Part shown: positions 1 through 64,000 of the stretch, in pieces | How the letters are laid out: each line of letters opens with the position of its first letter | Numbering within the stretch: position 1 is the first letter of the stretch | DNA from: Halorussus salilacus | GTDB lineage: Archaea; Halobacteriota; Halobacteria; Halobacteriales; Haladaptataceae | Length of the DNA: 64,000 nucleotides | Direction: 5' to 3' | Assembly: GCF_024138125.1 (NCBI RefSeq) | Contig: NZ_CP099993.1 | Span: 1,364,001 to 1,428,000 of the forward strand | Translations under genes and position numbers: made by a program | The notes under the pieces: model-generated | What the model was told of the DNA's origin: nothing | What the model saw: only the letters and a program-made list of their open reading frames with translations | Databases searched by the model: none

Positions 1-2
1 CG

Positions 3-611
3 GCCGACAACCACCGCCACTGGGCCGAGCGCACCGAGGAGTTCTCGCCCGCGTACTACGCCGACATCGGACCCAACGAGGTGTCCGAGACCCTCGCCGC
101 CGTGTTCGACCACTACGCCCCCGCCGACGCCGAGGTTCTGGAGGTCGGCTGTAGCTCCGGCCGCCACCTCGCCCACCTGCGCGAGCAGGGCTACCGGAAC
201 CTCACCGGCATCGACATCAACGACGACTCGTTCGAGGTGATGGCCGACCACTACCCACGGCTCGCCGAGACCGGGACCTTCCACGCCGGTGCGATAGAGG
301 ACCTCGTCCCCGAGATGCCCGACGACGCGTTCGACGTGGTCTACTCGGTCGAGACGCTCCAGCACGTCCACCCCGACAACGACTGGGTGTTCGAGGAACT
401 CGCGCGGGTGAGTTCCGACCTCCTCATCACGGCCGAGAACGAGGGCAACAGCCCCCAGCGAGGCCGCGAGGGCGGCGAAGTGAGCTGCGTCCACGGCGAC
501 TTTCCGCTGTACCACCGCGACTGGAAGGCGGTCTTCTCGGACATCGGACTCGCCCAGCTCCTCTGTGAACCCGGCAAGCGCGACACGGTCCGGGTGTTCC
601 GGGTGCTCTGA
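3..611 (+). CDS. Class I SAM-dependent methyltransferase, 5' partial
   Basis: The reading frame is open to the left window edge (codons from base 3), so the true start lies outside. A GTG at 81 is a possible internal start but the in-frame sequence before it looks coding (acidic and aromatic, no stop). The glycine-rich SAM-binding motif I is visible as LEVGCSSGRHLAHL, followed by the acidic end of strand 2 (GIDIN) and a motif-IV-like stretch VVYSVETLQHV. These are typical of the Methyltransf_11/25 families. The substrate cannot be read from the sequence. It ends 44 bases before the convergent DsrE-like gene. Confidence 0.8.
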   Translation, partial: ADNHRHWAERTEEFSPAYYADIGPNEVSETLAAVFDHYAPADAEVLEVGCSSGRHLAHLREQGYRNLTGIDINDDSFEVMADHYPRLAETGTFHAGAIEDLVPEMPDDAFDVVYSVETLQHVHPDNDWVFEELARVSSDLLITAENEGNSPQRGREGGEVSCVHGDFPLYHRDWKAVFSDIGLAQLLCEPGKRDTVRVFRVL

Positions 612-655
612 GACGACCGAATCGGACCGCAAAACGTCCGACCGACGGCGCAGAG

Positions 656-979
656 TCAGCCGATGGTCAGCACTTTGTCGGAGTCCTCGACGATGCGGAG
701 ACAGTCGCGCATCGTCGAGCGGGGCCTGAGGTCGTCGGGGTCGATGTCGCGGGAGTCGAGGCAGGTCCCGCAGGCGAAGAGGTCCCCGCCGTTTTGGGCG
801 TACTTGCGCAGTACTCCGTGGGGATTGAACTTCTCGTGTTCGAGATCGGGCGCTTCGACGCCGTCGCCGAGCAGGAACACCTCGACGTCGTGGTCTTCGT
901 CCAGCGCGGTGTTCGCCAGTCGGACTCCGTTCCAGACGCGCTCTGGGTCGTTCGTTTCGAGGATGATTCCGAGCTGCAT
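656..979 (-). CDS. DsrE/DsrF-like small sulfur-relay-type protein
   Basis: This 107-residue protein starts with MQLGIILETNDPERVWNGVR and has the DsrE-like alternating hydrophobic layout: an N-terminal strand, a helix after NDPE, then EVFLLGDGVEAP. A cysteine pair (FACGTCLDSR) sits near residues 70-73, where sulfur-carrying members hold reactive cysteines. The family transfers sulfane sulfur or serves as a small accessory in sulfur metabolism. The role here is inferred only. The start at 979 gives the family length; the longer frame upstream is uncompelling arginine-rich sequence. Confidence 0.75.
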   Translation of the reverse strand: MQLGIILETNDPERVWNGVRLANTALDEDHDVEVFLLGDGVEAPDLEHEKFNPHGVLRKYAQNGGDLFACGTCLDSRDIDPDDLRPRSTMRDCLRIVEDSDKVLTIG

Positions 980-1181
980 GGTCGGACTTCGGTCGGCGAG
1001 TACTTGAGTGCCGGTCTCGGTCTCGATTCTATCGACCCGAGAACCGACCGCGCCGGTCCCGTATCCGCTCGCACCGAACCGCGGTCGAACCGGGAGTGGC
1101 GACGAGACTTGCAGAACCGACGGGCGATGCGAGTCGAGTCCGACCTGTCGAGCGTCGTCCAGACGGAGAGGGGCCGGGTCC

Positions 1182-2417
1182 TCAGACCGCGGCGAACTCC
1201 GCCCCGAGTTCCGGCGCGCTCGCGTCGAAGCCCTCCGCGCGAAGTTCGTCGGCGAACGCAGCACACCGGTCGCCGTGGTTCACGAGGACCTGCACGTCTC
1301 GATACGAGTCGAGGAAGGCCAGCAGACCCTCGCGGTCGGCGTGTGCCGAGAAGTCGTAGGATTCGACTCGCGCGCTCACGGGCATGACCTGCCCGTCGAT
1401 TTCGGCCCGGCCCGTATCGAGGAGGTCCCGACCCGGCGTCCCCTCGACCTGATAGCCCGTCATCGTGATCTTGTTCGTCGGATTTGCCCGGATGGCCGGG
1501 ATGTAGGTCATCGCGGGGCCGCCAGAGAGCATCCCGCTCGTCGTCACGATTACGGTGTTCCGGTCGGCGATTCGCTTTCGCTGTCCGTCTCTGCCCGTCA
1601 CGAACCGAGCGTTCGACTTCGCGCGCCGGAGCGCCTCGGGGTCGCGAACGAACTCCGGATACTGGCGTACAATCTGGGTGACTTTCTGCCCCATTCCATC
1701 GACATAACAGTCGATGTCGTGAGCCTCACAGACCATCAGCATCTCCTGCGTGCGGCCGATGGCGAACGCGGGGACCACGACCGTCCCGCCCTCCCAGAGG
1801 GTCGTCTTCACGCTCTCGGCGAAGGCGCGTTCGACCTCGTCTCGTGGGTCGTGGGCCACGTCCGAGTACGTGCTCTCGCAGACGACGACATCGGCGTCGG
1901 GCCGCGCCGTCGTCCCCGAAAGCAGGCGGGTGTCGTCGGTGTGGAAATCCCCGGTGTAGAGCAGTCGCGTCTCGCCGTCGTCGACCAGTACGTGTGCGCT
2001 CCCCGGAATGTGGCCCGCGTCGTAGAGGGTGACCTCGTGGCCCGCCGCCTCGAAGGACTCGCGGTAGCCGTGGGTCACCGAAACCTCCGAGAGGCGCTTG
2101 ACCTCGGTCTCGGTGAACGGACACAGCGGGCTGTTGCCGTGGAGTTTGAGGGTGTCCTCGGCCAGCACGCGGGTCAAATCGCGGGTCGGCGGCGTCCAGT
2201 GAATCGGGGGTCGGGCGTCCCCCGAGAGCAACGAGGGGACGCCCCCGACGTGGTCGAGGTGGCCGTGGCTGAGGACGACCGCCTCGGGGTCGGGGTCGCC
2301 GACCGGGAACTGCGGCGGGTTGTCGGTCGCCATCCCGAAGTCGAGCAGGAGGGCGTCGTTGACGAGGACGGCGCTCCGACCGATCTCCCGTGCGCCGCCC
2401 AAGAATCGAATATCCAT
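1182..2417 (-). CDS. MBL-fold / beta-CASP RNase (archaeal mRNA processing-exonuclease family)
   Basis: The protein has 411 residues. It carries the metallo-beta-lactamase motif SHGHLDHVGG (HxHxDH, residues 51-56), a GDFHTDD motif, the beta-CASP core with AFAIGRTQE, and a late histidine motif SAHADREGL followed by VNHGD. This set marks the CPSF/RNase J-like archaeal ribonucleases that act on RNA in the cytosol. The start at 2417 gives MDIRFLGGAREIG, the conserved family N-terminus. The first 61 codons are present a second time at 4013-4196, with four amino-acid differences. Transcription runs toward the DsrE-like gene. Confidence 0.85.
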   Translation of the reverse strand: MDIRFLGGAREIGRSAVLVNDALLLDFGMATDNPPQFPVGDPDPEAVVLSHGHLDHVGGVPSLLSGDARPPIHWTPPTRDLTRVLAEDTLKLHGNSPLCPFTETEVKRLSEVSVTHGYRESFEAAGHEVTLYDAGHIPGSAHVLVDDGETRLLYTGDFHTDDTRLLSGTTARPDADVVVCESTYSDVAHDPRDEVERAFAESVKTTLWEGGTVVVPAFAIGRTQEMLMVCEAHDIDCYVDGMGQKVTQIVRQYPEFVRDPEALRRAKSNARFVTGRDGQRKRIADRNTVIVTTSGMLSGGPAMTYIPAIRANPTNKITMTGYQVEGTPGRDLLDTGRAEIDGQVMPVSARVESYDFSAHADREGLLAFLDSYRDVQVLVNHGDRCAAFADELRAEGFDASAPELGAEFAAV

Positions 2418-2523
2418 TACCCGGGGATAGTCGTTTGTGCTGTTTGACGGCGTCGATTGACCGGCGATCGAGGCGTAGATGGCGTCCCTCGTGCGGTGGC
2501 GACTCTCGCGTCGACCCCGGCTT

Positions 2524-3921
2524 TCAGTCGTTCGACCGTCGGCTACTCCCGACGATCTCGTCGAGGTCGAACAACTGCAAGTCGTCGCGTTCGGCGGCAG
2601 CATCGCGAACCGACTGCGTGAACCCGCTCCTGGCGAAGAGGACGTACTTCTGCTCCACGTCGCCACCGTCGGGTGTCCATCGGATCTCGCCAGCGTGGTC
2701 TTCGAGCGACGTGAGCGCGCCGTAGTCGAGCGGCGACGACGTGAACTTACACTCGCCAGTAACCATCGTTCCGTCGTCCGTCAAACCGACGACGTCGACT
2801 TCGTGCTCTTTGTACCACCACCGCCCGATGTCGACGAACGTCTCGCTGGGATACAGGTCGGGGAGTGTGTCCTGACAGAGCGTCTCGAACTCCGGGCTCA
2901 CGAAGTCGGCCATCTCCGGTTCGATGACCGTCTCGTGGGCGTCGTCACCGAGTCGCTCGTACCGGTCTTCGTTCCCGTAGACGAACCGGAACCAGAACCG
3001 GAACAGCGGATCGAGAATCCGGTATCGACCCCGTCGTGACTTCGTTTTGTCCTCGGTGACCGGGACCTCGCGCTCGACGAGGCGAAGCCGTTCCAGTTTC
3101 TGCGTGTAGGTCGAAATTTGCTTCCCGTCGATGCCGACCGCTCCTGCAATCTCGTTAGCGGTCGCGTTCCCGGCAGCAATCGCCTTCAGGATCGCGAAGT
3201 ACCGGTTCGGCTCGGTGAGTTCGGTACGGAGGACGTACTCGGGTTCGTTGTGCAGGAACCCCTGCCGTGAGAGGAGCGAGCGCTGGACGACTGCCCCGAG
3301 GTCGTGGTCCAACTCGATACCGTCGAGGTAGTACGGCGTGCCGCCGAACACGCCCCACGCGAACACCTGTTCCTCGGGCGTATAGGACTCGGGGAAGAAC
3401 TCGCGGGCGGCGTCGAAGTCGAGCTGTCGAAGGTCAATCTTTTCGGTGAATCGGCCGTACAGCGGACTGTTCCCGAGAAGCGTCGCTTCTTCCATCATGC
3501 TGATCGACGATCCGATCAGCACGAGTGTCGCCGCCGTATTCTGTATCTCCTGGTCCCACAGCCGCTGGATAACCGACGGCAGACTCTCGTCTGCATCGAT
3601 GAGGTACGGGAACTCGTCCAGCACGACGACCGCGTCCTGCTCCGCGAGATAGCCGATGAGTGACTCCCAGTCCTGTTTGATGCGGTCGACGCCGGGGAAC
3701 GACTCCGACGCGACGTCGACGAACTCGTCGAGTTGCACCTGCGACGTCGTCTCGGTCGCCTGGTAGAAAACGGCATCCTCGAAATCGGTCAGCGACTGCC
3801 GAACGAGCTCCGTCTTGCCGAGGCGTCGCCGGCCGAAGATGACGACCATATCGCCCTCGTCGCCCTCGTAGCAACCCCGAAGTCGCGAGAGTTCGGTCTG
3901 CCGGTCGACGAATCGGTCCAT
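2524..3921 (-). CDS. Archaeal ATPase (PF01637-type) with C-terminal DUF234/nuclease-like domain
   Basis: This is a 465-residue protein. An N-terminal P-loop GRRRLGKTELV (Walker A) and VVVLDEFPYLI (Walker B) define the archaeal ATPase clade. A winged-helix-like middle (ANEIAGAVGIDGKQISTYTQKL) follows. The C-terminal part (VDVVGLTDDGTMVTGECKF) resembles the DUF234/PD-(D/E)XK-like end of the family. The role is unknown; relatives are often on mobile or accessory DNA. The start at 3921 is preferred because TTTATG lies about 25-29 bases upstream and a perfect 7-3-7 palindrome abuts it. Base composition is less GC-rich than the flanks, consistent with acquisition. Confidence 0.8.
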   Translation of the reverse strand: MDRFVDRQTELSRLRGCYEGDEGDMVVIFGRRRLGKTELVRQSLTDFEDAVFYQATETTSQVQLDEFVDVASESFPGVDRIKQDWESLIGYLAEQDAVVVLDEFPYLIDADESLPSVIQRLWDQEIQNTAATLVLIGSSISMMEEATLLGNSPLYGRFTEKIDLRQLDFDAAREFFPESYTPEEQVFAWGVFGGTPYYLDGIELDHDLGAVVQRSLLSRQGFLHNEPEYVLRTELTEPNRYFAILKAIAAGNATANEIAGAVGIDGKQISTYTQKLERLRLVEREVPVTEDKTKSRRGRYRILDPLFRFWFRFVYGNEDRYERLGDDAHETVIEPEMADFVSPEFETLCQDTLPDLYPSETFVDIGRWWYKEHEVDVVGLTDDGTMVTGECKFTSSPLDYGALTSLEDHAGEIRWTPDGGDVEQKYVLFARSGFTQSVRDAAAERDDLQLFDLDEIVGSSRRSND

Positions 3922-3923
3922 AC

Positions 3924-3940
3924 TGTCCGATAGTCGGACA
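3924..3940. promoter_or_regulatory. Palindrome at the ATPase start, possible operator
   Basis: TGTCCGA-TAG-TCGGACA is a perfect inverted repeat ending 2 bases before the ATPase start codon (minus strand). It lies between the TATA-like TTTATG at about 3945-3950 and the start codon. This position suits a repressor site for a leaderless message. The role is inferred. Confidence 0.4.
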
Positions 3941-3959
3941 CTGGCATAAACGCACCGGT

Positions 3960-3996
3960 TAACCAATTTCAAAATAGGCTAATTCAGAATTGGTTA
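3960..3996. repeat. Inverted repeat at the outer edge of the ATPase cassette
   Basis: TAACCAATT at 3960-3968 is repeated inverted as AATTGGTTA at 3988-3996, in a locally AT-rich stretch. It lies where the cassette meets the truncated copy of the RNase gene. It could be a regulatory site or an element end; no matching sequence was found at the other side of the cassette. Confidence 0.45.
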
Positions 3997-4196
3997 TTTT
4001 GCGTTAGAGAATTGGGGACGCCCCCGACGTGGTCGAGATGGCCGTGACTGACCACGACCGCCTCGGGGTCGGGGTCGCCGACCGGGAACTGCGGCGGGGT
4101 GTCGGTCGCCATCGCGAAGTCGAGCAGGAGGGCGTCGTTGACGAGGACGGCGCTCCGACCGATCTCGCGCGCGCCGCCGAGGAACTCGATGTCCAT
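3984..4196 (-). pseudogene. Truncated copy of the beta-CASP RNase 5' end
   Basis: It starts MDIEFLGGAREIG and matches the intact RNase at 1182-2417 through SHGHLDHVGGVP (61 residues, four differences). It then runs into unrelated sequence (NSLTQNNQF) and stops. DNA similarity covers about 4013-4196 against 2234-2417 and ends abruptly at both sides. Only the first metal-binding motif survives, so no RNase activity is expected. It is a duplication remnant flanking the inserted ATPase gene. Confidence 0.75.
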
Positions 4197-4317
4197 TGGC
4201 GGTCGGTACACGTCCCGGACCTTTTCGTCCGTCGGTTCGGGTTACCGGGTAGCCCCGCTCGGGCGGCGACCGGGGTTGGCACATACCTTGATAGTCGTTC
4301 CGCCACAACGCTAGAAC

Positions 4318-6405
4318 ATGAGCGAACAGCAAGAGCGGACCGAGACCATCTGCCCCTACTGCGGGGTCGGCTGTGGCCTCGCGCTCACCGAGGGGGACGA
4401 GGAGGGCGACGTGCGGTTGGCCCGCTGGAACGATGCGCCGGTCAACGGGGGCGCGCTCTGTATCAAGGGCGGGGCCGCGACGCAGGTGGTGAACCACGAG
4501 GACCGGCTGACCGAGCCGCTGATTCGGGAGGACGGGGAGCTCCGGGAGGCGACGTGGGACGAGGCGCTGTCGGTGGTGGCCGACGAGCTCGGGCGCATCC
4601 GCGAGGACCACGGCCCGGACGCGACGGGCTTTTTCGCCTCCTCGCAGGTGACCAACGAGGAGAGCTACCTCGTCCAGAAGCTCGCGCGCCAGTACGGGAC
4701 CAACAACGTCGACAACTGCACTCGGCTCTGTCACGCCTCGACCGTCGCGGCGCTCGGCGAGAGCCTCGGCATGGGCGCGATGACCAACAGCATGCAGGAC
4801 CTCCGCGAGTCGGCCGACGTCTACTGGATTCAGGGCGCGAACCCCGCGGAGAACCACGTCATCGCCCACAGCAACTACTTCCGGAAGGCCGCGGAGGACG
4901 GCACCTTCGTCGTTCAGGTCGACCCCCACGAGAACGAGACCACCGACGACGCCGACCTCCACCTCCGGCTGAAGCCCGGGACCGACATCCCCCTGCTGAA
5001 CGCGGTCCTCGCGACGATTCTGGAGGAGGGGTGGCACGACGAGGAGTTCGTCGCCGAGCGGACCGAACACTTCGAGTCGCTGCGAGCCCGCCTGGAAGGC
5101 TTCGACAGGGAGCGGGCGGCCGAGATCGCGGGCGTGTCGCTGGCCGACATCGAGCGCGCCGCCGAGGCGTACGCCACCGCCGACGGCGCCGCCATCTTCA
5201 CCGGGATGGGGATGAGCCAGCACACCTGCGGGACCGACAACGTCCAGAACCTCATCAACCTCGCGCTGGCGACCGGCAACCTCGGGCGACCCGGGACCGG
5301 CGTGAACCCCCTCCGCGGGCAGAACAACGTCCAGGGCACCTGCGACGTGGGTGCCCTGCCGAACGTCCTGCCCGGCTATCTGTCGGTCGACGACGAGGAG
5401 GCCCGCGAGCGCGTCGAGGACGTGTGGGGATTCGAGGTCCCCGACGAACCCGGACTCACCAACGTCGAGATCACCCACGGCGCGGGCGAGGAGATTCGGG
5501 GGCTGTACGTGGTCGGCGAGAACCCGGTGATGAGCGAGCCCAACAGCTCGAAGACCGAGGAGTGTCTCGGAGAACTGGATTTCCTCGCGGTTCAGGACGT
5601 CTTCCTGACCGAGACCGCGGAACTCGCCGACGTCGTCCTCCCGGCGACCTCGTGGGCCGAGCGCGGGGGCACCGTCACCAACACCGACAGGCGCGTCCAG
5701 CGGATGCGCGCGGCCACCCGCGTGCCGGGCAACACGAGACACGACTTCGAGATTCTGACCGAAGTCGGCCGTCGCCTCTTCGAATCCGGCTGGGAGTTCG
5801 ACGACCCGGAGGACGTGTTCGAGGAGTTGCGCGAGGTGTGTCCCATCTACCGGGGCATCAGCTACGACCGCCTCGGCACGGAGGGCCTCCAGTGGCCCTG
5901 CTACGACGAGGACGACGAGGGCGAACCCTACCTCTACGCCGAGTCGTTCGAGACCGAGAACGGACTCGGGAAGTTCCGCGCGGTCTCCCACCAGCCGCCC
6001 GCGGAGGTCGAGGACGAGGAGTACCCGTTCGTGCTCTCGACCGGGCGGATCGAACAGCACTACAACTCCGGGGCGATGAGCACGCGCTCGGAGACCCTGA
6101 TGCGGGTCGTCCCGGAGAACTTCGTGGAGATACACCCGGAGGACGCCGAACCGCTGGGCATCGAGGACGGCCAGCGCGTGGTCGTCTCCTCGCGGCGCGG
6201 CGAGGTCGAACTGACCGCCGACGTGACCGACGGCGTCAAGCCGGGGGTCATCTGGTCGACGCCCCACTTCCCCGACGCCCCCATCAACAAGCTGACGAAC
6301 GACGCGCTCGACCCCGAGGCGAAGATTCCGGAGTACAAGGCCGCGGCGGGCAGGATGGAGGTGGCCCTGCGTCCCGCGGAGGGGAGTGCGGGAAGCGCAG
6401 ATTAG
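4318..6405 (+). CDS. fdhA: Formate dehydrogenase-type molybdopterin oxidoreductase, catalytic subunit
   Basis: This 695-residue protein has an N-terminal 4Fe-4S site CPYCGVGC plus Cys48 (C12, C15, C19, C48). The molybdopterin domains follow, with the FDH signature NNVDNCTRLCHAS; Cys138 takes the position of the Mo-ligand Sec/Cys. Further landmarks are GMGMSQHTCGTDN, PLRGQNNVQGTCD and the C-terminal cap LSTGRIEQHYNSG. No signal peptide is visible, so it is likely cytoplasmic. Formate is oxidised to CO2. No FdhB or electron-transfer subunit is adjacent, so its electron acceptor is unknown. It converges on formate-tetrahydrofolate ligase 62 bases downstream, which supports a formate role over nitrate reductase. 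Confidence 0.85.
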   Translation: MSEQQERTETICPYCGVGCGLALTEGDEEGDVRLARWNDAPVNGGALCIKGGAATQVVNHEDRLTEPLIREDGELREATWDEALSVVADELGRIREDHGPDATGFFASSQVTNEESYLVQKLARQYGTNNVDNCTRLCHASTVAALGESLGMGAMTNSMQDLRESADVYWIQGANPAENHVIAHSNYFRKAAEDGTFVVQVDPHENETTDDADLHLRLKPGTDIPLLNAVLATILEEGWHDEEFVAERTEHFESLRARLEGFDRERAAEIAGVSLADIERAAEAYATADGAAIFTGMGMSQHTCGTDNVQNLINLALATGNLGRPGTGVNPLRGQNNVQGTCDVGALPNVLPGYLSVDDEEARERVEDVWGFEVPDEPGLTNVEITHGAGEEIRGLYVVGENPVMSEPNSSKTEECLGELDFLAVQDVFLTETAELADVVLPATSWAERGGTVTNTDRRVQRMRAATRVPGNTRHDFEILTEVGRRLFESGWEFDDPEDVFEELREVCPIYRGISYDRLGTEGLQWPCYDEDDEGEPYLYAESFETENGLGKFRAVSHQPPAEVEDEEYPFVLSTGRIEQHYNSGAMSTRSETLMRVVPENFVEIHPEDAEPLGIEDGQRVVVSSRRGEVELTADVTDGVKPGVIWSTPHFPDAPINKLTNDALDPEAKIPEYKAAAGRMEVALRPAEGSAGSAD

Positions 6406-6467
6406 GAGCGTGTAGGCAGAGAAGAGAGAGCGCCAAAGAAGGACCGACCCTCGGCCCCGTTCGCGGC

Positions 6468-8183
6468 TCAGAACAGCCCCGAGACGTTCCCGTCGGCGTC
6501 GACGTCCATGTCGGCCGCGGCGGGGCGCTCGGGCAGGCCGGGCAGGGTCAGCACGTCGCCGGTCAGCGCGACGACGAACCCGGCACCCGCCGAGGGGTAG
6601 AGTTCGCGCACGTCGAGCGTCCAGCCCTCCGGAGCGCCCTTCAGGCTCGGGTCGTCGCTGAGCGAGTGGAACGTCTTGGACATGACGACCGGCATCTCGT
6701 CCATGCCCAGTTCCTCCAGTCGCTCGATGTCCTCGCGCGCGCCGTCGGTGAAGTTCACGCCGTCGGCACCGTAGATTTCGGTGGCGATGGTCTCGACCTT
6801 CTCGGCGAGGGGGTCGGTCACGTCGTAGAGGAACCGGAAGTCGCGCTCGTCGGTCTCGACGGCCTCCGCGACGTTCTCGACGAGGTCGACGCCGCCCGCG
6901 CCGCCCTCGGCGTGGACCGTCGTCTCGGCCGCCCGGACGCCGATGTCGTCGCAGTGGTCGAGGACGGCCCGGACCTCCTCGTCGGTGTCCTGGGGGAAGC
7001 GGTTGACCGCGACCACGACCGGGACGCCGAACTGCCGGAGGTTCCGGACGTGCCTGTCGAGGTTCTCGAACCCGGCCCGCACGGCCGACACGTCGGGCGC
7101 TTCGAGCGCGTCCATGTCGGCGGGCCACATCTCCTTGCCGTGGTACTTGAGCGCCCGGACCGAGGCGACGAGGACCGTCGCGGAGGGCTCGAAGTCGGCG
7201 AACCGACACACCACGTTCATGAACTTCTCCGCGCCGAGGTCCGACCCGAACCCCGCCTCGGTGACGACCCAGTCGGCCGCGCCGAGCGCCACCTCGTCGG
7301 CGATGAGCGAGTTGGTGCCGTGGGCGATGTTGGCGAACGGGCCGCCGTGGACGAGCGCGGGCGTCCCCTCGATGGTCTGGACGACGTTGGGCCGCAGGGC
7401 GTCCCGGAGCAGGACGGCCACCGCGCCGGTCGCTTCGAGGTCGTCGACGGTGACGGGGTCGCCGTCCACGTCGGAGGCCACGACGATTCGGCCGACCCGC
7501 TCTCGGAGGTCGGCGAGGTCGTCGGCGAGCGAGAGGACCGCCATCAGTTCCGAGGCCGCGGTCAGCACGAACCCGTCCTCCCGCGGAACGCCGCCCGCGC
7601 CGCCCAGACCGACCACGGTCTCCCGGAGCGCGCGGTCGTTCATGTCGATGGCGCGCGTCCACTCGACGGCGTTGACGTCCACGTCGAGGTCGTTGCCGCT
7701 CGCGAGGTGGTTGTCGAGCATCGCGGCGATCAGATTGTGGGCCGCCGTCAGCGCGTGGATGTCGCCGGTGAAGTGGAGGTTGATGTCCTCCATCGGCAGG
7801 ACCTGCGAGTAGCCCCCGCCCGCCGCGCCGCCCTTGATGCCGAAGACGGGGCCGAGCGACGGTTCGCGGATGGCGACCATCGCCGTCCGGCCGGTTCGGT
7901 CGAACGCCTGCCCGAGTCCGACCGAGACGACCGTCTTGCCCTCGCCCATCGGCGTCGGCGTCATCCCGGTGACCACCACGAGGTCGGCGTCGTCCGAGCG
8001 CGACCCGCGGAGTCGCTCGACCGCGTCCGTCGTGAGCTTTGCCTTGTGTTCGCCGTACGGTTCGAGGTCGTCCCCCGAGAGGCCGTACGGTTCGACGACC
8101 TCCTCGATGGGTCGGAGGTCGACCGACGCCGCTATCTCCCGGTCGTCGGGTATCGACGCCCCGGACTCGCCTGCTGGGCTCAT
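6468..8183 (-). CDS. fhs: Formate-tetrahydrofolate ligase
   Basis: The protein has 571 residues, close to the normal family length. The P-loop TPTPMGEGKTVVSVGL (about residues 75-90) is the hallmark of formyl-THF synthetases. REPSLGPVFGIKGGAAGGG, the folate-site region EDINLHFTGDIHA and GVPVVVAVNRFPQDT also fit. It makes 10-formyl-THF from formate, ATP and THF, supplying C1 units for purines and serine/methionine. The start at 8183 gives MSPAGESG; upstream frame is arginine-rich shadow. It converges with the formate dehydrogenase gene, so the two link formate oxidation and assimilation. Confidence 0.93.
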   Translation of the reverse strand: MSPAGESGASIPDDREIAASVDLRPIEEVVEPYGLSGDDLEPYGEHKAKLTTDAVERLRGSRSDDADLVVVTGMTPTPMGEGKTVVSVGLGQAFDRTGRTAMVAIREPSLGPVFGIKGGAAGGGYSQVLPMEDINLHFTGDIHALTAAHNLIAAMLDNHLASGNDLDVDVNAVEWTRAIDMNDRALRETVVGLGGAGGVPREDGFVLTAASELMAVLSLADDLADLRERVGRIVVASDVDGDPVTVDDLEATGAVAVLLRDALRPNVVQTIEGTPALVHGGPFANIAHGTNSLIADEVALGAADWVVTEAGFGSDLGAEKFMNVVCRFADFEPSATVLVASVRALKYHGKEMWPADMDALEAPDVSAVRAGFENLDRHVRNLRQFGVPVVVAVNRFPQDTDEEVRAVLDHCDDIGVRAAETTVHAEGGAGGVDLVENVAEAVETDERDFRFLYDVTDPLAEKVETIATEIYGADGVNFTDGAREDIERLEELGMDEMPVVMSKTFHSLSDDPSLKGAPEGWTLDVRELYPSAGAGFVVALTGDVLTLPGLPERPAAADMDVDADGNVSGLF

Positions 8184-8422
8184 AACGTCCGGGAGTTTGA
8201 CCCCCGGGCTAATGAACGCTCGTGGCCGTTCTCGCGGGCCGAGAATCGGCTCGGATGGGACGAGCCGAACGCGATGGCCGAGCAGACGGGCCGAATGTGG
8301 CGGGCCAGCGAGTCCGGGACGGCGCGAGCAACGCGGGCGCACTCGGCTCGCGTCTGAAGCCCCGCGACGTCGACTCACGATTAGGCCCATTTATCCGGTT
8401 CCGACACGAAACAACGAACGTC

Positions 8423-9895
8423 ATGTCCGAATCCTCGTTCACCATCAGCGACGACTGGAACGCGCTCTACATCGACGGCGAGTGGGTCGAACCCGGCGAC
8501 CGCGACGAACTCGGGGTCGAGAACCCCGCGACCCGCGAGCGGGTGACGACCGTCCCGGCCGGAACCGAGGACGACGTGGACCGCGCCTACGACGCCGCGG
8601 TCGCGGCCCAGTCGGCGTGGGCCGACCGCCCGGCCGACGAGCGCGCAGAGGTCATCGAGCGCGCGGGCGAACTGCTCGACGACCACCGCGACGACATCCT
8701 CGAAGCGCTCGCGGTCGAGTCCGGAAGCGCGAACACGAAGGCGTTCGCCGAGTGGCAGACCGCCCGCGGAATGGTCGACCACGCCGTCGGGTTCGCCGAC
8801 GACCTGACCACCGAGACCAGCGACTCGATGATTCCGGGCAAGACCAACGAGGTCCAGCGGATTCCGAAGGGCGTCGTGACCGTCATCTCGCCGTGGAACT
8901 TCCCGTTCAATCTCTCGATGCGGGCGGTCGCGCCCGCGCTCGCGGCTGGCAACGCGGTCGTCCTCAAGCCCGCGTCGCCGACGCCCGTGACCGGCGGCCT
9001 CCTGCTCGCGCGAATCTTCGAGGAGGCTGGCCTGCCCGACGGCGTGCTCAACGTCGTCACCGGCAGGGGGTCGGACATCGGCGACGCCATCGCGGGCCAC
9101 CCCGACGCCGACGTGATGGCGTTCACCGGGTCGACCGAGGTCGGAAAGCGCGTCGCGTCGAAGGCGGCCGAGAACCTCGCGCTCCCGGCGATGGAACTCG
9201 GCGGCAACAACCCCTTCGTCGTGACCGAGGACGCAGACCTCGACGCCGCCGTCGATTCAGCGGTGTTCGGGTCGTTCCTCCATCAGGGCCAGATCTGCAT
9301 CTCCATCAACCGCCACCTCGTCCACGAGTCGCTGTACGACGAGTACGTCGAGCGCCTCGCCGAGCGCGCCGAGGCGTTGCCCGTCGGCGACCCCCGCGAC
9401 CGCGAGAACGTGGTCGGGCCCGTCATCGACGAGTCCCAGCGCGACCAGATGCTGGCGTACGTCGAGGAGACGGTCGAGGCCGGGGCGACCCTCGAAACCG
9501 GCGGCGGCCACGAGGACCTCTACGTCGAGCCGACCGTCCTCTCGGACGCGACCAACGACATGGCCGCCGCGTGCAACGAGCACTTCGGCCCCATCGCGCC
9601 CGTCATCCCGTTCTCGGACGAGGAGGAGGCGGTCGAACTCGCCAACGACACCGAGTACGGACTCGCGGCGGCGGTCCACTCGGGCGACCTCGACCGCGCG
9701 CGGGACATCGCCGACCGCATCGAGGCCGGGATGGTCCACGTCAACGACCAGCCCATCAACGAGGAACCCCACGTCCCGTTCGGCGGCCTGAAGGATTCGG
9801 GAATCGGCCGGTACGACGGCCGCGAAATCTTCGAGGAAGTGACGACCACCAAGTGGGTGTCGGTCCAAGAGGAGACGCGCGAGTACCCGTTCTGA
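8423..9895 (+). CDS. NAD(P)-dependent aldehyde dehydrogenase
   Basis: This is a 490-residue ALDH superfamily enzyme. Visible are ISPWNFPFNLSMR (Rossmann entry), the Lys in VLKPASPTP, FTGSTEVGKRV, the general-base motif MELGGNNP and the catalytic cysteine in GQICISINR (residue 292). The substrate is not fixed by sequence; it resembles the benzaldehyde/vanillin or lactaldehyde-like groups. The start at 8423 follows a short upstream region shared divergently with fhs. It ends just before a perfect 22-bp hairpin. Confidence 0.9.
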   Translation: MSESSFTISDDWNALYIDGEWVEPGDRDELGVENPATRERVTTVPAGTEDDVDRAYDAAVAAQSAWADRPADERAEVIERAGELLDDHRDDILEALAVESGSANTKAFAEWQTARGMVDHAVGFADDLTTETSDSMIPGKTNEVQRIPKGVVTVISPWNFPFNLSMRAVAPALAAGNAVVLKPASPTPVTGGLLLARIFEEAGLPDGVLNVVTGRGSDIGDAIAGHPDADVMAFTGSTEVGKRVASKAAENLALPAMELGGNNPFVVTEDADLDAAVDSAVFGSFLHQGQICISINRHLVHESLYDEYVERLAERAEALPVGDPRDRENVVGPVIDESQRDQMLAYVEETVEAGATLETGGGHEDLYVEPTVLSDATNDMAAACNEHFGPIAPVIPFSDEEEAVELANDTEYGLAAAVHSGDLDRARDIADRIEAGMVHVNDQPINEEPHVPFGGLKDSGIGRYDGREIFEEVTTTKWVSVQEETREYPF

Positions 9896-9928
9896 GCCAC
9901 CCGCCCCTCGGAAATCCGGACCGAAGGG

Positions 9929-9977
9929 GATGCTCGCGCGGCGAAATCGCGGAGCGCGATTTCGCCGCGCGAGCATC
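9929..9977. terminator. Perfect 22-bp hairpin between convergent genes
   Basis: The arm at 9929-9950 (GATGCTCGCGCGGCGAAATC plus GC) is exactly reverse-complementary to 9956-9977, with a 5-base loop GGAGC. It lies between the convergent ALDH and nosY genes. A bidirectional terminator or transcript-stabilising stem is the simplest reading. No T-run follows. Confidence 0.6.
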
Positions 9978-10034
9978 GAGTTCTCGGTAGTGGGGGCGCT
10001 CGGGGAGACTTCGACGGACGACCAACCGACAGTC

Positions 10035-10856
10035 TCACCGCTCGGTCTCGGGCCACACCGCGAACACGGCGACCGCGAGCGCGGCGACCAGCCACGCGCC
10101 GAGGCCGACGACGCTGGCGACGGGCGAGGCGGCCGGAACCCCCGTCTCGACCCCGCCGACGACGGTCTCCAGTACGAGACCGCGGAACGCGCTGTTGGGG
10201 CTCAGCGCGAGCAACGACGGGAGGGCGGCGTCGGGGACGACGCCGCCCGCGAGCCCGGCGACGAGTCCGGCGTCGAAGCCGAGGACGAGCGCCAGGCCGA
10301 ACGCCGTGGCGAGCGCGAGCCCCGCGCGGGCGGTCCCGGCCGTCGCCGAGATGGCGATGGCCACCGCCGCGACGACCAGCGCGAACGCCGCGGTGAGGAC
10401 GACGAACCGGACGTAGCGTATCGGCGAGTCCATGCCCGCGTGGGTCGCGAGAAAACTGCTCTCGGTGCCGCCCGAGAGCGGAACGACCGCCGCCACCGCG
10501 AGCAGCGGGACGAGGACCGCGACCAGCAACGCCGACGCGCGACCGAGGTAGGTGCCGAGGACGAACGTCGCCCGCGAGACCGGATAGGTCCGGACGACGT
10601 CGAGTTCGCCCCGTCGGTCGTCGCCGAGGACGGCGCGGTAGCCGAACGCCAGCGCGAGCGCCGGGACCAGCACCTCGACGGGCGCGAGCAGGTCGAGCAC
10701 GAGCGGGACGTACCCGCCCGCGCTCGCGGTCCACGCGAGCGCTCCGACGACCGCCGCGAACCCCGCGGTCAGCGCGAGGAACGCCCGCGTCCGGGCGACG
10801 GTGGTGAGTTCGCGGCCGACGACCGCGAGGAGTCGGTCGAACGCCGGGCGACTCAC
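10035..10856 (-). CDS. nosY: ABC-2 type permease, NosY-like
   Basis: The 273-residue protein has six or more hydrophobic segments and the NosY-type core FGYRAVLGDDRRGELDVVRTYPVSRATFVLGTYLGR. It would form the membrane part of the NosDFY copper-site maturation transporter. Its start overlaps the upstream ATPase stop by 4 bases, so the genes are translationally coupled. nosZ itself is not in the window, so a role in nitrous oxide reductase maturation is inferred from the nosD/nosF neighbours. Confidence 0.82.
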   Translation of the reverse strand: MSRPAFDRLLAVVGRELTTVARTRAFLALTAGFAAVVGALAWTASAGGYVPLVLDLLAPVEVLVPALALAFGYRAVLGDDRRGELDVVRTYPVSRATFVLGTYLGRASALLVAVLVPLLAVAAVVPLSGGTESSFLATHAGMDSPIRYVRFVVLTAAFALVVAAVAIAISATAGTARAGLALATAFGLALVLGFDAGLVAGLAGGVVPDAALPSLLALSPNSAFRGLVLETVVGGVETGVPAASPVASVVGLGAWLVAALAVAVFAVWPETER

Positions 10857-11653
10857 GACTCCTCACCTCCTCGCGTCCGGACGCGGATGGAGGGGTCGCC
10901 GTCCTCGCCGTCTTCCCGCGCCGTGAGCGCCAGAAACGCCTCCCGGAGCGACGCCGCGTCGACCGACGCCGCGAGCTCCGCGGGCGGCCCCGACCCGACG
11001 ATGCGCCCGCGGTCGAGGACGGCGACGGCGTCGGCCTCGGCCGCGCCCGTGAGGTTGTGCGTGGCCAACAGCACGGTCGTCCCGTCGTCGGCGAGGTCGG
11101 CGGCCACCTCGAAGATGTACTCGGTCATCCGCGGGTCGAGGTCGCCGGTCGGCTCGTCGAGGACGACCAGCGGCGGGTCACCGAGGATGGCCTGCCCGAC
11201 GCCGAGCAGTCGGGTCATCCCGCCCGAGAGCGCGTCCACCCGGCGGTCCCGGACCGCCGACAGCCCCACGCGGTCGAGCGTCGCGTCCACGTCGGCCTCG
11301 CCGTCGAGCAGGTCGGCGTAGAACCCGAGGGTCTCCGCGACCGTGAACGCGGGCCTGAACGACGGCGACTGGGGGAGGTAGCCGATTCGACGCCCGCTCG
11401 GGGCCGGTGGCGGGAGCCTCACGCTCCCGGCGTCCGGGTCGAGTAGCCCGAGTATCGCCCGGAGCAACGTCGTCTTTCCCGAACCGTTCGGCCCCACGAG
11501 CGCCGCGACGGTTCCCTCCTCGACGCCGAACGACGCGTCCGACAACACGTCGACGGCCCCGAACGAGTGGGTCAGTCCCTCGACTTCGAGCGCGCGAGTC
11601 GCGGACGACTCGGCGCTCGGTCGTTCGCGTCCGTGCTGGCTGGTGTCGGTCAT
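10853..11653 (-). CDS. nosF: ABC transporter ATP-binding protein, NosF-like
   Basis: The 266-residue ATPase has Walker A GPNGSGKTTL, Q-loop YLPQSPSF, an unusual signature LSGGMTRLL, Walker B LVVLDEPTGDLDP and the H-loop ATHN. The length and position between nosD and nosY indicate NosF. It overlaps both neighbours by 4 bases (ATGA-type junctions), so nosDFY is one transcript. It powers the NosDFY complex in the membrane. Confidence 0.85.
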   Translation of the reverse strand: MTDTSQHGRERPSAESSATRALEVEGLTHSFGAVDVLSDASFGVEEGTVAALVGPNGSGKTTLLRAILGLLDPDAGSVRLPPPAPSGRRIGYLPQSPSFRPAFTVAETLGFYADLLDGEADVDATLDRVGLSAVRDRRVDALSGGMTRLLGVGQAILGDPPLVVLDEPTGDLDPRMTEYIFEVAADLADDGTTVLLATHNLTGAAEADAVAVLDRGRIVGSGPPAELAASVDAASLREAFLALTAREDGEDGDPSIRVRTRGGEES

Positions 11654-13593
11654 GGTCTCTCGCTGGGTGTGGCGTTCGCGGGTTCGTCGGTCCGGTTCGT
11701 TTCGGCGAGCGCGTCCGGGCGGACGGGCTCGGCGAGCGGTGCCTCGTCGACCACGCCGGTCGGTCGGAGCCCGGGGACGAGCCCCTGAAGCGTCCGGATC
11801 GCCGCCTGTGCGGGCGACTGGGCGAGCGTGCTCGCGCCCGGGACGTCGCCCACCCGGCCGTCGACCGGTCCGGACGGGTGGAACGACCGGTCTATCGTCC
11901 CGTCCCCGTCGGCGTCGACGCCGGGCGCGTCGTCCCAGTAGTTGCCCCGGCCCTCGGCGGTCCAGACCCGGAGCGGCCCGAGGTACGCCGAGACGTCCTC
12001 GTCGTTGTCGACGAAGTCGTTCGAGACGACGCGGTTGGTCGGGATGATCGACGCCGCGCGGACCCCGATCTCGTTGCGGGCGACGACGTTCCGCTCGTAG
12101 AGGGAGACCTTCGACGGCGCTTTGAGCCCGTATCGGTTGTCGGCGACCACGTTGTCGGCGACGTACGACGCCTCGCCGCCGACGTTGACGCCGACGCCGT
12201 TGTCCCGGGCGTCGTTTCCGACGATGAGGTTCCCGGTCGGCCGGGTCATCACCACGACGCCCGTGTCGGCTCCCCGGACGGTGTTGTTCGCCACGAGCGC
12301 GTCGGAGGTGTACATCTCGTGGACGCCGAACCGCAAGCCGTCGCGCCCGAGCATCTCGTTGTCCCGGACGACGAGGCCGTCGGCGAGGTGGGTGTAGACG
12401 CCGTCCCGACCGTCGACGAACGTCGAGTTCTGGACGACGACCCGCGAGCGCATCACCATCACGCCCATGAAGCCCTCCTGCCACTCGTCACTGCCCTCGA
12501 CGCTCACGTTGTCGACGACCGCGCGCTGGCTCCACCGGGCGACGACGCCGTTCGCGGGCGTCTCGACGGAGACGTTGCGCACCAGCGAGCCGTTGGCACC
12601 CGCGAGTTCGACCCCGGCGTCCCCGTAGCCGTACCCGAGCTGGACGCGGTAGTCCCAGTCGTCGCCGCGGTCGGTCGAGACGTTCTCGTCCACCAGCGTG
12701 TCGCCGACCCCCGAGATTCGGAGGTCGGTTATCGCGACCCGGGGCGCGGTCGCCGACACGACGCTCCCGTTCGCGTCGCCCCGGAGGTGGGTCGCCGACC
12801 CGGCCCCGCGGAGCGTCAGGGGCTTGTCGACCGTGAGGTTCGCGTCGTAGGTCCCCGGCGGGACCACCACCGTCGTGTTCGGGGGCGCGGCCGCCACGGC
12901 TTCCTCGACCGTGTCTGCATCCTCGCCGACCACGACAGAGACCGGCCGGTCGGCCAGGCGGTCTGCGTCGGCGACCCGACCGTCGGCCCAGTCGTGTTGC
13001 CGGTCGACCTCGGTCCGGAACGACTCGCGGGTCGACGCGCTGGTGTCGAACGAGCGCGCACGGACCCCGTCCCAGCCGACGACTTCGCCGCCGTGCTCGG
13101 CGGCGAAGTCATCGGCGGCGTCCCGCGAGGAGAAAGGCACGACGGTCTCGCCCGCAGGCGTCCGGGCGCGGCTGTCGACCACGAAGTGGGCCTCCTCGGC
13201 GGGCACCCACGAGACGAACGAACCGGGGTCGTCGGGCACGCGGAGGTACCCCTCGTCGGTGAGTCGCAGGTCGGCGCGGGCGTAGTCGCTGACGTACGTC
13301 GCGAGCGGCGGGCCGAACTGGCGGTCGTGACCGTCGCGACCGAGTTCGTCCACCAGCGCGGTGACGCCGTAGTAGCCGACGACGTAGCGGTACTGCGTGT
13401 AGAACACCTCCGCCCGGGGTATCTCGACGTCGCGGTCGTCGGCTTCGACCGTCGCGGCCGCCGTCAGCCCCATGGTGACGGTGTCGTCGAACGGAACCGG
13501 GTCGGGGCGGCGCTCGCCCGCGTCCACCACGAACGCGGCGCTACTCACCAGCAGGAAGGCGAACAGGGCGGCGAGGACGGGTCTCGGGTTCAT
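11650..13593 (-). CDS. nosD: NosD-like copper-maturation beta-helix protein with NosL-like N-terminal part
   Basis: This 647-residue exported protein starts with a hydrophobic signal segment (MNPRPVLAALFAFLLVSSAAF). Residues about 40-190 contain VVPFSSRDAADDFAAEHGGEVVGW, which resembles the end of the NosL-like protein encoded divergently upstream (FVPFSESGDAESFAEEYGGEVVAY). The rest is a right-handed beta-helix of repeated N-x-V/V-x-N turns, typical of CASH/NosD domains. It works outside the membrane with NosF/NosY. The C-terminus ends in a Thr/Asn/Pro-rich tail without an obvious anchor. The NosL-NosD fusion is the odd feature. Confidence 0.85.
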   Translation of the reverse strand: MNPRPVLAALFAFLLVSSAAFVVDAGERRPDPVPFDDTVTMGLTAAATVEADDRDVEIPRAEVFYTQYRYVVGYYGVTALVDELGRDGHDRQFGPPLATYVSDYARADLRLTDEGYLRVPDDPGSFVSWVPAEEAHFVVDSRARTPAGETVVPFSSRDAADDFAAEHGGEVVGWDGVRARSFDTSASTRESFRTEVDRQHDWADGRVADADRLADRPVSVVVGEDADTVEEAVAAAPPNTTVVVPPGTYDANLTVDKPLTLRGAGSATHLRGDANGSVVSATAPRVAITDLRISGVGDTLVDENVSTDRGDDWDYRVQLGYGYGDAGVELAGANGSLVRNVSVETPANGVVARWSQRAVVDNVSVEGSDEWQEGFMGVMVMRSRVVVQNSTFVDGRDGVYTHLADGLVVRDNEMLGRDGLRFGVHEMYTSDALVANNTVRGADTGVVVMTRPTGNLIVGNDARDNGVGVNVGGEASYVADNVVADNRYGLKAPSKVSLYERNVVARNEIGVRAASIIPTNRVVSNDFVDNDEDVSAYLGPLRVWTAEGRGNYWDDAPGVDADGDGTIDRSFHPSGPVDGRVGDVPGASTLAQSPAQAAIRTLQGLVPGLRPTGVVDEAPLAEPVRPDALAETNRTDEPANATPSERP

Positions 13594-13726
13594 CTGGTCG
13601 GTCTCGGTGGTGGCGAGCGTTTCGTCGGTGTCGCTACGGACGGCGTCCTTTTACGACTTCGCCCCGATTCTCGGGGTTCGAGAACGCGCGATATTCGTAT
13701 GCCTCTCGAACCCCTAGGGTCGAGTG

Positions 13727-14383
13727 ATGTGCTTCGAGGACCCCGACGAGGACGTTCGTCGTCGCCGCAGACACGACCGGCGAGCCGCCGACCCGACCGA
13801 GGAGTCGCTCGGACCGGCCCGCACGAACCGCCGCGCCGTACTCGGTGCGGTCGGACTGGCGACGACGGCGTCGCTGGCCGGTTGCATCGGCGACCTGACC
13901 GGCGGAAGCGAGGAGACGCCCGAGGCCGTCTCGCTCGCGGACGGACTCGACTGCGACAACTGCGGGATGGTCATCGAGCAACACCCCGGCCCGAACGGCC
14001 AGCTCTTCTTCGAAGACCGGTCGCCGGAGGGCCACGACAACCCCGCGCGCTTCGACGCGCTCAAGCAGTGTTTCTTCCCGTACAAGCTCGAACGCGAACA
14101 GGAGGGGTGGAACGCAGTCGTCGGCTACGTCACCGACTACTCGTCGGTCGAGTACGACGTCTCGACTCAGGGCGGAACGACCACCATCTCCTCGCACACC
14201 GACCCCGAGTCGTTCGCCGAGGCCGAGACCCTCCAGTACGTCGTCGAGAGCGAGGTCGAGGGCGCGATGGGCCCGGACTTCGTCCCGTTCTCCGAGTCCG
14301 GGGACGCCGAGTCGTTCGCCGAGGAGTACGGCGGCGAGGTGGTCGCCTACGACGACATCGGCGAGGGATTACTCGGCAACTGA
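13727..14383 (+). CDS. nosL: NosL-like copper-binding lipoprotein
   Basis: The 218-residue protein has a cytoplasmic arginine-rich leader, a twin-arginine-type signal NRRAVLGAVGLATTASLAGC with lipobox LAGC, then the NosL copper motif CDNCGM. The remainder (VPFSESGDAESFAEEYGGEV) is the NosL core. It should be lipid-anchored on the outer face and deliver copper. ATG at 13727 is preferred over the overlapping GTG at 13724. It is divergent from nosD with a 133-base promoter region between. Its end overlaps the convergent SOUL gene by 15 bases. Confidence 0.85.
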   Translation: MCFEDPDEDVRRRRRHDRRAADPTEESLGPARTNRRAVLGAVGLATTASLAGCIGDLTGGSEETPEAVSLADGLDCDNCGMVIEQHPGPNGQLFFEDRSPEGHDNPARFDALKQCFFPYKLEREQEGWNAVVGYVTDYSSVEYDVSTQGGTTTISSHTDPESFAEAETLQYVVESEVEGAMGPDFVPFSESGDAESFAEEYGGEVVAYDDIGEGLLGN

Positions 14384-15088
14384 CCCTCGGTCAGACCGGC
14401 TCTCAGCGTCCGTTTCGACGCCCAGCGCGTCCGGGTCCACCCCGACGCCGACCTCGTTGCGACGCATGAACGGCGGCGTCCACGGGTCGTCGTACTGGAA
14501 CAGCACGGGCCGTCCCCGGGGTTCGACCCCGCGCTCTGCGAGCGCATCGAGCAGAGCGCGCCGGTGTCGCTCGACCCGGTCGTCGGTGGCGTACCACGAG
14601 AACCGCCTGACAGCGAGGGTTCGAGGTGGCTCGACCACGAGTCGAACCGCGGGGTTCGTCGGCACCGGCGCGGTCTCCGGGGCGTAGTCGGCCGGGAGGT
14701 AGAACGCCATCGTGACGCCGGTCTCGTCGGATTCCGTGCGGACCGGCGCGGTCATGGGGAGCGCCTCGCTCCCGGTCCGGACCGGACCGCCGGGCTCCGT
14801 CGTCGGCTCCCCGCCGGTCGCCACGGGCGCGGTCATCGCCACCTCCTCGCCGCCCTCGTTCTCGCCGGAGATGTACCGGAAGAGGCGGCCGAAGGCCTCG
14901 CGGTCGTCGGCGGCGGTCGTCTCGGCGAGGACGGTCCGGGGGTAGCGCCGGACCTCGACGCCGTCGAACCTCCCGCGGACCTCGTAGGAGACGCGTTCGG
15001 TCGCGCGGTCGACGTAGAGCCCCCAGCCGACCCACGCCGCCAGCAGGCCGCCAGCGGTCGCGAGCAGTGCCTTGGTTCGGGTGCGCAT
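14369..15088 (-). CDS. SOUL/HEBP-type haem-binding protein, membrane-anchored
   Basis: This 239-residue protein has one N-terminal hydrophobic segment ([20 protein letters not shown]), then the SOUL fold: [43 protein letters not shown], and a C-terminal FMRRNEVGV. The MTAPV repeats and FMRRNEV ending are characteristic. It is likely anchored and faces outside or the membrane. The function of archaeal SOUL proteins is not established; haem binding is inferred from family. Start MRTRTK at 15088 places the anchor at the N-terminus. Confidence 0.85.
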
Positions 15089-15172
15089 GGGGAGAGACAC
15101 GCGACCGACGGCCAAAAGTCCACGCGCCGATTCGGGTCGCCGCCCCGCCCGCCCCGCCGCGACACTTCGACG

Positions 15173-15180
15173 TATTTTTA
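15173..15180 (+). promoter_or_regulatory. TATA box for eS6
   Basis: TATTTTTA lies about 25-32 bases before the eS6 ATG at 15205. This spacing puts the transcription start at or next to the ATG, as in leaderless haloarchaeal messages. Confidence 0.55.
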
Positions 15181-15204
15181 CGCCCAATCCACCTTCTGTT
15201 CCGT

Positions 15205-15621
15205 ATGGCAGACTTCCAGGTCGTCGTCGCGGACCCCGACTCCGGGACGACCTACCAGCGCGACGTGGACGGACAGGACGCGAACCGCTTCCTCGGCAAG
15301 GCCATCGGCGAGGAGGTCGACGGCGGCGCGGTCGGCCTCGACGGCTACACCGTCGAGATTACCGGCGGGTCGGACTTCGCCGGTCGCCCGATGCGCGGCG
15401 ACGTGGCCGGGCCCGACCTGAAGGAGGTCCTGCTCGACGGCGGCACGGGCTACAAGCCCTCCCGCGACGGCGAGCGAAAGCGCGTCACGGTCCGCGGCGG
15501 CGAGGTCAGCGACGCGGTCGCACAGCTCAACGTCAAGGTCGCAGAGCGCGGCGACGCCGACGTCGAGGACCTGCTCGGCGAGGGCGGCGACGAGGACGCC
15601 GACGAGGAAGCCGACGAGTAA
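15205..15621 (+). CDS. rps6e: 30S ribosomal protein eS6
   Basis: The 138-residue protein starts [21 protein letters not shown] and contains [24 protein letters not shown] and [11 protein letters not shown], the archaeal eS6 signature regions. The length matches archaeal eS6 plus a very acidic tail, usual in halophiles. It is part of the small ribosomal subunit. Confidence 0.95.
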
Positions 15622-15673
15622 GCGACCACAGCCGTTTTCTCTCTCAAGTTCCTACGCCGACACAGCGACCGCC

Positions 15674-16114
15674 ATGGCAGACCGCATCTCCAGCGACCAC
15701 TCCTCGCTCACGACAGTCCGTGCGACGCTCGTCAAGAGCGGCGGACTCGACCGCCCGAAGATCGAGATTCCCGACGACGAGGCAGACCGCTTTCCGGACG
15801 ACGAACTCGTCCGCGTGGTCGCCGACGACACCGAGTACCGCGCCCGAATCGAGACGCCCCTGACCGACGACGGCCGCGAGATTCGAGGACTGTACGAGAC
15901 CCCTCGGCTCGCGCGCAACCCCGGGGAGGGCGAGAACCGCCTCGGCTCGTGGGTCGCAGACACCGGCGTCGAGTTCGGCCAGTCGGTCCTCGTCGACGTG
16001 GTCGAGGAGGGGTTCAAGTACGGCCTGCGCGAACCCGGCGAGCGCGTCTTCTACGAGGCGACCGAGTCGCCCGACGAGGGACTGGCCGACATCGCGAAGC
16101 AGTTGGACGAGTGA
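15674..16114 (+). CDS. Conserved haloarchaeal protein of unknown function
   Basis: The 146-residue acidic protein (MADRISSDHSSLTTVRATLV) has a beta-rich N-terminal half (PKIEIPDDEADRFPDDELVRVVADDTEYRARIE) and a closing region EFGQSVLVDVVEEGFKYGLREPGERVFYE. No catalytic motif or membrane segment is seen. It looks like a small haloarchaeal DUF family. It follows eS6 by 52 bases and may be co-transcribed. Confidence 0.75.
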   Translation: MADRISSDHSSLTTVRATLVKSGGLDRPKIEIPDDEADRFPDDELVRVVADDTEYRARIETPLTDDGREIRGLYETPRLARNPGEGENRLGSWVADTGVEFGQSVLVDVVEEGFKYGLREPGERVFYEATESPDEGLADIAKQLDE

Positions 16115-16139
16115 ACTCGCGGCAGGTGAAGTAGTTCTC

Positions 16140-16168
16140 GTGGTGACGCCCTGCGCAGGATTCACCAC
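16140..16168. terminator. Short inverted repeat after the 15674 gene
   Basis: GTGGTGA at 16140-16146 pairs with TCACCAC at 16162-16168 around a 15-base loop, 26 bases after the preceding stop codon. It may act as a terminator stem; support is weak. Confidence 0.3.
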
Positions 16169-16172
16169 GGGT

Positions 16173-16295
16173 GGGACTGAAAGGGGCCGGGCGCTCGCGT
16201 TCATGTAGTCGCCTCAGCGACCCCTATTCGGCGCGGGTTGTGCGGAGAGCGCCGAATATGTCGCTGAGCGACCGCGAGCGCCCGGGGGCTTTCGA
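16173..16295. repeat. Long stem-loop repeat, copy 1
   Basis: It begins GGGACTGAAAGGGGCC and ends GGGGGCTTTCGAG. Outer arms GGGCGCTCGCG/CGCGAGCGCCC and inner arms GTCGCCTCAGCGAC/GTCGCTGAGCGAC with TATTCGGCG/CGCCGAATA form a long imperfect hairpin. Four other copies in the window share the end motifs, in one or the other orientation. Confidence 0.75.
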
Positions 16296-16400
16296 GGACG
16301 ATACGGTTCGGGCATAGACGAACTCTCCCTGTTCGCCGACCCAACTCCCTCCCGAATCGAGAGCGCGGCCCTTTTCCCGCCATCCCACCTACCCCGGCAC

Positions 16401-16823
16401 ATGACCAAACGAGACGAGTTCCTCGCGGGCGAGCGCCCCGAGGACGTGGCGCTGTACCTCGCCGACTCGTTCGTGGACGGCGACGGCGAGGGACTCGCCA
16501 AGCACGGCGAGGCGGTCGAGAACGGCACCGTCCTCGTCGTCGAGGGCGAACAGGGCCGGAGCGTCTTCAACACGGCGACCGGGATGGACGCGATGGGATT
16601 CGCCAAGCAGGCGATGGGCACCGAGGGGACCATCGACCGCGGCCTCGCGGGCGGCGAGTGCCCCGACTGCGACGGCGAGGTGCGGTTCGTCTTCGCGTTC
16701 GCCGAGGAGCAGAACGAGGACGTGGGCGGCCTCTACGCCGAGGGGAGCGTGATTCACGCCTACGCGCATTGTGAATGCGGGACCTCCTTCGCCGAGAAGT
16801 GGGTCGCCGACGATGCGGAGTGA
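16401..16823 (+). CDS. Conserved haloarchaeal protein with C-terminal zinc-ribbon-like cysteines (DUF5807-like)
   Basis: The 140-residue protein (MTKRDEFLAGERPEDVALYLADSF) has two paired cysteines late in the chain: CPDC (about residue 88) and CECG (about residue 127). Their spacing suits one zinc site. The N-terminal part is helical and acidic. It is likely a cytosolic haloarchaeal DUF; the DUF5807 assignment is from memory of the family and not searched. Confidence 0.7.
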   Translation: MTKRDEFLAGERPEDVALYLADSFVDGDGEGLAKHGEAVENGTVLVVEGEQGRSVFNTATGMDAMGFAKQAMGTEGTIDRGLAGGECPDCDGEVRFVFAFAEEQNEDVGGLYAEGSVIHAYAHCECGTSFAEKWVADDAE

Positions 16824-16872
16824 CTTTTCGGACTGCGACTACTGGAGAGACCAGAAGCAGGAGGACGGTTTA

Positions 16873-17007
16873 GAAAGCCCCCGGACGCTGAACCCGCCGG
16901 GACTCGTTGCGCGCCGCGTTCCGGGCATGCGGCGCTCCGCGCCGTTCCGGGCTTTCGCGGTGCTTACTTCGTCCGGGCGGGATTCAGCGCCCGGCCCCTT
17001 TCAGTCC
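16873..17007. repeat. Long stem-loop repeat, copy 2 (divergent interior)
   Basis: It starts GAAAGCCCCCGGACGCTGAA and ends TTCAGCGCCCGGCCCCTTTC then AGTCCC, so it is inverted relative to copy 1. The end motifs are shared but the interior stems (CCCGCCGGGACTCG..., GTTCCGGGCATGC) differ from the other copies. Confidence 0.65.
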
Positions 17008-17094
17008 CTCCCGACGGTGGTCGGTGTCCCCTTAGATTCCGTCGGTTGATGCCACGGCCCAAGCCGTTTTGCCGCGGGGCGTCCCACGCCCGCC

Positions 17095-17382
17095 ATGGGC
17101 GAGGCCGACTACGAGCGCGTCCCGCTCGACGACTGGGCGTCGGTCCGGACCCACCTCCGGGACTTTGCGGAGGGCGGGGCCGTCACCGAGAGCGACGAGG
17201 GCATCGCGGTCACTGTCGGGAGCGCCCGGTTCTCGGTCACGCGCGACGGCCGCGTCGAGGCCGGAATGCCCCTCCACGACTTCGAGGACGGCGGCGTCGA
17301 GGCGCTCTACTTCGACCGCGCTCACGACCGAATCCGCGTCGAGGGCGGGGAGGTCTCCTACGAGTTCCGCAGACCCTCGTAA
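17095..17382 (+). CDS. Small conserved haloarchaeal protein of unknown function
   Basis: The 95-residue acidic protein (MGEADYERVPLDDWASVRTHL) has a helical start followed by beta-strand-rich sequence (RFSVTRDGRVEAGMPLHDFEDGGVEALYFD). No known motif was recognised. It lies 33 bases before the PfkB-family kinase gene and may be co-transcribed with it. Confidence 0.7.
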   Translation: MGEADYERVPLDDWASVRTHLRDFAEGGAVTESDEGIAVTVGSARFSVTRDGRVEAGMPLHDFEDGGVEALYFDRAHDRIRVEGGEVSYEFRRPS

Positions 17383-17415
17383 GGGGTTTGGTCCCCGGGT
17401 GCCTCGGTCACGACG

Positions 17416-18396
17416 ATGACCGACGACGAGGCGGGCAGACCACCCGAGGTCGCGGCGGTCGGGAGCGCGGTCGTGGACCGCATCTACGCGCTGACGAACC
17501 TCCCGGAACCCGACGGCGGGGCGTTCGTCTGCGAGGAATCGACCGCGGTCGGCGGGGTCGCCGCGAACGTCGCGGCCGGACTCGCCCGCCTCGGGCGCGA
17601 GGCGGGCGTCGTCTCCCGGGTCGGCGACGACGAGGCGGGTCGACGGGTCTTCGCCGACCTGCGCGAGCGCGGCATCGACGTCGAGAGGGTTCAGTGGGGC
17701 GACGAGCGGACCTCCTACTCGCTGATTCTCCGGGACCCCGACGGCGAACGCATGATAATCGCGGGCGGCGAGGCCGTGCCGAACCTCCGGCTCACCGACT
17801 CGGACCGCGAGTACCTCCGGCGGGCAGACGTTATTTTCACCAGCGCGTACGCGCCCGACCCCGTGGTCGCCGACCTCGCCGACCTCGCGGGGGGCGACTC
17901 CGGCGACGGCTCCGACGACCCCGACGACCCCGACGACCGTCCCGCCCTCGCGTTCGACCTCTCCGGACCGCTCTCGGAACTCCAAGACCGCGCCGCGCGT
18001 CGGGAGACCATCGACGACCTCCTGACCGTCTGCGACCTGTTCGTCGCCAACGAGGTGTCGGCCCGGTCGTACCTCGGTGTCGGACCGCGCGAGGCGATAG
18101 CGGAACTCCGCGAGCGCGGCGTCCGGCGGGCCGCGGTCACCCGCGGGGCCGACGGCGCGCTCCTGCTCGACGGCGGGGAGGTCCTCGAAGTTCCGGCGTT
18201 CGAGGTCGAGGTCGCCGACGCGACCGGCGCGGGCGACGCGTTCACCGCGGGGCTCGTCCACGCGTGGCTCCTCGGCGGTCGTTCTTCGGTGGAGGCCGGT
18301 CGGTTCGCGGCCGCGGCGGCCGCGCTCAACTGCACCGCCGAGGGCGCGCGCGGCGGCCTGCCGACCGAAGATGAGGCGAACGAACTCCTCGATTAG
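17416..18396 (+). CDS. PfkB-family carbohydrate kinase
   Basis: The 326-residue kinase shows the family start EVAAVGSAVVDRIYALTNLPEPDGG, the glycine pair region GGVAANVAAGLARLGR, and PfkB signature 2 DATGAGDAFTAGLVHA with the catalytic Asp in GAGD. It phosphorylates a sugar or nucleoside with ATP. The substrate (ribose, fructose, KDG or a nucleoside) is not fixed by sequence. An Asp/Gly/Pro low-complexity insert (GDSGDGSDDPDDPDDRP) lies mid-chain. It is followed by the convergent BtpA gene after 19 bases. Confidence 0.85.
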   Translation: MTDDEAGRPPEVAAVGSAVVDRIYALTNLPEPDGGAFVCEESTAVGGVAANVAAGLARLGREAGVVSRVGDDEAGRRVFADLRERGIDVERVQWGDERTSYSLILRDPDGERMIIAGGEAVPNLRLTDSDREYLRRADVIFTSAYAPDPVVADLADLAGGDSGDGSDDPDDPDDRPALAFDLSGPLSELQDRAARRETIDDLLTVCDLFVANEVSARSYLGVGPREAIAELRERGVRRAAVTRGADGALLLDGGEVLEVPAFEVEVADATGAGDAFTAGLVHAWLLGGRSSVEAGRFAAAAAALNCTAEGARGGLPTEDEANELLD

Positions 18397-18415
18397 CGCG
18401 CCTTCTCGGTCCCCG

Positions 18416-19228
18416 TCAGCGCGCGTCGTCGGCGGCCGCGACCAGTTCCGCGACCCGCGCCTCGTCGACGGGGTTCGTGGTCTCGCCCCCCTCCTTCAGG
18501 GCGGTCCCGACGACGACGCCGTCGGCGGTGGCGAGCAGGTCGGCGACGTTCTCGCGGGTGGTGCCGCTCCCGACGAGGACCGGCGCGTCGAGTCCGGCCT
18601 CGTCGCGCGCTCTGGCGACCGCTTCGAGGTGGTCGCCAGCGACCTCGTGGCCCGTGCCCGCGCCGCTGACGAGTACGCCCTCGGCGAGGCCGCGCTGGAC
18701 CGGTTCGGCCACGGCCTCGGCGTCGACGGGTCGCTCGGCGAGCGGCGCGGAGTGTTTCACGTCGAGGTCGGCGAGGACGGCGGCGTCCGAGTCGAGGCGG
18801 TCGCGCAGGCGCATCGTCTCGTGGGCCTCCCCCTCGACGATTCCCTGGTCCGTCACGCGCGCGCCGACGTGGACGTTCACCCGGACGAACGCCGCGCCGA
18901 CCGCGGCCGCGACCGAGAGCGCGGCCGCGGCGTCGTTGCGGAGGACGTTGATTCCCAGCGGGAGCGAGACGGCGTCGCGAATCTCGGTCGCGACGCGGGT
19001 CATCGACGCGACCACATGCTTGGGCACGTCGTCGGGGTAGAAGGGCGCGTCGCCGAAGTTCTCGACCAGCAGGGCGTCGACGCCCCCGGCTTCGAGGCGG
19101 CGGGCGTCCCGCAGGGCCGACTCGTGGACCGCGTCGAAGTCGCCGTCGTACTTCGGCGCGCCCGGGAGAGGCGGGAGGTGGACCATGCCGACGACCGGTT
19201 TCTCGGCGTCGATGGCGTCGAGGTTCAT
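18416..19228 (-). CDS. BtpA/SgcQ family protein
   Basis: The 270-residue TIM-barrel-like protein starts with PVVGMVHLPPLPGAP and contains LLVENFGDAPF, LPLGINVLRND and GSGTTRENVADLLATADGVVVGTALK. These match the BtpA family, named for a cyanobacterial protein linked to photosystem I; in archaea the role is unknown. The start at 19228 gives the conserved MNLDAID-KPVVGMVHLP beginning. It is divergent from the membrane protein at 19313. Confidence 0.85.
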   Translation of the reverse strand: MNLDAIDAEKPVVGMVHLPPLPGAPKYDGDFDAVHESALRDARRLEAGGVDALLVENFGDAPFYPDDVPKHVVASMTRVATEIRDAVSLPLGINVLRNDAAAALSVAAAVGAAFVRVNVHVGARVTDQGIVEGEAHETMRLRDRLDSDAAVLADLDVKHSAPLAERPVDAEAVAEPVQRGLAEGVLVSGAGTGHEVAGDHLEAVARARDEAGLDAPVLVGSGTTRENVADLLATADGVVVGTALKEGGETTNPVDEARVAELVAAADDAR

Positions 19229-19312
19229 GTTCTCCCGGTGGGGGAGACCGGTGTTAAGGGGTTCGTTCGTGCGGAGATTCAAAAGCGATGGCGAGGAAAC
19301 CAACGGCGACGG

Positions 19313-19954
19313 ATGTCGCGTAGCACGAACGTATCGGAGGCGCTTCCGGAGACGGTTTCGGCGACCGAGGCCCTCGAAAACGCGGTCGAGGAGTCCCGAC
19401 GCGAGTACGACAAGAAGGTCGAGACGATGGAGGAGATCGACGACAAGGCGATGCGCAGCGTCAGGACCGCGGTGATCTTGCTGGGATTGGTCGTGTCGGC
19501 GATCAGCGTGAAGGGTCCGAATGCCGTCGGGGAGCGGGCTCTGTTGCCGATTCTCGTCGGTGGAATCGGTGTCAGCGCACTCGCTCTCTCGATAAGCTAC
19601 GGTATCGGGACGTACTCCGCGACGCAGTATCCGACCGGAATCGGAACCGAACACCGAACGGAGGTAACGATTGGTGACTACAGCCGCGACGAGTGGTTCG
19701 TCAATATGTTGGACGAGTACGATAATTGGTCGGACGAAATCGCCGAGGAAGTGGCAAAGAACGTCCAGTACTTAGAGACCGTCCAGTTCTGTCTCTCGTT
19801 CGGCGTGATTTCTCTCCTCAGTTCATCAAGCGTGATCGTCCTGCACGTCGCCTACGGAATCCCACCGCTCGGGAGTTTCGTGGCCATCGTGGTGCTTATT
19901 TCGCTCGGAGTGAGCCAAACGAATTTATACGAAGGCGACGAACACCTATCATAG
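19313..19954 (+). CDS. Multi-pass membrane protein, paralogue of the 22625-23092 protein
   Basis: The 213-residue protein begins with a charged helix (EESRREYDKKVETMEEIDDKAMRSVRT), then two close hydrophobic segments (TAVILLGLVVSAISV; ILVGGIGVSALALSISYGIG). An acidic loop of about 65 residues contains RDEWFVNMLDEYDNW, and one or two more membrane segments follow. The DxKAxRxVR-then-TM layout and the DEW/NW loop are shared with the 22625-23092 protein. No known family was recognised; the layout recalls small 2-4TM effector proteins, but that is only an analogy. It is followed after 2 bases by a 47-codon gene. Confidence 0.7.
   Translation: MSRSTNVSEALPETVSATEALENAVEESRREYDKKVETMEEIDDKAMRSVRTAVILLGLVVSAISVKGPNAVGERALLPILVGGIGVSALALSISYGIGTYSATQYPTGIGTEHRTEVTIGDYSRDEWFVNMLDEYDNWSDEIAEEVAKNVQYLETVQFCLSFGVISLLSSSSVIVLHVAYGIPPLGSFVAIVVLISLGVSQTNLYEGDEHLS
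19924..19929 (+). promoter_or_regulatory. TATA-like box inside the end of the 19313 gene
   Basis: TTTATA lies 28-33 bases before the ATG at 19957. It could drive a separate leaderless message for the small protein in addition to read-through from the upstream gene. Confidence 0.4.
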
Positions 19955-19956
19955 CT

Positions 19957-20100
19957 ATGGGCAAATCTCGAAAGACGGGGCGCGAACTCGAACCCGCCCG
20001 AATCCAGAAAGGAACGCCGCTCGCCCGGAAGTTCTTCGCCAAGCTCGGCATCACGTCGGCGAGGTACGACCGCCAGCAGAGCGAAGACGAGGACGACTGA
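19957..20100 (+). CDS. Small basic peptide with acidic tail, downstream partner of the membrane protein
   Basis: The 47-residue protein (MGKSRKTGRELEPARIQKGT) has a basic start, an amphipathic stretch PLARKFFAKLGI, then ARYDRQQSEDEDD. A 40-residue protein with a similar end (RRYEDDEQSDD) follows the paralogous membrane gene at 22625-23092. It begins 2 bases after the membrane gene, so co-expression is likely. The function is unknown. Confidence 0.6.
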   Translation: MGKSRKTGRELEPARIQKGTPLARKFFAKLGITSARYDRQQSEDEDD

Positions 20101-20105
20101 GCGAC

Positions 20106-21242
20106 CTACTCCTCGGCTTCCGTTTCGTCGCCTGCTTCTGCCCCTTCCTCTGATTCTTCTTCCTCCTCCGCCGCCTCCTCGCGCGCCAGATTCCAGAACG
20201 CCTCCAGAATCACCTGTTTCGCCACCGCACCCCGGGTCGTCCAGTGGTGGGCGTAATCGAGCATGTCGTCGTAGATTCGGGGCTTGCACCCCGCGGCCTT
20301 GGGGTGGCCGCCGCCGTTGACCTGCCGGGCGACCTCGTGGGCGCGCTCGAAGTCATCGGTGCCCCGGATGGAGGCGCTCCCGGACGGCTTGACCACGACC
20401 GCGGCGTCGGTGCCCTGCTGGCGGAGCGCCTCGGCGACCTCGTTCTGGGAGCACCGGCCGTAGGTGACCCCGACGGTCCACGGGCCGACCTCCTCGACGT
20501 CGGCGCGGGCGACCGCCTTCTCGATGAGCGCGTCCTTCTCGACGCGCATCTCCGCGAGGAACTCCTCGATTTCGGGGGAGAGGTCGGCGCCGTGTTCGGC
20601 GACCGCCTCGATGTACTCCTCGGGGTCGGCCCAGTAGGAGAAGTCGGCCAGATCGTCGCTCCGGGGGTCGTCGCGAATCCAGAGGTCGTGGTCGCGGGTG
20701 ACCGCCGCGAGTTCCACGAGGTAGTCGGGGAAGTCGTAGTCGAGGGCGCGGACCGCCACGTCGGCGGTGCACTCCTCGTCGCTGTCGCCGACCACGAGGT
20801 CGACGCCCGCCTCTCGGACCGACTCCGAGACGGAGTCGGTCCACTGGTGGTGGTCGAACCACCGGACCTCGCCCGCCTGCTCGACCAGCACTTCGAGCGC
20901 CTCGCCCACCTCGTCGTAGGTGTCGGGACAGAGGTCGCAGACGAACACGCGCGCGCCGGGTTCGCTGTAGTCGGCGACGCGTTCGAGCGCGTCTTCGAGG
21001 TCGTGGGGTCCGGCGTCGATGAGCGCCGCATCTCCGTACACCTCCCGGACGAGCGCGGTGCAAGCGAGGCCGTCGGCGTCGGGGTCGGCCACGACCGCCA
21101 CCTCCGCGCCGGTCAGCGCCGTCTCGGCCTCGGCCTCCTCCTTGGCCTCCTCGACGGAGTCGGGGACGAAGAATCCCTCGCCCGGGAGGATGGACTTGCG
21201 CTCGATGGAGAGATTGTCGTCGTCGATGACCCAGTCTTTCAT
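20106..21242 (-). CDS. DHH-family phosphoesterase
   Basis: The 378-residue protein has DHH motifs VVADPDADGLACTALV (metal-binding), FVCDLCPDT, RWFDHHQWTDS (the DHH triad region) and the DHHA1 motif VNGGGHPKAAGC. It belongs to the RecJ/NrnA-like superfamily: hydrolysis of nucleic acids or short (di)nucleotides with Mn. The C-terminus is a long Glu-rich tail. Haloarchaeal members of this size are single-strand exonuclease-like; the exact substrate is inferred. It converges with the small peptide gene at 19957. Confidence 0.85.
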   Translation of the reverse strand: MKDWVIDDDNLSIERKSILPGEGFFVPDSVEEAKEEAEAETALTGAEVAVVADPDADGLACTALVREVYGDAALIDAGPHDLEDALERVADYSEPGARVFVCDLCPDTYDEVGEALEVLVEQAGEVRWFDHHQWTDSVSESVREAGVDLVVGDSDEECTADVAVRALDYDFPDYLVELAAVTRDHDLWIRDDPRSDDLADFSYWADPEEYIEAVAEHGADLSPEIEEFLAEMRVEKDALIEKAVARADVEEVGPWTVGVTYGRCSQNEVAEALRQQGTDAAVVVKPSGSASIRGTDDFERAHEVARQVNGGGHPKAAGCKPRIYDDMLDYAHHWTTRGAVAKQVILEAFWNLAREEAAEEEEESEEGAEAGDETEAEE

Positions 21243-21317
21243 ACGGTCCGTTCCGGGACCGACACGAAAGAATCACCCGGTTGCGCGACGCCCCCGGCCG
21301 CCGGGTCAGTCGCCGGG

Positions 21318-21767
21318 TCAGTCGCCGCCGTCACCGTCGGCCTCGCCGTCGAGTTGGCGCACCGTCAGCACGGGCACCGGACACGACCGGACGACGCGCT
21401 CGGCGACGCTGCCGATGAGGAACCGGTTCTCGCCGTGACGGCCTCGCGTCCCGGTAGCGACCACGTCTGCGTCCTGCTCGCGGGCGTACTCGGTGATCTC
21501 GGGCGCGGGGTGGCCCTCTCGGACCGCGGTGACGACCTCGCGGTCGGCGTGGTCGCGGACCGAATCGAGCGCCTCGCTCGACTGACTCTCCAGCGCTGCC
21601 CGGAGTTCCTCGCGGAGCGCCTCGGGCGAGGACTCCACTTCGCCGGTGTCGACGACGTACAGCGCGTGGACCGCGGCGTCGAACCGCTCTGCGAGGTCGA
21701 GGGCGACTTCGACGGCCCGAGTCACGCTCTCGGAGCCGTCGGTGGCGATGACGACGGTGTCTATCAT
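21318..21767 (-). CDS. Universal stress protein (UspA family)
   Basis: The 149-residue protein starts MIDTVVIATDGSESVTRAVE and ends with the ATP-binding-type motif GTRGRHGENRFLIGSVAERVVRSCPVPVLTV (G-x2-G-x9-G-S/T). A Rossmann-like alpha/beta fold is expected. UspA proteins respond to stress and often bind ATP. It is divergent from a second UspA gene at 22019. Confidence 0.9.
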   Translation of the reverse strand: MIDTVVIATDGSESVTRAVEVALDLAERFDAAVHALYVVDTGEVESSPEALREELRAALESQSSEALDSVRDHADREVVTAVREGHPAPEITEYAREQDADVVATGTRGRHGENRFLIGSVAERVVRSCPVPVLTVRQLDGEADGDGGD

Positions 21768-21876
21768 GCCCGCCCCTACTGTCGGACGCCTCTTAAATTT
21801 CGGTGGGGCGAGTCGGCGGGTGAGTCGAGGTGGCGTGCGACGGGGCGGGTCGGGCGTGCCACGAATGGGAGGGGAA

Positions 21877-21914
21877 CGGGCGCGCGAGGACCCGCACGGG
21901 TCCTCGCGCGCCCG
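21877..21914. repeat. Perfect 17-bp-arm palindrome between two uspA genes
   Basis: CGGGCGCGCGAGGACCC (21877-21893) is exactly inverted at 21898-21914 around GCAC. It lies in the 251-base divergent region. A second signal follows: TCGACGAACGACC occurs twice, at about 21931 and 21949. These could be regulatory sites for either gene. Confidence 0.55.
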
Positions 21915-22018
21915 GCCGAGTCGCGAAGAATCGACGAACGACCGAGCATCGACGAACGACCCAGAGCCGGGCACGCGCGAAGCGAGGATTTTTGCCGGGC
22001 GACCGCACACGTATCCAC

Positions 22019-22474
22019 ATGACCGAGCCGCCGCTGACAGTCGACACCGTCCTCGTCCCGGTCGACGGGAGCGACGAGTCGGCAGACGCCGTCGAGTACG
22101 CAGCCGCAGTCGCCGAGAAGTACGGGGCCAGCGTCCACGCGATGTACGTCCTCGGCGAGGAACTCGTCCGGGGCATCGAGACCGGGACGGTCGACGAGGA
22201 CGAGGTGCTCTCGGAGACCGAGGCGTTCATGGACCGGGTCCGAGACATCGCCGCTGTCCGGGACGTGGCGCTCTCGACCTCGAACGCCTACGGCTTTTCG
22301 ACCACGCGAAAGACCCAGCACCCGGGGAGCGCCATCCTCGACACCGCCGAGGACATCGACGCCGACTTCCTCGTGATTCCGCGCGAACCCCTCAGCGGCG
22401 AACCCGGAGAGGTGCTGGAGAAGGCCGCCGAGTACGTGTTACTGTACGCGAGCCAGCCCGTGCTGTCGGTGTAG
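22019..22474 (+). CDS. Universal stress protein (UspA family)
   Basis: The 151-residue protein starts with TVDTVLVPVDGSDESADAVEYAAAVAEKYGA, the UspA N-terminal strand and helix. It has no complete G-x2-G-x9-G ATP motif (the equivalent region reads IPREPLSGEPGE), so it may not bind ATP. ATG at 22019 gives the family length. It is divergent from the UspA gene at 21318. Confidence 0.85.
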   Translation: MTEPPLTVDTVLVPVDGSDESADAVEYAAAVAEKYGASVHAMYVLGEELVRGIETGTVDEDEVLSETEAFMDRVRDIAAVRDVALSTSNAYGFSTTRKTQHPGSAILDTAEDIDADFLVIPREPLSGEPGEVLEKAAEYVLLYASQPVLSV

Positions 22475-22477
22475 TCG

Positions 22478-22600
22478 CTAGTCGTCGGACTGTTCGTCGT
22501 CCTCGTATCTGCGTCGTCGGATGAGCCACTTCGTGAGCCACGCCGGTTTGTTATACATTCGAGCGCCTTTCTCGGCGGGCGTCCGTGGCTTGTCGGTCAT
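22478..22600 (-). CDS. Small basic peptide with acidic tail, downstream partner of the 22625 membrane protein
   Basis: The 40-residue frame reads MTDKPRTPAEKGARMYNKPA, then WLTKWLIRRRRYEDDEQSDD. It lies 24 bases after the end of the 22625-23092 membrane gene on the same strand. Its basic-amphipathic body and Y[DE]-acidic end resemble the 47-residue protein at 19957, which follows the paralogous membrane gene. This conserved arrangement supports a real gene. The function is unknown. Confidence 0.55.
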   Translation of the reverse strand: MTDKPRTPAEKGARMYNKPAWLTKWLIRRRRYEDDEQSDD

Positions 22601-22624
22601 CTGTCGGCTGTTAGTCGCTATCGA

Positions 22625-23092
22625 CTATAAAAGTACGGACAGACCGACGAACGCGATTCCGCACAGTAGCGAGGTTTGGGACGCGAAAAGCAGTCGGCTA
22701 CAGACGTGTATCTCTCGTTCGTTGTCCGCTATCCAGTTCCCGAAACTATAGAGCAAATCGTTCCGCCATCCGGTTTCGTCGAAGTCCCCGTCTGCGAGTT
22801 GCTTGATGTACTTCTCGTTGGGTCCGAGATAGAGGTCCGATTCGTTGTACGTGAACAGTCCGGTGGCAACCGAGACCACGAGTGCAAGTCCAGCAATCGC
22901 TACGGCGACGGAATCGAACAACTGCGAATCGATTCGCCACACCGAAACGAGTGCTCCGATGAGTACAACCGTAATTCGTACCGTTCGGACCGCCTTCGTG
23001 TCTACGGCCGACAGGGTCTCCCGTTGGGCTTCCAGTACGGCGCGGGCCTCCCGGTACGTCACCTCGTGGCGGTCGAGTCCGTCGTCCGACAT
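22625..23092 (-). CDS. Membrane protein, paralogue of the 19313-19954 protein
   Basis: The 155-residue protein has an N-terminal charged helix (YREARAVLEAQRETLSAVDTKAVRTVR), two hydrophobic segments (ITVVLIGALVSVWRI; VAVAIAGLALVVSVATGLF), an acidic loop with DETGWRNDLLYSFGNWI and a final hydrophobic segment (LLCGIAFVGLSVLL). VDTKAVRTVRITVVLIG aligns with IDDKAMRSVRTAVILLG of the 19313 protein. It is shorter at both ends. The gene is somewhat less GC-rich than its neighbours. No known family was recognised. Confidence 0.7.
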   Translation of the reverse strand: MSDDGLDRHEVTYREARAVLEAQRETLSAVDTKAVRTVRITVVLIGALVSVWRIDSQLFDSVAVAIAGLALVVSVATGLFTYNESDLYLGPNEKYIKQLADGDFDETGWRNDLLYSFGNWIADNEREIHVCSRLLFASQTSLLCGIAFVGLSVLL

Positions 23093-23120
23093 CCGGGCCG
23101 AGTTTGGCTCGTCATCCCGT

Positions 23121-23645
23121 TTATAGTTTGAGAGACATCTCTATCTCGAAGCTCTCGGTGCCGTACGTCTCGAAGCCGACCGACTCGTAGAGGCCGACCG
23201 CCGCGCGGTTCCACCGCTCGACGGTCAGCCACACCTTCTCGACGCCGTTCGCGCGGCCGTGGCCCAGAAGCGCGCGGATGAGCTTCGACCCGATTCCCGC
23301 GCGCTGGTAGTCCTGATGCACGAAGATGGCGAGTTCGTAGGCGTCGTCGCCGCCGGGCACCAGTGTGGCGTGGCCGACCGCGCGGTCGCCGTGCCACGCG
23401 ACCACGTTCAGGCCGTCGAGCAGGGCCTCGAACCACTCGCGGACCCGCGACTCGGTCGCCGGGGGGATGCCCTGCGCGCGGTCGGCCGAGTCGAAGTCGA
23501 CGTACATCTCCACGACCGCCTCGAAGTCGTCATCCTCGTAGGGTCGAATCTCTATCTCCCGGCCCTCCCCGTCGGCGAACGAGACGGGCGGCTCCGGGAG
23601 GGGCCCGGCCCGCTCGTCGGGGTAGCGTCGCTCGCTCCGGCTCAT
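23121..23645 (-). CDS. GNAT-family N-acetyltransferase
   Basis: The 174-residue protein has the GNAT core: IEIRPYEDDDFEAVVEMY, the strand pair VVAWHGDRAVGHATLV, and the acetyl-CoA loop QDYQRAGIGSKLIRALLGHGR (Q/R-x2-G-x-G/A), ending with GLYESVGFETYG. The substrate is unknown. It overlaps the upstream UspA-like gene by 4 bases, so both are one transcript. Confidence 0.88.
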   Translation of the reverse strand: MSRSERRYPDERAGPLPEPPVSFADGEGREIEIRPYEDDDFEAVVEMYVDFDSADRAQGIPPATESRVREWFEALLDGLNVVAWHGDRAVGHATLVPGGDDAYELAIFVHQDYQRAGIGSKLIRALLGHGRANGVEKVWLTVERWNRAAVGLYESVGFETYGTESFEIEMSLKL

Positions 23646-24010
23646 CGTACCAGCGTCACGGTGACCGGGGAGTTCAACAGGACGAACTCCGCGATGTGGC
23701 CGAGCTTGATCTTGCCCATCGGACTCCGCTGGCCGCCGCCGAGCACGAGCTGGTCGAACCCCTCGCGCTCGGCGAGGTCGACCAGTTCGCTGCCGGGGTC
23801 GCCCGGCAGGCGACGGACCTCGGCCGAGAACCCCGCGTCGTCGAGGGTCTCGCGCACGCGGTCCTCCACGTCGTCCGGGTCGCGGTCGCTCTCGGGATTT
23901 TCGAGGACGGCGACCGTGAGGTCGTCGCCCGCGGCCTTCGCACGGTCTACGGTCTTCTCTAAGGCGTGCAACGAGTCGTCGCTCCCGCCGATTCCGAGTA
24001 GCACGTTCAT
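23642..24010 (-). CDS. Universal stress protein, short UspA-fold
   Basis: The 122-residue protein (MNVLLGIGGSDDSLHALEKT) has a UspA fold with the nucleotide-loop-like end LGGGQRSPMGKIKLGHIAEFVLLNSPVTVTLV. It is shorter than the two other UspA proteins in the window. Its stop overlaps the GNAT start by 4 bases. The third UspA gene within 3 kb suggests a stress-response neighbourhood. Confidence 0.85.
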   Translation of the reverse strand: MNVLLGIGGSDDSLHALEKTVDRAKAAGDDLTVAVLENPESDRDPDDVEDRVRETLDDAGFSAEVRRLPGDPGSELVDLAEREGFDQLVLGGGQRSPMGKIKLGHIAEFVLLNSPVTVTLVR

Positions 24011-24116
24011 ACGACACCCAACCGGGCCATCCGTGAAAACAGTTGTGCGGGCGACCGAAGCGTGGGAATCGCCGCCAGACGATACGCTTTTCCACCCCGA
24101 ACCGTAACCCCGATTC

Positions 24117-24857
24117 ATGGCAGACGACCCGTCGCGTCCGCCCGAGAACGACCATCAGGACGCAGAGCGCGAGGCTCCCGAATCCACCGACACCGATTCG
24201 GAAGCCGAGTCCGACTCGCCCGAAGCGGATTCCTCCGGCGACGAGACGGTCGAGGAGGCCACCGAATCCGACGAGGGAGACACCGGCCCCGACGAGGAGT
24301 CGGTTCCGGAGGACGTGCGCAAGTACGAGCGGTTCCAGAAGATGGACGGCGCGCAGTACGACCGGGTCAACGAGTTCCTCCGGGACCGGACCTACATCAC
24401 CGCCCGCGAGTGGGCCATCGCCCGGCTCTGTGCCGACTTCCGGACCGAGACGGGCGTCGAGATGACCAAGATCGGCGAGAACCTCCCCGAACTCGTCCCG
24501 TTCATGACCGACACCTACACCCCGCAGGCGGTCAATCAGGCCCGGTCGTCGTTCGAGGACAAGGTCCGGCAGGCCGGGGCGACCTTCCTCTACGGCGCGA
24601 TGTCCGGCTTCTTCACGGCCGAGGAGCTCGACGACATGATGTACGAGGTGACCGAGGTCGCGAAGTTCCTGCTCGAAGTCGAGGGCGTAGACCTCTCGGT
24701 CGACGAGGAGCTCGAGGCCGAGGACCGCATCTCGGGCGTGATGCGCGAGGTCCGGTCGGCGAGCGAACAGCTACGCCACGACGAACTGGAGTGCCCGAAC
24801 TGCGGCACCGAGTTGGAAGCCACGGACGCCGAGACGGCGGTCGAGTCCGACGACTGA
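24117..24857 (+). CDS. Conserved haloarchaeal protein (DUF5806-like)
   Basis: The 246-residue protein has about 65 very acidic low-complexity N-terminal residues, then a conserved helical domain (YERFQKMDGAQYDRVNEFLRD; MTKIGENLPELVPFMTDTYT). A C-terminal CPNCGTELEA provides half of a zinc-ribbon-like site. The middle domain is well conserved among haloarchaea as I recall it, but has no known activity. Confidence 0.75.
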   Translation: MADDPSRPPENDHQDAEREAPESTDTDSEAESDSPEADSSGDETVEEATESDEGDTGPDEESVPEDVRKYERFQKMDGAQYDRVNEFLRDRTYITAREWAIARLCADFRTETGVEMTKIGENLPELVPFMTDTYTPQAVNQARSSFEDKVRQAGATFLYGAMSGFFTAEELDDMMYEVTEVAKFLLEVEGVDLSVDEELEAEDRISGVMREVRSASEQLRHDELECPNCGTELEATDAETAVESDD

Positions 24858-24938
24858 GACGCCGTCTCGTCGAACTGGCCTTTTTCGTCGGTCGGGCTCT
24901 TCTCGGTCGAGCAGGTCTTTTGCGTCGCTCCGGCTGTC

Positions 24939-25511
24939 TCACTCCTCGGAGGTCGGCGGCGCGAACGGTTCGGGGTCCTCGTGGGTGAACTCGATGCGGT
25001 CGTTCTTGAGCGTCCGGAGGTACGTCCGCATCTCTCCGGCGCGCTCGGCGGCCTCCAGCATCTCGCTGGCGTCCTCGGCGTCGTAGTACGCGGGGTAGAG
25101 GACCGCGACCTGTTCGGTCGCGTCCTCCATCGCGACGACGAGGAGCACCAGTCCGTCGGCCATCGCGGTGAACGCCTCGTAGGAGCCGAACGCGACCTCG
25201 CCAGCGAGCAGGTCCTCGACCGCCTCGAACTCGTCGCCGGGCACGAGCACGTCGAGGCCGAACCGGTCGTCGTCCCCGTCGGGCGTGCGCGTCGTCACGT
25301 CGCCCGGGTGGAGCTGGAGCGTCTCCCAGCCGTCGGCCTCGTACTCGGCCGCGGTCGCCTCCATGTCGGCGACGACCTCGTCCCAGAACTCCATCGCCCG
25401 GAGGTTCGCGCCGGGCAGTTCGGTGGACTGTTCGAAGGCGGCCGCGGGGTCGTCGGCGTCCTCGAACGACCCCTCGGGCGCTCCGTCGGGGTCGTCGGCG
25501 TCCTCGCTCAT
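24939..25511 (-). CDS. Conserved haloarchaeal acidic protein of unknown function
   Basis: The 190-residue protein begins with an acidic tail (MSEDADDPDGAPEGSF) and carries a mixed alpha/beta body: FWDEVVADMEATAAEYEADGWETLQLHPGD, FGLDVLVPGDEFEAVEDLL, LVLLVVAMEDATEQVAVLYPAYY. No catalytic motif was recognised. It is divergent from the peptide ABC transporter operon. Confidence 0.7.
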   Translation of the reverse strand: MSEDADDPDGAPEGSFEDADDPAAAFEQSTELPGANLRAMEFWDEVVADMEATAAEYEADGWETLQLHPGDVTTRTPDGDDDRFGLDVLVPGDEFEAVEDLLAGEVAFGSYEAFTAMADGLVLLVVAMEDATEQVAVLYPAYYDAEDASEMLEAAERAGEMRTYLRTLKNDRIEFTHEDPEPFAPPTSEE

Positions 25512-25655
25512 GGTTTACGCGCAGTCCTTGCGTGGCAAAAAGCTTCGCACTCGCGCCGGAAGCGACGACTCGGGCGGCGGCGCTCGGGGAGCGAGCGCGC
25601 GTGCGAGTTTCAGTAGAAAGGTATTTGCCCGCCGACCGACCACATTCGCGTAATT

Positions 25656-28151
25656 GTGAGTGACTTGCTATCAATATCGGATTTGCGGACGCAGTTCAAC
25701 ACCGAGCGCGGTGTCGTCGAGGCCGTCGACGACTTCGACCTCACCATCGAGGAGGGTGAGACGGTCGGACTGGTCGGCGAGTCCGGGTCGGGCAAGAGCG
25801 TCAGCGCGCTGTCGCTGCTCCAGCTCGTCGACGACCCCGGCGAGATACGGAGCGGGAGCGCGGAGTTCTACCACGAGGAGGTGACCGCCGACTTCGCCGA
25901 CCGCTACCCCGGCGGTGTCGGGGAGTTCGTCTTCCCCGACGAGGGGTACGTCGACCTCCTGTCGGCCCCCGAGAACGCGATGCGCGAGATTCGGGGCGGC
26001 GAGGTGAGCATGATCTTCCAGGACCCGATGACCTCGCTCAACCCCGCGCTGACGGTTGGCGAGCAGGTCGCAGAGAGCCTCCGGCTCCACCAGTACGGCG
26101 GCCGGAAGAAGGACTCGTGGTGGAACGCGCTCCGGGAGATAACGCCGAAGCTCGGCGGCAAGGAGGTCGACGAGGCGGTGCTCGCCGACACGGTCGACAT
26201 GCTCGAACAGGTCGGCATCCCCGAACCCGACTCGCGGGTCGAGGAGTACCCCCACGAGTTCTCGGGCGGGATGCGCCAGCGCGTCCTCATCGCCATCGCG
26301 CTGGCGTGTCACCCCAAGCTCCTCATCGCCGACGAGCCGACGACCGCGCTCGACGTGACCATTCAGGCCCAGATTCTCGACCTCATCAACGACCTGCAGG
26401 ATGACCTCGGGACCTCGGTGCTGATGATCACCCACGACCTGGGCGTGGTGGCCGAGACCTGCGACCGAGTGGCCGTGATGTACGCGGGCGACATCGTGGA
26501 GGTCGGCCCGGTCGACGAGATATTCCACAATCCGTCCCATCCCTACACCTACACCCTGCTGGAGTCCATCCCGGACGAGGACAAAGAGCGGCTGACCCCC
26601 ATCGAGGGGAGCGTCCCCGACCTCATCGACATGCACGAGGGGTGTCACTTCGCGCCGCGGTGTCCGTGGGAACAGCCCGAGTGTACGGGCAACGAGATTC
26701 CGAACCTTCAGCACGGCCCCGACGACGCCGACCACCGCGCGAAGTGCGTCCTCGAGGACTTCGACGAGAGCGAATACGGCGAAGACCGCGAGGGCATCGA
26801 CACCGGCGACCACGAGACGGGCGAGAAGCTCCTGTCGGTCGACGGGATGAAAAAGCACTTCTCGCGGGCCGACGGCCTGCTCGACGAGCTTCTGGCCGAC
26901 GAGGTAGAGAGCGTCAAGGCGGTCGACGGCGTGAGCTTCGACATCTACGAGGGCGAGACGGTCGGGCTGGTCGGCGAGTCGGGATGCGGCAAGTCGACCG
27001 CGGGCCGGACCCTCCTCCACCTCGAAGAGCCGACCGACGGAACCATCGTGTTCCAGGGCACCGACCTCTCGGAACTGGACCGCGAGGACCTGCGCGACAA
27101 GCGCAAGGACATGCAGATGATCTTCCAGGACCCGCTGTCGAGCCTCGACCCGCGGATGACGGTCGGCCAAACCATCATGGAGCCCCTGAAGATCCACGAC
27201 CTGCCCGAACAGCCCCCCGAGGGCGACACCTCGCGCAAGCAACAGCGCAGGGACAGGGTCATCGAACTGATGGAGGCCGTGGGACTCGAACCCGGCCAGT
27301 ACGACCGCTACCCCCACGAGATATCGGGCGGTCAGCGCCAGCGCGTGGGCATCGCCCGCGCGCTGGCGGTCGACCCCGACTTCATCGTCGCCGACGAGCC
27401 GGTGTCGGCCCTCGACGTGAGCGTGCAGGCCCAGATACTGAACCTTCTAGAGGACCTCCAGAACGAGTTCGGGCTGACCTACCTGTTCATCGCCCACGAC
27501 CTCTCGGTCGTCCGGCACATCTCCGACCGCATCGCGGTGATGTACCTCGGCGAAATCGTGGAGGTCGCCGACACCGACGACCTGTTCGCCGACCCCAAGC
27601 ACCCCTACACGCGAGCGCTGCTGTCGGCGATTCCCGAACCAGACCCGCGGGCCGACACCGACGACCGCATCATCCTCGAAGGCGACGTGCCCTCGCCCAT
27701 CGACCCGCCGTCCGGGTGTCACTTCCGGACGCGGTGTCCCGAGATCATCCCGCCCGAGGGGGTGGACATAGAGCAGGACGCCTTCCGCTCGGTGATGGAC
27801 TACCGCGAGCGCGTCGAGGACCGCGCCATCAACCTCGACTCGGCGTGGGAGGAGGCCGCCGGGGGCGGACCCGCCGACGCCGAGACCGCGACGGCCGCCG
27901 ACGGAGGCCGTCCTCAGGCCTCGACGGAGGCGTTCGAGGCCGTCCTCTGGGACCGCCTGTTCGAGGTCGAACCCACGGGCGAACCCCGCGAGGTCGTCTC
28001 CGAGTCGTTCGACCACCTCGCCGAGGGCGACTGGGAGGCCGCCGAGTCGCTCCTTCGCGAGCGCTTCGAGAGCGTCTGCGAGACGACCAACCCCGTGTTG
28101 GGCGACGACGCTCATCCCGCGGCGTGTCACCTCTACGACCAGCCGAGCTGA
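25656..28151 (+). CDS. Peptide ABC transporter, fused DppD-DppF ATP-binding protein
   Basis: The 831-residue protein joins two complete ABC ATPases. The first has [16 protein letters not shown] and [12 protein letters not shown] (about residues 1-340). The second has [15 protein letters not shown] and [12 protein letters not shown] (about residues 380-740). Each ends with an oligopeptide-type C-terminal domain carrying cysteines ([23 protein letters not shown]). About 100 extra residues follow. The start is GTG at 25656. The substrate-binding protein and two permeases follow in order, so this energises a dipeptide/oligopeptide importer. Such ATPases are usually two separate proteins. Confidence 0.9.
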
Positions 28152-28232
28152 GGCGTCCGGACCGCGCGACTCGCGGAAACGCTACTCAATATCCGAGTAC
28201 CGATTTATATCCCAGTCAGTAAGTTCGGCACT

Positions 28233-28239
28233 CTTATAT
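28233..28239 (+). promoter_or_regulatory. TATA box for the substrate-binding protein gene
   Basis: CTTATAT lies 24-30 bases before the ATG at 28263. A second box, TTTATAT, lies at 28204-28210. The binding-protein gene can therefore be transcribed apart from the ATPase gene, which would allow the usual excess of binding protein. Confidence 0.5.
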
Positions 28240-28262
28240 GGGAGGTCGGTGGATAATGGTCT

Positions 28263-29999
28263 ATGGCGCCAAGTGACAGGCTTAATCGGCGTAGTTTCTT
28301 GAAGGCTGCTGGCGGTGCGACCGCGGCGGTCACGCTCGCCGGGTGTACCGGCGACGAAGAACAGGACACGACGACGACCGAGGCGACCGAGGAGACCACC
28401 GAGGAGACCGAAACCGAGGCGGGGACCACCGAAGAGCAGGAAGAGGACGGTGGCGACGGAACGCTGCTCACCTACGCTCGCGGTTCGGACTCGTCGTCGC
28501 TCGACCCGCAGGCGACCACGTCCGGCGAGGACGCCAAGGTCATGAATCAGGTCTACGACCGGCTCATCCACTTCGAGCCCGGCGAGTCGTCGCTCGTGGC
28601 GGGTCTCGCCGAGGACTACAGCCTCGAGGGGACGACCGCGACCCTCCAGCTGCGTGAGGGGGCTACCTTCCACAACGGCGACGAGTTCACCGCCGACGAC
28701 TTCATCGCGACCTACGACCGGTTCCTCGACGAGGACTACGAGTACTTCGTCGGAACCGAGAACCAGTCCATCTACGGGGACTACCTGCTGGGCGTCGTCG
28801 AGAGCGTCGAGAAGGACGGCGACTACACGCTCACGATGGAACTCGGCGAAGAGTACGCGCCGTTCCTCGCCAACCTCGCGGTGTTCGCGCTCGCGGTCCT
28901 GCCCCAGTCGGAGATCGAGAGCGAGACCGAGTTCAGCGACAACCCGGTCGGTACCGGACCGTTCGCGTTCGAGGACTGGAACACCAGCGACCAGCAGATC
29001 CGGCTGAGCGCGAACGACGACTACTGGGGCGAGACGCCCAACGTCGACGAGGTCGTGTTCACGGCCATCAGCGAGAACACCTCCCGCGCCCAGACGCTGT
29101 TGTCGGGCGGCGCAGACATCATCGACGGCATCGGCGCGCAGTCGGCGCAGGTCATCGACGGCGACGACAGCGCCTCCCTCGAGAAGGTGCCCGGCCTGAA
29201 CATCGGGTACATGGCGTTCAACATGGCCCGCGTCGAGGCGTTCCGCGACAAGCAGGTCCGACAGGCCATCAGCCACGCCATCGACACCCAGGCCATCGTC
29301 GAGAACATCTACCGCGGTCAGGCGACCCAGGCCAGCCAGCCCCTCCCGCCGGGCGTGCTGGGACGCGACGACGACATCGACCCCTACGAGTACGACACCG
29401 AGAAGGCCCAGAGCCTGCTCGAAGAGGCCGGGTACGGCGACGGCTTCGAGTTCGAACTCGCGACGATGACGAACCCGCGCCCGTACTTCGCCTCGCCGGT
29501 CCAGACCGCCCAGACGGTTAAGTCGAACCTGAGCGAGATCGGCATCGAGATGTCCATCGACCAGCAGTCCTCGTGGGACTCGTATCTCACCTACATCGAC
29601 GAGGGCAAGCACGACGCGTGTTTCATCGGCTGGATCAGCGACAACGGCGACCCGGACAACTTCTTCTCGCCGTTGCTCCACCCCAGCATCTCGACCGACG
29701 AGGTGCCCGACGACCAGGACTGGGCGGCCGCCGACGTGAGCGACGACTACAACACCGGCAACTACGCCCGGTGGGCCAACACGGAGTTCATGGATGCCGT
29801 CGACGAGGGCAAGACCACGTACGAGGAGGGGACCCGCGAGGAGCTCTACCTCGAGGCCTCCCAGATCGCACACGAGGAGGCCCCGTGGGTCTTCATCACC
29901 CACACCGAGGAGCTCCGCGGCGTCAACAACCGAATCCAGAACTTCACCATCGCGCCCATCAGCGGTCCGTACCTCAACCTCGTCTCGATTGACGAGTGA
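28263..29999 (+). CDS. Peptide ABC transporter substrate-binding lipoprotein
   Basis: The 578-residue SBP family 5 protein starts with a twin-arginine signal NRRSFLKAAGGATAAVTLAGC whose lipobox cysteine is followed by a Thr/Glu-rich linker. The mature part shows SSSLDPQATTSGEDAKVMNQVYDRLI, ATLQLREGATFHNGDEFTADDF and the SBP_bac_5 region YMAFNMARVEAFRDKQVRQAISHAID. It captures peptides or related solutes outside the cell and passes them to the DppB/DppC channel encoded next. Confidence 0.92.
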   Translation: MAPSDRLNRRSFLKAAGGATAAVTLAGCTGDEEQDTTTTEATEETTEETETEAGTTEEQEEDGGDGTLLTYARGSDSSSLDPQATTSGEDAKVMNQVYDRLIHFEPGESSLVAGLAEDYSLEGTTATLQLREGATFHNGDEFTADDFIATYDRFLDEDYEYFVGTENQSIYGDYLLGVVESVEKDGDYTLTMELGEEYAPFLANLAVFALAVLPQSEIESETEFSDNPVGTGPFAFEDWNTSDQQIRLSANDDYWGETPNVDEVVFTAISENTSRAQTLLSGGADIIDGIGAQSAQVIDGDDSASLEKVPGLNIGYMAFNMARVEAFRDKQVRQAISHAIDTQAIVENIYRGQATQASQPLPPGVLGRDDDIDPYEYDTEKAQSLLEEAGYGDGFEFELATMTNPRPYFASPVQTAQTVKSNLSEIGIEMSIDQQSSWDSYLTYIDEGKHDACFIGWISDNGDPDNFFSPLLHPSISTDEVPDDQDWAAADVSDDYNTGNYARWANTEFMDAVDEGKTTYEEGTREELYLEASQIAHEEAPWVFITHTEELRGVNNRIQNFTIAPISGPYLNLVSIDE

Positions 30000-30033
30000 T
30001 ATCGGGCCACAGGACGCCACCGCGGTAACGAGC

Positions 30034-30040
30034 CTTTTTT
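30034..30040 (+). terminator. T-run after the binding-protein gene
   Basis: A run CTTTTTT lies 34 bases after the SBP stop codon and 28 bases before dppB. Archaeal transcription often terminates or attenuates at such runs, which would lower permease expression relative to the binding protein. Confidence 0.3.
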
Positions 30041-30067
30041 CATCCCTGCGTGTTATTCTCCGAGCGA

Positions 30068-31081
30068 ATGATTTCCAAGCGGTTCGTTATCAAACGACTC
30101 CTGCTGCTCGTCCCGGTGCTGTTCGGGGTGGCGACGTTCGTGTTCGCCATCCTCCACCTCTCGCCGGGCGACCCCGCGCGAGTCATCGCGGGCCAGCGGG
30201 CGTCACAGGAGTTCGTCAACCAGATACGGACGGAACTCGGGCTGAACGACCCCATCTGGGTGCAGTACGGCCGGTTCCTGCTGGAGGCCGCCCAGTTCGA
30301 CTTCGGCGAGTCCTACCAAGTCCAGCAGGGAACGCCCATCACCGAGATACTCCGTGCCCGGCTCCCGGTCACGCTGGAGATGGCGGTGTACGGCCAGCTG
30401 TTCGGCATCCTGATGGGCATCCCGACCGGACTGCTGGCGGCGATCAAGCAGGACTCGCTGAGCGACCACCTCACGCGGGTCGGCGCGCTGACCGGTATCA
30501 GCATCCCCATCTACTGGAGCGGTCCCCTGCTCATCCTGCTGTTCGCGCAGATGCTCGGGATGCTCCCGGCGAGCGGTCGCATCGCCTCCGAGTACAGCGT
30601 CGACCTCGTCACGGGGATGATAACCATCGACACACTGATCAGCGGCAACTTCGCGGCGTTCCAGTCGGCGGTCAGGCACATGCTCCTGCCGTCGCTGGTC
30701 ATCGGCATCTACTCGATGGCGCTCATCTCGCGGATGATGCGGTCGTCGATGCTGGAGGTCATCCGTCAGGACTACATGCGGACCGCCCGCGCGAAGGGCC
30801 AGGGCGCGCGGATCACCGTGATGAAACACGGCTTCCGCAACGCCCTCATCCCGGTCGTGACCGTCATCGGCATCCAGTTCGGGAGCCTGCTCGGCGGGGC
30901 GGTCCTGACCGAGACGGTGTTCGGCATCGGCGGTATCGGCACGCTACTGGTGCAGGCGATACAGGTCGGTGACTACCCGGTGGTCCAGGGGACCGTCCTG
31001 ACGTTCGCGTTCCTGTTCACGCTGGTGAATCTGGGCGTCGACATCACCTACTCGTACCTCGACCCGAGGATCGAACAATGA
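30068..31081 (+). CDS. Peptide ABC transporter permease, DppB type
   Basis: The 337-residue protein has about six membrane segments, starting with FVIKRLLLLVPVLFGVATFVFAILHLSPGDPA, the DppB N-terminal signature. The EAA cytoplasmic loop reads IRQDYMRTARAKGQGARITVM. The internal ATG at 30068 is chosen over a start at 30050 because MISKRFVIKRLLLL is the typical beginning. It overlaps dppC by 4 bases. Confidence 0.92.
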   Translation: MISKRFVIKRLLLLVPVLFGVATFVFAILHLSPGDPARVIAGQRASQEFVNQIRTELGLNDPIWVQYGRFLLEAAQFDFGESYQVQQGTPITEILRARLPVTLEMAVYGQLFGILMGIPTGLLAAIKQDSLSDHLTRVGALTGISIPIYWSGPLLILLFAQMLGMLPASGRIASEYSVDLVTGMITIDTLISGNFAAFQSAVRHMLLPSLVIGIYSMALISRMMRSSMLEVIRQDYMRTARAKGQGARITVMKHGFRNALIPVVTVIGIQFGSLLGGAVLTETVFGIGGIGTLLVQAIQVGDYPVVQGTVLTFAFLFTLVNLGVDITYSYLDPRIEQ

Positions 31082-32043
31082 GCACGCAAACAGAAACCGA
31101 AATCGAGGACGTGGGCGACCGCGGCATCGTCGCCAGACTCCGCGCCTCCCCGTTCCTCTCCGAACTGCTGTCGAACCGACTCGCCCTGATGGGGCTGGCC
31201 CTCATCTTCGGGATAACCGCTATCGGACTCTACGCCCGGCTGTTCCTCGACCTCTCGGCGATCACGACCAGCCAGATGGGCACGAATCCCAACCTCGCGC
31301 CCCCGAGCTGGTGGGGGCAGAAGGAGACCCAGATAATCACCGACTACGGGACGTGGGCCTACCCGATGGGGACCGACGTTCAGTCTCGGGACCTCTTCCC
31401 ACGGGTGATGTACGGCGCGTGGCTCGCGATGAAGTACGGCACCATCACGGTCGCGGCCTCGACGGTTCTCGGCGTCGGACTGGGCATCATGGCCGCGTAC
31501 TACGACGACATCACCGACAACGTCATCATGCGGACGATGGACGTGTTGCTCGCGTTCCCGAGCCTCCTGCTCGCGCTCGCGCTGGTCGCCATCTTCGGCA
31601 CCGGCCTCTGGAAGGTCGTCATCGCGCTCACGCTGGTCTACACCCCGCGGTTCGCCCGCGTCGTTCGCGGCGCGGCGCTCAAGGTGCTCGAAGACGAGTA
31701 CATCGAGGCCACCGAGGCGCTCGGCGCGAAGGACCCGCGCGTGCTGGTTCGCCACATCCTGCCCAACTGCCTCGCGCCCATCACGGTCCAGTCGACGCTC
31801 AACTTCGGTCTCGCCATCATCGACATCGCCGCGCTCTCGTTCCTCGGGTTCGGCGCGCAGGCCGGGACCCCCTCGTGGGGCCTGATGCTCTCGAACGGCG
31901 TGAGCGACGGTCTGCTCACCGGCGACTGGTGGTGGTCGTTCTTCCCCGGCCTGTTCCTCGCCATCACCGTCCTCGGGTTCAATCTGCTCGGCGACGGGAT
32001 GCGCGACGCGCTCGACCCGCGGATGCGCGAGACGGTCGACTGA
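31078..32043 (+). CDS. Peptide ABC transporter permease, DppC type
   Basis: The 321-residue protein has the DppC arrangement: an N-terminal cytoplasmic stretch and TM1, the motif YPMGTDVQSRDLFPRVMYGA and the EAA loop EYIEATEALGAKDPRVLVRHILPN. It ends LGDGMRDALDPRMRE, the family C-terminus. It pairs with DppB to form the channel. It overlaps dppB by 4 bases; a small membrane protein gene follows after 3 bases. Confidence 0.92.
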   Translation: MSTQTETEIEDVGDRGIVARLRASPFLSELLSNRLALMGLALIFGITAIGLYARLFLDLSAITTSQMGTNPNLAPPSWWGQKETQIITDYGTWAYPMGTDVQSRDLFPRVMYGAWLAMKYGTITVAASTVLGVGLGIMAAYYDDITDNVIMRTMDVLLAFPSLLLALALVAIFGTGLWKVVIALTLVYTPRFARVVRGAALKVLEDEYIEATEALGAKDPRVLVRHILPNCLAPITVQSTLNFGLAIIDIAALSFLGFGAQAGTPSWGLMLSNGVSDGLLTGDWWWSFFPGLFLAITVLGFNLLGDGMRDALDPRMRETVD

Positions 32044-32046
32044 CCG

Positions 32047-32391
32047 ATGGACCTCCGCGAGCGCGCCCGACTCCTCGGGCGCGCGGTCCTGCTGGGCCTC
32101 GCCCTCGGCGCGGTCGGCGTTCCCGTCGCAGTCCTCGCGGGCGAGACGCTCCGGAGCGCCAGCGCGACGGTGTTCGCGCTCGGCGCGTTAGTGTTCGGCT
32201 TCGCCCTGCTGGGGTGGTCGGGGTCGGTGTTCGCTGGCGAGGCCGTCGAGAACATGCAGGAGTACATGGACGCCGGGACTAACTGGACGGAGGCCGACTC
32301 CCGGCAGGCGATGGCAATTCTGGGGAGCGTCGGGTTCGGCGGGATGGTCGGGTCGAGTCTGGCGACGGCGGTCGTGGGAACCGTGGTGTAG
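32047..32391 (+). CDS. Small membrane protein at the end of the peptide transporter operon
   Basis: The 114-residue protein has two N-terminal hydrophobic segments (LLLGLALGAVGVPVAVLAG region; TVFALGALVFGFALLGWSGSVFAG). A polar loop EYMDAGTNWTEADSRQAM and a last hydrophobic stretch follow. It starts 3 bases after dppC and is probably co-transcribed. No family was recognised with confidence. Confidence 0.65.
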   Translation: MDLRERARLLGRAVLLGLALGAVGVPVAVLAGETLRSASATVFALGALVFGFALLGWSGSVFAGEAVENMQEYMDAGTNWTEADSRQAMAILGSVGFGGMVGSSLATAVVGTVV

Positions 32392-32471
32392 TCGGGGCAC
32401 TACCCGGACAGTAAGACTTCGAGCCGATCCGTAGCGGTCTCTGACTCGTTAACGTTCGGCTATACTCGAGA

Positions 32472-32486
32472 TATAAATGATATAAG
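32472..32486 (+). promoter_or_regulatory. AT-rich promoter of the Doc-like gene
   Basis: ATATAAATGATATAAG holds two overlapping TATA-like boxes 29-44 bases before the ATG at 32515. The surrounding 120 bases are markedly AT-rich compared with the operon just upstream. Confidence 0.4.
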
Positions 32487-32514
32487 CGAGGGGATAAGAT
32501 GTAAGTACTAACAG

Positions 32515-33390
32515 ATGGCGAACGTATACTACCACTACCCCGACGATAAGCAGTTCTCCTTGGATTTCGTTAACCCAAATCCGGGAAAGATCGTCGAGCG
32601 AATCGTTAATTATGACGGTGACGTTGCCGTCAAAGTGTTAGAATACGACCTGGACCAGCATTTCTACGTTGTATATACGACCCGTGTTGGTGGCGGTGCA
32701 GTGAAGGATCTCGAACTAGATTTGAGGGAGAGCATCGAGTCGATGGGTCAGGATAACGGGACGATTGTCTCCCGACTCCTCGAAATCTACGAATCTCTTA
32801 TCGAGGAAAATGAAAATGAAGAAGGTGTACCGGTCGAGGCCTACAAGGACATCGGCATCGACGAGCTTCCAGATGCCCTCGATCGGACAGATTGGGATGA
32901 AACGGCGACTGAAGTTGCAGGCCGATTAGCTTCGAATCTTATATTGAAGCATGCGTTGCCGAACGCCAACCACCGGACTGCTGTCGCTATGATACAGTTC
33001 TATCTTCGTCGTGTCGATTCCGACTTCTCGATGCCGAAAACAGCTGTCGAAATCGAACCTGAGGTCTACGACTGGCGTGAGTGGGTGAACAGCTATATCA
33101 ACGAATCCAAACGTCTGTTGACGATCAGACGGAAGAACGTGAAGTTCAAATACGTTCGTGAACTCGGAGGTACGACGTTAGTCCGAAAACACGATGTCCG
33201 TATCCCCCTTTCAGCCTACGAACTGGACATGCCGCCGAGTAGAGCAAAAAAGAGATACACAGAAAAGCACGAACGACTCTGGATAGAATTCGTCGAAGAG
33301 GCGGTCGAACGAGCCGGTAAACCGGAACTCAAAGAGCGCGCGGGAGTAACCAAGCCGGAATTTGCGGAGGAAATCCGTAGTCTCGACTGA
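32515..33390 (+). CDS. Doc/Fic-like domain protein, probable horizontal acquisition
   Basis: The 291-residue protein contains HALPNANHRTAVAMIQFYLRR (from His146), which matches the Doc/Fic catalytic loop H-x-F-x-[DN]-A/G-N-K-R-T-A with His where Doc has Lys. Fic proteins AMPylate targets; Doc phosphorylates EF-Tu. The flanking N-terminal 120 residues and C-terminal 110 residues were not recognised. Codon use is much more AT-rich than in the adjacent genes. A small reverse frame ends 3 bases beyond its stop. Toxicity is inference. Confidence 0.6.
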   Translation: MANVYYHYPDDKQFSLDFVNPNPGKIVERIVNYDGDVAVKVLEYDLDQHFYVVYTTRVGGGAVKDLELDLRESIESMGQDNGTIVSRLLEIYESLIEENENEEGVPVEAYKDIGIDELPDALDRTDWDETATEVAGRLASNLILKHALPNANHRTAVAMIQFYLRRVDSDFSMPKTAVEIEPEVYDWREWVNSYINESKRLLTIRRKNVKFKYVRELGGTTLVRKHDVRIPLSAYELDMPPSRAKKRYTEKHERLWIEFVEEAVERAGKPELKERAGVTKPEFAEEIRSLD

Positions 33391-33393
33391 CTA

Positions 33394-33591
33394 TTAATCC
33401 TGCAACGTGGCGACTGTTCGCCCGGTTTCCTCTGCTTCTTCACTCCGGGACATCCCGTACGTCGCCAAGGCCATATCGACAGTTTCACCGAGATTCATCG
33501 TAGTGGTTGTATTAATACCGGTACTAGTGCTGGTACTGGTATTGGTTTTGATATCGATACTGATACTGGTATCGATATTGGCTGTATTCAT
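33394..33591 (-). CDS. Small protein with low-complexity Thr/Ser/Ile N-terminus, convergent with the Doc-like gene
   Basis: The 65-residue frame starts MNTANIDTSISIDIKTNTST, encoded by degenerate 6-base repeats, then reads MNLGETVDMALATYGMSRSEEAEETG. A TATA-like TTTATA lies about 23 bases upstream (33612-33617), which favours the longer start. A shorter start at 33498 would give 34 residues. It is AT-rich like its neighbour. It could be an antidote or a control peptide, but nothing in the sequence proves it. Confidence 0.4.
   Translation of the reverse strand: MNTANIDTSISIDIKTNTSTSTSTGINTTTTMNLGETVDMALATYGMSRSEEAEETGRTVATLQD
33507..33590. repeat. Degenerate 6-base tandem repeat
   Basis: About 80 bases are built from variants of GGTACT, GGTATT, GATATC and GATACT in register (for example GGTACTAGTGCTGGTACTGG). 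They encode the Thr/Ser/Ile-rich N-terminus on the minus strand. The low GC and slippage-prone structure contrast with the rest of the chromosome. Confidence 0.6.
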
Positions 33592-33690
33592 ATCTAGTTC
33601 GCCATAGGTATAAACTCTTTTTCCTCGGATGCGATACTTCTGTAATACTCGTGTTAACTATATCCCGGATTTCGACACTATCGGGACCGA

Positions 33691-34968
33691 TTATCCTCGG
33701 ACGTTCTCGCCCACGGGGTCGCCGAACTCGCCGGAATCGTAGACCACGTTCCCGCGGACCATCGTGAGTTCGGGGAACACCCCGCGCATTCCCTCGAACG
33801 GCGTCCAGTCGCACTTCGAGTGGAGGTCCGCACCGCGAATCTCCCGCGAGGAATCGGGGTCGACCAGCACGAGGTCGGCCATCAGGCCCTCCTCGACGGC
33901 CCCCTTTCGCGTGAGTCCGAAGATGTCTGCGGGGTTGGCCGCGGTCAGGTCCCGGACGCGCTCGTAGCTCAGGGTCCCCTTCCGGGCTTCTTCGAGCAGG
34001 AGCGCGAGCATGGTCTCGACGCCGGGGACGCCGCTCGGGGCGTCCCAGATGCCCGCCGCTTTCTCCTCGCGGGTGTGGGGCGCGTGGTCGGTCGCCACGA
34101 TGTCGACGGTGCCGTCGGCGACGCGCTCGAAGAGGGCCGCGCGGCGCTCCTCGCTCCTGAGGGGCGGGTTCATCCGGCCGAAGGTGCCCAGTTCGTCGTA
34201 GTCCTCCCGCGAGAGCAACAGGTGATGGGGCGTGACCTCGCAGGTCGCGCCGCCCGCCTTCGCGGCGTCGACCCCCTCGGGCGTGCTGGTGTGGGCGACG
34301 TGGATGTCGGCGTCGGCCGCCGCGCCGACCTCGACCGCGCGCTCGACCGCCGCGGCCTCGGCCTCGGCGGTCCGGTAGGCGCTCCACGCGTCGTAGTCGT
34401 CGTCCGCGCGCGCTCTGGCGGCCTCCGAGAACAGGTCGGCGTCCTCGGCGTGGACCGTGACGACCCGGTACTCGTCGGTCGCGCGCTCGACCGCCTCCCC
34501 GAAGAGGTCCTCCTCGATTCCCATCTCGCCGGTCGAGTCGGCGAGGAACACCTCCCCGAGCGCCAGCACGGGCCGGTCGAACAGCTCGTCGGGGTCCCAC
34601 TCGGGCGTGACCCCGCCGTTGATTCCGTAGTCGACGTACGACGCCTCGGCGAGGGCGGCCTTCTCGTCGAAGCTCTCGCCGTCGACGGTCGGCGGGTCGG
34701 TGTTGGGCATGTCGACGACCGTGGTCACGCCGCCCGCCGCCGCAGACCTGCTCCCGGTCTCCCACGTCTCCTTGTGGTCGAACCCCGGCTGGCGGAAGTG
34801 GACGTGGGCGTCTATCGCGCCCGGCAGGAGCAGTTTTCCGGAGGCGTCGATGTCCCGGCCCGACTCGGTGAGCGTCGAGCCGACGGCGGCGATGCGGCCC
34901 GCTGACGTGTCGATTCGTACGTCCCGCTGGCGGCCGTCGGCGAGCGTGGCGTTCCGGATGGTGAGCAT
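33691..34968 (-). CDS. pyrC: Dihydroorotase
   Basis: The 425-residue amidohydrolase has PGAIDAHVHFRQPGFDHKETWETGS (metal-binding HxH), VVDMPNTDPPT, EVTPHHLLLSRED and VATDHAPHTREEKAAG, all classic dihydroorotase signatures of class I. It interconverts carbamoyl-aspartate and dihydroorotate in pyrimidine synthesis. No other pyr gene is adjacent. The start MLTIRNATL at 34968 gives normal length. Confidence 0.93.
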   Translation of the reverse strand: MLTIRNATLADGRQRDVRIDTSAGRIAAVGSTLTESGRDIDASGKLLLPGAIDAHVHFRQPGFDHKETWETGSRSAAAGGVTTVVDMPNTDPPTVDGESFDEKAALAEASYVDYGINGGVTPEWDPDELFDRPVLALGEVFLADSTGEMGIEEDLFGEAVERATDEYRVVTVHAEDADLFSEAARARADDDYDAWSAYRTAEAEAAAVERAVEVGAAADADIHVAHTSTPEGVDAAKAGGATCEVTPHHLLLSREDYDELGTFGRMNPPLRSEERRAALFERVADGTVDIVATDHAPHTREEKAAGIWDAPSGVPGVETMLALLLEEARKGTLSYERVRDLTAANPADIFGLTRKGAVEEGLMADLVLVDPDSSREIRGADLHSKCDWTPFEGMRGVFPELTMVRGNVVYDSGEFGDPVGENVRG

Positions 34969-35087
34969 CTCTCGTCGGTGGGTTCGGGGGTGGGCGTCCT
35001 AAGCCTCTCGGTTCTACGACTCGGCGTTCGTCGTGAGGTTTCCGGTTTCTCAACACGAATTAGGACTGCCGGAGTCGAGAACCGCCA

Positions 35088-35214
35088 GAAAGCCCCCGCC
35101 CGCTCGCGGTCGCTCTGCGGGATATTTCGTCGGCGCTCGCTTCGCTCGCGCCTCGAAATAGTGGCCCGCAGAGACGACTAAATGAACGCGAGCGGGCGGC
35201 CCCTTTCATTCCCG
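35088..35214. repeat. Long stem-loop repeat, copy 3
   Basis: It starts GAAAGCCCCCGCCCGCTCGC and ends CGCGAGCGGGCGGCCCCTTT then CATTCCC. Inner arms GGTCGCTCTGCGGG/CCCGCAGAGACGAC surround GATATTTCG...CGAAATAGT and a loop with CGCTTCGCTCG. The interior is nearly the same as in copy 5. It fills most of the 358-base gap between pyrC and the next gene; no gene is seen there. Confidence 0.75.
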
Positions 35215-35326
35215 TGAGCGAAGCGAACGGGAAGTCGAAAGACAAGCAGAGCGCAGTCTTTCGGAAGTCCCACCCCATGGATTGGTTCACCGGCCGAAAC
35301 GTCGGTCGCCTCAGGCGTCGGAGCCG

Positions 35327-36010
35327 TCAGTGCTCGCCGACTGCGACGATGTCGGTCTCGCGGTCGCCAACGAGCAGTCGCTCGACGGTCCGGGCGACCT
35401 CCTCGGGGTCGTCGGACCCGCCGCCGCGCGCGACGCTCCCGACCGAACCGGGGTCGAAGGGCACGTCGAGCGCGGCGTACACCGGGTCGAGGACGCTCGC
35501 TATCTCCTGGTGGTCGCAGACCACGACCACGCCCGAGACGAGGGCGGCGTTCTTCCGGACGCGCTGGGCGATGCCGACGACCTTCCCCTCGTGCTGAAGC
35601 GAGTAATCGCCAGCACAGAAGCTCGCCTCGGGTTCGCCCCGGCGTGCGGGCACCCCGAGCTTCCAGAGGGCGCGCTGGACCGCCCGGGTCGTCTCGTCGT
35701 AGCGGGCGTCCATCCCGACCCGCATGTCCTCAAGGGGGACCGCCCGCGCGAACGCGACGGTGTTGCCGGTGTACGCGACCGCTCGCCCCCCGACCGACCG
35801 CTCGACCGGGTCGAAATCGCTGGCGCGGGCGACTCGCCGAGCGACGTCGTAGTTCTGGGCGCTCGAATCCCGCCGCCCGAACGCGAGCTGGCGGTGGGGT
35901 CGCCACGCCCGGACCGCCGACTCGCCGGTCGCGGCGGTCTGTTCGAGCATCGCGGCGGTGGTGTCGCGGTCGGCGTCGGGCGTGGCCGCCCGCCCGCGGA
36001 GGACGCGCAT
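35327..36010 (-). CDS. Lipoate-protein ligase A-family protein
   Basis: The 227-residue protein has the BPL/LplA-type core: VRAWRPHRQLAFGRRDS, RSVGGRAVAYTGNTVAFA (RxxGGxA motif) and GDYSLQHEGKVVGIAQRVRKNAALVSG with the conserved lysine. It would attach lipoate or octanoate to E2/GcvH proteins or act on a related cofactor. The start at 36010 gives MRVLRGRA. It is divergent from the 36065 gene with only 54 bases between, so regulation may be shared. Confidence 0.8.
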   Translation of the reverse strand: MRVLRGRAATPDADRDTTAAMLEQTAATGESAVRAWRPHRQLAFGRRDSSAQNYDVARRVARASDFDPVERSVGGRAVAYTGNTVAFARAVPLEDMRVGMDARYDETTRAVQRALWKLGVPARRGEPEASFCAGDYSLQHEGKVVGIAQRVRKNAALVSGVVVVCDHQEIASVLDPVYAALDVPFDPGSVGSVARGGGSDDPEEVARTVERLLVGDRETDIVAVGEH

Positions 36011-36064
36011 GCTCGGGCCTTGCATCCGGAGTACCTAAACCCTCCGGGGTTCGAGGGGAAGGCG

Positions 36065-37009
36065 ATGGTCGTCGTCGCCGAGGGGGTACTCGACCTGTAC
36101 CCCCGCTTCTCGCTGTACAACTCGCCCTACGTCGCCCACGACGAGGGGTGCGCAATCGACCTGTATCCCCAGTCCGAGGCCGACCGGAATTCGACCGAGC
36201 GCGCCACCGCCGCGCCGAGTCCGGTCGCTGGCGAGGTTATCGCCACCCGGACCGTCTCCGCGCCGCCGAAGCCCTACGCCGTCGACCACGACCACCTCGT
36301 CGTGGTCGACACGGGCGAGCACCTCGCCCGGATGCTCCACGTCGACCCGGGCGTCGAACCCGGCGACGAGGTGGCGGTCGGCGACTCGCTCGGCGAGATG
36401 GTCCGGTCGGGCTTCTTCGCGCCGTGGGTCGACAACCACATTCATCTGGGGTTCCGCGAACGGGACGCGAATCCCTTCCGGGCGTCGGGGTCGCTCCCGG
36501 TCGAGGTCGGGGTCGAACCGATTCCGGTCGCGTGGGACGGCCGCGGGACGGTGGTCGAGCGGGCCGACACCTACGTCGTCCTCGACTCGCCCGACCACCC
36601 CGCGCCGGGCGAGCGGTTCGCGGGCGTCGCGTGCGACGAGGGGGGTGTCTCGGCGAGCGAAGCGAGCCGAGGCTCGTCGGGCGAGGCGACCGAGTCCGAC
36701 GGTGTGCTCGACGGGGGACTGGCCCACTACGAGGGCGGCGGCGTTCTCGGTGCTGGTGGTTTCGGTTCCGGAGCGAGCGACGCGAGCGAGACCGCGGCGG
36801 TCGCCGCGGTCTCGCTCGCGGGCCAGCGCGTCGGGACCGCCGAGGGACGGACGGTCGCGTGGGACGACGTGACCGTGCTGGCGAACGGGACGCCGATAAC
36901 TGGCGTCTCGCTGTTCTGCTCGCGCCGGGCGGGATTCGGCGTGAAACTGGTGTGTCCCGACGCGGGGTTCGAGGTGGGCGAGGAAGTCGAGGTGCGTTTC
37001 GAGGGGTAG
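36065..37009 (+). CDS. Protein with M23/LytM-like (lipoyl-fold-like) domain, function unknown
   Basis: The 314-residue protein has a central stretch (VAGEVIATRTVSAPP...HLVVVDTGEHLARMLHVDPGVEPGDEVAVGDSLGEMV...NHIHLGFR). It follows the M23/lipoyl-like barrel pattern: a hydrophobic strand, xxLHV, PGDxVxxGxxLG, then HxHxxF. Not all zinc ligands of active M23 peptidases are obvious. A Ser/Ala/Gly/Glu low-complexity insert (ASEASRGSSGEATE) splits the C-terminal half. No signal peptide is seen. It is divergent from the lipoate-ligase-like gene. Confidence 0.6.
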   Translation: MVVVAEGVLDLYPRFSLYNSPYVAHDEGCAIDLYPQSEADRNSTERATAAPSPVAGEVIATRTVSAPPKPYAVDHDHLVVVDTGEHLARMLHVDPGVEPGDEVAVGDSLGEMVRSGFFAPWVDNHIHLGFRERDANPFRASGSLPVEVGVEPIPVAWDGRGTVVERADTYVVLDSPDHPAPGERFAGVACDEGGVSASEASRGSSGEATESDGVLDGGLAHYEGGGVLGAGGFGSGASDASETAAVAAVSLAGQRVGTAEGRTVAWDDVTVLANGTPITGVSLFCSRRAGFGVKLVCPDAGFEVGEEVEVRFEG

Positions 37010-37043
37010 ACTCCCCCGGCGTGTCCGGGACCTCTTTGAAAAA

Positions 37044-37050
37044 TTTTATA
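37044..37050 (+). promoter_or_regulatory. TATA box for the 37080 operon
   Basis: TTTTATA lies 30-36 bases before the ATG at 37080, in the AT-rich stretch AAAAATTTTATATTG. This is a strong haloarchaeal promoter and fits a start at 37080 with little or no leader. Confidence 0.55.
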
Positions 37051-37079
37051 TTGTGTTCCCGACGGTTGCTAACCGTAGC

Positions 37080-37877
37080 ATGTCACGGACGGTTAACGTG
37101 GTCTCCGGACTGTACGACGCGGTGTTCCGACCGGCGTCGCTCGTCGAGGCACGCACCGTCCGCGAGCGACAGGGCTCCGTGTTGAATCAGCTCCGGCAGT
37201 TCCGACAACTGGTGGTCGTCTACGTCGTCAATCTCGCGGCGTACGCCGGGCCACTCACCGTCGCGGGCTTCGGCCGACAGAACGTCCCCGCGATGCCACC
37301 GTGGTTCGAGGGCGCGCTGGCCGGGCTCGGTACGCCCGAGACGTGGGAGCTCCTGTACGCGTTCGCCCAGAACTCGCTGTTCCTGTTGGCCGCGACGGCG
37401 CTGACGTTGGTGAGCGTTCACGTTTCGATGGTGTTGACGTTCCAGTCGAGCGGTGTCCTCCGGTCGGCGTACGCGGTTATCTACAGCACGAGCGCGTACC
37501 TCGCCGGAATCTTCACCGTGGTCTGGTATCTCTCGACCACACCGGGCGTGACTGCGGCCCGAACCCTCGTCATCGATCTCCAGAAGACGTTCATCTACGC
37601 GGTCATCGACTGGTTCGGTGCGGACCTCGGACTCCCCGGCGGGCGACCCGGTGCCCTCGAATTCGGTCAGCTCACCCCACACGGGCAGTCGGTCCTGGCG
37701 GTTCTCGCCGTTCTGGTCGCGTACTACCTCTACTCGCTGTACCTCGGCGCGCGAATCAACCACGGGGCGAGCCGGATCGACGGACTGCTCGTGGTCATCG
37801 CGGTGGCCCTCTCACCGGTCGTCTACATCGCAGCGTCGATACTCACGTACACCGTCTCGACCGTTCCCGCACCGTGA
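37080..37877 (+). CDS. Yip1-like multi-pass membrane protein
   Basis: The 265-residue protein has a cytoplasmic N-terminus (YDAVFRPASLVEARTVRERQ) and five hydrophobic segments (QLVVVYVVNLAAYAGPLTVAG; SLFLLAATALTLVSV; YSTSAYLAGIFTVVWYL; SVLAVLAVLVAYYLYSLYLG; GLLVVIAVALSPVVYIAASI). The layout resembles Yip1/YIF1-domain membrane proteins of archaea. The function is unknown. It leads a likely operon with the PH-like protein and a beta-propeller lipoprotein. Confidence 0.7.
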   Translation: MSRTVNVVSGLYDAVFRPASLVEARTVRERQGSVLNQLRQFRQLVVVYVVNLAAYAGPLTVAGFGRQNVPAMPPWFEGALAGLGTPETWELLYAFAQNSLFLLAATALTLVSVHVSMVLTFQSSGVLRSAYAVIYSTSAYLAGIFTVVWYLSTTPGVTAARTLVIDLQKTFIYAVIDWFGADLGLPGGRPGALEFGQLTPHGQSVLAVLAVLVAYYLYSLYLGARINHGASRIDGLLVVIAVALSPVVYIAASILTYTVSTVPAP

Positions 37878-37896
37878 CGCCTTCCACTTCGACACT

Positions 37897-38442
37897 ATGA
37901 GTGCCCAAACACCCGACACGCCGGACGAAGACGCACCGACCGACGCAGAGAGCGACGCGACGACGCCGGAGTCGGAGCAGAAGCCGGTCTCGACACCGAT
38001 ACGGACGCACCCGACCATTCGGCCGACGCTGATATGGCTCGGCGTCGTGGCGGTACTCGGGGGCGGAGTCATCGCCGCCATCTGGACCAACACCGATCTT
38101 GTCGGCGGTCCGGACGTGGCGAACGTCGTGATTCAGGCCGTAGGACTGCTGACGCTACTGGGCGTCCTCCGGTTCATGACCCGGGTGTACGTGCTCCGCC
38201 AGACCAAGTACGTCGTCGACGAGGACACCATCTCGCGCCAGTACGAACTGTTCTTCCGGACGTGGCGACGCACGGTCCCCGTCTCGAAGGTCCGGAGCCA
38301 CGAACTACGCCAGAGCAGGGTCCAGAAGTTGCTCGGCTACGGGACCATCTCGCTGAATCAGGGGCTGGGTGCCATCGAACTGGAGAACGTCACGAGCCCG
38401 CACTCGTTGTACGACGACGTCAGTACCTTAGTCGAGCAATGA
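37897..38442 (+). CDS. Membrane protein with bacterial PH-like domain (YdbS/YdbT type)
   Basis: The 181-residue protein has an acidic leader (about 40 residues), two hydrophobic segments (LIWLGVVAVLGGGVIAAIW; VVIQAVGLLTLLGVLRFM) and then RQTKYVVDEDTISRQYELFFRTWRRTVPVSKVRSHELRQSRVQKLLGYGTI. This is the bPH_2 signature. It lies 19 bases after the Yip1-like gene and overlaps the propeller gene by 4 bases, so the three are one transcript. Confidence 0.8.
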   Translation: MSAQTPDTPDEDAPTDAESDATTPESEQKPVSTPIRTHPTIRPTLIWLGVVAVLGGGVIAAIWTNTDLVGGPDVANVVIQAVGLLTLLGVLRFMTRVYVLRQTKYVVDEDTISRQYELFFRTWRRTVPVSKVRSHELRQSRVQKLLGYGTISLNQGLGAIELENVTSPHSLYDDVSTLVEQ

Positions 38443-39698
38443 GCGACGACTCGGTGTCCCGAGACGGTTCTCGCGTCGTCCCTCGTCGCAACGTCCTCGC
38501 GACGGTCGGCTCGCTCGTCGCTTCCTCGGGGTGTCTCCGGCTGACGGCGACCGGGGAGGGAACGACCACTCGGGAGACCCAGTCGGACGACGACACCACG
38601 ACCGACGAGGGCGCGCCGACCGACACCGAGCAGCCCGACTCGACGACCGAGACGACCGAGAGGACCGAGACGACCCCGGAGTGGGACGTCGAGTTGGACG
38701 GCCAGTGGAGCCAGCACTTCGAACCCGGCGAGTACGTCATCGACGGCGACGTGCTGTACGTCGCCGACCGCGACCAGACGAGCGATCTGGGACTGCTCGC
38801 GCTGAACGTCGGCGATGGCTCCGAGCGCTGGACGGTCTCGGCACCGTACGCGACGCGGTCGCTCTCGCTGGCTGGCCAGACCCTCTACGCTGGCGTGGGA
38901 CAGAGAACCGAAAGTGACGGCGCGCTGTACGCCGTCGACGCCGAATCGGGGTCCGCAGAGTCCGTCTTCGACGCCGACCAGTCGCCGACGGTCGGCCCGC
39001 CGCTGACCACCGCCGACACCGTGGTCTTCGGGACCACCTACCACGACGAAGGCGAGGACCGCCTCTACGGCCTCTCGCGGGACGGGTACGACGTCTCGTG
39101 GTCGTCGAGCGTCGAGGACGGCTACTACACCGGCGGCGTCCTCGCGGACGGCACCGCCTACCTCGGCGGGTTCGACTACCAGTTCGGAGCGCTCGACCCC
39201 GAGACCGGCGAGTGGGCGTGGCAGGAGAACTGGCAACTCGCACCCGACACCGACCCCGTGTTCCGAGACGGGTCGCTGTTCTTCGTCGACACCGACCGCG
39301 GGCTCGTCCGCCTCGACCCCGAGACCGGCGAGAGCGAGTGGTCCTACGAGGTCGAGCGGGAGACGAACGTCGTCTCGCACGTCTCGGGACCCGTGTTCGA
39401 CGGCGACGTCGTCTACCTCACGGTCGGCCCGAACGTCCACGCCGTCGAGGTCGGCGGTGACGGTCTGTGGTCGGTCGAACTCCCCGAACCGGTTCGGTAC
39501 TCGCCAGCAGTCGTCGGGGACGTGGTGTGGGTCGCCACGCAGGACACCGATGTCCTCCACGGTCTCGACGTCGAGACCGGCGAGACGGTGTACCGCGAGC
39601 AACTGCCCGCCCGGACCGAGCGGACGGTCGCCGCTGGCGACCGATTGCTCACGTTCCTCGACGACCGGGTGTTGGCGTTCACTGTGTCTCGACCGTGA
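38439..39698 (+). CDS. PQQ-repeat beta-propeller lipoprotein
   Basis: The 419-residue protein has a signal PRRNVLATVGSLVASSGC (twin-arginine-like with a lipobox-type cysteine), a Thr/Glu/Asp-rich linker, and seven to eight PQQ-like blades (GLLALNVGDGSERWTVS; GALDPETGEWAWQENW; GLVRLDPETGESEWSYE; GLDVETGETVYREQ). It should sit on the outer membrane face as a binding scaffold. A paralogous propeller lipoprotein (39679-40848) overlaps it tail to tail by 20 bases. Confidence 0.85.
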   Translation: MSDDSVSRDGSRVVPRRNVLATVGSLVASSGCLRLTATGEGTTTRETQSDDDTTTDEGAPTDTEQPDSTTETTERTETTPEWDVELDGQWSQHFEPGEYVIDGDVLYVADRDQTSDLGLLALNVGDGSERWTVSAPYATRSLSLAGQTLYAGVGQRTESDGALYAVDAESGSAESVFDADQSPTVGPPLTTADTVVFGTTYHDEGEDRLYGLSRDGYDVSWSSSVEDGYYTGGVLADGTAYLGGFDYQFGALDPETGEWAWQENWQLAPDTDPVFRDGSLFFVDTDRGLVRLDPETGESEWSYEVERETNVVSHVSGPVFDGDVVYLTVGPNVHAVEVGGDGLWSVELPEPVRYSPAVVGDVVWVATQDTDVLHGLDVETGETVYREQLPARTERTVAAGDRLLTFLDDRVLAFTVSRP

Positions 39699-40848
39699 AC
39701 GCCTCGACGCCCCGGTCGTGTTCGACGTAGAGGACATCGCCGGAACCGGCGAGCCACTTGCCCTCACCGTCGAGTTCCGTCTCGAACAGCACCTCCTCGT
39801 GGGTCGGTTCGACCGCGAGGAGTCGGTTCTCGACCGTGAGAATCCAGACGTAGCCCGCGTGGAACTCCGGCGGAGTCGTGACGTAGGCGTCCTCGCCGGT
39901 GTCGACCAGCTTCCGACCGTTCGACCCGTCCGGCTCGACCGCGTAGAGGCCGTCCCAGCCGCCGACGTACAGCGTCCCGTCGGCCAGCGTCGGCGCGGTG
40001 TGGAGGTCGCCGTTCTCGAAGTTCCACTCCTCTATTCCGCTGGCGACGTCGAGCGCACGGAGCCCCTCGTGGGCCGTGAGATACGCGATGCCGTCTTCGA
40101 CGAGCGGACGCCCGCTAATCCCCCAGTCCGTCGAGATGCCCTCCGAACCGTCGTCGAGGGAGTAGGTCGCGAAGTGGTTTGCGTAGCCGACGAACGCGGT
40201 TCCGTCGACGATGGTGATGCCGTCGACGCTGTCCTCGGAGAACTGGCTCGCGTCCCACCGCCCTTCGAGGCTCTCGCGGTCGAGCGCGAACAGGATCGGT
40301 CCCTCGCGGTCGGACGAAGTCCCGTAGACGCCCGCGAGGACTGCTTCGTCGCCGACAGCCACCGACCGGAGCGAACGGTCGACCTCGGTGCGCTCGCGGA
40401 CCGCTCCGTCGCCGTCGACCGTCGAGACGACGCCGGTCTCCTCGTCGTCGGCCGCCGCGCCGACAGCGACCACGCCGTCGTCGGTCGGCGCGATTGCCCT
40501 GACCGCCGAGTCGGTGGTCGCGGTCCATCGCTCGTCGCCGGACTCGGGGTCGAGCGCGGTCACGCCGGACCCCGTCCCGACGTACAGCACGTCCTCGCCC
40601 ATCGCGGTAGTCGACGGTCGGTCCGACCACAGCCACGTCGACTCGGCAGAGACGACCTCCGGCGAGTCGCTCGTCGTCGTTTCGCCCGAGTCGTCGTCGG
40701 TTGGTCCGGTCGTCTCCGAGTCGTCGACGTTCTCTGTCCCGGTTCCGTCGGCGGTTTCGGTCCCGGTTTCGTCGCCGGTTTCGGTCAGGCGGAGACAGCC
40801 GCCGAGTGCCGATAGGCCGGTCACGGCGAGCAGTCGTCTTCGGCGCAT
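39679..40848 (-). CDS. PQQ-repeat beta-propeller lipoprotein, paralogue of the convergent gene
   Basis: The 389-residue protein starts MRRRRLLAVTGLSALGGCLR with a lipobox-like ALGGC, then a Thr/Asp/Glu linker and PQQ-like blades (GVTALDPESGDERWTATT; GLRALDVASGIEEWNFENGD; GTLYVGGWDGLYAVEPDG). The sequence after the cysteine (LRLTETGDETGT) resembles that of the 38439 protein (LRLTATGEGTTT), so the two are paralogues. It is exported and lipid-anchored by inference. Their last codons overlap by 20 bases. Confidence 0.85.
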   Translation of the reverse strand: MRRRRLLAVTGLSALGGCLRLTETGDETGTETADGTGTENVDDSETTGPTDDDSGETTTSDSPEVVSAESTWLWSDRPSTTAMGEDVLYVGTGSGVTALDPESGDERWTATTDSAVRAIAPTDDGVVAVGAAADDEETGVVSTVDGDGAVRERTEVDRSLRSVAVGDEAVLAGVYGTSSDREGPILFALDRESLEGRWDASQFSEDSVDGITIVDGTAFVGYANHFATYSLDDGSEGISTDWGISGRPLVEDGIAYLTAHEGLRALDVASGIEEWNFENGDLHTAPTLADGTLYVGGWDGLYAVEPDGSNGRKLVDTGEDAYVTTPPEFHAGYVWILTVENRLLAVEPTHEEVLFETELDGEGKWLAGSGDVLYVEHDRGVEAFTVETQ

Positions 40849-40956
40849 CTGATTCGGGATTCAAACCCTCTATAAGTATATCTACTGGTTCCCGAAACGA
40901 ACGCGCCGGACGGAGACCGACCGAAGCGGACGGAGAGCGAGGCGAGTTCGCCAGCG

Positions 40957-41529
40957 CTATTCGAACCGGACCTCGTCCGTCGTCGTCACCTCGCCGAACA
41001 GCCAGTCGGCGTGTTCGACCGCGTACTCCCTGTGGTCGGCCTCGATGTAGCCGACGGCGTCTTCGAGTAGCACCGGCCGGTAGTCCCGGAGTCCGGCGCT
41101 ACCCGCGGTGTGGAGGACGCAGACGTTCGCCAGCGTCCCGCAAATGAGGAGGTCGTCTATCCCGTGGGCGTCCAGATGCCCTTCGAGGTCGGTCCGGTAG
41201 AAGGCGTCGTACGTGTGCTTCTCGACGACGTGGTCCTCCTCGCGGACGTCGAGGTCGTCGTGGAGTTTCGCGTCCCACGAGCCTTCGAGGACGTGTTCGC
41301 CCCACCGTGCGAACTCGTCGTAGTAGTGGTTGCCCTCGAACTGCTCGGGCGGGTGAACGTCCCGGGTGTAGACGACTCGCGCGCCCGCCTCGCGGGCGCG
41401 CGAGACCGCGTCGGTCACGTCGGCCAGCGCGTCCTCGCTGGCCGGGGCGTACAGGCTACCGTCGGGGTGACAGAAGCCGTTCTGCATGTCCACGACTACG
41501 ACCGCGGTCGAGTCGGGTTCGAAGTGCAT
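40957..41529 (-). CDS. pncA: Isochorismatase-family hydrolase, likely nicotinamidase
   Basis: The 190-residue protein has the isochorismatase triad: Asp14 in VVVVDMQNGFCHPDGSL, a Lys in GSWDAKLHDDL, and the Cys of LICGTLANVCVLHTAGSAGLRDY. Histidines in TRDVHPPEQFEGNHY could bind the metal of nicotinamidases. Nicotinate phosphoribosyltransferase is encoded 2 kb away, which favours nicotinamidase (nicotinamide to nicotinate). Other family activities cannot be excluded. Confidence 0.75.
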   Translation of the reverse strand: MHFEPDSTAVVVVDMQNGFCHPDGSLYAPASEDALADVTDAVSRAREAGARVVYTRDVHPPEQFEGNHYYDEFARWGEHVLEGSWDAKLHDDLDVREEDHVVEKHTYDAFYRTDLEGHLDAHGIDDLLICGTLANVCVLHTAGSAGLRDYRPVLLEDAVGYIEADHREYAVEHADWLFGEVTTTDEVRFE

Positions 41530-41671
41530 ACGCGACGATAGGGGCGCGCGGCGAGAAAACGCTTTCCCGGACGGTTCGGACGCGGGGGTCGGCAGTTTGG
41601 GCCAGCAGGCCTCGGCGGTCTCGGACGAGTGGGCCTCCGGTCTCGGTGGACTCGACCCTCGGGAAGTCGGT

Positions 41672-41703
41672 CCCTCGGCCCCGCGCGAGTGCGGGGCCGA
41701 GGG
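41672..41703. repeat. Perfect 13-bp-arm hairpin upstream of the 41773 gene
   Basis: CCCTCGGCCCCGC (41672-41684) pairs exactly with 41691-41703 around GCGAGT. It lies in the 243-base divergent region between the nicotinamidase-like gene and the surface lipoprotein gene. It could be a terminator of unseen transcripts or a regulatory structure. Confidence 0.45.
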
Positions 41704-41772
41704 GCGAGTCGAAAGCGCTCGGGTTTCTTTCAAGAGGTTTTTCATGTAGTAGTCCTACGTAAGCGTATAGGA

Positions 41773-43293
41773 ATGCGTACGAGTCTCACAATTGCGGTCG
41801 TTCTGATGCTCGTCCTCGCGGGGTGCGCGCAGGCCCCCGGTTCGAGTACGACGACCGAAACGACTCAGCCAGCGACCGACGAACAGGAGACCGACGACGG
41901 TAGCGACGGGGACGGCGATTCGGGCACCGACGAGCGCGAGATAATCAAGCCCGCCGACCCCGAACAGGACGCGCTCGGGTGGGAGGACGGCTACTGGTAC
42001 AACGAGACCATCAACGTCACTCCCGAGGACGGTCTGAACGAGTCCGAACTCGACAAGGTCGTCGCGCGGTCGATGGCTCGGGTCGAGCGGGTCCGCGGGC
42101 TGGAGTTCGACGAGCGCGTGCCGGTCGAGATTCAGACCCGCGAGGAGTTCCGGGCCGAGCAGGGCAACCGCTCGATGTCTCCCGACAGGCGGGTCTTCGA
42201 CAACACGAAGTTCGAGTCGCTGTTCATGATCGGTGAGGACACAGACTCCATCGCGGTCCAGAACAGCAACTCAGGGTCGGCCATCGGGGGCTTCTACAGC
42301 CCGAGCGAGGAGAAGATCGTCGTGGTCTCCGAGAACGCCACCACTCCGCAGCTGAACGAGATCACCCTCTCTCAGGAGCTGTTCCACGCCCTTCAGGACC
42401 AGAAGTACGACCTCACGTCGTTCAATCAGTCCACCCGCGAACTTCACAACGCCAAGGACGGCGTCATCGAGGGCGACGGCAACTACGTCGACTACCTCTA
42501 CGAACGGCGTTGCACGCAGGAGTGGGGCGGCGACTGCCTGACCCCCCAGTCCCAGCCCGGACAGGGCGACGGACTCGCCAACATGGGTCCGTACCTGCTG
42601 AAGTTCCAGCCGTACAGCGACGGTCCGGCGTTCGTCGAGGAGGTCTACGAGGAGGGCGGCTGGGAGGCCGTCAACGCCCTCTACGAGGACCCGCCCGAAT
42701 CGACCGAGCAGGTCATCCACCCCGACAAGTACGGCGAGGACGACCCCGCGGAGTTCTCGGTCCCCGACCGCTCGGGCGACGGGTGGGAGCGGATGACCTT
42801 CGACGGGCGGCCGAACTACGCGAGCGTCGGGGAAGCGGGCATCTTCTCGATGTTCATGTACCCCTACTACGACAGCGAGGGTCAGACCCAGATCGTCCCC
42901 GCACAGGAGTTCTTCAACATCAACGAGTCGACGGGCGAACTCCGGAGCTTCGACCCGCTGAACTACGAGAGCGACTACTCCGAGGGCTGGGACGGCGACA
43001 AGCTGGTCGTCTACACCAGCGACACCACCGAGCAGAACGAGACGGGCTACGTCTGGAAGTCGGTCTGGGACTCCGAGGCCGACGCCGAGGAGTTCGTCGA
43101 GGGCTACCGGGAGGTCCTCGACTACAACGACGCGACCGAGGTCGACGGCCGCGAGAACACCTGGCGCATCGAGGGCGAGGCGTTCGGCGACGCGTTCTAC
43201 GTCCATCAGGACGGCGACACCGTCGTGGTCGTGAACGCGCCGACGGTCGAGGACCTCCCGGGAGTCTGGGAGGACGCCCCGGCCGAGGAGTAG
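41773..43293 (+). CDS. Hvo_1808-type surface lipoprotein with metallopeptidase-like motif
   Basis: The 506-residue protein has a lipoprotein signal MRTSLTIAVVLMLVLAGC (lipobox LAGC) and an acidic Thr/Asp/Gly linker. A large domain contains QELFHALQDQKYDL, close to the QE-x2-H-AxQD arrangement of minimal gluzincin-like proteins, and EGDGNYVDYLYERR further on. It matches what I recall as the haloarchaeal Hvo_1808 surface family. It is exposed on the cell surface; substrate and activity are unknown. Confidence 0.8.
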   Translation: MRTSLTIAVVLMLVLAGCAQAPGSSTTTETTQPATDEQETDDGSDGDGDSGTDEREIIKPADPEQDALGWEDGYWYNETINVTPEDGLNESELDKVVARSMARVERVRGLEFDERVPVEIQTREEFRAEQGNRSMSPDRRVFDNTKFESLFMIGEDTDSIAVQNSNSGSAIGGFYSPSEEKIVVVSENATTPQLNEITLSQELFHALQDQKYDLTSFNQSTRELHNAKDGVIEGDGNYVDYLYERRCTQEWGGDCLTPQSQPGQGDGLANMGPYLLKFQPYSDGPAFVEEVYEEGGWEAVNALYEDPPESTEQVIHPDKYGEDDPAEFSVPDRSGDGWERMTFDGRPNYASVGEAGIFSMFMYPYYDSEGQTQIVPAQEFFNINESTGELRSFDPLNYESDYSEGWDGDKLVVYTSDTTEQNETGYVWKSVWDSEADAEEFVEGYREVLDYNDATEVDGRENTWRIEGEAFGDAFYVHQDGDTVVVVNAPTVEDLPGVWEDAPAEE

Positions 43294-43300
43294 TCGTTTC

Positions 43301-43383
43301 GAGTATCCGAAGAGTAAGCCTTCGAGTATTCGAGGAGTGAGCGCTTGGAGTATCCGAGGAGGTCGCGTTCGCGACCTCCTCGG
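43301..43383. repeat. Three spaced direct repeats ending in a perfect hairpin
   Basis: GAGTATCCGAAGAGTA, GAGTATTCGAGGAGTG and GAGTATCCGAGGAGGT start at 43301, 43324 and 43348, about 23-24 bases apart. The last runs into the palindrome CCGAGGAGGTCGCG-TT-CGCGACCTCCTCGG (43354-43383). It lies between the surface lipoprotein gene and pncB. It may be a terminator plus an operator set for pncB. Confidence 0.55.
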
Positions 43384-43463
43384 GAGCCGACCGCCGGAAA
43401 CGGGACCTTTTTCGCTCCGGCCGAGGTATCGCCGCACATGAACGTCCTCAGGAGGCGGTGGCG

Positions 43464-44615
43464 ATGAGCGACCGGTTCGACATCGTGTCGGAGGAGGCGA
43501 TCCGCGACGGGACCGCCACCGACGCGTACTTCCTCCGGACCGAGGAGACGCTGGAAGCCGCCGACCGCAACCCCCGCGTCGTGGTCGAGGTGACCCGCGA
43601 CCAGTTCCCGACCGGCGAGTTCGACGTGCTGGCGGGCGTGAAGGACGCCGCCCGCCTGCTCGACGGGCTCGACGTCGACGTCGACGCCATCGAGGAGGGT
43701 CGGCTGTTCGACGGCGGCCCCGTGATGCGAATCGAGGGGCCGTATCTGGAGTTCGCCCGGTACGAGACCTCGCTTCTGGGCTTTCTCTCGCACGCCAGCG
43801 GCGTCGCCACCCGGGCGCTCGAAGCCCGGCGGGCCGCGCCCGAGTCGAGCATTCTGAGCTTCGGCGCGCGCCACGTCCACCCGGCCATCGCGGGGATGGT
43901 CGAGCGCTCGGCGCTGGTCGGCGGCCTCGACGGCTTCTCGCATGTCGCGGCGGGCGAGATACTCGGCAAGGAGGCAAGCGGCACGATGCCCCACGCGCTA
44001 GTCATGGCCTTCGGCGACCAGGAGGCCGCGTGGGAGGCCTTCGACGAGGCGGTCGGTCCGGAGGTCCCGCGGATCGCCATCTGTGACACCTTCACCGACG
44101 AGGCCGACGAGAGCCTCCGGGCGGCCGAGGCGCTCGGCGACGCCCTCGACGGGGTGCGAATCGACACGACCGGCTCCCGGCGAGGCGACTTCAGACACAT
44201 CGTCCGGGAGGTCCGGTGGGAACTCGACGCCCGGGGCTACGACGACGTGGAGATATTCGCCAGCGGCGGGCTCGGTCCGACCGAGTTGCGTGAACTCCGG
44301 GACGTGGCCGACGGGTTCGGCGTCGGCGGCTACGTCAGCAACGCCGACCCCCTGGACTTCGCGCTCGACATCGTGGAGGTAGACGGCCAGGCCGTCTCGA
44401 AACGCGGGAAGCTCTCGGGCGTGAAGGAGGTGTTCCGGACGCCCGACGGCGGCCACCACATCGGGCTGGCCGACAGGGCCGACCCCGAGGATGGCGAGCG
44501 ACTACTGAAGCCACTCGTCCGCGACGGCGAGGTCGTCCGGGAGTTCGACGTCGACGAGGCGGCCGAGCGCGCGCGCGAGGACGCCGACGCCGTCGGCTTC
44601 CGGGAAGAGAGCTGA
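43464..44615 (+). CDS. pncB: Nicotinate phosphoribosyltransferase
   Basis: The 383-residue protein has the NAPRTase core: DAYFLRTEETLEAADRNPRVVVEVTRDQF, the region SILSFGARHVHPAIAGMVERSALVGGLDGFSHV, ICDTFTDEADESLRAAE and VRIDTTGSRRGDF, EIFASGGLGPTELREL. It makes nicotinate mononucleotide from nicotinate and PRPP in NAD salvage. ATG at 43464 is preferred over GTG at 43458. The nicotinamidase-like gene 2 kb upstream completes the salvage route. Confidence 0.9.
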   Translation: MSDRFDIVSEEAIRDGTATDAYFLRTEETLEAADRNPRVVVEVTRDQFPTGEFDVLAGVKDAARLLDGLDVDVDAIEEGRLFDGGPVMRIEGPYLEFARYETSLLGFLSHASGVATRALEARRAAPESSILSFGARHVHPAIAGMVERSALVGGLDGFSHVAAGEILGKEASGTMPHALVMAFGDQEAAWEAFDEAVGPEVPRIAICDTFTDEADESLRAAEALGDALDGVRIDTTGSRRGDFRHIVREVRWELDARGYDDVEIFASGGLGPTELRELRDVADGFGVGGYVSNADPLDFALDIVEVDGQAVSKRGKLSGVKEVFRTPDGGHHIGLADRADPEDGERLLKPLVRDGEVVREFDVDEAAERAREDADAVGFREES

Positions 44616-44669
44616 GAGCCGTCTGCTCGGAGGCGTCGAATTCGGAGGAATTAGCGCAGTAACGGCGGC

Positions 44670-45272
44670 CTAAATCTCTTCGACCGTGCCTTCGGGTTCG
44701 CGCTCGCGGAACACCTGTCCGTCGAACAGCGTGACCGTCACGTCGTCGTCCTCCCACGCGCCCCGGGGGAGTCCGGCCTTCCGACAGGTGCGGTCGAGGT
44801 ACTCGAAGACGTTCCAGTCGTTCTCGCAGGGGAGCGTCGGGTACATCCACGCCTGCTCGCCCCGCCCCTCGACGGCGACGCCGTGGGTGCCGAGTTCGAT
44901 GTCCTCGACGGGGTCGTCGCTGAGGTTCGTGTCTCGAACGACGCACACCGAAATCTCGAGGTTCGGGAGTTCGGCCGCCTCGACCTCCGAGCCACAGGAG
45001 TCGTCGCTGGCGGCGCTGATGGCCGAGTCGACGATGAGGTGTCCGAGTTGGTCGGTCCCCTCGTACGCTCCGTCGCAGCCTCGGAGTCGGCCGCGCCCGC
45101 GCGTGGACGCGAGTCGGACGAAGACGCCGGTCCGTGCGTAGAACGCCTCGCGCATGCTTCCGGGCTGTTCCCGCTGGCCGTTGATAACGTAGGATTCGAC
45201 GGACTCGCGTGCGAGTTCGACGGCGCGCGTGCCATCCTCGTAGGAGAGAGTGACTGCCTGGGCCTGTGCCAT
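44670..45272 (-). CDS. AMMECR1-domain protein
   Basis: The 200-residue protein has the AMMECR1 fold signature: TGVFVRLASTRGRGRLRGCDGAYEG (the conserved LRGC motif), LPNLEISVCVVRD, and EQAWMYPTLPCENDWNVFEYLDRTCRKAGLPRGAW. AMMECR1 proteins occur in all domains; the molecular function is not established. The start at 45272 (MAQAQAVTLSYEDG) is divergent to the RNase P RNA region. Confidence 0.88.
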   Translation of the reverse strand: MAQAQAVTLSYEDGTRAVELARESVESYVINGQREQPGSMREAFYARTGVFVRLASTRGRGRLRGCDGAYEGTDQLGHLIVDSAISAASDDSCGSEVEAAELPNLEISVCVVRDTNLSDDPVEDIELGTHGVAVEGRGEQAWMYPTLPCENDWNVFEYLDRTCRKAGLPRGAWEDDDVTVTLFDGQVFREREPEGTVEEI

Positions 45273-45436
45273 ACAGGAAACCCGTAGGAGGGGAAGCATC
45301 TTCAAGCCTTCCCTTCAATACTAAACACGGTAATGTCCCACTACGTTTCACATGGGAAGCGTTAGCAGGCGGTAACGAGGCGTTAGACCGGGGCTACGCG
45401 CGCTTCTCGGCGACCGCCGCGTTCCGCGCACCGAAC

Positions 45437-45445
45437 CCCTTAAAC
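45437..45445 (+). promoter_or_regulatory. TATA-like box for RNase P RNA
   Basis: CCCTTAAAC lies roughly 15-25 bases before the predicted RNA 5' end. It is the only AT-rich patch in this GC-rich stretch. The exact RNA start is uncertain, so spacing is approximate. Confidence 0.4.
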
Positions 45446-45455
45446 GGGGTCAGGC

Positions 45456-45893
45456 CCTAGGGAGACACGGCAGAGGGAGCCGAGTTCCCGCGAGCCCGCA
45501 GGCGTCGCCTGCGGGCGCGTGAGGAAAGTCCCCCCACCGTCCGGGCGGGCGACCGGGCGCAAGCCCGGAGCGGGAGACCGCTGGCTCTGGAACAGAAACG
45601 AGACCCCTCCACCCGACCGATGAGGTGCGCGAACCCCGAGGTAACGAGGGGGAGTCGACCCACCGAGGGCAACGTTCCGACGACGTCGGAACGCAACGCG
45701 AGGCGGTGTAACCGCCGACCCGAGGCGTGCTGGCGACGCCAGCACGCAGACGGTGGAGAATGGATGGAACGGCGAATCCTCGCCGGTGCAAGTCCGCGCC
45801 GTGCGATGCGCGAGCATCGCTCTGGTAGCCCGGACGTTGGCGCGGACGCTCAGCCGAATACTCGGACGAACAGAAGGGGGCTTACTCCCCTCA
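45456..45893 (+). ncRNA. rnpB: RNase P RNA (archaeal type A)
   Basis: The conserved P4 halves are present: GAGGAAAGTCCCCCCACCG at about 45520-45538 and ACAGAAGGGGGCTTACTCCC at about 45870-45889. The 5' AGGGAG sequences can pair with ACTCCCCT at the 3' end, closing the molecule. Internal hairpins such as CCCGCAGGCGTCGCCTGCGGG, GTTCCGACGACGTCGGAAC and GTGCTGGCGACGCCAGCAC are perfect or near-perfect stems. The RNA matures tRNA 5' ends with its protein partners. Ends are approximate to about 10 bases. Confidence 0.9.
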
Positions 45894-45905
45894 GCCGTTT
45901 TCGCG

Positions 45906-46019
45906 CTACAGTACGGCGACGAGGAGCGCCAGCGCCGCCAGCAACTCGACGGTGAGGACAGTGATAGCGGCCCCGATCTTCAGCGTGTCAGTTTCCATTC
46001 CCGGTTCGATGGTGCTCAT
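45906..46019 (-). CDS. Single-span small membrane protein
   Basis: The 37-residue frame reads MSTIEPGMETDTLKIGAAIT and continues VLTVELLAALALLVAVL. It has a short polar start and one hydrophobic helix to the C-terminus. It converges on the RNase P RNA, ending about 13 bases beyond its 3' end. Coding bias and the clean TM helix support it, but its size makes it tentative. Confidence 0.5.
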   Translation of the reverse strand: MSTIEPGMETDTLKIGAAITVLTVELLAALALLVAVL

Positions 46020-46272
46020 CTCGTCTTCCGCTTGGCCGGGGCTCCCAATAAGTCGGACACAACGTTAGCGACCGTTTTCCGTTTCGACCGATACGCAACG
46101 CAATGAACGCTCGTGAACGGTGTCTCGGTATCGGAAATGTGACATTGAAACGGAACGAACTCGGGCGAAGCGAGTATTGATAACTTTCCCGGACCTAGTT
46201 ATGAATGATCGCCATCTCACGCCGCCGGATTGGTAGTAGAGTTAATAACCCGCGGGCGACTAGTTCGAACCG

Positions 46273-48810
46273 ATGACGACTGACGAGCGCGCGGAGAGGG
46301 TCAGGCTCTCGGTCCCCGAGATGGACTGTCCCTCCTGCGCGAAGAAGGTCACCGCGAGCGTCGAGCGCCTCGACGGCGTCGAGGAGACCGACGCCGCGCC
46401 GACGACGGGCACGCTCGTCGTGACCTACGACGCCGAGGAGACCGACCCCGCGGCGGTGCGCGAGCGCGTGACCGCGGCGGGGTACGCGGTCGAAGACGAC
46501 GCCGAGACCGGCGGGACCGTCCGGCTCTCGGTCCCCGAGATGGACTGCCCCTCGTGCGCCGGGAAGGTCGAGAACGCCCTCGACGGCGTGCCCGGCGTCG
46601 AGTCGTTCGAGACCCACCCCGCGACCGGCGAGGTGGTCGCGACCGGCGGGGCCGACCCCGAGACCCTCTCGGCGGCGGTCGAGGGCGCGGGCTACGAGGT
46701 GGCCGATGCGTCGGGCGACGGCGGCGGTCCCGACGTCGCCGACCCGAGTTCGGTCTGGACGAGCCCCCGCGGCCTGAAGACGTGGGCCGGGGCCGCCCTC
46801 ATGCTCGCGGGGATGGCCATGGAGTTCGCGTTCGCGGGCGCGAACGCGACGCTGTTCGAGGCGCTCGGCCGGGAGTTCCACGTCTCGGCCGTCCTCCTGC
46901 TGGCGGCGGCCGGGGTCGCCGGACAGCCCATCGTCCGGAGCGGCTACTACTCCGCGCGGAACCTGAGCCTCGACATCGACCTGCTGATGGGCACGGGCGT
47001 CGTGAGCGCCATCGCGGTCGGTCTCTACGTCGAGGCGGCCACCCTCGCGGTGCTGTACAGCGTCGCCGAACTGTTAGAGCGGTTCTCGATGGACCGCGCG
47101 CGCGACTCGGTCCGGGAACTGATGGACCTCTCGCCCGACACCGCGACGGTCCGAAGGGAGAGCGAGGCGCAACGCGCCTCGACAGCGAGCGGGGAACAGC
47201 GTGACCCGCGAGCGCGCGAGGAGACCGTCCCGGTCGAGGAGGTCGCGGTCGGCGAGACCGTAATCGTCCGGCCCGGCGAGAAGATACCGGTCGACGGCGA
47301 GGTCCGCGAGGGCGAGAGCGCGGTGAATCAGGCCCCCATCACCGGCGAGAGCGTTCCCGTCGACAAGACGCCCGGCTCGGAGGTGTACGCCGGGACGGTC
47401 AACGAGGAGGGCTACCTCGAAGTCGAGGCGACCGCCGAGTCCGACGAGACCACCCTCTCGCAGGTTGTCGAACTCGTGGGCGACGCCCAGCGCGACCGGA
47501 CCGACCGCGAGCAGTTCATCGAGCGGTTCGCGGCCTACTACACGCCCATCATCGTCGCGGGCGCGGTCCTGACCGCGTTCGGACCGCCCCTGCTGTTCGG
47601 CGAACCCTTCCGCGTGTGGTTCGTCCGGGGACTGACCCTGCTCGTCGTGGCGTGTCCCTGCGCGTTCGTCATCTCGACGCCGGTGTCGGTGGTGTCGGGC
47701 GTGACCAGCGCGGCGCGAAACGGCGTCCTCGTGAAGGGCGGCCCCTACCTCGAATCGATGGGGTCGGTCGAGGCGGTCGCGTTCGACAAGACCGGCACGC
47801 TCACCGAGGGCAACCTCGCGGTGACCGACGTGGTCGCGCTCGGCGGCACCGCCGAGCGCGACCTCCTGCGGTGTGCCCACGACCTCGAACGCCGGAGCGA
47901 ACACCCCATCGCGAAGGCCATCGTCGAGCACGCCCACGAGGTGGCCGACCCCCACGAGGGCGGCGAGGACCGACCCGTCGAGAACTTCGAGAGCCTCACG
48001 GGCAAGGGCGTCCGAGCCGACATCGACGGCGTGACCCACTACGCGGGCAAGCCCGCGCTGTTCGAGGAACTGGGCTTCGACCTCGAACACGTCCACCTCT
48101 CGACCGACGGGGGAGAGGTGACCGAGGTCGCCGAGAGCAAGTGCGCCGACCGCGAGGACTGTCTGGACCTGCTCGCCGACGTGGTGCCCCGGTTCCAGCG
48201 CGAGGGCAAGACCGTGGTCCTCGTGGGGACCGACGAGGAACTGGAGGGCGTCCTCGCGGTCGCCGACGAGGTCCGCGAGGAGGCCGCGACCGCGGTCGAG
48301 CGCCTGCAGGCCCGCGGCCTGACCTGCGTCATGCTCACCGGCGACAACGAGGGCACCGCCCGCGCGGTCGCCGAGGAGGTCGGCGTCGATTCGTTCCGCG
48401 CGGAACTCCTGCCCGAGCAGAAGGTCGAGGCGGTCGAGCGGCTCACCGACGAACACGAGTCGGTCGCGATGGTCGGTGACGGGGTCAACGACGCCCCCGC
48501 GATGGCGGCCGCGACCGTGGGCGTGGCGATGGGCGCGGCCGGGACCGACGCCGCCATCGAGACCGCCGACATCGCGCTGCTGGGCGACGACCTCCTGAAG
48601 GTGCCGTATCTCTACCGGCTCTCCCGGAAGGCCAACAGCGTCATCCGCCAGAACATCTGGTCGAGCCTCGCGGTCAAGGCGGTGCTGGCCGCGGGCGCGC
48701 CGCTCGGACTGGTGTCGGTCGCGGCCGCCATCGTGGTCGGCGACATGGGGATGAGCCTCGCGGTGACGAGCAACGCGATGCGGCTGGCGGGAGTGAAGCC
48801 CGAGGAGTAG
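46273..48810 (+). CDS. Heavy-metal P1B-type ATPase, Zn/Cd-type exporter
   Basis: The 845-residue pump has two N-terminal HMA domains, each with MDCPSCA (about residues 10-75 and 80-145). Membrane segments follow, then CPC (Cys461-Cys463) in VACPCAFVIST, phosphorylation Asp505 in FDKTGTLTEG, SEHPIAKAI and MVGDGVNDAPAMAAATVG. The N-x-K pattern in IRQNIWSSLAVKAVL and Asp in VVGDMGMSLAVTSNAM point to the Zn2+/Cd2+/Pb2+ class rather than copper. A Cys-containing insert (SKCADREDCLDLL) sits in the ATP-binding region and may be a regulatory metal site. Confidence 0.88.
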   Translation: MTTDERAERVRLSVPEMDCPSCAKKVTASVERLDGVEETDAAPTTGTLVVTYDAEETDPAAVRERVTAAGYAVEDDAETGGTVRLSVPEMDCPSCAGKVENALDGVPGVESFETHPATGEVVATGGADPETLSAAVEGAGYEVADASGDGGGPDVADPSSVWTSPRGLKTWAGAALMLAGMAMEFAFAGANATLFEALGREFHVSAVLLLAAAGVAGQPIVRSGYYSARNLSLDIDLLMGTGVVSAIAVGLYVEAATLAVLYSVAELLERFSMDRARDSVRELMDLSPDTATVRRESEAQRASTASGEQRDPRAREETVPVEEVAVGETVIVRPGEKIPVDGEVREGESAVNQAPITGESVPVDKTPGSEVYAGTVNEEGYLEVEATAESDETTLSQVVELVGDAQRDRTDREQFIERFAAYYTPIIVAGAVLTAFGPPLLFGEPFRVWFVRGLTLLVVACPCAFVISTPVSVVSGVTSAARNGVLVKGGPYLESMGSVEAVAFDKTGTLTEGNLAVTDVVALGGTAERDLLRCAHDLERRSEHPIAKAIVEHAHEVADPHEGGEDRPVENFESLTGKGVRADIDGVTHYAGKPALFEELGFDLEHVHLSTDGGEVTEVAESKCADREDCLDLLADVVPRFQREGKTVVLVGTDEELEGVLAVADEVREEAATAVERLQARGLTCVMLTGDNEGTARAVAEEVGVDSFRAELLPEQKVEAVERLTDEHESVAMVGDGVNDAPAMAAATVGVAMGAAGTDAAIETADIALLGDDLLKVPYLYRLSRKANSVIRQNIWSSLAVKAVLAAGAPLGLVSVAAAIVVGDMGMSLAVTSNAMRLAGVKPEE

Positions 48811-48859
48811 CCCTCGCCTCGCTCATACTTCGTCAGCAGTAATACGGAGAATCGGTCGG

Positions 48860-49051
48860 TTAGCCTTCGATAGTCGCTTCCTCGGAGGCGTCATCGCTCT
48901 TCTCGGGAGCGGAATCGAGACCGGCAACCTCGCGACGCCGCTTCAGTTCCTCTACAGTAATCCCCCGACGCCTTGCCACGGATTCGAGAACCTCGTCTCG
49001 GCTGAGATGGACGTTCTCCGGCGGGTCCACGACGTGGCGGCTCATACCCAT
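48860..49051 (-). CDS. Small acidic protein, antitoxin-like partner of the 49087 gene
   Basis: The 63-residue protein (MGMSRHVVDPPENVHLSRDE) has a helical segment VLESVARRRGITVEELKRRREVAG, reminiscent of small helix-turn-helix or antitoxin proteins, and an acidic tail. A GGAGAG sequence lies 13 bases before ATG 49051; an in-frame ATG at 49045 is an alternative. It follows the 49087 gene by 35 bases on the same strand. The function is unknown. Confidence 0.55.
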   Translation of the reverse strand: MGMSRHVVDPPENVHLSRDEVLESVARRRGITVEELKRRREVAGLDSAPEKSDDASEEATIEG

Positions 49052-49086
49052 AATTGGGCGATCTCTCCAAAGAAACTTTCGGTCAG

Positions 49087-49575
49087 CTATACTATCGACG
49101 ATGGTGGGCGTAGCCCGATTTCTCGCGGGTCGAATTCCGCGACACCGCCCCGGTGAACTTCGAGGAGATACGCTCGCCTCGCCCCGTCCTCGAAGACGTC
49201 TCGGCAGTACTCCATCGTCGCGTGAATGCGTTCCGACGGCGGATATCGTTCGGTCAACGCTTCGTAATCGACGCCCGCGGGTGGTGTTGCGAGCCAAACT
49301 TTCTCCTTCTCGCCGTTCGGGTACACGTCGATGTGAAATCCGTCTCCAGCCGCCGGATTCCACTCGAAAGCGCTGTGCCCGTTGTGGTCGAATCGGGCTA
49401 CGTCTTCGAGTACGAGCGTGCCATCGTCTCTCTGATACGCTACTCGTTGAAGCCGAACCGTGAACGCGGTTGGACGGTCCCAATCGTCGACTCCGTAGTA
49501 ACAGTAGAGGAGTTCGTCAGCCGTCCCCGCCGTAGAAGGGAAGACTCGCGGGTCGTCGAAGGCGATATCCACCAT
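49087..49575 (-). CDS. Unrecognised protein, possibly TumE-like toxin
   Basis: The 162-residue protein contains VLEDVARFDHNGHSAFEWNPAAGDGFHIDVYPNGEKEKVW. The RFDH...FHIDxYP pattern recalls the RYDN...HxH core of TumE/DUF6516-type toxins, but this is by eye only. The gene is less GC-rich than its neighbours. A following small gene on the same strand suggests a two-gene module. TTTTTATT about 25-32 bases upstream (49600-49607) gives a leaderless start at 49575. Confidence 0.6.
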   Translation of the reverse strand: MVDIAFDDPRVFPSTAGTADELLYCYYGVDDWDRPTAFTVRLQRVAYQRDDGTLVLEDVARFDHNGHSAFEWNPAAGDGFHIDVYPNGEKEKVWLATPPAGVDYEALTERYPPSERIHATMEYCRDVFEDGARRAYLLEVHRGGVAEFDPREIGLRPPSSIV

Positions 49576-49599
49576 TCGACTATTTCGTCACACAGGCCA

Positions 49600-49607
49600 A
49601 TAAAAAG
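49600..49607 (-). promoter_or_regulatory. TATA box for the 49087 gene
   Basis: On the minus strand CTTTTTATT is centred about 27 bases before the ATG at 49575, consistent with a leaderless message for the two-gene unit. Confidence 0.45.
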
Positions 49608-49636
49608 TATATTGGAGTCCCGGCTGGCCGTCCGAG

Positions 49637-50647
49637 CTACTCGAACACCGGATGCGTCGCCCGGACCTCCTCGATCAACTCCACCACGCCCTCGTCGGCG
49701 TCCCCGTCGGGGGTCACCGGGCGCTTGCCGTCGAAGGTCTCGTGGACCTCCGCGACGCTCTCGGCCAGCGTGTCCAGCCCGTAGCCGCCTTCGAGGACGA
49801 ACCCGAGCGCGGCGTCGATGTCGTCGGCGAGGTCCCGCACGCGCGCGGTCAACATCCCGTAACCGTCGGTCGAGACCCGCATCCGGGAGATGGGGTCGTG
49901 GCGGTGGGCGTCGAACCCCGCGCTCACGAGCAGTAGGTCCGGGTCGAACTCGCGAGTCGCTGGCGCGACGAGGTCGTCGAAGGCGTCCCGATACTCGGGG
50001 TCGCCCGCGCCCGCCGGGAGCGGGACGTTGAGGGTCGTTCCCTCGCCCGGGCCCTCGCCGGTCTCCTCGATGTCACCGGTGCCCGGATACAGGCCCTGCT
50101 CGTGGGTCGAGGCGTAGAACACGTCGTCGGCGTCGTAGAAGATGTCCTGCGTGCCGTTGCCGTGGTGGACGTCCCAGTCGAAGACCGCGACCCGCGAGAC
50201 CTCGCGCTCGGCGATGGCGCTACGGGCCGCGACCGCGACGTTGTTGAAGAAGCAAAAGCCCATCGCGTCGTCGAAGACCGCGTGGTGACCCGGCGGCCGC
50301 CCGAGCGAGAAGGGCGTCTCGCGGCCGTCGGCACCGTCGAGCGCGGTCTCGGCCGCCCACTCGGCGAGCCCCGCCGAGCGCAGGGCGGCGTCCCACGTCG
50401 CCTCGACCGCGACGGTGTCGGGGTCCCAGTTGCCGCCGCCCGACTCGCAGAACTCCCGGAACTCCGCGACGTAGTCGGCGTCGTGGACCGCCTCGACCGC
50501 GTCGGGGACCGCTGGGTCGGCCTCGACGTACTCGACGCCGTGCTTGCGCGCGAGTCCCTCTCGGATGGCCCGCAGGCGGTCGGGGTTCTCGGGGTGGCGC
50601 CCGCCGGTGTCGTGGGCGAGACACTCCTCGCTGTAGCCGAACTTCAT
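49637..50647 (-). CDS. Histone deacetylase-fold protein (class II HDAC/acetylpolyamine amidohydrolase family)
   Basis: The 336-residue protein has SLGRPPGHHAVFDDAMGFCFFNNVAVAA (active-site His pair), AVFDWDVHHGNGTQDIFYDADDVFYASTHE (zinc Asp/His), VSAGFDAHRHDPISRM (zinc Asp) and a late EGGYGLDTLAESV. All zinc ligands are present, so it should be an active deacetylase. Its start overlaps the histone gene stop by 4 bases, a tight operon. Substrates may be histone or other acetyl-lysines, or acetylpolyamines. Confidence 0.92.
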   Translation of the reverse strand: MKFGYSEECLAHDTGGRHPENPDRLRAIREGLARKHGVEYVEADPAVPDAVEAVHDADYVAEFREFCESGGGNWDPDTVAVEATWDAALRSAGLAEWAAETALDGADGRETPFSLGRPPGHHAVFDDAMGFCFFNNVAVAARSAIAEREVSRVAVFDWDVHHGNGTQDIFYDADDVFYASTHEQGLYPGTGDIEETGEGPGEGTTLNVPLPAGAGDPEYRDAFDDLVAPATREFDPDLLLVSAGFDAHRHDPISRMRVSTDGYGMLTARVRDLADDIDAALGFVLEGGYGLDTLAESVAEVHETFDGKRPVTPDGDADEGVVELIEEVRATHPVFE

Positions 50648-51075
50648 TCGAACAGTTTGAAGTACGTCTCGATGTCCTCGGCCTTAACGGTTCGCCGGTC
50701 GGCGTGGCGCGCGAGGATGGCCGCAGCGCGGGCGACGTTGTCGGCGTAGTCTTCGAGGATGTCGGCCAGCGCGATGCGGGCGTCCATCGCCACGCGGTAG
50801 TCGTCGGCGATGTCGAGGCGCGCGATGCGGTCGACCGGCGCGACCGGGAGTTCGAGGTCGGTCTTGTCGACGACCTGCTCGACGCCGAAGTCGCCGCTCA
50901 TCAGGGTCTTGCGCCCGTCGGCGCTCGCCTGCTCGGCGGCGTCGACCGCGAGTTCGGCTCCGTGGCGCTGGATGCGCCGGGCCAACTCCTCGGCGGCGTC
51001 GGCGCTGACCCGGAGGTCCCCCGCGTTCCGTCGGATGATGGTATCGACAGGTGCAAACGGCAGCTCGACGCTCAT
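50644..51075 (-). CDS. Archaeal histone doublet (two histone folds)
   Basis: The 143-residue protein carries two histone folds: VELPFAPVDTIIRRNAGDLRVSADAAEELARRIQRHGAEL (residues about 1-66) and LELPVAPVDRIARLDIADDYRVAMDARIALADILEDYADNVARAA (about 73-143). Halophilic histones are typically such fused pairs and very acidic. It binds DNA or acts as a regulator. It precedes the HDAC-fold gene with a 4-base overlap, so both are one transcript. An RPA-like gene lies 254 bases upstream on the same strand. Confidence 0.93.
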   Translation of the reverse strand: MSVELPFAPVDTIIRRNAGDLRVSADAAEELARRIQRHGAELAVDAAEQASADGRKTLMSGDFGVEQVVDKTDLELPVAPVDRIARLDIADDYRVAMDARIALADILEDYADNVARAAAILARHADRRTVKAEDIETYFKLFE

Positions 51076-51188
51076 ACCCAAATCCGGGAATCTCGCTCCC
51101 TTAGTTCTTTCCGTAGCGGTTTTGCGGCCGCCTGCGGCGTTTTCGATCCGCCAGCAGGCCGAAACGTCTCGCACGACTATCCCGCGAG

Positions 51189-51290
51189 ATGGGAGAACAC
51201 GAGCGAGACCCCACGAGGGCGAGCGAAAAGGGAGAGGCCGACGAGCAGAACCCCGACAACCACCGCGACGAGGAGCCGTTCCGGAGCTAG
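51189..51290 (+). CDS. Possible 33-residue hydrophilic peptide
   Basis: ATG at 51189 opens the frame MGEHERDPTRASEKGEADEQ and ends PFRS. It is highly charged with halophile-type composition and sits alone in the 254-base gap between the histone and RPA genes on the opposite strand. There is no clear promoter. It may be chance. Confidence 0.25.
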   Translation: MGEHERDPTRASEKGEADEQNPDNHRDEEPFRS

Positions 51291-51329
51291 CGGGGGCGTT
51301 CGGACCGGAGCCTCCGTTTCGTCGCGCGC

Positions 51330-52787
51330 TCAGAACACGTCTTCTGCGTCGAGGGTGCCGTCGCGGAGCTGGCCGCGCGCGGTGACCTTCTCGCCGAGGG
51401 TCACGTCTGCGCTCGCCTCGACGCTGACCGTCTGCTCGCCGTCGTCGAGGATGATGGGGTCGCCCGCCTGGACGACGGTTCCCGTGAACTCCACGAACTC
51501 GGCGGCGTCGGCCTCGTCGGCGCTCGCGCCGTTCGCGCTCGCACCACCGGCGTCGGCGCTCCCGGCGTCACCCGCCGCCGAGTCTCCGTCGCCGCCGAAC
51601 GAGTCGAGGCCGGTGGTACCGGTCTCGGCGTCGGCGCTCGAACCGCCGCTCCGAGTTCCGCCCGCGGGCGCGTCGGCCTCGCCGAGGACCGTCACGGTGG
51701 ACTGCCAGCCAGCCGAGCCCTCGATGTCGTCCTCCCAGCCGTCCTGAATCTCGACGTCGGCCAACTGGACCTCGTCGCCCGGTGCGACCTCGGTGTCGGC
51801 CTTCTCGCCCCAGAGCGCGACCCGGAGGTCGCCGGTCTCGTCCTGAACCCGGATGTTCCGGACCTGCCCCTCCGAGCCGTCGTCGCGGTCGAAGGTGCGC
51901 TTGGGGTCGGTAGAGCGCACGACGCCGCCGATGTCGACCTGATCGCCGATGTCGAGGTCGGCGATGTCGGCGGTCTCGGGGACGTACTCGATGTCCTCCT
52001 CGATCTCCTCGACCGCGCCGCGGTTGCCGACGTGGAGTTCGAGGTCGCCGTCGCGCTCGCGGACGTAGCCGTCGACGACCTCCACGGAGACCCCGGCGTC
52101 GAGTTCGTCGGCGCGGTCGGCCTTCTCGTCCCAGAGGGTGACCCGGACCCGACCCGTGGGGTCGCCCACCTTGAGGTTCGAGACCTTCCCCTCCGAGCCG
52201 TCGTCGCGCGAGAACGTCCGGATGGAGTCGGTGTCGAGCACCTTCCCGCGGAGGTTCACGTCCGAGAGCCCCAGCGAGAGGTCCTCGACCCGGTAGGTGT
52301 CTCGAATCTGGATGTCGATGTCGGCCTCGTCGTCGGGTTCGGCCTTGTCGACGTTGACCTCGACGCCGTTGTACCCCTCCTTGGGTCGGCCCGCGATGCG
52401 GAGGTCCTCGCCGACTTCGAGTTCCTCCTCGGCGGCGTCGGCCTGCTTGTCCCAGAAGGTGATGCGGATGGAGCCGGTCTCGTCGGCGACCTCGACGTTG
52501 AGCACGCGGCCGTCCTCGCGCTCGTCGTCGTCGCGCTCGAAGGTCCGCACGTCGCCGATGCCGACGACCTTCGCGAGGAACTTGACCTCCTCCATGCCGG
52601 GTTCGACGTCGGCGACGCTGTCGACCTCGCCCCCTTCCTCGTCGAGCTCGTGGGCGATGAGCATCGCGGCCGTCTCCTCGTCGGCCAGCCCGCCCATCTG
52701 TGCGACTTTCTCCTCGACCGCCTCGCGGAATTCCTCCAGGGAGACCTCAGCGTCGAGGTCGGCGTGAACGTCCTCTATCGCGCCCAT
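51330..52787 (-). CDS. RPA-like single-stranded DNA-binding protein with multiple OB folds
   Basis: The 485-residue protein has three or four OB folds recognisable by repeated strands: VKFLAKVVGIGDVRTFERDD...RVLNVEVADETGSIRITFWDKQAD, VNLRGKVLDTDSIRTFSRDDGSEGKVSNLKVGDPTGRVRVTLWDEKAD, and VDIGGVVRSTDPKRTFDRDDGSEGQVRNIRVQDETGDLRVALWGEKAD. A Gly/Ala/Ser/Asp linker and a last OB-like segment (EFTGTVVQAGDPIILDDGEQTVSVEA) follow. It coats ssDNA during replication and repair. No zinc finger is seen. The start at 52787 gives MGAIEDVHADL. Confidence 0.9.
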   Translation of the reverse strand: MGAIEDVHADLDAEVSLEEFREAVEEKVAQMGGLADEETAAMLIAHELDEEGGEVDSVADVEPGMEEVKFLAKVVGIGDVRTFERDDDEREDGRVLNVEVADETGSIRITFWDKQADAAEEELEVGEDLRIAGRPKEGYNGVEVNVDKAEPDDEADIDIQIRDTYRVEDLSLGLSDVNLRGKVLDTDSIRTFSRDDGSEGKVSNLKVGDPTGRVRVTLWDEKADRADELDAGVSVEVVDGYVRERDGDLELHVGNRGAVEEIEEDIEYVPETADIADLDIGDQVDIGGVVRSTDPKRTFDRDDGSEGQVRNIRVQDETGDLRVALWGEKADTEVAPGDEVQLADVEIQDGWEDDIEGSAGWQSTVTVLGEADAPAGGTRSGGSSADAETGTTGLDSFGGDGDSAAGDAGSADAGGASANGASADEADAAEFVEFTGTVVQAGDPIILDDGEQTVSVEASADVTLGEKVTARGQLRDGTLDAEDVF

Positions 52788-53000
52788 AATCGTATTAGCG
52801 AGCAGGGGTGGCCCGCGCTTAAGCATTGTCTTTGCCGGAAGTGACGGCTCGGGTCGTCGGTATCGGGCGCGTCGGGTGGTTTCGACGCAACGCTCGGTCG
52901 GCGCGTCGGCGCGGCGGTGGGCCCGCGTTCCGGGTGGAGTCGTCGGGGGGTCACGCCCCGAGTTGGTCCCGGCTTCGGATATAAGGGTTCGGGCTGGTCC

Positions 53001-53477
53001 TCACTCGGGGTCGGCCTCGGCGACGGTCGTCGACTCGTCCATCGCCTCGTGGGTGACCGTCACCGACTCGGGGAGGCCGCCCTCGAACTCGAAGGTCGCC
53101 TCGTAGTCGATCTCCGCGATGCAGTCGGCGCACGCTTCGTCCTCGCCCCGGTCCTCGACGCTCTCGACCGTCAGTTCGAGCAGTCCGGACGCGGGGTCGT
53201 AGCCAGCGTCGGCGAGTCGCGCGACGTGGCAGGCGTTCGACCCCGGGATGGTCCCGGTGACGACGACGGATTCGTCCTCGAACTCGACCGTGGCCTCGTT
53301 GGTCTCCGAGCCGCATCCCGCGTCGGTCATCTCGAAGGAGTCGTCGGCCAGTGTCGGTCGGCTCTCGGTCTCCTCGTCGTCGCCCGGAACGTCGTCGGTG
53401 TAGCGGCTGAGACAGCCGCCGAGCGATGCGATTCCGAGGAGTGCGCCGGTTCGTGTGAGCAGCCCGCGTCGGTTCAT
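53001..53477 (-). CDS. Small TAT lipoprotein of unknown function
   Basis: The 158-residue protein begins MNRRGLLTRTGALLGIASLGGC, a twin-arginine-type lipoprotein signal with a lipobox-like LGGC. Conserved-looking cysteines follow (AGCGSE, NACHVA, CADC). They could form disulfides or a metal site. No family was recognised. It is anchored on the outer face by inference. The tRNA-Arg locus begins 134 bases beyond its start, in the opposite direction. Confidence 0.7.
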   Translation of the reverse strand: MNRRGLLTRTGALLGIASLGGCLSRYTDDVPGDDEETESRPTLADDSFEMTDAGCGSETNEATVEFEDESVVVTGTIPGSNACHVARLADAGYDPASGLLELTVESVEDRGEDEACADCIAEIDYEATFEFEGGLPESVTVTHEAMDESTTVAEADPE

Positions 53478-53610
53478 ACGTGTGGGAACGGAGCCCTCTT
53501 TCATAGGTTTCATGGATGGAAAAATGACCGTTTGAGTTATCGTGCGCCCGCTTGCCAGTGGACACTAAGACCGTAACCCCTATTAGTGGAACCGGCCAAC
53601 GTAGAGTTGA

Positions 53611-53683
53611 GTCCTGGTAGGGTAGTGGACTATCCTATTGGCTTGCGGAGCCAGTGACCGGAGTTCAAATCTCCGTCAGGACG
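53611..53683 (+). tRNA. tRNA-Arg (anticodon GCG)
   Basis: The 73-base gene folds as acceptor GTCCTGG/TCAGGAC with discriminator G, D-arm GGGT/ATCC, anticodon stem TTGGC/GCCAG with loop TTGCGGA (anticodon GCG at positions 34-36, reading CGC), variable loop TGAC, and T-arm CGGAG-TTCAAAT-CTCCG. CCA is not encoded. No intron is seen. Its 3' end from GAGTTCAAATCTCC on is the founder sequence of the following tandem array. Confidence 0.92.
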
Positions 53684-54485
53684 TTTTCGCGGCGCAACAA
53701 CGACGAGCGAAGCGAGGAGTCTGCGCCGCGAAGCTCCATCGCGGAGATTTGAGCAGACGAGTCGCACGCCCGGAACGGCCCGCAGGGCCGCACGCCCGGA
53801 CCGTCTCGGCGAGTTCAAATCTCCGTCAGGACGTTTTCACGGAACCGACCCGCGAGAGCCGTCTACGGCTCTCGCACGGTGTGGAGTGAAAACTCCACTG
53901 CGGAGATTTGAGCAGGGAAGTCGCACGCCCGGAAGCGCAACGAAGTGAGCATCCCGGAACGTCTTCACGAGTTCAAATCTCCGTCAGGACGTTTTCACGG
54001 AACCGACCCGCGAGAGCCGTCTACGGCTCTCGCACGGTGTGGAGTGAAAACTCCACTGCGGAGATTTGAGCAGGGAAGTCGCACGCCCGGAAGCGCAACG
54101 AAGTGAGCATCCCGGAACGTCTTCACGAGTTCAAATCTCCGTCAGGACGTTTTCGCGGCGCAACGACGACGAGCGAAGCGAGGAGTCTGCGCCGCGAAGC
54201 TCCATCGCGGAGATTTGAGCAGACGAGTCGCACGCCCGGAACGGCCCGCAGGGCCGCACGCCCGGACCGTCTCGGCGAGTTCAAATCTCCGTCAGGACGT
54301 TTTCGCGGAGCAAGGCCGCGAGAACCCTCTGTGGTTCTCGCACGACTGCGGAGTGAAAACACCACTGCGGAGATTTGAGCAGACGAGTCGCACGCCCGGA
54401 ACGGCCCGCAGGGCCGCACGCCCGGACCGTCTCGGCGAGTTCAAATCTCCGTCAGGACGTTTTCATGGAACCGACCCGCGAGAGC
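53661..54485 (+). repeat. tRNA-Arg 3'-end tandem array (five units plus a partial sixth)
   Basis: A 28-base repeat (starting GAGTTCAAATCTCCGTCAGG) occurs at 53661 (inside the tRNA), 53811, 53969, 54127, 54277 and 54437. It covers the T-arm, 3' acceptor strand, discriminator and five bases of trailer. Unit lengths are 150, 158, 158, 150 and 160. Each complete unit also holds an inverted T-arm core CGGAGATTTGAG at offset 81 or 90-91 (53742, 53901, 54059, 54208, 54368). Between these lie hairpin modules of a few types. The sixth unit breaks off near 54485. There is no gene in this stretch that I would accept. Confidence 0.9.
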
Positions 54486-54598
54486 TATCTCGACGGCTAG
54501 AACGACGAGGACGACGAGGACAGCGACGGGACCCGGACCTCGTTTCTCCGGCGCGTACCGCTCGCACGTCACCGATGAGACCGCGCGGCACCGCAACG

Positions 54599-54733
54599 GC
54601 CACACGCCTCCCCAGCCGATTCCCTCGTTCGCGCCTCCGGCGCGTCACTCGGTCATCCCTCGCGCGCTGGTGGCGCGGCTCAAACCACGAGCCGCGCCAG
54701 CGCGCGCCGGAAGACAAACCGCGTCTTCCGAGC
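54599..54733 (+). repeat. Second dispersed repeat, copy A
   Basis: CCACACGCCTCCCCAGCCGA opens a stretch with CCCTCGCGCGCTGGTGGCGC, CTCAAACCACGAGC and CGGAAGACAAACCGCGTCTT. The same blocks in the same order occur at 60706-60848. Both copies lie beside the GACTGAAA end of a long stem-loop repeat. No protein-coding potential is convincing. Confidence 0.65.
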
Positions 54734-54845
54734 CTGCGGTCGCACCGTCGGACCTGCGGTCCGACGAGCCTGCACTCGCTTCGCTCGCGCAGACGCCGGG
54801 TGGAAGGGTCCACCGGAAACCGGCCGGTGGGAGAGTCAATCGGGC

Positions 54846-55024
54846 GGGACTGAAAGGGGCCGCCCGCTCGCGTACAGTTTAGTCGCCTCTGCGGGCAACT
54901 ATTCGCGGGCCGGACGGTGGTCACGCGAGCGAAGCGAGGGTGACCTCGAAGGAGCATCGCTCCTTCGGTGCGGAGAGGCCCGCGAATATCCCGCAGAGCG
55001 ACCGCGAGCGGGCGGGGGCTTTCG
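54846..55024. repeat. Long stem-loop repeat, copy 4
   Basis: It starts GGGACTGAAAGGGGCCGCCC and ends GGGCGGGGGCTTTCGGGG. Arms GCCCGCTCGCG/CGCGAGCGGGC, AGTCGCCTCTGCGGG/CCCGCAGAGCGAC and CTATTCGCGGGCC/GGCCCGCGAATAT form a long hairpin with a loop containing ACGCGAGCGAAGCGAGG. It has the same orientation as copy 1. Nothing else was seen between 54486 and 55135 apart from this copy and the neighbouring repeat. Confidence 0.75.
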
Positions 55025-55135
55025 GGGACTTCGGCCACGAATCGTGGTGATGTGACGAGCGCCCGCGAAATCTCTCGGTGGGTTCGTCTTTCGTAGTCCC
55101 GAAGACACTTCGCCACGAGCATCCAAGACGAACCC

Positions 55136-55753
55136 ATGAGAGACCACCTCCGGGCGGGAATCGCGGTCTACAACGCCGGGGAGTACCACGCGGCCCACGA
55201 CGCGTGGGAGGCGTTCTGGCTCGACCTCGAATCCGGGACCGACGACGAGCGGTTCCTCCACGGTCTCATCCAGTTCACCGCGGCGGTCTACCACGCCGCG
55301 AACGCGAACTGGGAGGGCGCGCGCGGACTCGCCGAGAGCGGCGCGGGCTACCTCGCCGACCTCCCGGCCGACCACCGCGGGGTGAACGTCGGCGCGGTCC
55401 GGGCGTACCTCCGGGCGGTCGCCGCCGACCCCGAGCACGTCGAGCGCGCTGGCCCGCCGAGGCTGACCCACGAAGGGACGGCGATTATGCCCGAGGACCT
55501 GCGATTCGACGCGGCCGCAATCGCGGCCGGGATTCTGGCCGAGGAGTACGGCTACGACGAGGAAGTGATCGAGCGAGGAGCCGAGTACGCCCGCGCCGAC
55601 CTCGATTCGGGGCGGGCGAACAGCGAGTTCGTGACCTTCGTGATGGACTTCGCGAGGGACGCCGCGAACAGGGGCATCATCTTCCAGCGCCTGCGCCAGC
55701 ACGTCGAGAAGCGCCGCGCGCGCGAGACCGACGTGGACGGCCTGTTCGAGTGA
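55136..55753 (+). CDS. DUF309-domain protein
   Basis: The 205-residue helical protein has the DUF309 signature YNAGEYHAAHDAWEAFWLDLESGTDDERFLHGLIQFTAAVYHAANANWEGARGLAE (conserved H...HE/D-x-WE and GLIQ). A second helical part follows. The function of the family is unknown. It starts at 55136, right after the repeat-rich region, and converges with the epimerase-type gene. Confidence 0.85.
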   Translation: MRDHLRAGIAVYNAGEYHAAHDAWEAFWLDLESGTDDERFLHGLIQFTAAVYHAANANWEGARGLAESGAGYLADLPADHRGVNVGAVRAYLRAVAADPEHVERAGPPRLTHEGTAIMPEDLRFDAAAIAAGILAEEYGYDEEVIERGAEYARADLDSGRANSEFVTFVMDFARDAANRGIIFQRLRQHVEKRRARETDVDGLFE

Positions 55754-55781
55754 GTACTCGTATCGTGACCTGTCCGACGGC

Positions 55782-56543
55782 TTACTCCTCGACTCGGGCG
55801 TCGGCGAACTCCGCGGAGTTGTCCTGTGGGTCGTAGCCCAGTACCTCCCTCGCGCGCTCGATGGAGTAGTACTTGCGGTCGTTGTCGGAGATGCCGTAGA
55901 CGATCTCGTAGTCGTAGTCGGCCTGCAGGCATCGGTCGAAGAGGTGGGCGCAGTCGCGGTGGGAGAGCCACATCGCCTGTCCGCGCTCGTAGCCCTTCGG
56001 CGGGTGACTCTTGGTGAGGTTGCCGATGCGGACGCAGACCACGCTGAGGTCGTGGGCGTCGTGGTAGTACCGACCCAGAATCTCGCCGCTGGCCTTGCTC
56101 ACGCCGTAGAGATTGCTCGGGCGGGGGAGTTCGGTGCCGTCGAGCAGGAAGTCGTCGTGGGGCCGGTAGATGTCGGGTTTGCGCTCGTCGGTCTCGAACG
56201 ACCCGACCGCGTGGTTCGAGGAGGCGAACGCGAACTTCTCGACGCCCGCGTCGACGGCCGCCTCCAGTAGCTTCTGGGTGCCGTCGATGTTGTTGGTCAG
56301 GACGCTGTTCCACGGGGCTTCGGGTCGGGGGTCGCCCGCGAGGTGAACAATCGCGCCGATGCCCTCGACCGCGTCGGCGAGCGCCTCCTCGTCGGTGATG
56401 TCGGCGGCCACGAAGTCGTGGTCGGTGTCGCGGGTCGGAGGGTCGCGGTCGAGCAGTCGCCAGTCGTACTTCTCGGAAAGGTCCGAGAGGATGGCCTGCC
56501 CGACGCGGCCCTCCGCGCCCGTCAGCAGGACTGGGTCGTCCAT
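55782..56543 (-). CDS. azf: Extended SDR/epimerase-family dehydrogenase, probable archaeal glucose-6-phosphate dehydrogenase (Azf)
   Basis: The 253-residue protein has the NAD-binding GAEGRVG near the N-terminus, an Asp at the end of strand 2 (LLDRD) favouring NAD, VHLAGDPRP, ASSNHAVG and the catalytic YGVSK. The length and overall pattern fit the NAD-dependent Azf described in Haloferax, which starts the haloarchaeal oxidative pentose phosphate route. A generic NAD-dependent epimerase/dehydratase remains possible. Confidence 0.65.
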   Translation of the reverse strand: MDDPVLLTGAEGRVGQAILSDLSEKYDWRLLDRDPPTRDTDHDFVAADITDEEALADAVEGIGAIVHLAGDPRPEAPWNSVLTNNIDGTQKLLEAAVDAGVEKFAFASSNHAVGSFETDERKPDIYRPHDDFLLDGTELPRPSNLYGVSKASGEILGRYYHDAHDLSVVCVRIGNLTKSHPPKGYERGQAMWLSHRDCAHLFDRCLQADYDYEIVYGISDNDRKYYSIERAREVLGYDPQDNSAEFADARVEE

Positions 56544-56602
56544 TCACGTAGAGGGACGGATGGGGGCGATAAGTAAGGTGCGATTCGTCCGAGCGCTCGA
56601 CC

Positions 56603-56833
56603 TCAGGACTCCCGGAGTGGGACCAGTTTCTCCCGACCGAGGTTCGCGGCGAACCCCAGCGCGACCACTCCCATGAACGCGAACCAGCCAGCGAGCATCG
56701 TCTCCCCGCCGAGGAACTGCTGGACGCCGTTGTACTCCGCGAGGAGACCGATACCGGAGAGCGCCAGCGTTCCGACGGCGTAGACCGCCACCGCGAGTGT
56801 CTGACTGGCGAGTTCGAAGAGGCCTTCGAGCAT
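56603..56833 (-). CDS. Small two-span membrane protein
   Basis: The 76-residue protein has two hydrophobic helices (LAVAVYAVGTLALSGIGLL; MLAGWFAFMGVVALGFAANL) separated by a polar loop EYNGVQQFLGGET, and a charged end. It resembles small conserved haloarchaeal membrane proteins of unknown role. It is divergent from the 56923 gene, another small membrane protein. Confidence 0.65.
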   Translation of the reverse strand: MLEGLFELASQTLAVAVYAVGTLALSGIGLLAEYNGVQQFLGGETMLAGWFAFMGVVALGFAANLGREKLVPLRES

Positions 56834-56922
56834 TGGTACGGCGAACGAACCGACCGAACATGTACCTTTCGCGTACCCAGCAGTCAGAAACCCTTTTCGG
56901 GGCTCCAGTCGAACCCCGCGAC

Positions 56923-57150
56923 ATGGGACGATACGGAGACGTGAACTACGCGTTCTGGACCAAGTACGGGTTCGCCGCGAGCGTGGCGATGCTCGCGCTC
57001 GGTGCAGGGGCAGAATTCACAGCGACGGCCATGAACGTCTCGCTCCCGGCGTGGGAACACACCCTGTTCGTGGACATGGAGATACTGGGGATTCTCGGGA
57101 TGTTGCTGTTCCCGTTCGTGTTCGGTATCGCACTGCCGCTGACCGAGTAG
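56923..57150 (+). CDS. Small two-span membrane protein
   Basis: The 75-residue protein (MGRYGDVNYAFWTKYGFAAS) has two hydrophobic segments: FAASVAMLALGAGAEF and ILGILGMLLFPFVFGIALPL. It starts at ATG 56923; the longer upstream frame is not coding-like. It is small and conserved-looking, with no assigned function. Confidence 0.65.
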   Translation: MGRYGDVNYAFWTKYGFAASVAMLALGAGAEFTATAMNVSLPAWEHTLFVDMEILGILGMLLFPFVFGIALPLTE

Positions 57151-57297
57151 CGAACGCAACCGAGAGAACGGCCGGATATCGTCTTCAGCGGTCACACGTC
57201 CGATAGTCCCGGCATCGACGTGACCAAAACGCGTGGGCTGGTGTCTTTTCGCGTATCTCCGAAACGTTTCTTTCGGCCCGAGACGCAACACGACCAG

Positions 57298-57864
57298 ATG
57301 GTCCGATATCTCATCTCCGACTTCCATCTCGACCACGGGAATATCATCGACTACTGCGACCGACCGTTCGATTCGGTCGAGGAGATGAACGAGGCGTTAG
57401 TCGAGTCCTGGAACGCCGTCGTGGACTCGGGCGACGAAGTGCTGTACGGCGGCGACCTCACCATCCGAACGTCCGCCGGGGCCCTGTTGGACTGGCTCGA
57501 CGAACTGAACGGTGAGATCGTCTTCCTGCTGGGCAACCACGACGGTACGGTGCTGGAGGGGCTGGACCGGGTCCGGTTCGTCGAGGAGTTCCGGTTCGAG
57601 CACCGAGGGGTCCCGTTCCACGCCGTCCACGACCCGGCAGACGGCCCCTCGAACCCGAAGGGGTGGTTGCTCCACGGCCACCATCACAACAACTGGCCGG
57701 AGCGATTCCCCCTCGTCGACCACGATACTCGACGCGTCAACTTCTCGGCCGAACTGCTGGACTACCGCCCGCTGGCGACCGACAGACTGGTCGACTACCT
57801 GGCCTGCGGCGAGCGGTTCCCCGACAGAGCCGCCGCCGAGCGTGCACTGGAAGCCGCCGACTGA
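57298..57864 (+). CDS. Calcineurin-like metallophosphoesterase
   Basis: The 188-residue protein has the five phosphoesterase blocks: ISDFHLDHGNI (DxH), DEVLYGGDLT (GD), IVFLLGNHDG (GNHD), FHAVHDP (H) and WLLHGHHHNNW (GHxH). It hydrolyses a phosphodiester or phosphomonoester with two metals; the substrate is unknown. ATG at 57298 gives MVRYLISDFH, the normal family start. Confidence 0.88.
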   Translation: MVRYLISDFHLDHGNIIDYCDRPFDSVEEMNEALVESWNAVVDSGDEVLYGGDLTIRTSAGALLDWLDELNGEIVFLLGNHDGTVLEGLDRVRFVEEFRFEHRGVPFHAVHDPADGPSNPKGWLLHGHHHNNWPERFPLVDHDTRRVNFSAELLDYRPLATDRLVDYLACGERFPDRAAAERALEAAD

Positions 57865-58067
57865 GCCGCCCCGAATCGGCCGGTATTGTCGAGGGCTCCA
57901 TCGTCGCACTGTTTTCCGTTTCCGACTCGCGTCTCCGGGCGACAGGGACGCACTCCAGCGGTCGAGCCGCGGGCTCACGAACGTCCACCCACGCCACTGC
58001 GAAATCCGGAGAGCAGGTCGACCCGATTAGAGAACAGGGGACGACCCGTTTCGAGAGCAGGTCGAGT

Positions 58068-58676
58068 TCAGGCGAGTCGCGCGAACGCGAGGTTGCCGCT
58101 GATGTTCTTGATGTAGATTTGCACCACGTCGCCCTCCTGCGCGCCGGGGACGAAGATGGTGTACTTGCCCTTCTCGGCGACGCCGTCGCCCTTTCGGCCG
58201 GTGCCGGTGATCTTGACCTCGTAGGTGTTGCCCTCCTCGACCGCGTCGCGGTTCTGGGTCTGGGTCTGGGTCGAGCGCTTGGTGACGGGCCGGAACGCCC
58301 CGCAGGCGTCACACCGGAGCATCAGATTGCGGTTCTCGCGCACGAGGCGGGTGTCGGGCAGGCCGCACTCCGAGCAGAGCACGAACTCCTCGACGTAGCT
58401 CTCGATGGCGGCGTCGAAGTCCGACCCGGAGAAGGTCCCGTTGTACCGGGCGCGGCCGTCCTCCAGTTTGCCGTTCGTGCCGAGTTCGCGCTGGAGCGCG
58501 CTGTGGATGTGTTCGGTGTCGCGTCCGAGCGCGTCGGCGATGTCGCTCAGGTTGGTGAGTCGGGTGAACGCGCCGTCCTTCTGGGCCTGTGCGTCGGGAT
58601 AGCTGAATCGCTCGTCGTGGCCCTCGAAGTCGGGAGTCTCGTCCATCGCGCGGTCGAGGCTTGCCGTGTAGTCCAT
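58068..58676 (-). CDS. Translation initiation factor aIF2-beta with C-terminal TRAM domain
   Basis: The 202-residue protein has an aIF2-beta/eIF5 core (LTNLSDIADALGRDTEHIHSALQRELGTNGKL; ESYVEEFVLCSECGLPDTRL). A zinc ribbon CSECG...CDACG follows. A TRAM domain (about residues 143-202: EEGNTYEVKITGTGRKGDGVAEKGKYTIFVPGAQEGDVVQIYI) forms the C-terminus. The core joins tRNAi delivery; TRAM adds RNA binding. It follows a 41-codon gene on the same strand after 78 bases. Confidence 0.9.
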   Translation of the reverse strand: MDYTASLDRAMDETPDFEGHDERFSYPDAQAQKDGAFTRLTNLSDIADALGRDTEHIHSALQRELGTNGKLEDGRARYNGTFSGSDFDAAIESYVEEFVLCSECGLPDTRLVRENRNLMLRCDACGAFRPVTKRSTQTQTQNRDAVEEGNTYEVKITGTGRKGDGVAEKGKYTIFVPGAQEGDVVQIYIKNISGNLAFARLA

Positions 58677-58754
58677 AGGCGAACGAGGTGGCCGACACTA
58701 AAAGGTATTCCGTGTCGGTCCGAGACACCCCCGAGAGCGAATCGGTCGTCGAGC

Positions 58755-58880
58755 CTACTCCTCTTCGACGCGAAGGAGCTGGAGCGCTTGTCGGACGTGG
58801 AAGTCCTTCTGTTCGGCGTCTTCGGCGTCTAACGCTTCGCGGAGGTGGTGGACCGCCTCCGCGCTCCCGTTCGAATCCAT
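58755..58880 (-). CDS. Small acidic helical protein upstream of aIF2-beta
   Basis: The 41-residue frame reads MDSNGSAEAVHHLREALDAE, then DAEQKDFHVRQALQLLRVEEE. It is a helix-forming acidic peptide of halophile composition and lies just before aIF2-beta on the same strand. I am fairly sure it is coding because codon use and helix pattern are good over the whole length. The function is unknown. Confidence 0.5.
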   Translation of the reverse strand: MDSNGSAEAVHHLREALDAEDAEQKDFHVRQALQLLRVEEE

Positions 58881-58981
58881 TGTCGAATCGACTTCACTAT
58901 CCGTTAAAAAAGTTGGTGTGCGCGTCGGTCGCCGACGAGCGAAAGCGCAGACTCTTAGCCTCCCCGCCGCGTTCTGCGACC

Positions 58982-59335
58982 ATGGAACCGACGGATCGAG
59001 ACGCCGCCTGCTTCGAGGCGGGCATCAAGTTCGGCGCGCTCTACCACCAGTTCGCGGGCACGCCGGTCAGCCCCCGAAACGCTGCGAGCCTCGAAACCGC
59101 GATGGAGGAGGCCATCGAGAACCAGCCGTTCTGCGAGTCCGTGACCGTGGATATCCTGACCGAGGAGCTGGAGGCCGAAATCCAGCAGGGGTACACCGAA
59201 CTCTCGGGCCACCTCATGGAGGTCGAGGTCGTGGTCGAGCGCGACGGCGTCGAGGTCGTCACTCGGATGGAGATGGACGAGGGATACCCGCTGATGCGGG
59301 TCGAATCCGTCCGGGTGGCCGACTCGCGGGAGTAG
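58982..59335 (+). CDS. mptD: Archaeal dihydroneopterin aldolase
   Basis: The 117-residue protein matches archaeal MptD (DUF372): AACFEAGIKFGALYHQFAGTPVSPRNAASLETAMEEAIENQPFCESVTVDIL, with the conserved ALYHQFxGTPVSP block. It cleaves 7,8-dihydroneopterin to a hydroxymethyl-pterin plus glycolaldehyde on the way to folate or methanopterin-type cofactors. The presence of formate-THF ligase in the window fits a folate-using haloarchaeon. Confidence 0.85.
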   Translation: MEPTDRDAACFEAGIKFGALYHQFAGTPVSPRNAASLETAMEEAIENQPFCESVTVDILTEELEAEIQQGYTELSGHLMEVEVVVERDGVEVVTRMEMDEGYPLMRVESVRVADSRE

Positions 59336-59348
59336 TCGGCGGGGCCGA

Positions 59349-59753
59349 TTACGAGGGACTGGGCGTCCGGACCGTCGAGAGGTACGCCGCGAGGTCGGTC
59401 GTCGAGAGCATTCCGACGACGTTGTCCTCGTCGTCGACGACCGGGAGGTGGTGGAAGCCGCGTTCGAGCAACAGGTCGGCCACGTCGCGGATGGACTCGT
59501 TGGCGGTCGTGGTGACCACGTCGGTGGTCATGTACGTCTCGACGGTGGCGTCGGACGCCCACCGCTGTTCGGCCGCGACGTGGACGAAGTCGGTCGCGGT
59601 GAGGATGCCTCGGAGTTGGCCGTCGCCGTCGGTCACGACCACGGAGCCGATGCCCTCGTCGAGCATGGTCTCGGCCGCGACGTGGGCCTGCGTGTCGGGA
59701 CTCACGGTCTCGACGGGCGAGGACATGAGTCGGCCGACGAAGATGTCTTCCAT
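59349..59753 (-). CDS. CBS-domain pair protein
   Basis: The 134-residue protein is a single CBS pair: VGRLMSSPVETVSPDTQAHVAAETMLDEGIGSVVVTDGDGQLRGILTATDFV and VETYMTTDVVTTTANESIRDVADLLLERGFHHLPVVDDEDNVVGMLSTTDLA. Such modules bind adenosyl nucleotides and report energy state. No catalytic domain is fused. It converges with mptD after 13 bases. Confidence 0.9.
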   Translation of the reverse strand: MEDIFVGRLMSSPVETVSPDTQAHVAAETMLDEGIGSVVVTDGDGQLRGILTATDFVHVAAEQRWASDATVETYMTTDVVTTTANESIRDVADLLLERGFHHLPVVDDEDNVVGMLSTTDLAAYLSTVRTPSPS

Positions 59754-59957
59754 GTCCGCTACTTCTCACCGAGCTGTGATAAATGTTGTCGCGTTCCCTC
59801 GGGCGGTTTTTCGGGTGGAGCGGGGTCGGGCGCGAGAGCGGAGGCGGGCGTCCGGGTCGTCGCTTTCGGTTTCGTTCGAGATTCCCGCAGTGCGTCCGGG
59901 GGTTTCACTTCCGGTTTCGGGCGTGGTTTTAAACCCGATGGGGACGAATCCGAAAGT

Positions 59958-60431
59958 ATGAGCCAATCGACACTCGACGAGGACGAGCTGTTCGGCGAGG
60001 CCGCAAACGAGGTCCGCGAGGACGTGGAGGCCAGCCTCGGAGAGGCCGCGGCGGCGCTCCCCGACGCCGACGACATCTGGGACGTGGACGCCGACAACAC
60101 CCTCGGCGCGCTCAACGCGCTCCGGTCGGCGCTCGACACGGGCGACGCCGAGGAGCACCTCCGGGACGCCAAGAAGTGGTACACGATGGGCGAGCGCGCC
60201 GACGCCTTCGAGGACGCCGCCGACCTCGAAGCCGAGATCGAGCGCATCGAGGGAGCCATCGAGGACGTGGCCGACGCCAAGGAGCAGGTGGGCGACCTGA
60301 CGAGCACGATTCCGGGGCTGAAGAACGCGCTGGAGGAGCTTCACGCCGAGGACGAGGACGAGGAGGAAGCGGAAGACGACGAGGACGGCGAGGACGGCGA
60401 GGACGAGGAAGCAGAAGCCGCCGAGGCGTGA
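59958..60431 (+). CDS. Conserved haloarchaeal acidic protein (DUF5790-like)
   Basis: The 157-residue protein (MSQSTLDEDELFGEAANEVR) is helical, with a coiled-coil-like centre (AADLEAEIERIEGAIEDVADAKEQVGDL) and an Asp/Glu tail of about 30 residues. It lacks catalytic motifs. The DUF5790 assignment is from recall of the haloarchaeal family, not a search. Confidence 0.7.
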   Translation: MSQSTLDEDELFGEAANEVREDVEASLGEAAAALPDADDIWDVDADNTLGALNALRSALDTGDAEEHLRDAKKWYTMGERADAFEDAADLEAEIERIEGAIEDVADAKEQVGDLTSTIPGLKNALEELHAEDEDEEEAEDDEDGEDGEDEEAEAAEA

Positions 60432-60547
60432 CGACGACGCTCGGCTGACTCCGTCGGCACCGAAGGCTCTGGCGTGTCGACGATGGAGAACGCCCCTGCA
60501 CGCTCGCTAGAAATCGCTGGAAAAAGCGGTCTGGAAGACAGGTCCTC

Positions 60548-60677
60548 GAAAGCCCCTGCGCGCTCGCGGTCGCTGTGCGGGATATTTCGTCGGCGCTCGC
60601 TTCGCTCGCGCCTCGAAATAATGGCCCGCACAGACGACCACGGCCTCCGGCCGCGAGCGCGCAGGCCCTTTCAGTCC
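60548..60677. repeat. Long stem-loop repeat, copy 5
   Basis: It starts GAAAGCCCCTGCGCGCTCGC and ends GCGAGCGCGCAGGCCCTTTC then AGTCC. Inner arms GGTCGCTGTGCGGG/CCCGCACAGACGAC flank GATATTTCG...CGAAATAAT and a loop with CGCTTCGCTCG. Compared with copy 3, the arm change CTCTGC to CTGTGC is matched by GCAGAG to GCACAG on the other side. It has the same orientation as copies 2 and 3. With the next repeat it fills the 473-base gap; no gene is seen. Confidence 0.75.
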
Positions 60678-60705
60678 GACCGACAGCACTGCGCCGCGAC
60701 CGCGG

Positions 60706-60848
60706 GCCACACCCTCCCCAACCGACTGCGGTCCTCGGTCGGTCGCTCCCTTCGGTCGCGCCTTCCCTGCGGTCCTCGTCCCTCGCGCGCTGATGGCGCG
60801 ACCTCAAACCGCGAGGTCGCGCCGGAAGACAAACCGCGTCTTCCGAGC
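60706..60848 (+). repeat. Second dispersed repeat, copy B
   Basis: It shares with 54599-54733 the ordered blocks CCACACCCTCCCCAACCGAC, CCCTCGCGCGCTGATGGCGC, CCTCAAACC and CGGAAGACAAACCGCGTCTT. It follows the CTTTCAGTCC end of stem-loop copy 5 by about 30 bases. It then runs to within 60 bases of the creatininase-family gene end. Confidence 0.65.
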
Positions 60849-60904
60849 AATCGCGCCGTCGGCGCGATGACGCCAGCGCGCGCCGACGGTGGAAGGCCGG
60901 GACG

Positions 60905-61654
60905 TTACTTGTGCGCCGGACGGCTCACGTCGCGCTCCTCGACCGCGGCGAGGAGCTTCGCGAGCGCCGCGGCCGCGAGTTCGAGCAGTCGCTCGCCGCG
61001 GTCGGCGTCGCCGTCGCCGGGGTCGCCGACCACTCCGTTCCCGGTGAACTCAGCCGAGTCGAACGCGAGGTTGGCGTGGCTGACCCACTCGCCCCACCCG
61101 TTGCTCGCCCCCTCGCGGGCGTCCTCGATTCGGTCCTCCCGGATCAGTTCCGGCGCGATTTCGCGGAGGAGCGCGGTTTCGAGGGGTCCCCCGTGGCCCA
61201 TGTCGTCGCCGTGCTCGCCGACCGCCTCGAACCACGTAAACGGGACGGCGTAGGCGTCGTCCTTCCGGGTGACGGTCCCCGCGACCTCCCGGAGGGCGGC
61301 CACGTTGCCGCCGTGGCCGTTGACGAGGACCACCCGGTCCCAGCCGTGGTGGGCGAGGCTCGCGACCGTCTCGCGGACGTAGCGCCGGAAGGTGTCCTCG
61401 CCGACCCACAGCGTGCCGGTGAACTGGCGGTGCTCCTCGGCGACCCCGACCGGAATCGCGGGCGCGACGACCACCTGGCCGTCGCGGGCGTCCTCGTACG
61501 CCCGCGCGCCAGCCTCCGCGACGGCTTCCGCTGTTCGCACGTCGGTCCCGAGCGGCGCGTGCGGGCCGTGCTGTTCGGTGCTCCCGACCGGGAGGACCGC
61601 GAGGTCGGTCTCCGCGGCGTCGGCGTCGGTCCACGTCGCGTCGAAGAGGTCCAT
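60905..61654 (-). CDS. Creatininase-family amidohydrolase
   Basis: The 249-residue protein has LPVGSTEQHGPHAPLGTDVRTAEAVAE (metal ligands Glu, His, Asp), VVLVNGHGGNVAALREV and GDDMGHGGPLETALL. The family includes creatinine amidohydrolase, MftE and ArfB, the archaeal formamide hydrolase of riboflavin/F420 synthesis. ArfB is a good candidate in an archaeon but cannot be settled by eye. The start at 61654 gives MDLFDATW. Confidence 0.85.
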   Translation of the reverse strand: MDLFDATWTDADAAETDLAVLPVGSTEQHGPHAPLGTDVRTAEAVAEAGARAYEDARDGQVVVAPAIPVGVAEEHRQFTGTLWVGEDTFRRYVRETVASLAHHGWDRVVLVNGHGGNVAALREVAGTVTRKDDAYAVPFTWFEAVGEHGDDMGHGGPLETALLREIAPELIREDRIEDAREGASNGWGEWVSHANLAFDSAEFTGNGVVGDPGDGDADRGERLLELAAAALAKLLAAVEERDVSRPAHK

Positions 61655-61738
61655 ACTCGCCGTGAGGACCGGTTCGGACTTGTAGCCGGGGGATTCGGGG
61701 CCACCGGCCTTATTCGAGTCGGTGGCGTACCCTCGCGC

Positions 61739-62056
61739 ATGAGCGAATCCGGCGACGACAGCCGCGAACTCGGCATCGAATTCGGCGACCTCGAGGACGA
61801 CCTCGAAGGCGAGGACTACCCCGTCTCGGCCGACGAGCTCCTCGACCGCTACGGCGACCGGGAGGTCGGGATGTCCGACGGAACCCAGTCGTTCCGCGAG
61901 GTGCTGGTGACCGGCGGCGACGAGGAGTTCGAGTCGGCCGACGAGGTCAAACAGACCGTCCTCAACCGGGTCGGCGGCGAGGCCGTGGGACGGCAGGGCT
62001 ACTCCGACCGCGGGACGGGGAGCGCCGAGGGCGAGGAGAGCGACGAGTCGTTCTAG
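61739..62056 (+). CDS. Conserved haloarchaeal acidic protein (DUF5789-like)
   Basis: The 105-residue protein (MSESGDDSRELGIEFGDLED) includes EDYPVSADELLDRYGDREVGMSDGTQSFREVL and EVKQTVLNRVGGEAVGRQGYSDRG, the core I recall as DUF5789. The rest is acidic tail. The role is unknown. It precedes the ornithine cyclodeaminase-family gene by 53 bases on the same strand. Confidence 0.75.
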   Translation: MSESGDDSRELGIEFGDLEDDLEGEDYPVSADELLDRYGDREVGMSDGTQSFREVLVTGGDEEFESADEVKQTVLNRVGGEAVGRQGYSDRGTGSAEGEESDESF

Positions 62057-62109
62057 TCGTCCGACGTTCGCGGGACAAACCCTAACGACCTCGGGCGCGA
62101 ACCGCCGGT

Positions 62110-63084
62110 ATGGTTCGCGTCCTCTCGGATTCGGCGGTCGCAGACTGTCTCGCGCTCGACGACCTCCTCCCGGTCGTCCGCGAGGCGTTCGTCAGGCAGG
62201 GCCGGGGGGAGGTCGAACGACCCGACCGGCCGCACTTCCCGGTCGGGGCGGGGCTCGACGGACCCGACCCCGCGGGAACCGGACTCGTAATGGCCGCCTA
62301 CGTCCACGGCGCGGCCCACTACGCGACGAAGCTGGTCGGGGTCCACGAGGGCAACGCCGAGCGCGGTCTGCCGACCGTCAACGCCCAGATCGCGCTGACC
62401 GAGGCCGACACCGGGCTCCCCGCCGCCTACCTGGCGGGCACCCGAATCACCAACGCCCGGACCGGCTGTATCGGCGGGCTGGCGGCGGCCGAACTCGCCG
62501 CCGGTCCCGTGACGCTCGGACTCCTCGGCGCTGGCACGCAGGCGCGCTGGCAGGCCCGCGCCGTCGCGGCCGCGACCGACCTCGACTCGATACGGGTCTT
62601 CTCGCCGAGCGACTCCAAGCGCGAGTGCGCCGCCGACCTCCGGGCGGAGCTGGGAGTCGCCGCAAGCGCGGTCGACTCGCCGGAGGACGCCGTCTCGGGC
62701 GCGAACGTGGTGGTCACCGCGACCACGAGCACCGAACCGGTCTTTCCCGGGTCGGCGCTCGACCCCGGAACGCTCGTCGTGGCGGTCGGGGCCTACACCG
62801 CCGAGATGCGGGAACTCGACCACACCACCTTCGACCGGGCGAGCCGCGTCTTCGCCGACGTGCCCGAGGAGGTCGCCGAAATCGGCGACCTCCTCGGGGC
62901 CGAGGTCGACGCCGACGAACTGGTGTCGCTGTCGAGCGTCTTGGAGGGGGACGCGGGGAGAAGCTCCGCCGAGGAGATTCTGATCGTCGAGAGCGTGGGG
63001 TCGGCGGTGCTGGACGCCGCGGCGGCCGAACACGTCTTCGAGCGAGCAGAGGAACGGGGAATCGGGACCGAGGTGTCGCTGTAG
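62110..63084 (+). CDS. Ornithine cyclodeaminase/mu-crystallin family protein
   Basis: The 324-residue protein has VRVLSDSAVADCLALDDLLPVVREAF, the substrate-site region ATKLVGVHEGNAERGLPTVNAQIALTEADTGLPAAYLAGTRITNARTGCIGG and a Rossmann fold starting LGLLGAGTQARWQARA. Members include ornithine cyclodeaminase and archaeal alanine dehydrogenase, both NAD-dependent. The substrate is unresolved: alanine dehydrogenase, ornithine cyclodeaminase or an imine reductase. Confidence 0.87.
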   Translation: MVRVLSDSAVADCLALDDLLPVVREAFVRQGRGEVERPDRPHFPVGAGLDGPDPAGTGLVMAAYVHGAAHYATKLVGVHEGNAERGLPTVNAQIALTEADTGLPAAYLAGTRITNARTGCIGGLAAAELAAGPVTLGLLGAGTQARWQARAVAAATDLDSIRVFSPSDSKRECAADLRAELGVAASAVDSPEDAVSGANVVVTATTSTEPVFPGSALDPGTLVVAVGAYTAEMRELDHTTFDRASRVFADVPEEVAEIGDLLGAEVDADELVSLSSVLEGDAGRSSAEEILIVESVGSAVLDAAAAEHVFERAEERGIGTEVSL

Positions 63085-63091
63085 TCGGCGG

Positions 63092-64000
63092 TCACTTCCC
63101 CTCGGACGCGCCGGGGTCGGGTTCGGCGGTCGACTCACCGGCCCCTGCCGGTGAGTCGGCCCCCTCGTCGATGACCGTCTCCTTCCACGTCCCGCGGGTG
63201 AACCACGCCACGGCCGCGATAGCGCCGAGAATGTTGCCAAGCGCCATCCCGACCCAGATGCCGGTCGGTCCCCAGTCGGCGACGAACGCCAGATAGAGGA
63301 CCGCGGGGACGCGGCCGATCCACAGCGCGACCATCGAGAACGCCATCGCGGTCTTGGTGTTGCCCGCGCCGCGGTAGGCCCCGAGCATCACCTGCAGGAC
63401 CGCCATGAACCCGAACTCGACCGAGCGGATGCGGAGGTACTCCGCGCCGTGCTCGATGGTCCGAGCGGCGGCGTCGGTCCCCGTCGCCATGAACACCGAG
63501 ACGATGGGTTCGGGGAACAGCGCGGCGACGACCGCGACGCCGACCATCACGCTCGCGCCGACCTTGGTGGCGAGCCACACCGCGCGCTCGGCGCGGTCGG
63601 CCTTGTGCGCGCCGAGGTTCTGTCCGACCATCGTGTTGGTGGCCCGGCCGAGTCCCATCGCGGGCAGGAACACGAGCGACGCGAGCCGGTTCCCGAGTCC
63701 GTACGCCGAGACGACCGGCGGCGCGAACTGGACCACCATCGCGGTCAGGGTTATCATCGCGAGCGCGCTCATCGACTGCTCGATGGTCGAGGGGACGCCG
63801 ATGCGGACGATGTCCCGGATGTACCCGAGGTCGGGGACGAGGTATCCCACCCGCACGTCGGGTCCGGCGCGGGCGACGAACAGGACGTAAAAGCCCAGCA
63901 GGCTGGCGACGCCCCGCGAGAAGATAGTCGCCAGCGCCGCGCCCTCGATGCCCATGTGGGGGAACGGTCCCCAGCCGAAGATGAGGAAGGGGTCGAGCAC
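63092..64000 (-). CDS. MATE-family efflux transporter, 5' partial
   Basis: Only the C-terminal 302 residues are in the window; the start lies beyond 64000. Visible are MATE repeats: IGVPSTIEQSMSALAMITLTAMVVQFAPPVVSAYGLGNRLASLVFLPAMGLGRATNTMVGQNLGAHKADRAE (the conserved Q-N-LG block) and GAGNTKTAMAFSMVALWIGRVPAVLYLAF. It exports cationic compounds with a Na+ or H+ gradient. An acidic cytoplasmic tail ends the protein. It converges with the 62110 gene after 7 bases. Confidence 0.88.
   Translation of the reverse strand: MLDPFLIFGWGPFPHMGIEGAALATIFSRGVASLLGFYVLFVARAGPDVRVGYLVPDLGYIRDIVRIGVPSTIEQSMSALAMITLTAMVVQFAPPVVSAYGLGNRLASLVFLPAMGLGRATNTMVGQNLGAHKADRAERAVWLATKVGASVMVGVAVVAALFPEPIVSVFMATGTDAAARTIEHGAEYLRIRSVEFGFMAVLQVMLGAYRGAGNTKTAMAFSMVALWIGRVPAVLYLAFVADWGPTGIWVGMALGNILGAIAAVAWFTRGTWKETVIDEGADSPAGAGESTAEPDPGASEGK

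Follow-up and report, generated by a model that had tools for sequence, protein, structure and literature searches.

Repeat units bearing the 3′ end of the preceding tRNA in Halobacteriales, and their likeness to the tRNA-linked repeats of Escherichia coli

The array that follows tRNA-Arg(GCG) in the 64-kb stretch of Halorussus salilacus DNA analysed here ('the window') is not a one-off locus, the same arrangement recurring behind many tRNAs in many genera of Halobacteriales. Its units are ordered as F (the tRNA end), A (a trailer palindrome), R, B (a hairpin) and then the next F. Because of this anatomy, the T tracts that follow F and the parallel in E. coli, the array is on balance probably a counterpart, among archaea, of the tRNA-linked repeats (TLRs) known from E. 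coli, with non-coding F-A-R-B units whose F copies would act as extra tRNA-type 3′ ends. To our knowledge TLRs have so far passed for a peculiarity of E. coli and related bacteria, those linked to tRNAs being without known function, and a literature search found no account of archaeal tRNA-linked repeats.

The 28-bp core of the window array, GAGTTCAAATCTCCGTCAGGACGTTTTC, consists of the last 23 bases of tRNA-Arg(GCG) plus TTTTC. As the earlier note had reported, it recurs five more times after its occurrence at the tRNA 3′ end, with all 28 bases identical; the six starts are those of the five units and of the last core in Table 1, and the successive spacings (150, 158, 158, 150 and 160 bp) bear out the 150-160 bp given there. 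Its description of the spacing as gene-free also holds, with no plausible gene between the core copies and no open reading frame in the array. TRF scores the array at 706-799 versus 50-112 for all other repeats of the window. Each of the five units carries, some 80-90 bp past the core, an inverted copy, CGGAGATTTGAGC (R), and a hairpin is located between R and the following core. Unit types are mosaic along the array (A1B1, A2B2, A2B2, A1B1, A3B1), which with five units is the longest among the arrays examined closely. A scan of window positions 50000-58000 with Rfam yields no family matching the array, RtT (RF00391) included, a model that does match E. coli.

Table 1. Features of the array behind tRNA-Arg(GCG), in window coordinates
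Feature	Coordinates	Strand	Composition and remarks
tRNA-Arg(GCG)	53611..53683	+	ARAGORN; Rfam RF00005 52.4 bits; nt 53-73 = F1
Unit 1, 150 bp	53661..53810	+	F1, trailer hairpin A, R 53742-53754, hairpin B 53755-53810 (77.5 bits against model R1, whose training set included this sequence)
Unit 2, 158 bp	53811..53968	+	F, A type 2, R 53901-53913, B type 2
Unit 3, 158 bp	53969..54126	+	identical to unit 2; R 54059-54071
Unit 4, 150 bp	54127..54276	+	near-identical to unit 1; R 54208-54220
Unit 5, 160 bp	54277..54436	+	F, A type 3, R 54368-54380, B type 1
Sixth (last) core	54437..54464	+	F plus TTTTC
Truncated type-2 trailer A remnant after last F	54465..54490	+	without R or B; read directly

The limits of F are sharp. 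Across 168 downstream copies it corresponds to nt 53-73 of the tRNA in front, with 91-100% identity per position, and takes in the T-loop, the 3′ halves of the T-stem and acceptor stem, and the discriminator base. On the left, identity is at background through nt 51, 68% at nt 52 and 96-100% at nt 53-65; on the right it is 91-97% at nt 66-73 and then 63, 65, 52 and 45%, falling to about 36%. Since only nt 54-65 served as seed when the copies were aligned to their own tRNA, the search itself did not impose the right-hand boundary. Past the downstream F the T content at +1 to +3 is 50-71% versus a background of 18%, as at real tRNA ends; the T-rich tracts that follow F2 could have come down from the trailer of the original tRNA. 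One extra T-loop base (such as TTCACAAT or TTCAACAT) is seen in the downstream F of seven loci (L092, L099, L142, L156, L081, L030 and L095), covering several isoacceptors and genera, the tRNA itself being without it.

R is likewise specific to the tRNA, being an inverted copy of about nt 53-64 in which pairing at nt 55-62 reaches 86-100%; its T-stem bases match those of their own tRNA at 3.66 of 5 positions versus 2.38 on shuffling, the largest value in 2000 shuffles being 2.73. It can pair with the preceding F (which for the first unit lies inside the tRNA) or with the following F, and has no partner for the acceptor part of F, nt 66-73. B, on the other hand, has a conserved body, AGTCGCACGCCCGGAA ... 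CGCACGCCCGGACCGTCT, and stem bases that change in step on both sides: among 102 distinct sequences 95.9% of cells are paired, and 117 doubly changed cells compare with 21 on shuffling (0 of 500), counts that are inflated by relatedness and come from an alignment fitted to the model, with slid controls below 55% paired. Pairs almost always change on both sides; G-U intermediates are few, and neither strand is clearly favoured. No recognisable cargo is present in 166 units of 65-283 bp, the longest complete ATG-initiated open reading frame being one of 76 amino acids in a single unit.

When the Rfam tRNA-model hits of the genome were taken with about 1.5 kb downstream of each, 12 of 42 tRNAs had downstream copies by a uniform criterion, with none in the upstream control; the tRNA's own 3′ end recurs downstream of Asn, Ala, Lys, Val, Gly, Tyr, Met, Thr, three Leu isoacceptors, Pro and Arg. 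Conversely, 16 of the best 17 matches in the genome to the B-end motif (0-1 mismatch) are behind a tRNA, the 17th being behind a degenerate piece of tRNA-Glu 35 kb from tRNA-Glu(CTC). R1, a covariance model made from B, finds matches in 170 of 292 Halobacteriales genomes and in 53 of 77 genera; in a sample of 197 genomes taken across the phylum it finds none beyond the order. R1 undercounts, since a haloarchaeon without a match to it (G020) still has copies behind 13 of its 29 tRNAs, again with an upstream control of 0. In a more distant archaeon, G306, 1 of 28 tRNAs has a downstream copy. A perfect 20-nt copy of a tRNA 3′ end stands at +139 behind tRNA-Ala(CGC) in that genome (L271), which is outside the order. 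The exact B-F junction occurs in Halorussus, Haloarcula, Natronomonas, Halorubrum, Natronococcus, Natribaculum, Halorientalis, Halovenus, Halomicrobium and Natronosalvus, among others; a tRNA with the same 3′ end precedes it in 16 of 18 stretches, none having been found within the stretch for the other two. Loci selected solely by a match to B have a detectable tRNA in 84 of 90 cases.

Matches to B without a near tRNA were inspected for an element that had switched to a new tRNA, and no clear foreign F was seen. Two (L094, L078) are behind displaced pieces of tRNA-Glu and two (L083, L163) behind tRNA-like sequence missed by ARAGORN; L088, L168 and L169 are further matches without a near tRNA, and L140 has a decayed F behind tRNA-Arg.

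Comparison of relatives, one of the checks proposed in the earlier note, revealed that unit number behind tRNA-Arg(GCG) differs within the genus, from 0 to 5 across 18 genomes. Behind tRNA-Tyr, units are present in 13 of the 18 congeners, and in several of them the second F has decayed (3-5 mismatches), from which it follows that F is not under absolute constraint. At this tRNA one locus (L202) has a single 160-bp unit and another (L199) none, with flanks about 90% identical and adjoining F exactly in both, so that one complete unit was either acquired or lost, the tRNA 3′ end forming its junction. With such clean presence and absence, and with the range in unit number, one suggestion of the earlier note, a 'self-expanding tRNA-derived repeat', comes close. 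Such turnover would need no more than deletion between directly repeated F copies, unequal exchange that adds units, and import through recombination. Differing B classes occur behind the same tRNA among congeners. B likeness is higher for the same tRNA across genera (0.765) than for different tRNAs in one genome (0.731), which points to lineages that are mostly tRNA-bound and old, and on the same figures rapid spread of a single B type within a genome was rejected. In Natribaculum breve (L123, 197-1768) two tandem tRNA-Asp genes each have their own repeat units behind them, and the tRNA plus its array seems to have been duplicated as a whole.

The E. coli parallel is with a group known since 1978, of which 22 members at ten loci are described; they are stated to be without known function, an earlier claim for the tyrT member having been withdrawn, and the repeated end of 5S-linked members has been suggested as an RNase E site (PMC8144298). 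Behind tyrV of E. coli K-12, copies of the 19-nt tRNA-Tyr end stand at +178, +356 and +534, and each unit, marked by Rfam as RtT, has an inverted GGGGAAGGAT at +77. In the arg and lys operons 18-19-nt end copies are at +98 to +135; the lys units and one of the arg units have an inverted piece with at most one mismatch in ten, which is weaker in the other two arg units. A tRNA-tied inverted piece able to pair with F is present at tyrTV, argVYZQ and lysT (L191, L226, L228), and we know of no report of it in E. coli TLRs. Common to the haloarchaeal units and E. coli TLRs (tyrT/tyrV rttR, RF00391 RtT, and the arg and lys operons) are the position directly behind a tRNA, a unit end identical to the 3′ end of that tRNA and ending at its gene-encoded 3′ end, one to five units per locus about 100-180 bp apart at several loci per genome and, for tyr, lys and some arg units, an inverted partial copy giving a hairpin R-B-F. 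There are also differences: the E. coli end is the last 18-19 nt including CCA, as against nt 53-73, and the archaeal units have another hairpin B, far more isoacceptors and no Rfam match. Some E. coli TLRs, though not of necessity each, are behind 5S genes, whereas no convincing tail copies were found behind either 5S gene of the haloarchaeal genome. Without a match to RF00391 the likeness is one of architecture and not of sequence; by structural hallmarks the haloarchaeal units are built like TLRs, and convergence may be involved.

If the array is such a counterpart, its non-coding units, probably co-transcribed with the tRNA, would be reached by read-through of the tRNA transcript, in which R-B-F would form an enclosing hairpin. 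Each downstream F, together with the R-B-F helix and its T tract, would then give the transcript a further tRNA-type 3′ end at which processing or termination could take place, perhaps with release of RNAs of about 150 nt, as suggested for E. coli RrB. Slippage or recombination involving directly repeated F copies would change unit number without a dedicated recombinase, and units may also be imported from relatives. An archaeal order with TLR architecture behind dozens of isoacceptors, each with its tRNA-specific inverted piece, amounts to many natural replicates, and in tractable haloarchaea sequence rules, turnover among close relatives and RNA products become testable. Should the units be processed RNAs, small RNAs would quite generally arise from pre-tRNA trailers; should they not be, tRNA ends attract a repeat-making process without a name so far. 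The units combine F and R fitted to each of many isoacceptors with a single shared B. A bolder and rather unlikely proposal is that a dedicated process, having acted in both Halobacteriales and enterobacteria, copies a tRNA 3′ piece (T-loop to mature 3′ end) with an inverted partial copy behind almost any isoacceptor, the F-A-R-B units being tRNA-tied RNAs with a switch or processing role that form one class across both domains.

A real, if unlikely, alternative to extra 3′ ends is that the units are DNA palindromes of the REP/BIME sort with no RNA function, neutral or selfish, in which replication template-switching at the palindromes makes and corrects R and B while F slippage changes unit number. 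The alternating nested palindromes with inner hairpins swapped in a mosaic accord with it, as do the decayed F copies of some relatives and a hairpin like B in another intergenic repeat family (below), and the pair changes in B, almost without exception complete and with few G-U intermediates, suit upkeep of a palindrome in the DNA no less well than selection acting on RNA. However, nt 66-73 of F keep their identity to the tRNA even though unpaired with R, and occurrence in dozens of genera with a parallel in E. coli argues for more than drift. REP/BIME sequences are dispersed intergenic palindromes, accompanied in some genomes by a RAYT transposase; the archaeal units are likewise short intergenic palindromes in mosaic arrays but, unlike them, nearly all copies are tied to tRNA 3′ ends and carry tRNA-specific sequence.

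Quite unlikely is the reading of the units as gene-less integrative cassettes, in which a trans-acting tyrosine recombinase crosses over in the T-loop, each insertion duplicating nt 53-73, with B and R as binding or folded parts of att. An F running from T-loop to tRNA 3′ end is the usual att geometry, the presence or absence of a single unit is precise, and replacement is suggested where congeners have differing B classes at the same tRNA. Yet F belongs to the adjacent tRNA, where a T-loop crossover with an element from another tRNA would give a foreign 3′ end, and B likeness follows the tRNA across genera more than the genome. The recombinase would have to serve more than 25 tRNA sequences while always leaving their own 3′ end, and nothing points to one. 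A search of the genome for tyrosine recombinases, as the earlier note had advised, did reveal 4-5, all away from the array, with none inside or beside it. The note's integrase-cassette interpretation is accordingly not supported, given an arrangement found behind about a third of tested tRNAs, units free of cargo and recombinases elsewhere. On similar grounds two related candidates were rejected: remnants of island attachment sites, in view of the regular units of about 150 bp with a shared B and no cargo, and gene cassettes, none of the 166 units having a gene. Haloarchaeal proviruses and islands at tRNA 3′ ends also duplicate the tRNA 3′ end, but have kilobases of cargo and an integrase between the ends, neither being present in the tandem archaeal units. 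Integron cassette arrays similarly have tandem units parted by imperfect palindromes; the archaeal array differs in being without gene cassettes or a nearby integron integrase, and its recurring end is tRNA-derived.

Integrases of tRNA-integrating elements commonly duplicate a tRNA 3′ piece, and as F spans just that piece its extra copies might be spare or decoy attachment sites that draw integrases off the tRNA. This is very improbable. Two of the tyrosine recombinases are in an ordinary island of about 35 kb at tRNA-Glu(CTC) (C1, about 383000-418650; L078, L222, L223), with the repeat unit of tRNA-Glu displaced to its far end behind a degenerate tRNA-Glu copy; the island entered at the tRNA itself, pushing the array 35 kb off and leaving F2 unused. 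Integrating elements also bring their own tRNA end, making any benefit small. Assembly error of a repeat, for which the identity of units 2 and 3 might be cited, is practically negligible, as similar arrays with different units are present in many independent assemblies of many genera, and error could touch only the exact unit number in this genome.

Attention is also drawn to an intergenic motif, GACTGAAAGGGG, with six window matches versus 0.23 expected, exact at 16175, 16995 and 54848 and with one mismatch at 33205, 35200 and 60665. A hairpin like B adjoins it at window 16.9 kb and at C1:2353.5 kb, and B may be a module common to this intergenic repeat family too.

Follow-up and report, generated by a model that had tools for sequence, protein, structure and literature searches.

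An apparently undescribed tRNA-linked hairpin element in a mosaic repeat array of Halorussus salilacus and across the class Halobacteria

INTRODUCTION

What are the tandem, mosaic units that directly follow the tRNA-Arg(GCG) gene of the haloarchaeon Halorussus salilacus, and how do they come to exchange their parts? The array lies in a 64,000-nucleotide stretch of contig NZ_CP099993.1 (hereafter the window), whose source genome we designate G000. A first-pass annotation described units made of three left and two right module types, exchanged at an inverted core, and suggested that breakpoints be located by comparing units among strains. According to the available text of PMC8371274, archaeal integrases prefer the 3′ ends of tRNA genes.

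RESULTS

Organization of the array behind tRNA-Arg(GCG)

The array comprises five units in the order A-x, B-y, B-y, A-x, C-x (150, 158, 158, 150, and 160 bp), followed by a truncated sixth start (Table 1). Exact copies of the cores and the identities of the modules confirmed this order, truncated B-like start included, as it was originally read, and the three module hairpins named at that time are all present. The direct core GAGTTCAAATCTCCGTCAGGACGTTTTC is 28 nt long and consists of the last 23 nt of tRNA-Arg(GCG) plus 5 nt of trailer, TTTTC, its first copy sitting within the tRNA gene itself. The inverted core CGGAGATTTGAGCAG is an inverted copy of the T-arm of the same tRNA. Together with both T-arm flanks, the right module forms a conserved imperfect hairpin, which we named R.

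Left module A is found in units 1 and 4, B in units 2 and 3 (identical), and C in unit 5. The three types can be distinguished, but B and C are related (78% alike), whereas A is only 52 to 58% alike to either. Right modules x (units 1, 4, and 5) and y (units 2 and 3) are each identical between units and distinguishable from one another, but they are variants of one structure (72% alike). Given these values, the left modules fall into two families, and the right modules form a single family that has variants.

When folded as single strands with DNA energies, the segments made of inverted core, R, and direct core gave z values of -3.4 to -4.1, and none of 200 shuffles was as good. Left module C gave a z value of -2.1 (A and B, Table 1). 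The six adjacent proteins that were compared with Pfam included a histone-fold, an OB-fold/RPA-like, a DUF309, and an epimerase protein and two without a Pfam match; no integrase was found among these six, and units of 150 to 160 bp leave no room for an integrase gene. Just 3′ of the array, at 54540 to 54700, a GC-rich, hairpin-laden stretch matches dozens of places in the genome and represents an unrelated dispersed repeat.

Table 1. Features of the array and its host tRNA gene (positions in the window)
Feature	Positions	Strand	Basis
tRNA-Arg (anticodon GCG), host gene with repeated 3′ end	53611..53683	+	ARAGORN; Rfam RF00005, 52.4 bits
Direct core copy 1, within tRNA gene	53661..53688	+	Exact match
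Left module A (unit 1), hairpin	53689..53741	+	DNA fold z -1.3
Inverted core 1, CGGAGATTTGAGCAG	53742..53756	+	Exact match
R element 1 (right module x, both T-arm flanks)	53746..53821	+	CM R1, 101.9 bits, E 1e-24
Direct core copy 2	53811..53838	+	Exact match
Left module B (unit 2)	53839..53900	+	Fold z -5.7
R element 2 (right module y)	53905..53979	+	CM R1, 60.2 bits; inverted core 53901-53915
Direct core copy 3	53969..53996	+	Exact match
Left module B (unit 3), same as unit 2	53997..54058	+	Identity comparison
R element 3 (right module y)	54063..54137	+	CM R1, 60.2 bits; inverted core 54059-54073
Direct core copy 4	54127..54154	+	Exact match
Left module A (unit 4), 98% to unit 1	54155..54207	+	Identity comparison
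R element 4 (right module x)	54212..54287	+	CM R1, 101.9 bits; inverted core 54208-54222
Direct core copy 5	54277..54304	+	Exact match
Left module C (unit 5), 78% to B	54305..54367	+	Identity comparison
R element 5 (right module x, C-x mosaic), same as R elements 1 and 4	54372..54447	+	CM R1, 101.9 bits; inverted core 54368-54382
Direct core copy 6, distal end of the array	54437..54464	+	Exact match
Truncated B-like start, ATGGAACCGACCCGCGAGAGCT	54465..54486	+	By eye

R follows many tRNA genes across the class Halobacteria

Genome searches with the array sequence led to spots just 3′ of other tRNA genes, where a common plan recurs: the tRNA tail, a trailer hairpin, the inverted T-arm of the same tRNA, R, and a second tail copy. 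A covariance model of R (R1, 76 positions) was built from 12 x-type elements, so that its matches are biased to x. In G000, R1 found 23 places, 21 full-length and 2 partial. All 21 full-length elements stand behind tRNA sequence (five behind Arg-GCG, two behind Val-CAC, and one behind each of 14 others, one of these being a displaced tRNA-Glu part), and the two partial matches fall in another repeat. At an E value of ≤1e-4, R1 matched 250 of 292 genomes and 68 of 77 genera of the class Halobacteria. A sample of the phylum yielded matches in 19 of 148 genomes, all 19 in Halobacteriales, the 129 unmatched genomes comprising 5 listed as Halobacteriales, 15 listed outside the order, and 109 with no kinship given. 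Weak matches are mostly real: of 20 matches from 12 weak-scoring genomes, 17 have a same-strand tRNA upstream. The same holds for 28 of the best 29 loci outside G000 (L115 to L143), the remaining one lying at a contig end.

An exact pattern of the R core retrieved 89 stretches from GTDB genomes; the 80 listed of these 89 are all haloarchaeal by title. In this set, which favors well-kept cores, 67 of 84 exact matches (one viral contig included) have a same-strand tRNA at most 900 nt upstream, covering 21 tRNA species. By reading, the other 17 divide into 7 that retain flanks from the T-arm and 10 inner cores that stand free within a different dispersed repeat. The orientation of R toward the tRNA is fixed in the linked cases. 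Inner R cores also occur away from any tRNA context at 16917 to 16957 of the window (minus strand) and at G000:C1:2353538-2353578, both in or near a dispersed repeat containing GACTGAAAGGGGC, a combination that recurs in other haloarchaea. Tandem arrays of the same design were seen behind other tRNA genes and in other genera, namely at L203 (tRNA-Glu, HArc-gm2), L172 (tRNA-Asp, Natribaculum), and L132 (tRNA-Tyr).

At gathering scores, Rfam 15 matched only tRNA and archaeal RNase P in the whole window, and a search of 53600 to 54700 up to an E value of 1 returned tRNA, one subthreshold match on the tRNA itself, and nothing else. No description of the R family was found in the available text of open-access papers, including PMC3119063, PMC8371274, PMC8044849, and PMC5217627, the available text of PMC8044849 containing nothing on tRNA. 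The array thus looks like one visible case of a widespread, apparently undescribed tRNA-linked element.

Carriers and movers of R

R had no match in phages; on plasmids it was represented by two partial inner-core matches, both on Haladaptatus plasmids, and the viral contigs held a single R, itself located behind a tRNA. No autonomous element carrying R was found among the phages, plasmids, and viral contigs searched. At ~383,050 and 418,576 to 418,650 of G000:C1, a displaced 3′ part of tRNA-Glu(CTC) with R was observed ~35 kb from the intact tRNA-Glu(CTC); the two have 44 nt in common, and an integrated element probably lies between them. Upstream of position 5581 at L219, an integrated element seems to end beside a tRNA tail copy, with a putative integrase gene recognized by eye and R outside. 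We regard it as highly improbable that the units are what remains of attachment sites after proviruses or plasmids had integrated into these tRNA genes. The tail copy does look like an attR site, and integrated elements seem to be present in the same tRNA genes (L219, L221, and tRNA-Glu in G000), but in these cases R is not part of the integrated element and instead follows the displaced piece of the tRNA, and the phage and viral searches speak against this origin as well.

The units could also be small mobile repeats moved in trans by a hairpin-reading transposase, of the IS200/IS605 Y1 type or the mover of SMR-A, and inner R cores are indeed found free in another dispersed repeat. Size and hairpin form recall the SMRs, which likewise insert into palindromes but are reported to do so without target duplication (available text of PMC3119063). 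Among 97 genomes, however, the presence of Y1 transposases and that of R were independent (Fisher p 1.0, Spearman -0.005), so that the Y1 link of REP/IS200-IS605 (RAYT) repeats does not extend to R; one genome (G105) has 12 R matches and no Y1, and another (G031) has 10 Y1 matches and no R. Such transposition is very unlikely in our view. The integron integrase model TIGR02249 exceeded its cut-off in none of 97 class genomes, and its weaker matches in 75 of them are what would be expected for tyrosine recombinases in general.

R is a covarying hairpin whose base tracks the host tRNA

In 132 aligned matches (115 distinct), the R stems are paired in 99.2% of 1,704 cells, and in 15 of the 16 pairs both partners have changed. 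Covariation, calculated on an alignment fitted to the structure of the model, reached 0.283 compared to 0.068 after shuffling; none of 500 shuffles reached any of five measures, and sliding the alignment destroyed the signal. Of the 84 core matches, 8 could not be parsed; 63 of the other 76 retain a T.T mismatch inside the helix that varies most. The length of the tip differs widely, from a few bases to dozens. The base stem follows the T-loop variants of the host tRNA (TCGAATC, TCAATTC, TCGAGTC, TCGACTC, and TCGAGCC), with 710 of 805 Watson-Crick cells versus a permuted maximum of 682. Where the T-loop is odd, as in TTCAATTC (Gly-CCC), GAATTGA stands opposite. Chance or an ordinary low-complexity repeat is ruled out by the exact copies, the R matches, the covariation, and the folding.

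R could in principle act as RNA. In this case it would belong to a lengthened pre-tRNA trailer, and base pairing of the inverted T-arm with one or the other T-arm copy would affect how the tRNA matures or decays. This role would fit the strong covariation and conserved mismatch of R, the constant direction in which R faces the tRNA, and the way its base stem varies with the tRNA sequence. Nonetheless, TTTTC, a likely transcription stop, stands after every tail copy in the window, the number of units drops to zero in some congeners, and no Rfam family was matched. In addition, wobble cells showed no clear strand preference: the 32 distinct stem sets, obtained from 115 elements after removal of 64 duplicates and of 19 elements that could not be parsed, gave 7 G.T versus 5 A.C. 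Overall, a role as RNA seems quite unlikely. A bulge-helix-bulge motif was also considered by eye and rejected, as the spacing does not fit.

The stems are partly tied to the tRNA locus. Among 62 elements, identical stems were found in 31 of 110 pairs from the same tRNA and different genera, against 171 of 1,661 pairs differing in both; the inner motif is partly tied to both genus and locus. This partial locus specificity points to prolonged vertical inheritance and away from frequent hopping.

The duplicated tail is sharply bounded and an unoccupied site is found in a congener

In 47 first units, selected for good cores and a recognizable T-loop, the duplicated tail always starts 0 to 5 nt left of T54 (median, 2). 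It ends at the annotated 3′ end of the tRNA (median, 0), 38 of the 47 reaching position -2 or beyond. Within this set, the duplication typically spans G53/T54 through the 3′ end of the tRNA. On a simple reading, units would join at G53|T54, and selection would preserve only nucleotides 54 to 73, since these come to form the end of the tRNA; the sequence beyond this part of the unit would be free to differ.

The tRNA-Arg(GCG) locus holds 0 to 5 complete units in 18 Halorussus genomes. At least one unit was recognized in 14 of the 18 by reading and in 13 by a regular expression, which missed the variant tail of G005 (one unit). G003, with no unit, offers an empty site for comparison with an occupied one: over 152 positions that extend into the next gene, 140 are identical between its sequence and the flank that follows the final tail copy of G012, which has two units. 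Comparisons with G007, G002, and G004 were poorer, with 47, 132, and 60 identical positions and long gaps or short overlap.

We tentatively favor the interpretation that the array is made of noncoding, tRNA-restoring DNA insertion units in which R serves as a folded recombination site. Each unit would consist of a copy of tRNA nucleotides 54 to 73, the trailer and left hairpin, the inverted T-arm, hairpin R, and G53, and would have entered the tRNA at or beside G53|T54. Its first 20 nt would then replace the 3′ end of the tRNA, which would stay functional. The T-arm and its inverted copy may form the base of R folded as a strand in the cell, providing a site for a putative recombinase much as the folded strand of an integron attC is read. 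Counted in favor of such insertion are the sharply bounded tail, the covariation of R, its tracking of the T-arm, the tRNA linkage, the fixed orientation, the variable unit number (0 to 5) at the Arg-GCG locus, and the G003/G012 flank. Against it stand the partial locus specificity of the stems, the negative searches for a recombinase and a carrier, and the free inner cores that make up 10 of the 84 core matches; a 150-bp circle would, moreover, be an unusually small recombination substrate.

Modules are exchanged at the inverted core and within stems

Among 20 Arg-GCG units from 13 Halorussus genomes (G005 omitted), 31 of 190 unit pairs are alike in one module and unlike in the other. Of these, 28 have low left and high right identity, some of the low left values coming from units with extra nested inserts (G014, G010, and G009). 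The other three, all between species, are 89 to 92% alike on the left and 60 to 64% on the right. Left and right modules therefore assort independently, and exchange at the inverted core, deduced at first from the joining of C to x, is real and recurrent in the genus. However, exchange is not confined to that core, since G009 combines the outer stem of x with the tip of y, and in left modules the tip varies above a constant base stem. At L203 (tRNA-Glu, another genus), where unit types alternate, one left module is seen by eye to be joined to two different right modules. Module exchange is frequent, both at the inverted core and at inner stem levels. A second insert type following the same logic with another core, in which a simple hairpin is flanked by the acceptor strand in direct and inverted copy (CTCCGTCAGGACG / CCTGACG), was seen behind tRNA-Arg(GCG) at L116, L119, L122, L124, L126, L128, and L131 and in G014, G010, and G009.

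The breakpoint test proposed in the first-pass annotation cannot separate site-specific from homologous exchange. Modules of different type share hardly any identical sequence other than the cores, so that homologous recombination would place breakpoints there too, and it explains exchange at the inverted core equally well. The units could then be old, vertically inherited repeats shuffled solely by homologous recombination, unequal crossing-over, and gene conversion, with R tolerated or useful to the host. Modules A and C are only 55 to 58% alike, which leaves breakpoints little choice but the cores; units 2 and 3 are adjacent and identical, R stems are partly locus-specific across genera, and exchanges also occur within R and within left modules. 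This purely homologous history is a serious possibility, although we lean against it: it leaves unexplained why the duplicated tail starts at G53/T54 in so many tRNA kinds and genera and why the inverted copy of R tracks the T-arm of each tRNA. Under the insertion interpretation that we favor, identical cores would, once in place, permit duplication, loss, and swapping of units and modules, whether through the putative recombinase or through ordinary homologous recombination.

DISCUSSION

That the cores are derived from the tRNA and that the right module belongs to a widespread structured element reframes the mosaic finding. Integron attC sites are imperfect hairpins with a conserved base stem, a conserved mismatch, a variable tip, and a junction beside G|TT, and they occur in arrays of units. 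R likewise is an imperfect hairpin with conserved unpaired positions and a variable tip that ends each unit, and the junction of the array units adjoins G|TT. Unlike integrons, the array comes without an IntI above cut-off (0 of 97 genomes) and without cassette genes, its base stem is specific to the host tRNA, and exchange also takes place at the inner core. This last point counts against an attC-like model, under which exchange would be expected at the direct core and not at the inverted one. The R′ box of integrons has the consensus GTTRRRY, which the GTTCRAAT-like core of R does not match. We consider it unlikely that Halobacteria possess an integron-like system of gene-free cassettes, with an attC-like hairpin and a base copied from the tRNA, that would enter the T-arm at G53|T54 and rebuild the tRNA through an unrecognized recombinase. 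A loose analogy would be the growth of CRISPR arrays, in which every added unit brings a further copy of the repeat, with a Cas1-type integrase acting at the tRNA end as the counterpart.

The tyrT/rtT repeats of Escherichia coli are likewise tandem repeats that follow a tRNA gene and include its 3′ end in every copy, at one locus in enterobacteria; a literature search on them returned nothing relevant. The array shares their tandem tRNA-tail repeats, but we know of no class-wide hairpin or T-arm tracking in tyrT/rtT. An archaeal palindrome found behind about half of tRNA genes (CGTTA-N9-TAACG, ~10 bp downstream) is likewise tRNA linked; unlike R, it is short and, in the available text of its description, comes without a tRNA tail copy. 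Integrative elements of tyrosine recombinases duplicate the tRNA 3′ end at their far boundary and leave the tRNA intact, as the units do (available text of PMC8371274). The array units differ from them in being ~150 bp long, gene-free, and tandem, with an internal inverted T-arm and hairpin R, and the integrase gene carried inside such elements is absent. SMR-A/B, PATEs, and MITEs of Haloquadratum are, like R units, short, noncoding, hairpin-rich, and haloarchaeal; they target other mobile elements, and the mover of the SMRs is described as unknown (available text of PMC3119063). Whereas the SMRs reside in mobile elements and lack target duplication in that text, R is linked to tRNA genes and accompanied by a 20-nt copy of their tail, and, compared with a MITE, the termini of R units are T-arm copies of the local tRNA. 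The R family hence resembles integrons, integrated elements, REP/IS200 repeats, and SMRs, but in each case lacks at least one feature that was tested as a mark of membership.

Across almost an entire archaeal class, numerous tRNA genes are thus followed by a structured, very strongly covarying element that appears to be unannotated. If the insertion interpretation is true, DNA machinery would rebuild essential tRNA genes at one exact junction, which would partly explain why tRNA genes are hot spots. If R instead acts as RNA, it would represent a new class of tRNA-linked RNA. Both interpretations are directly testable in culturable haloarchaea.
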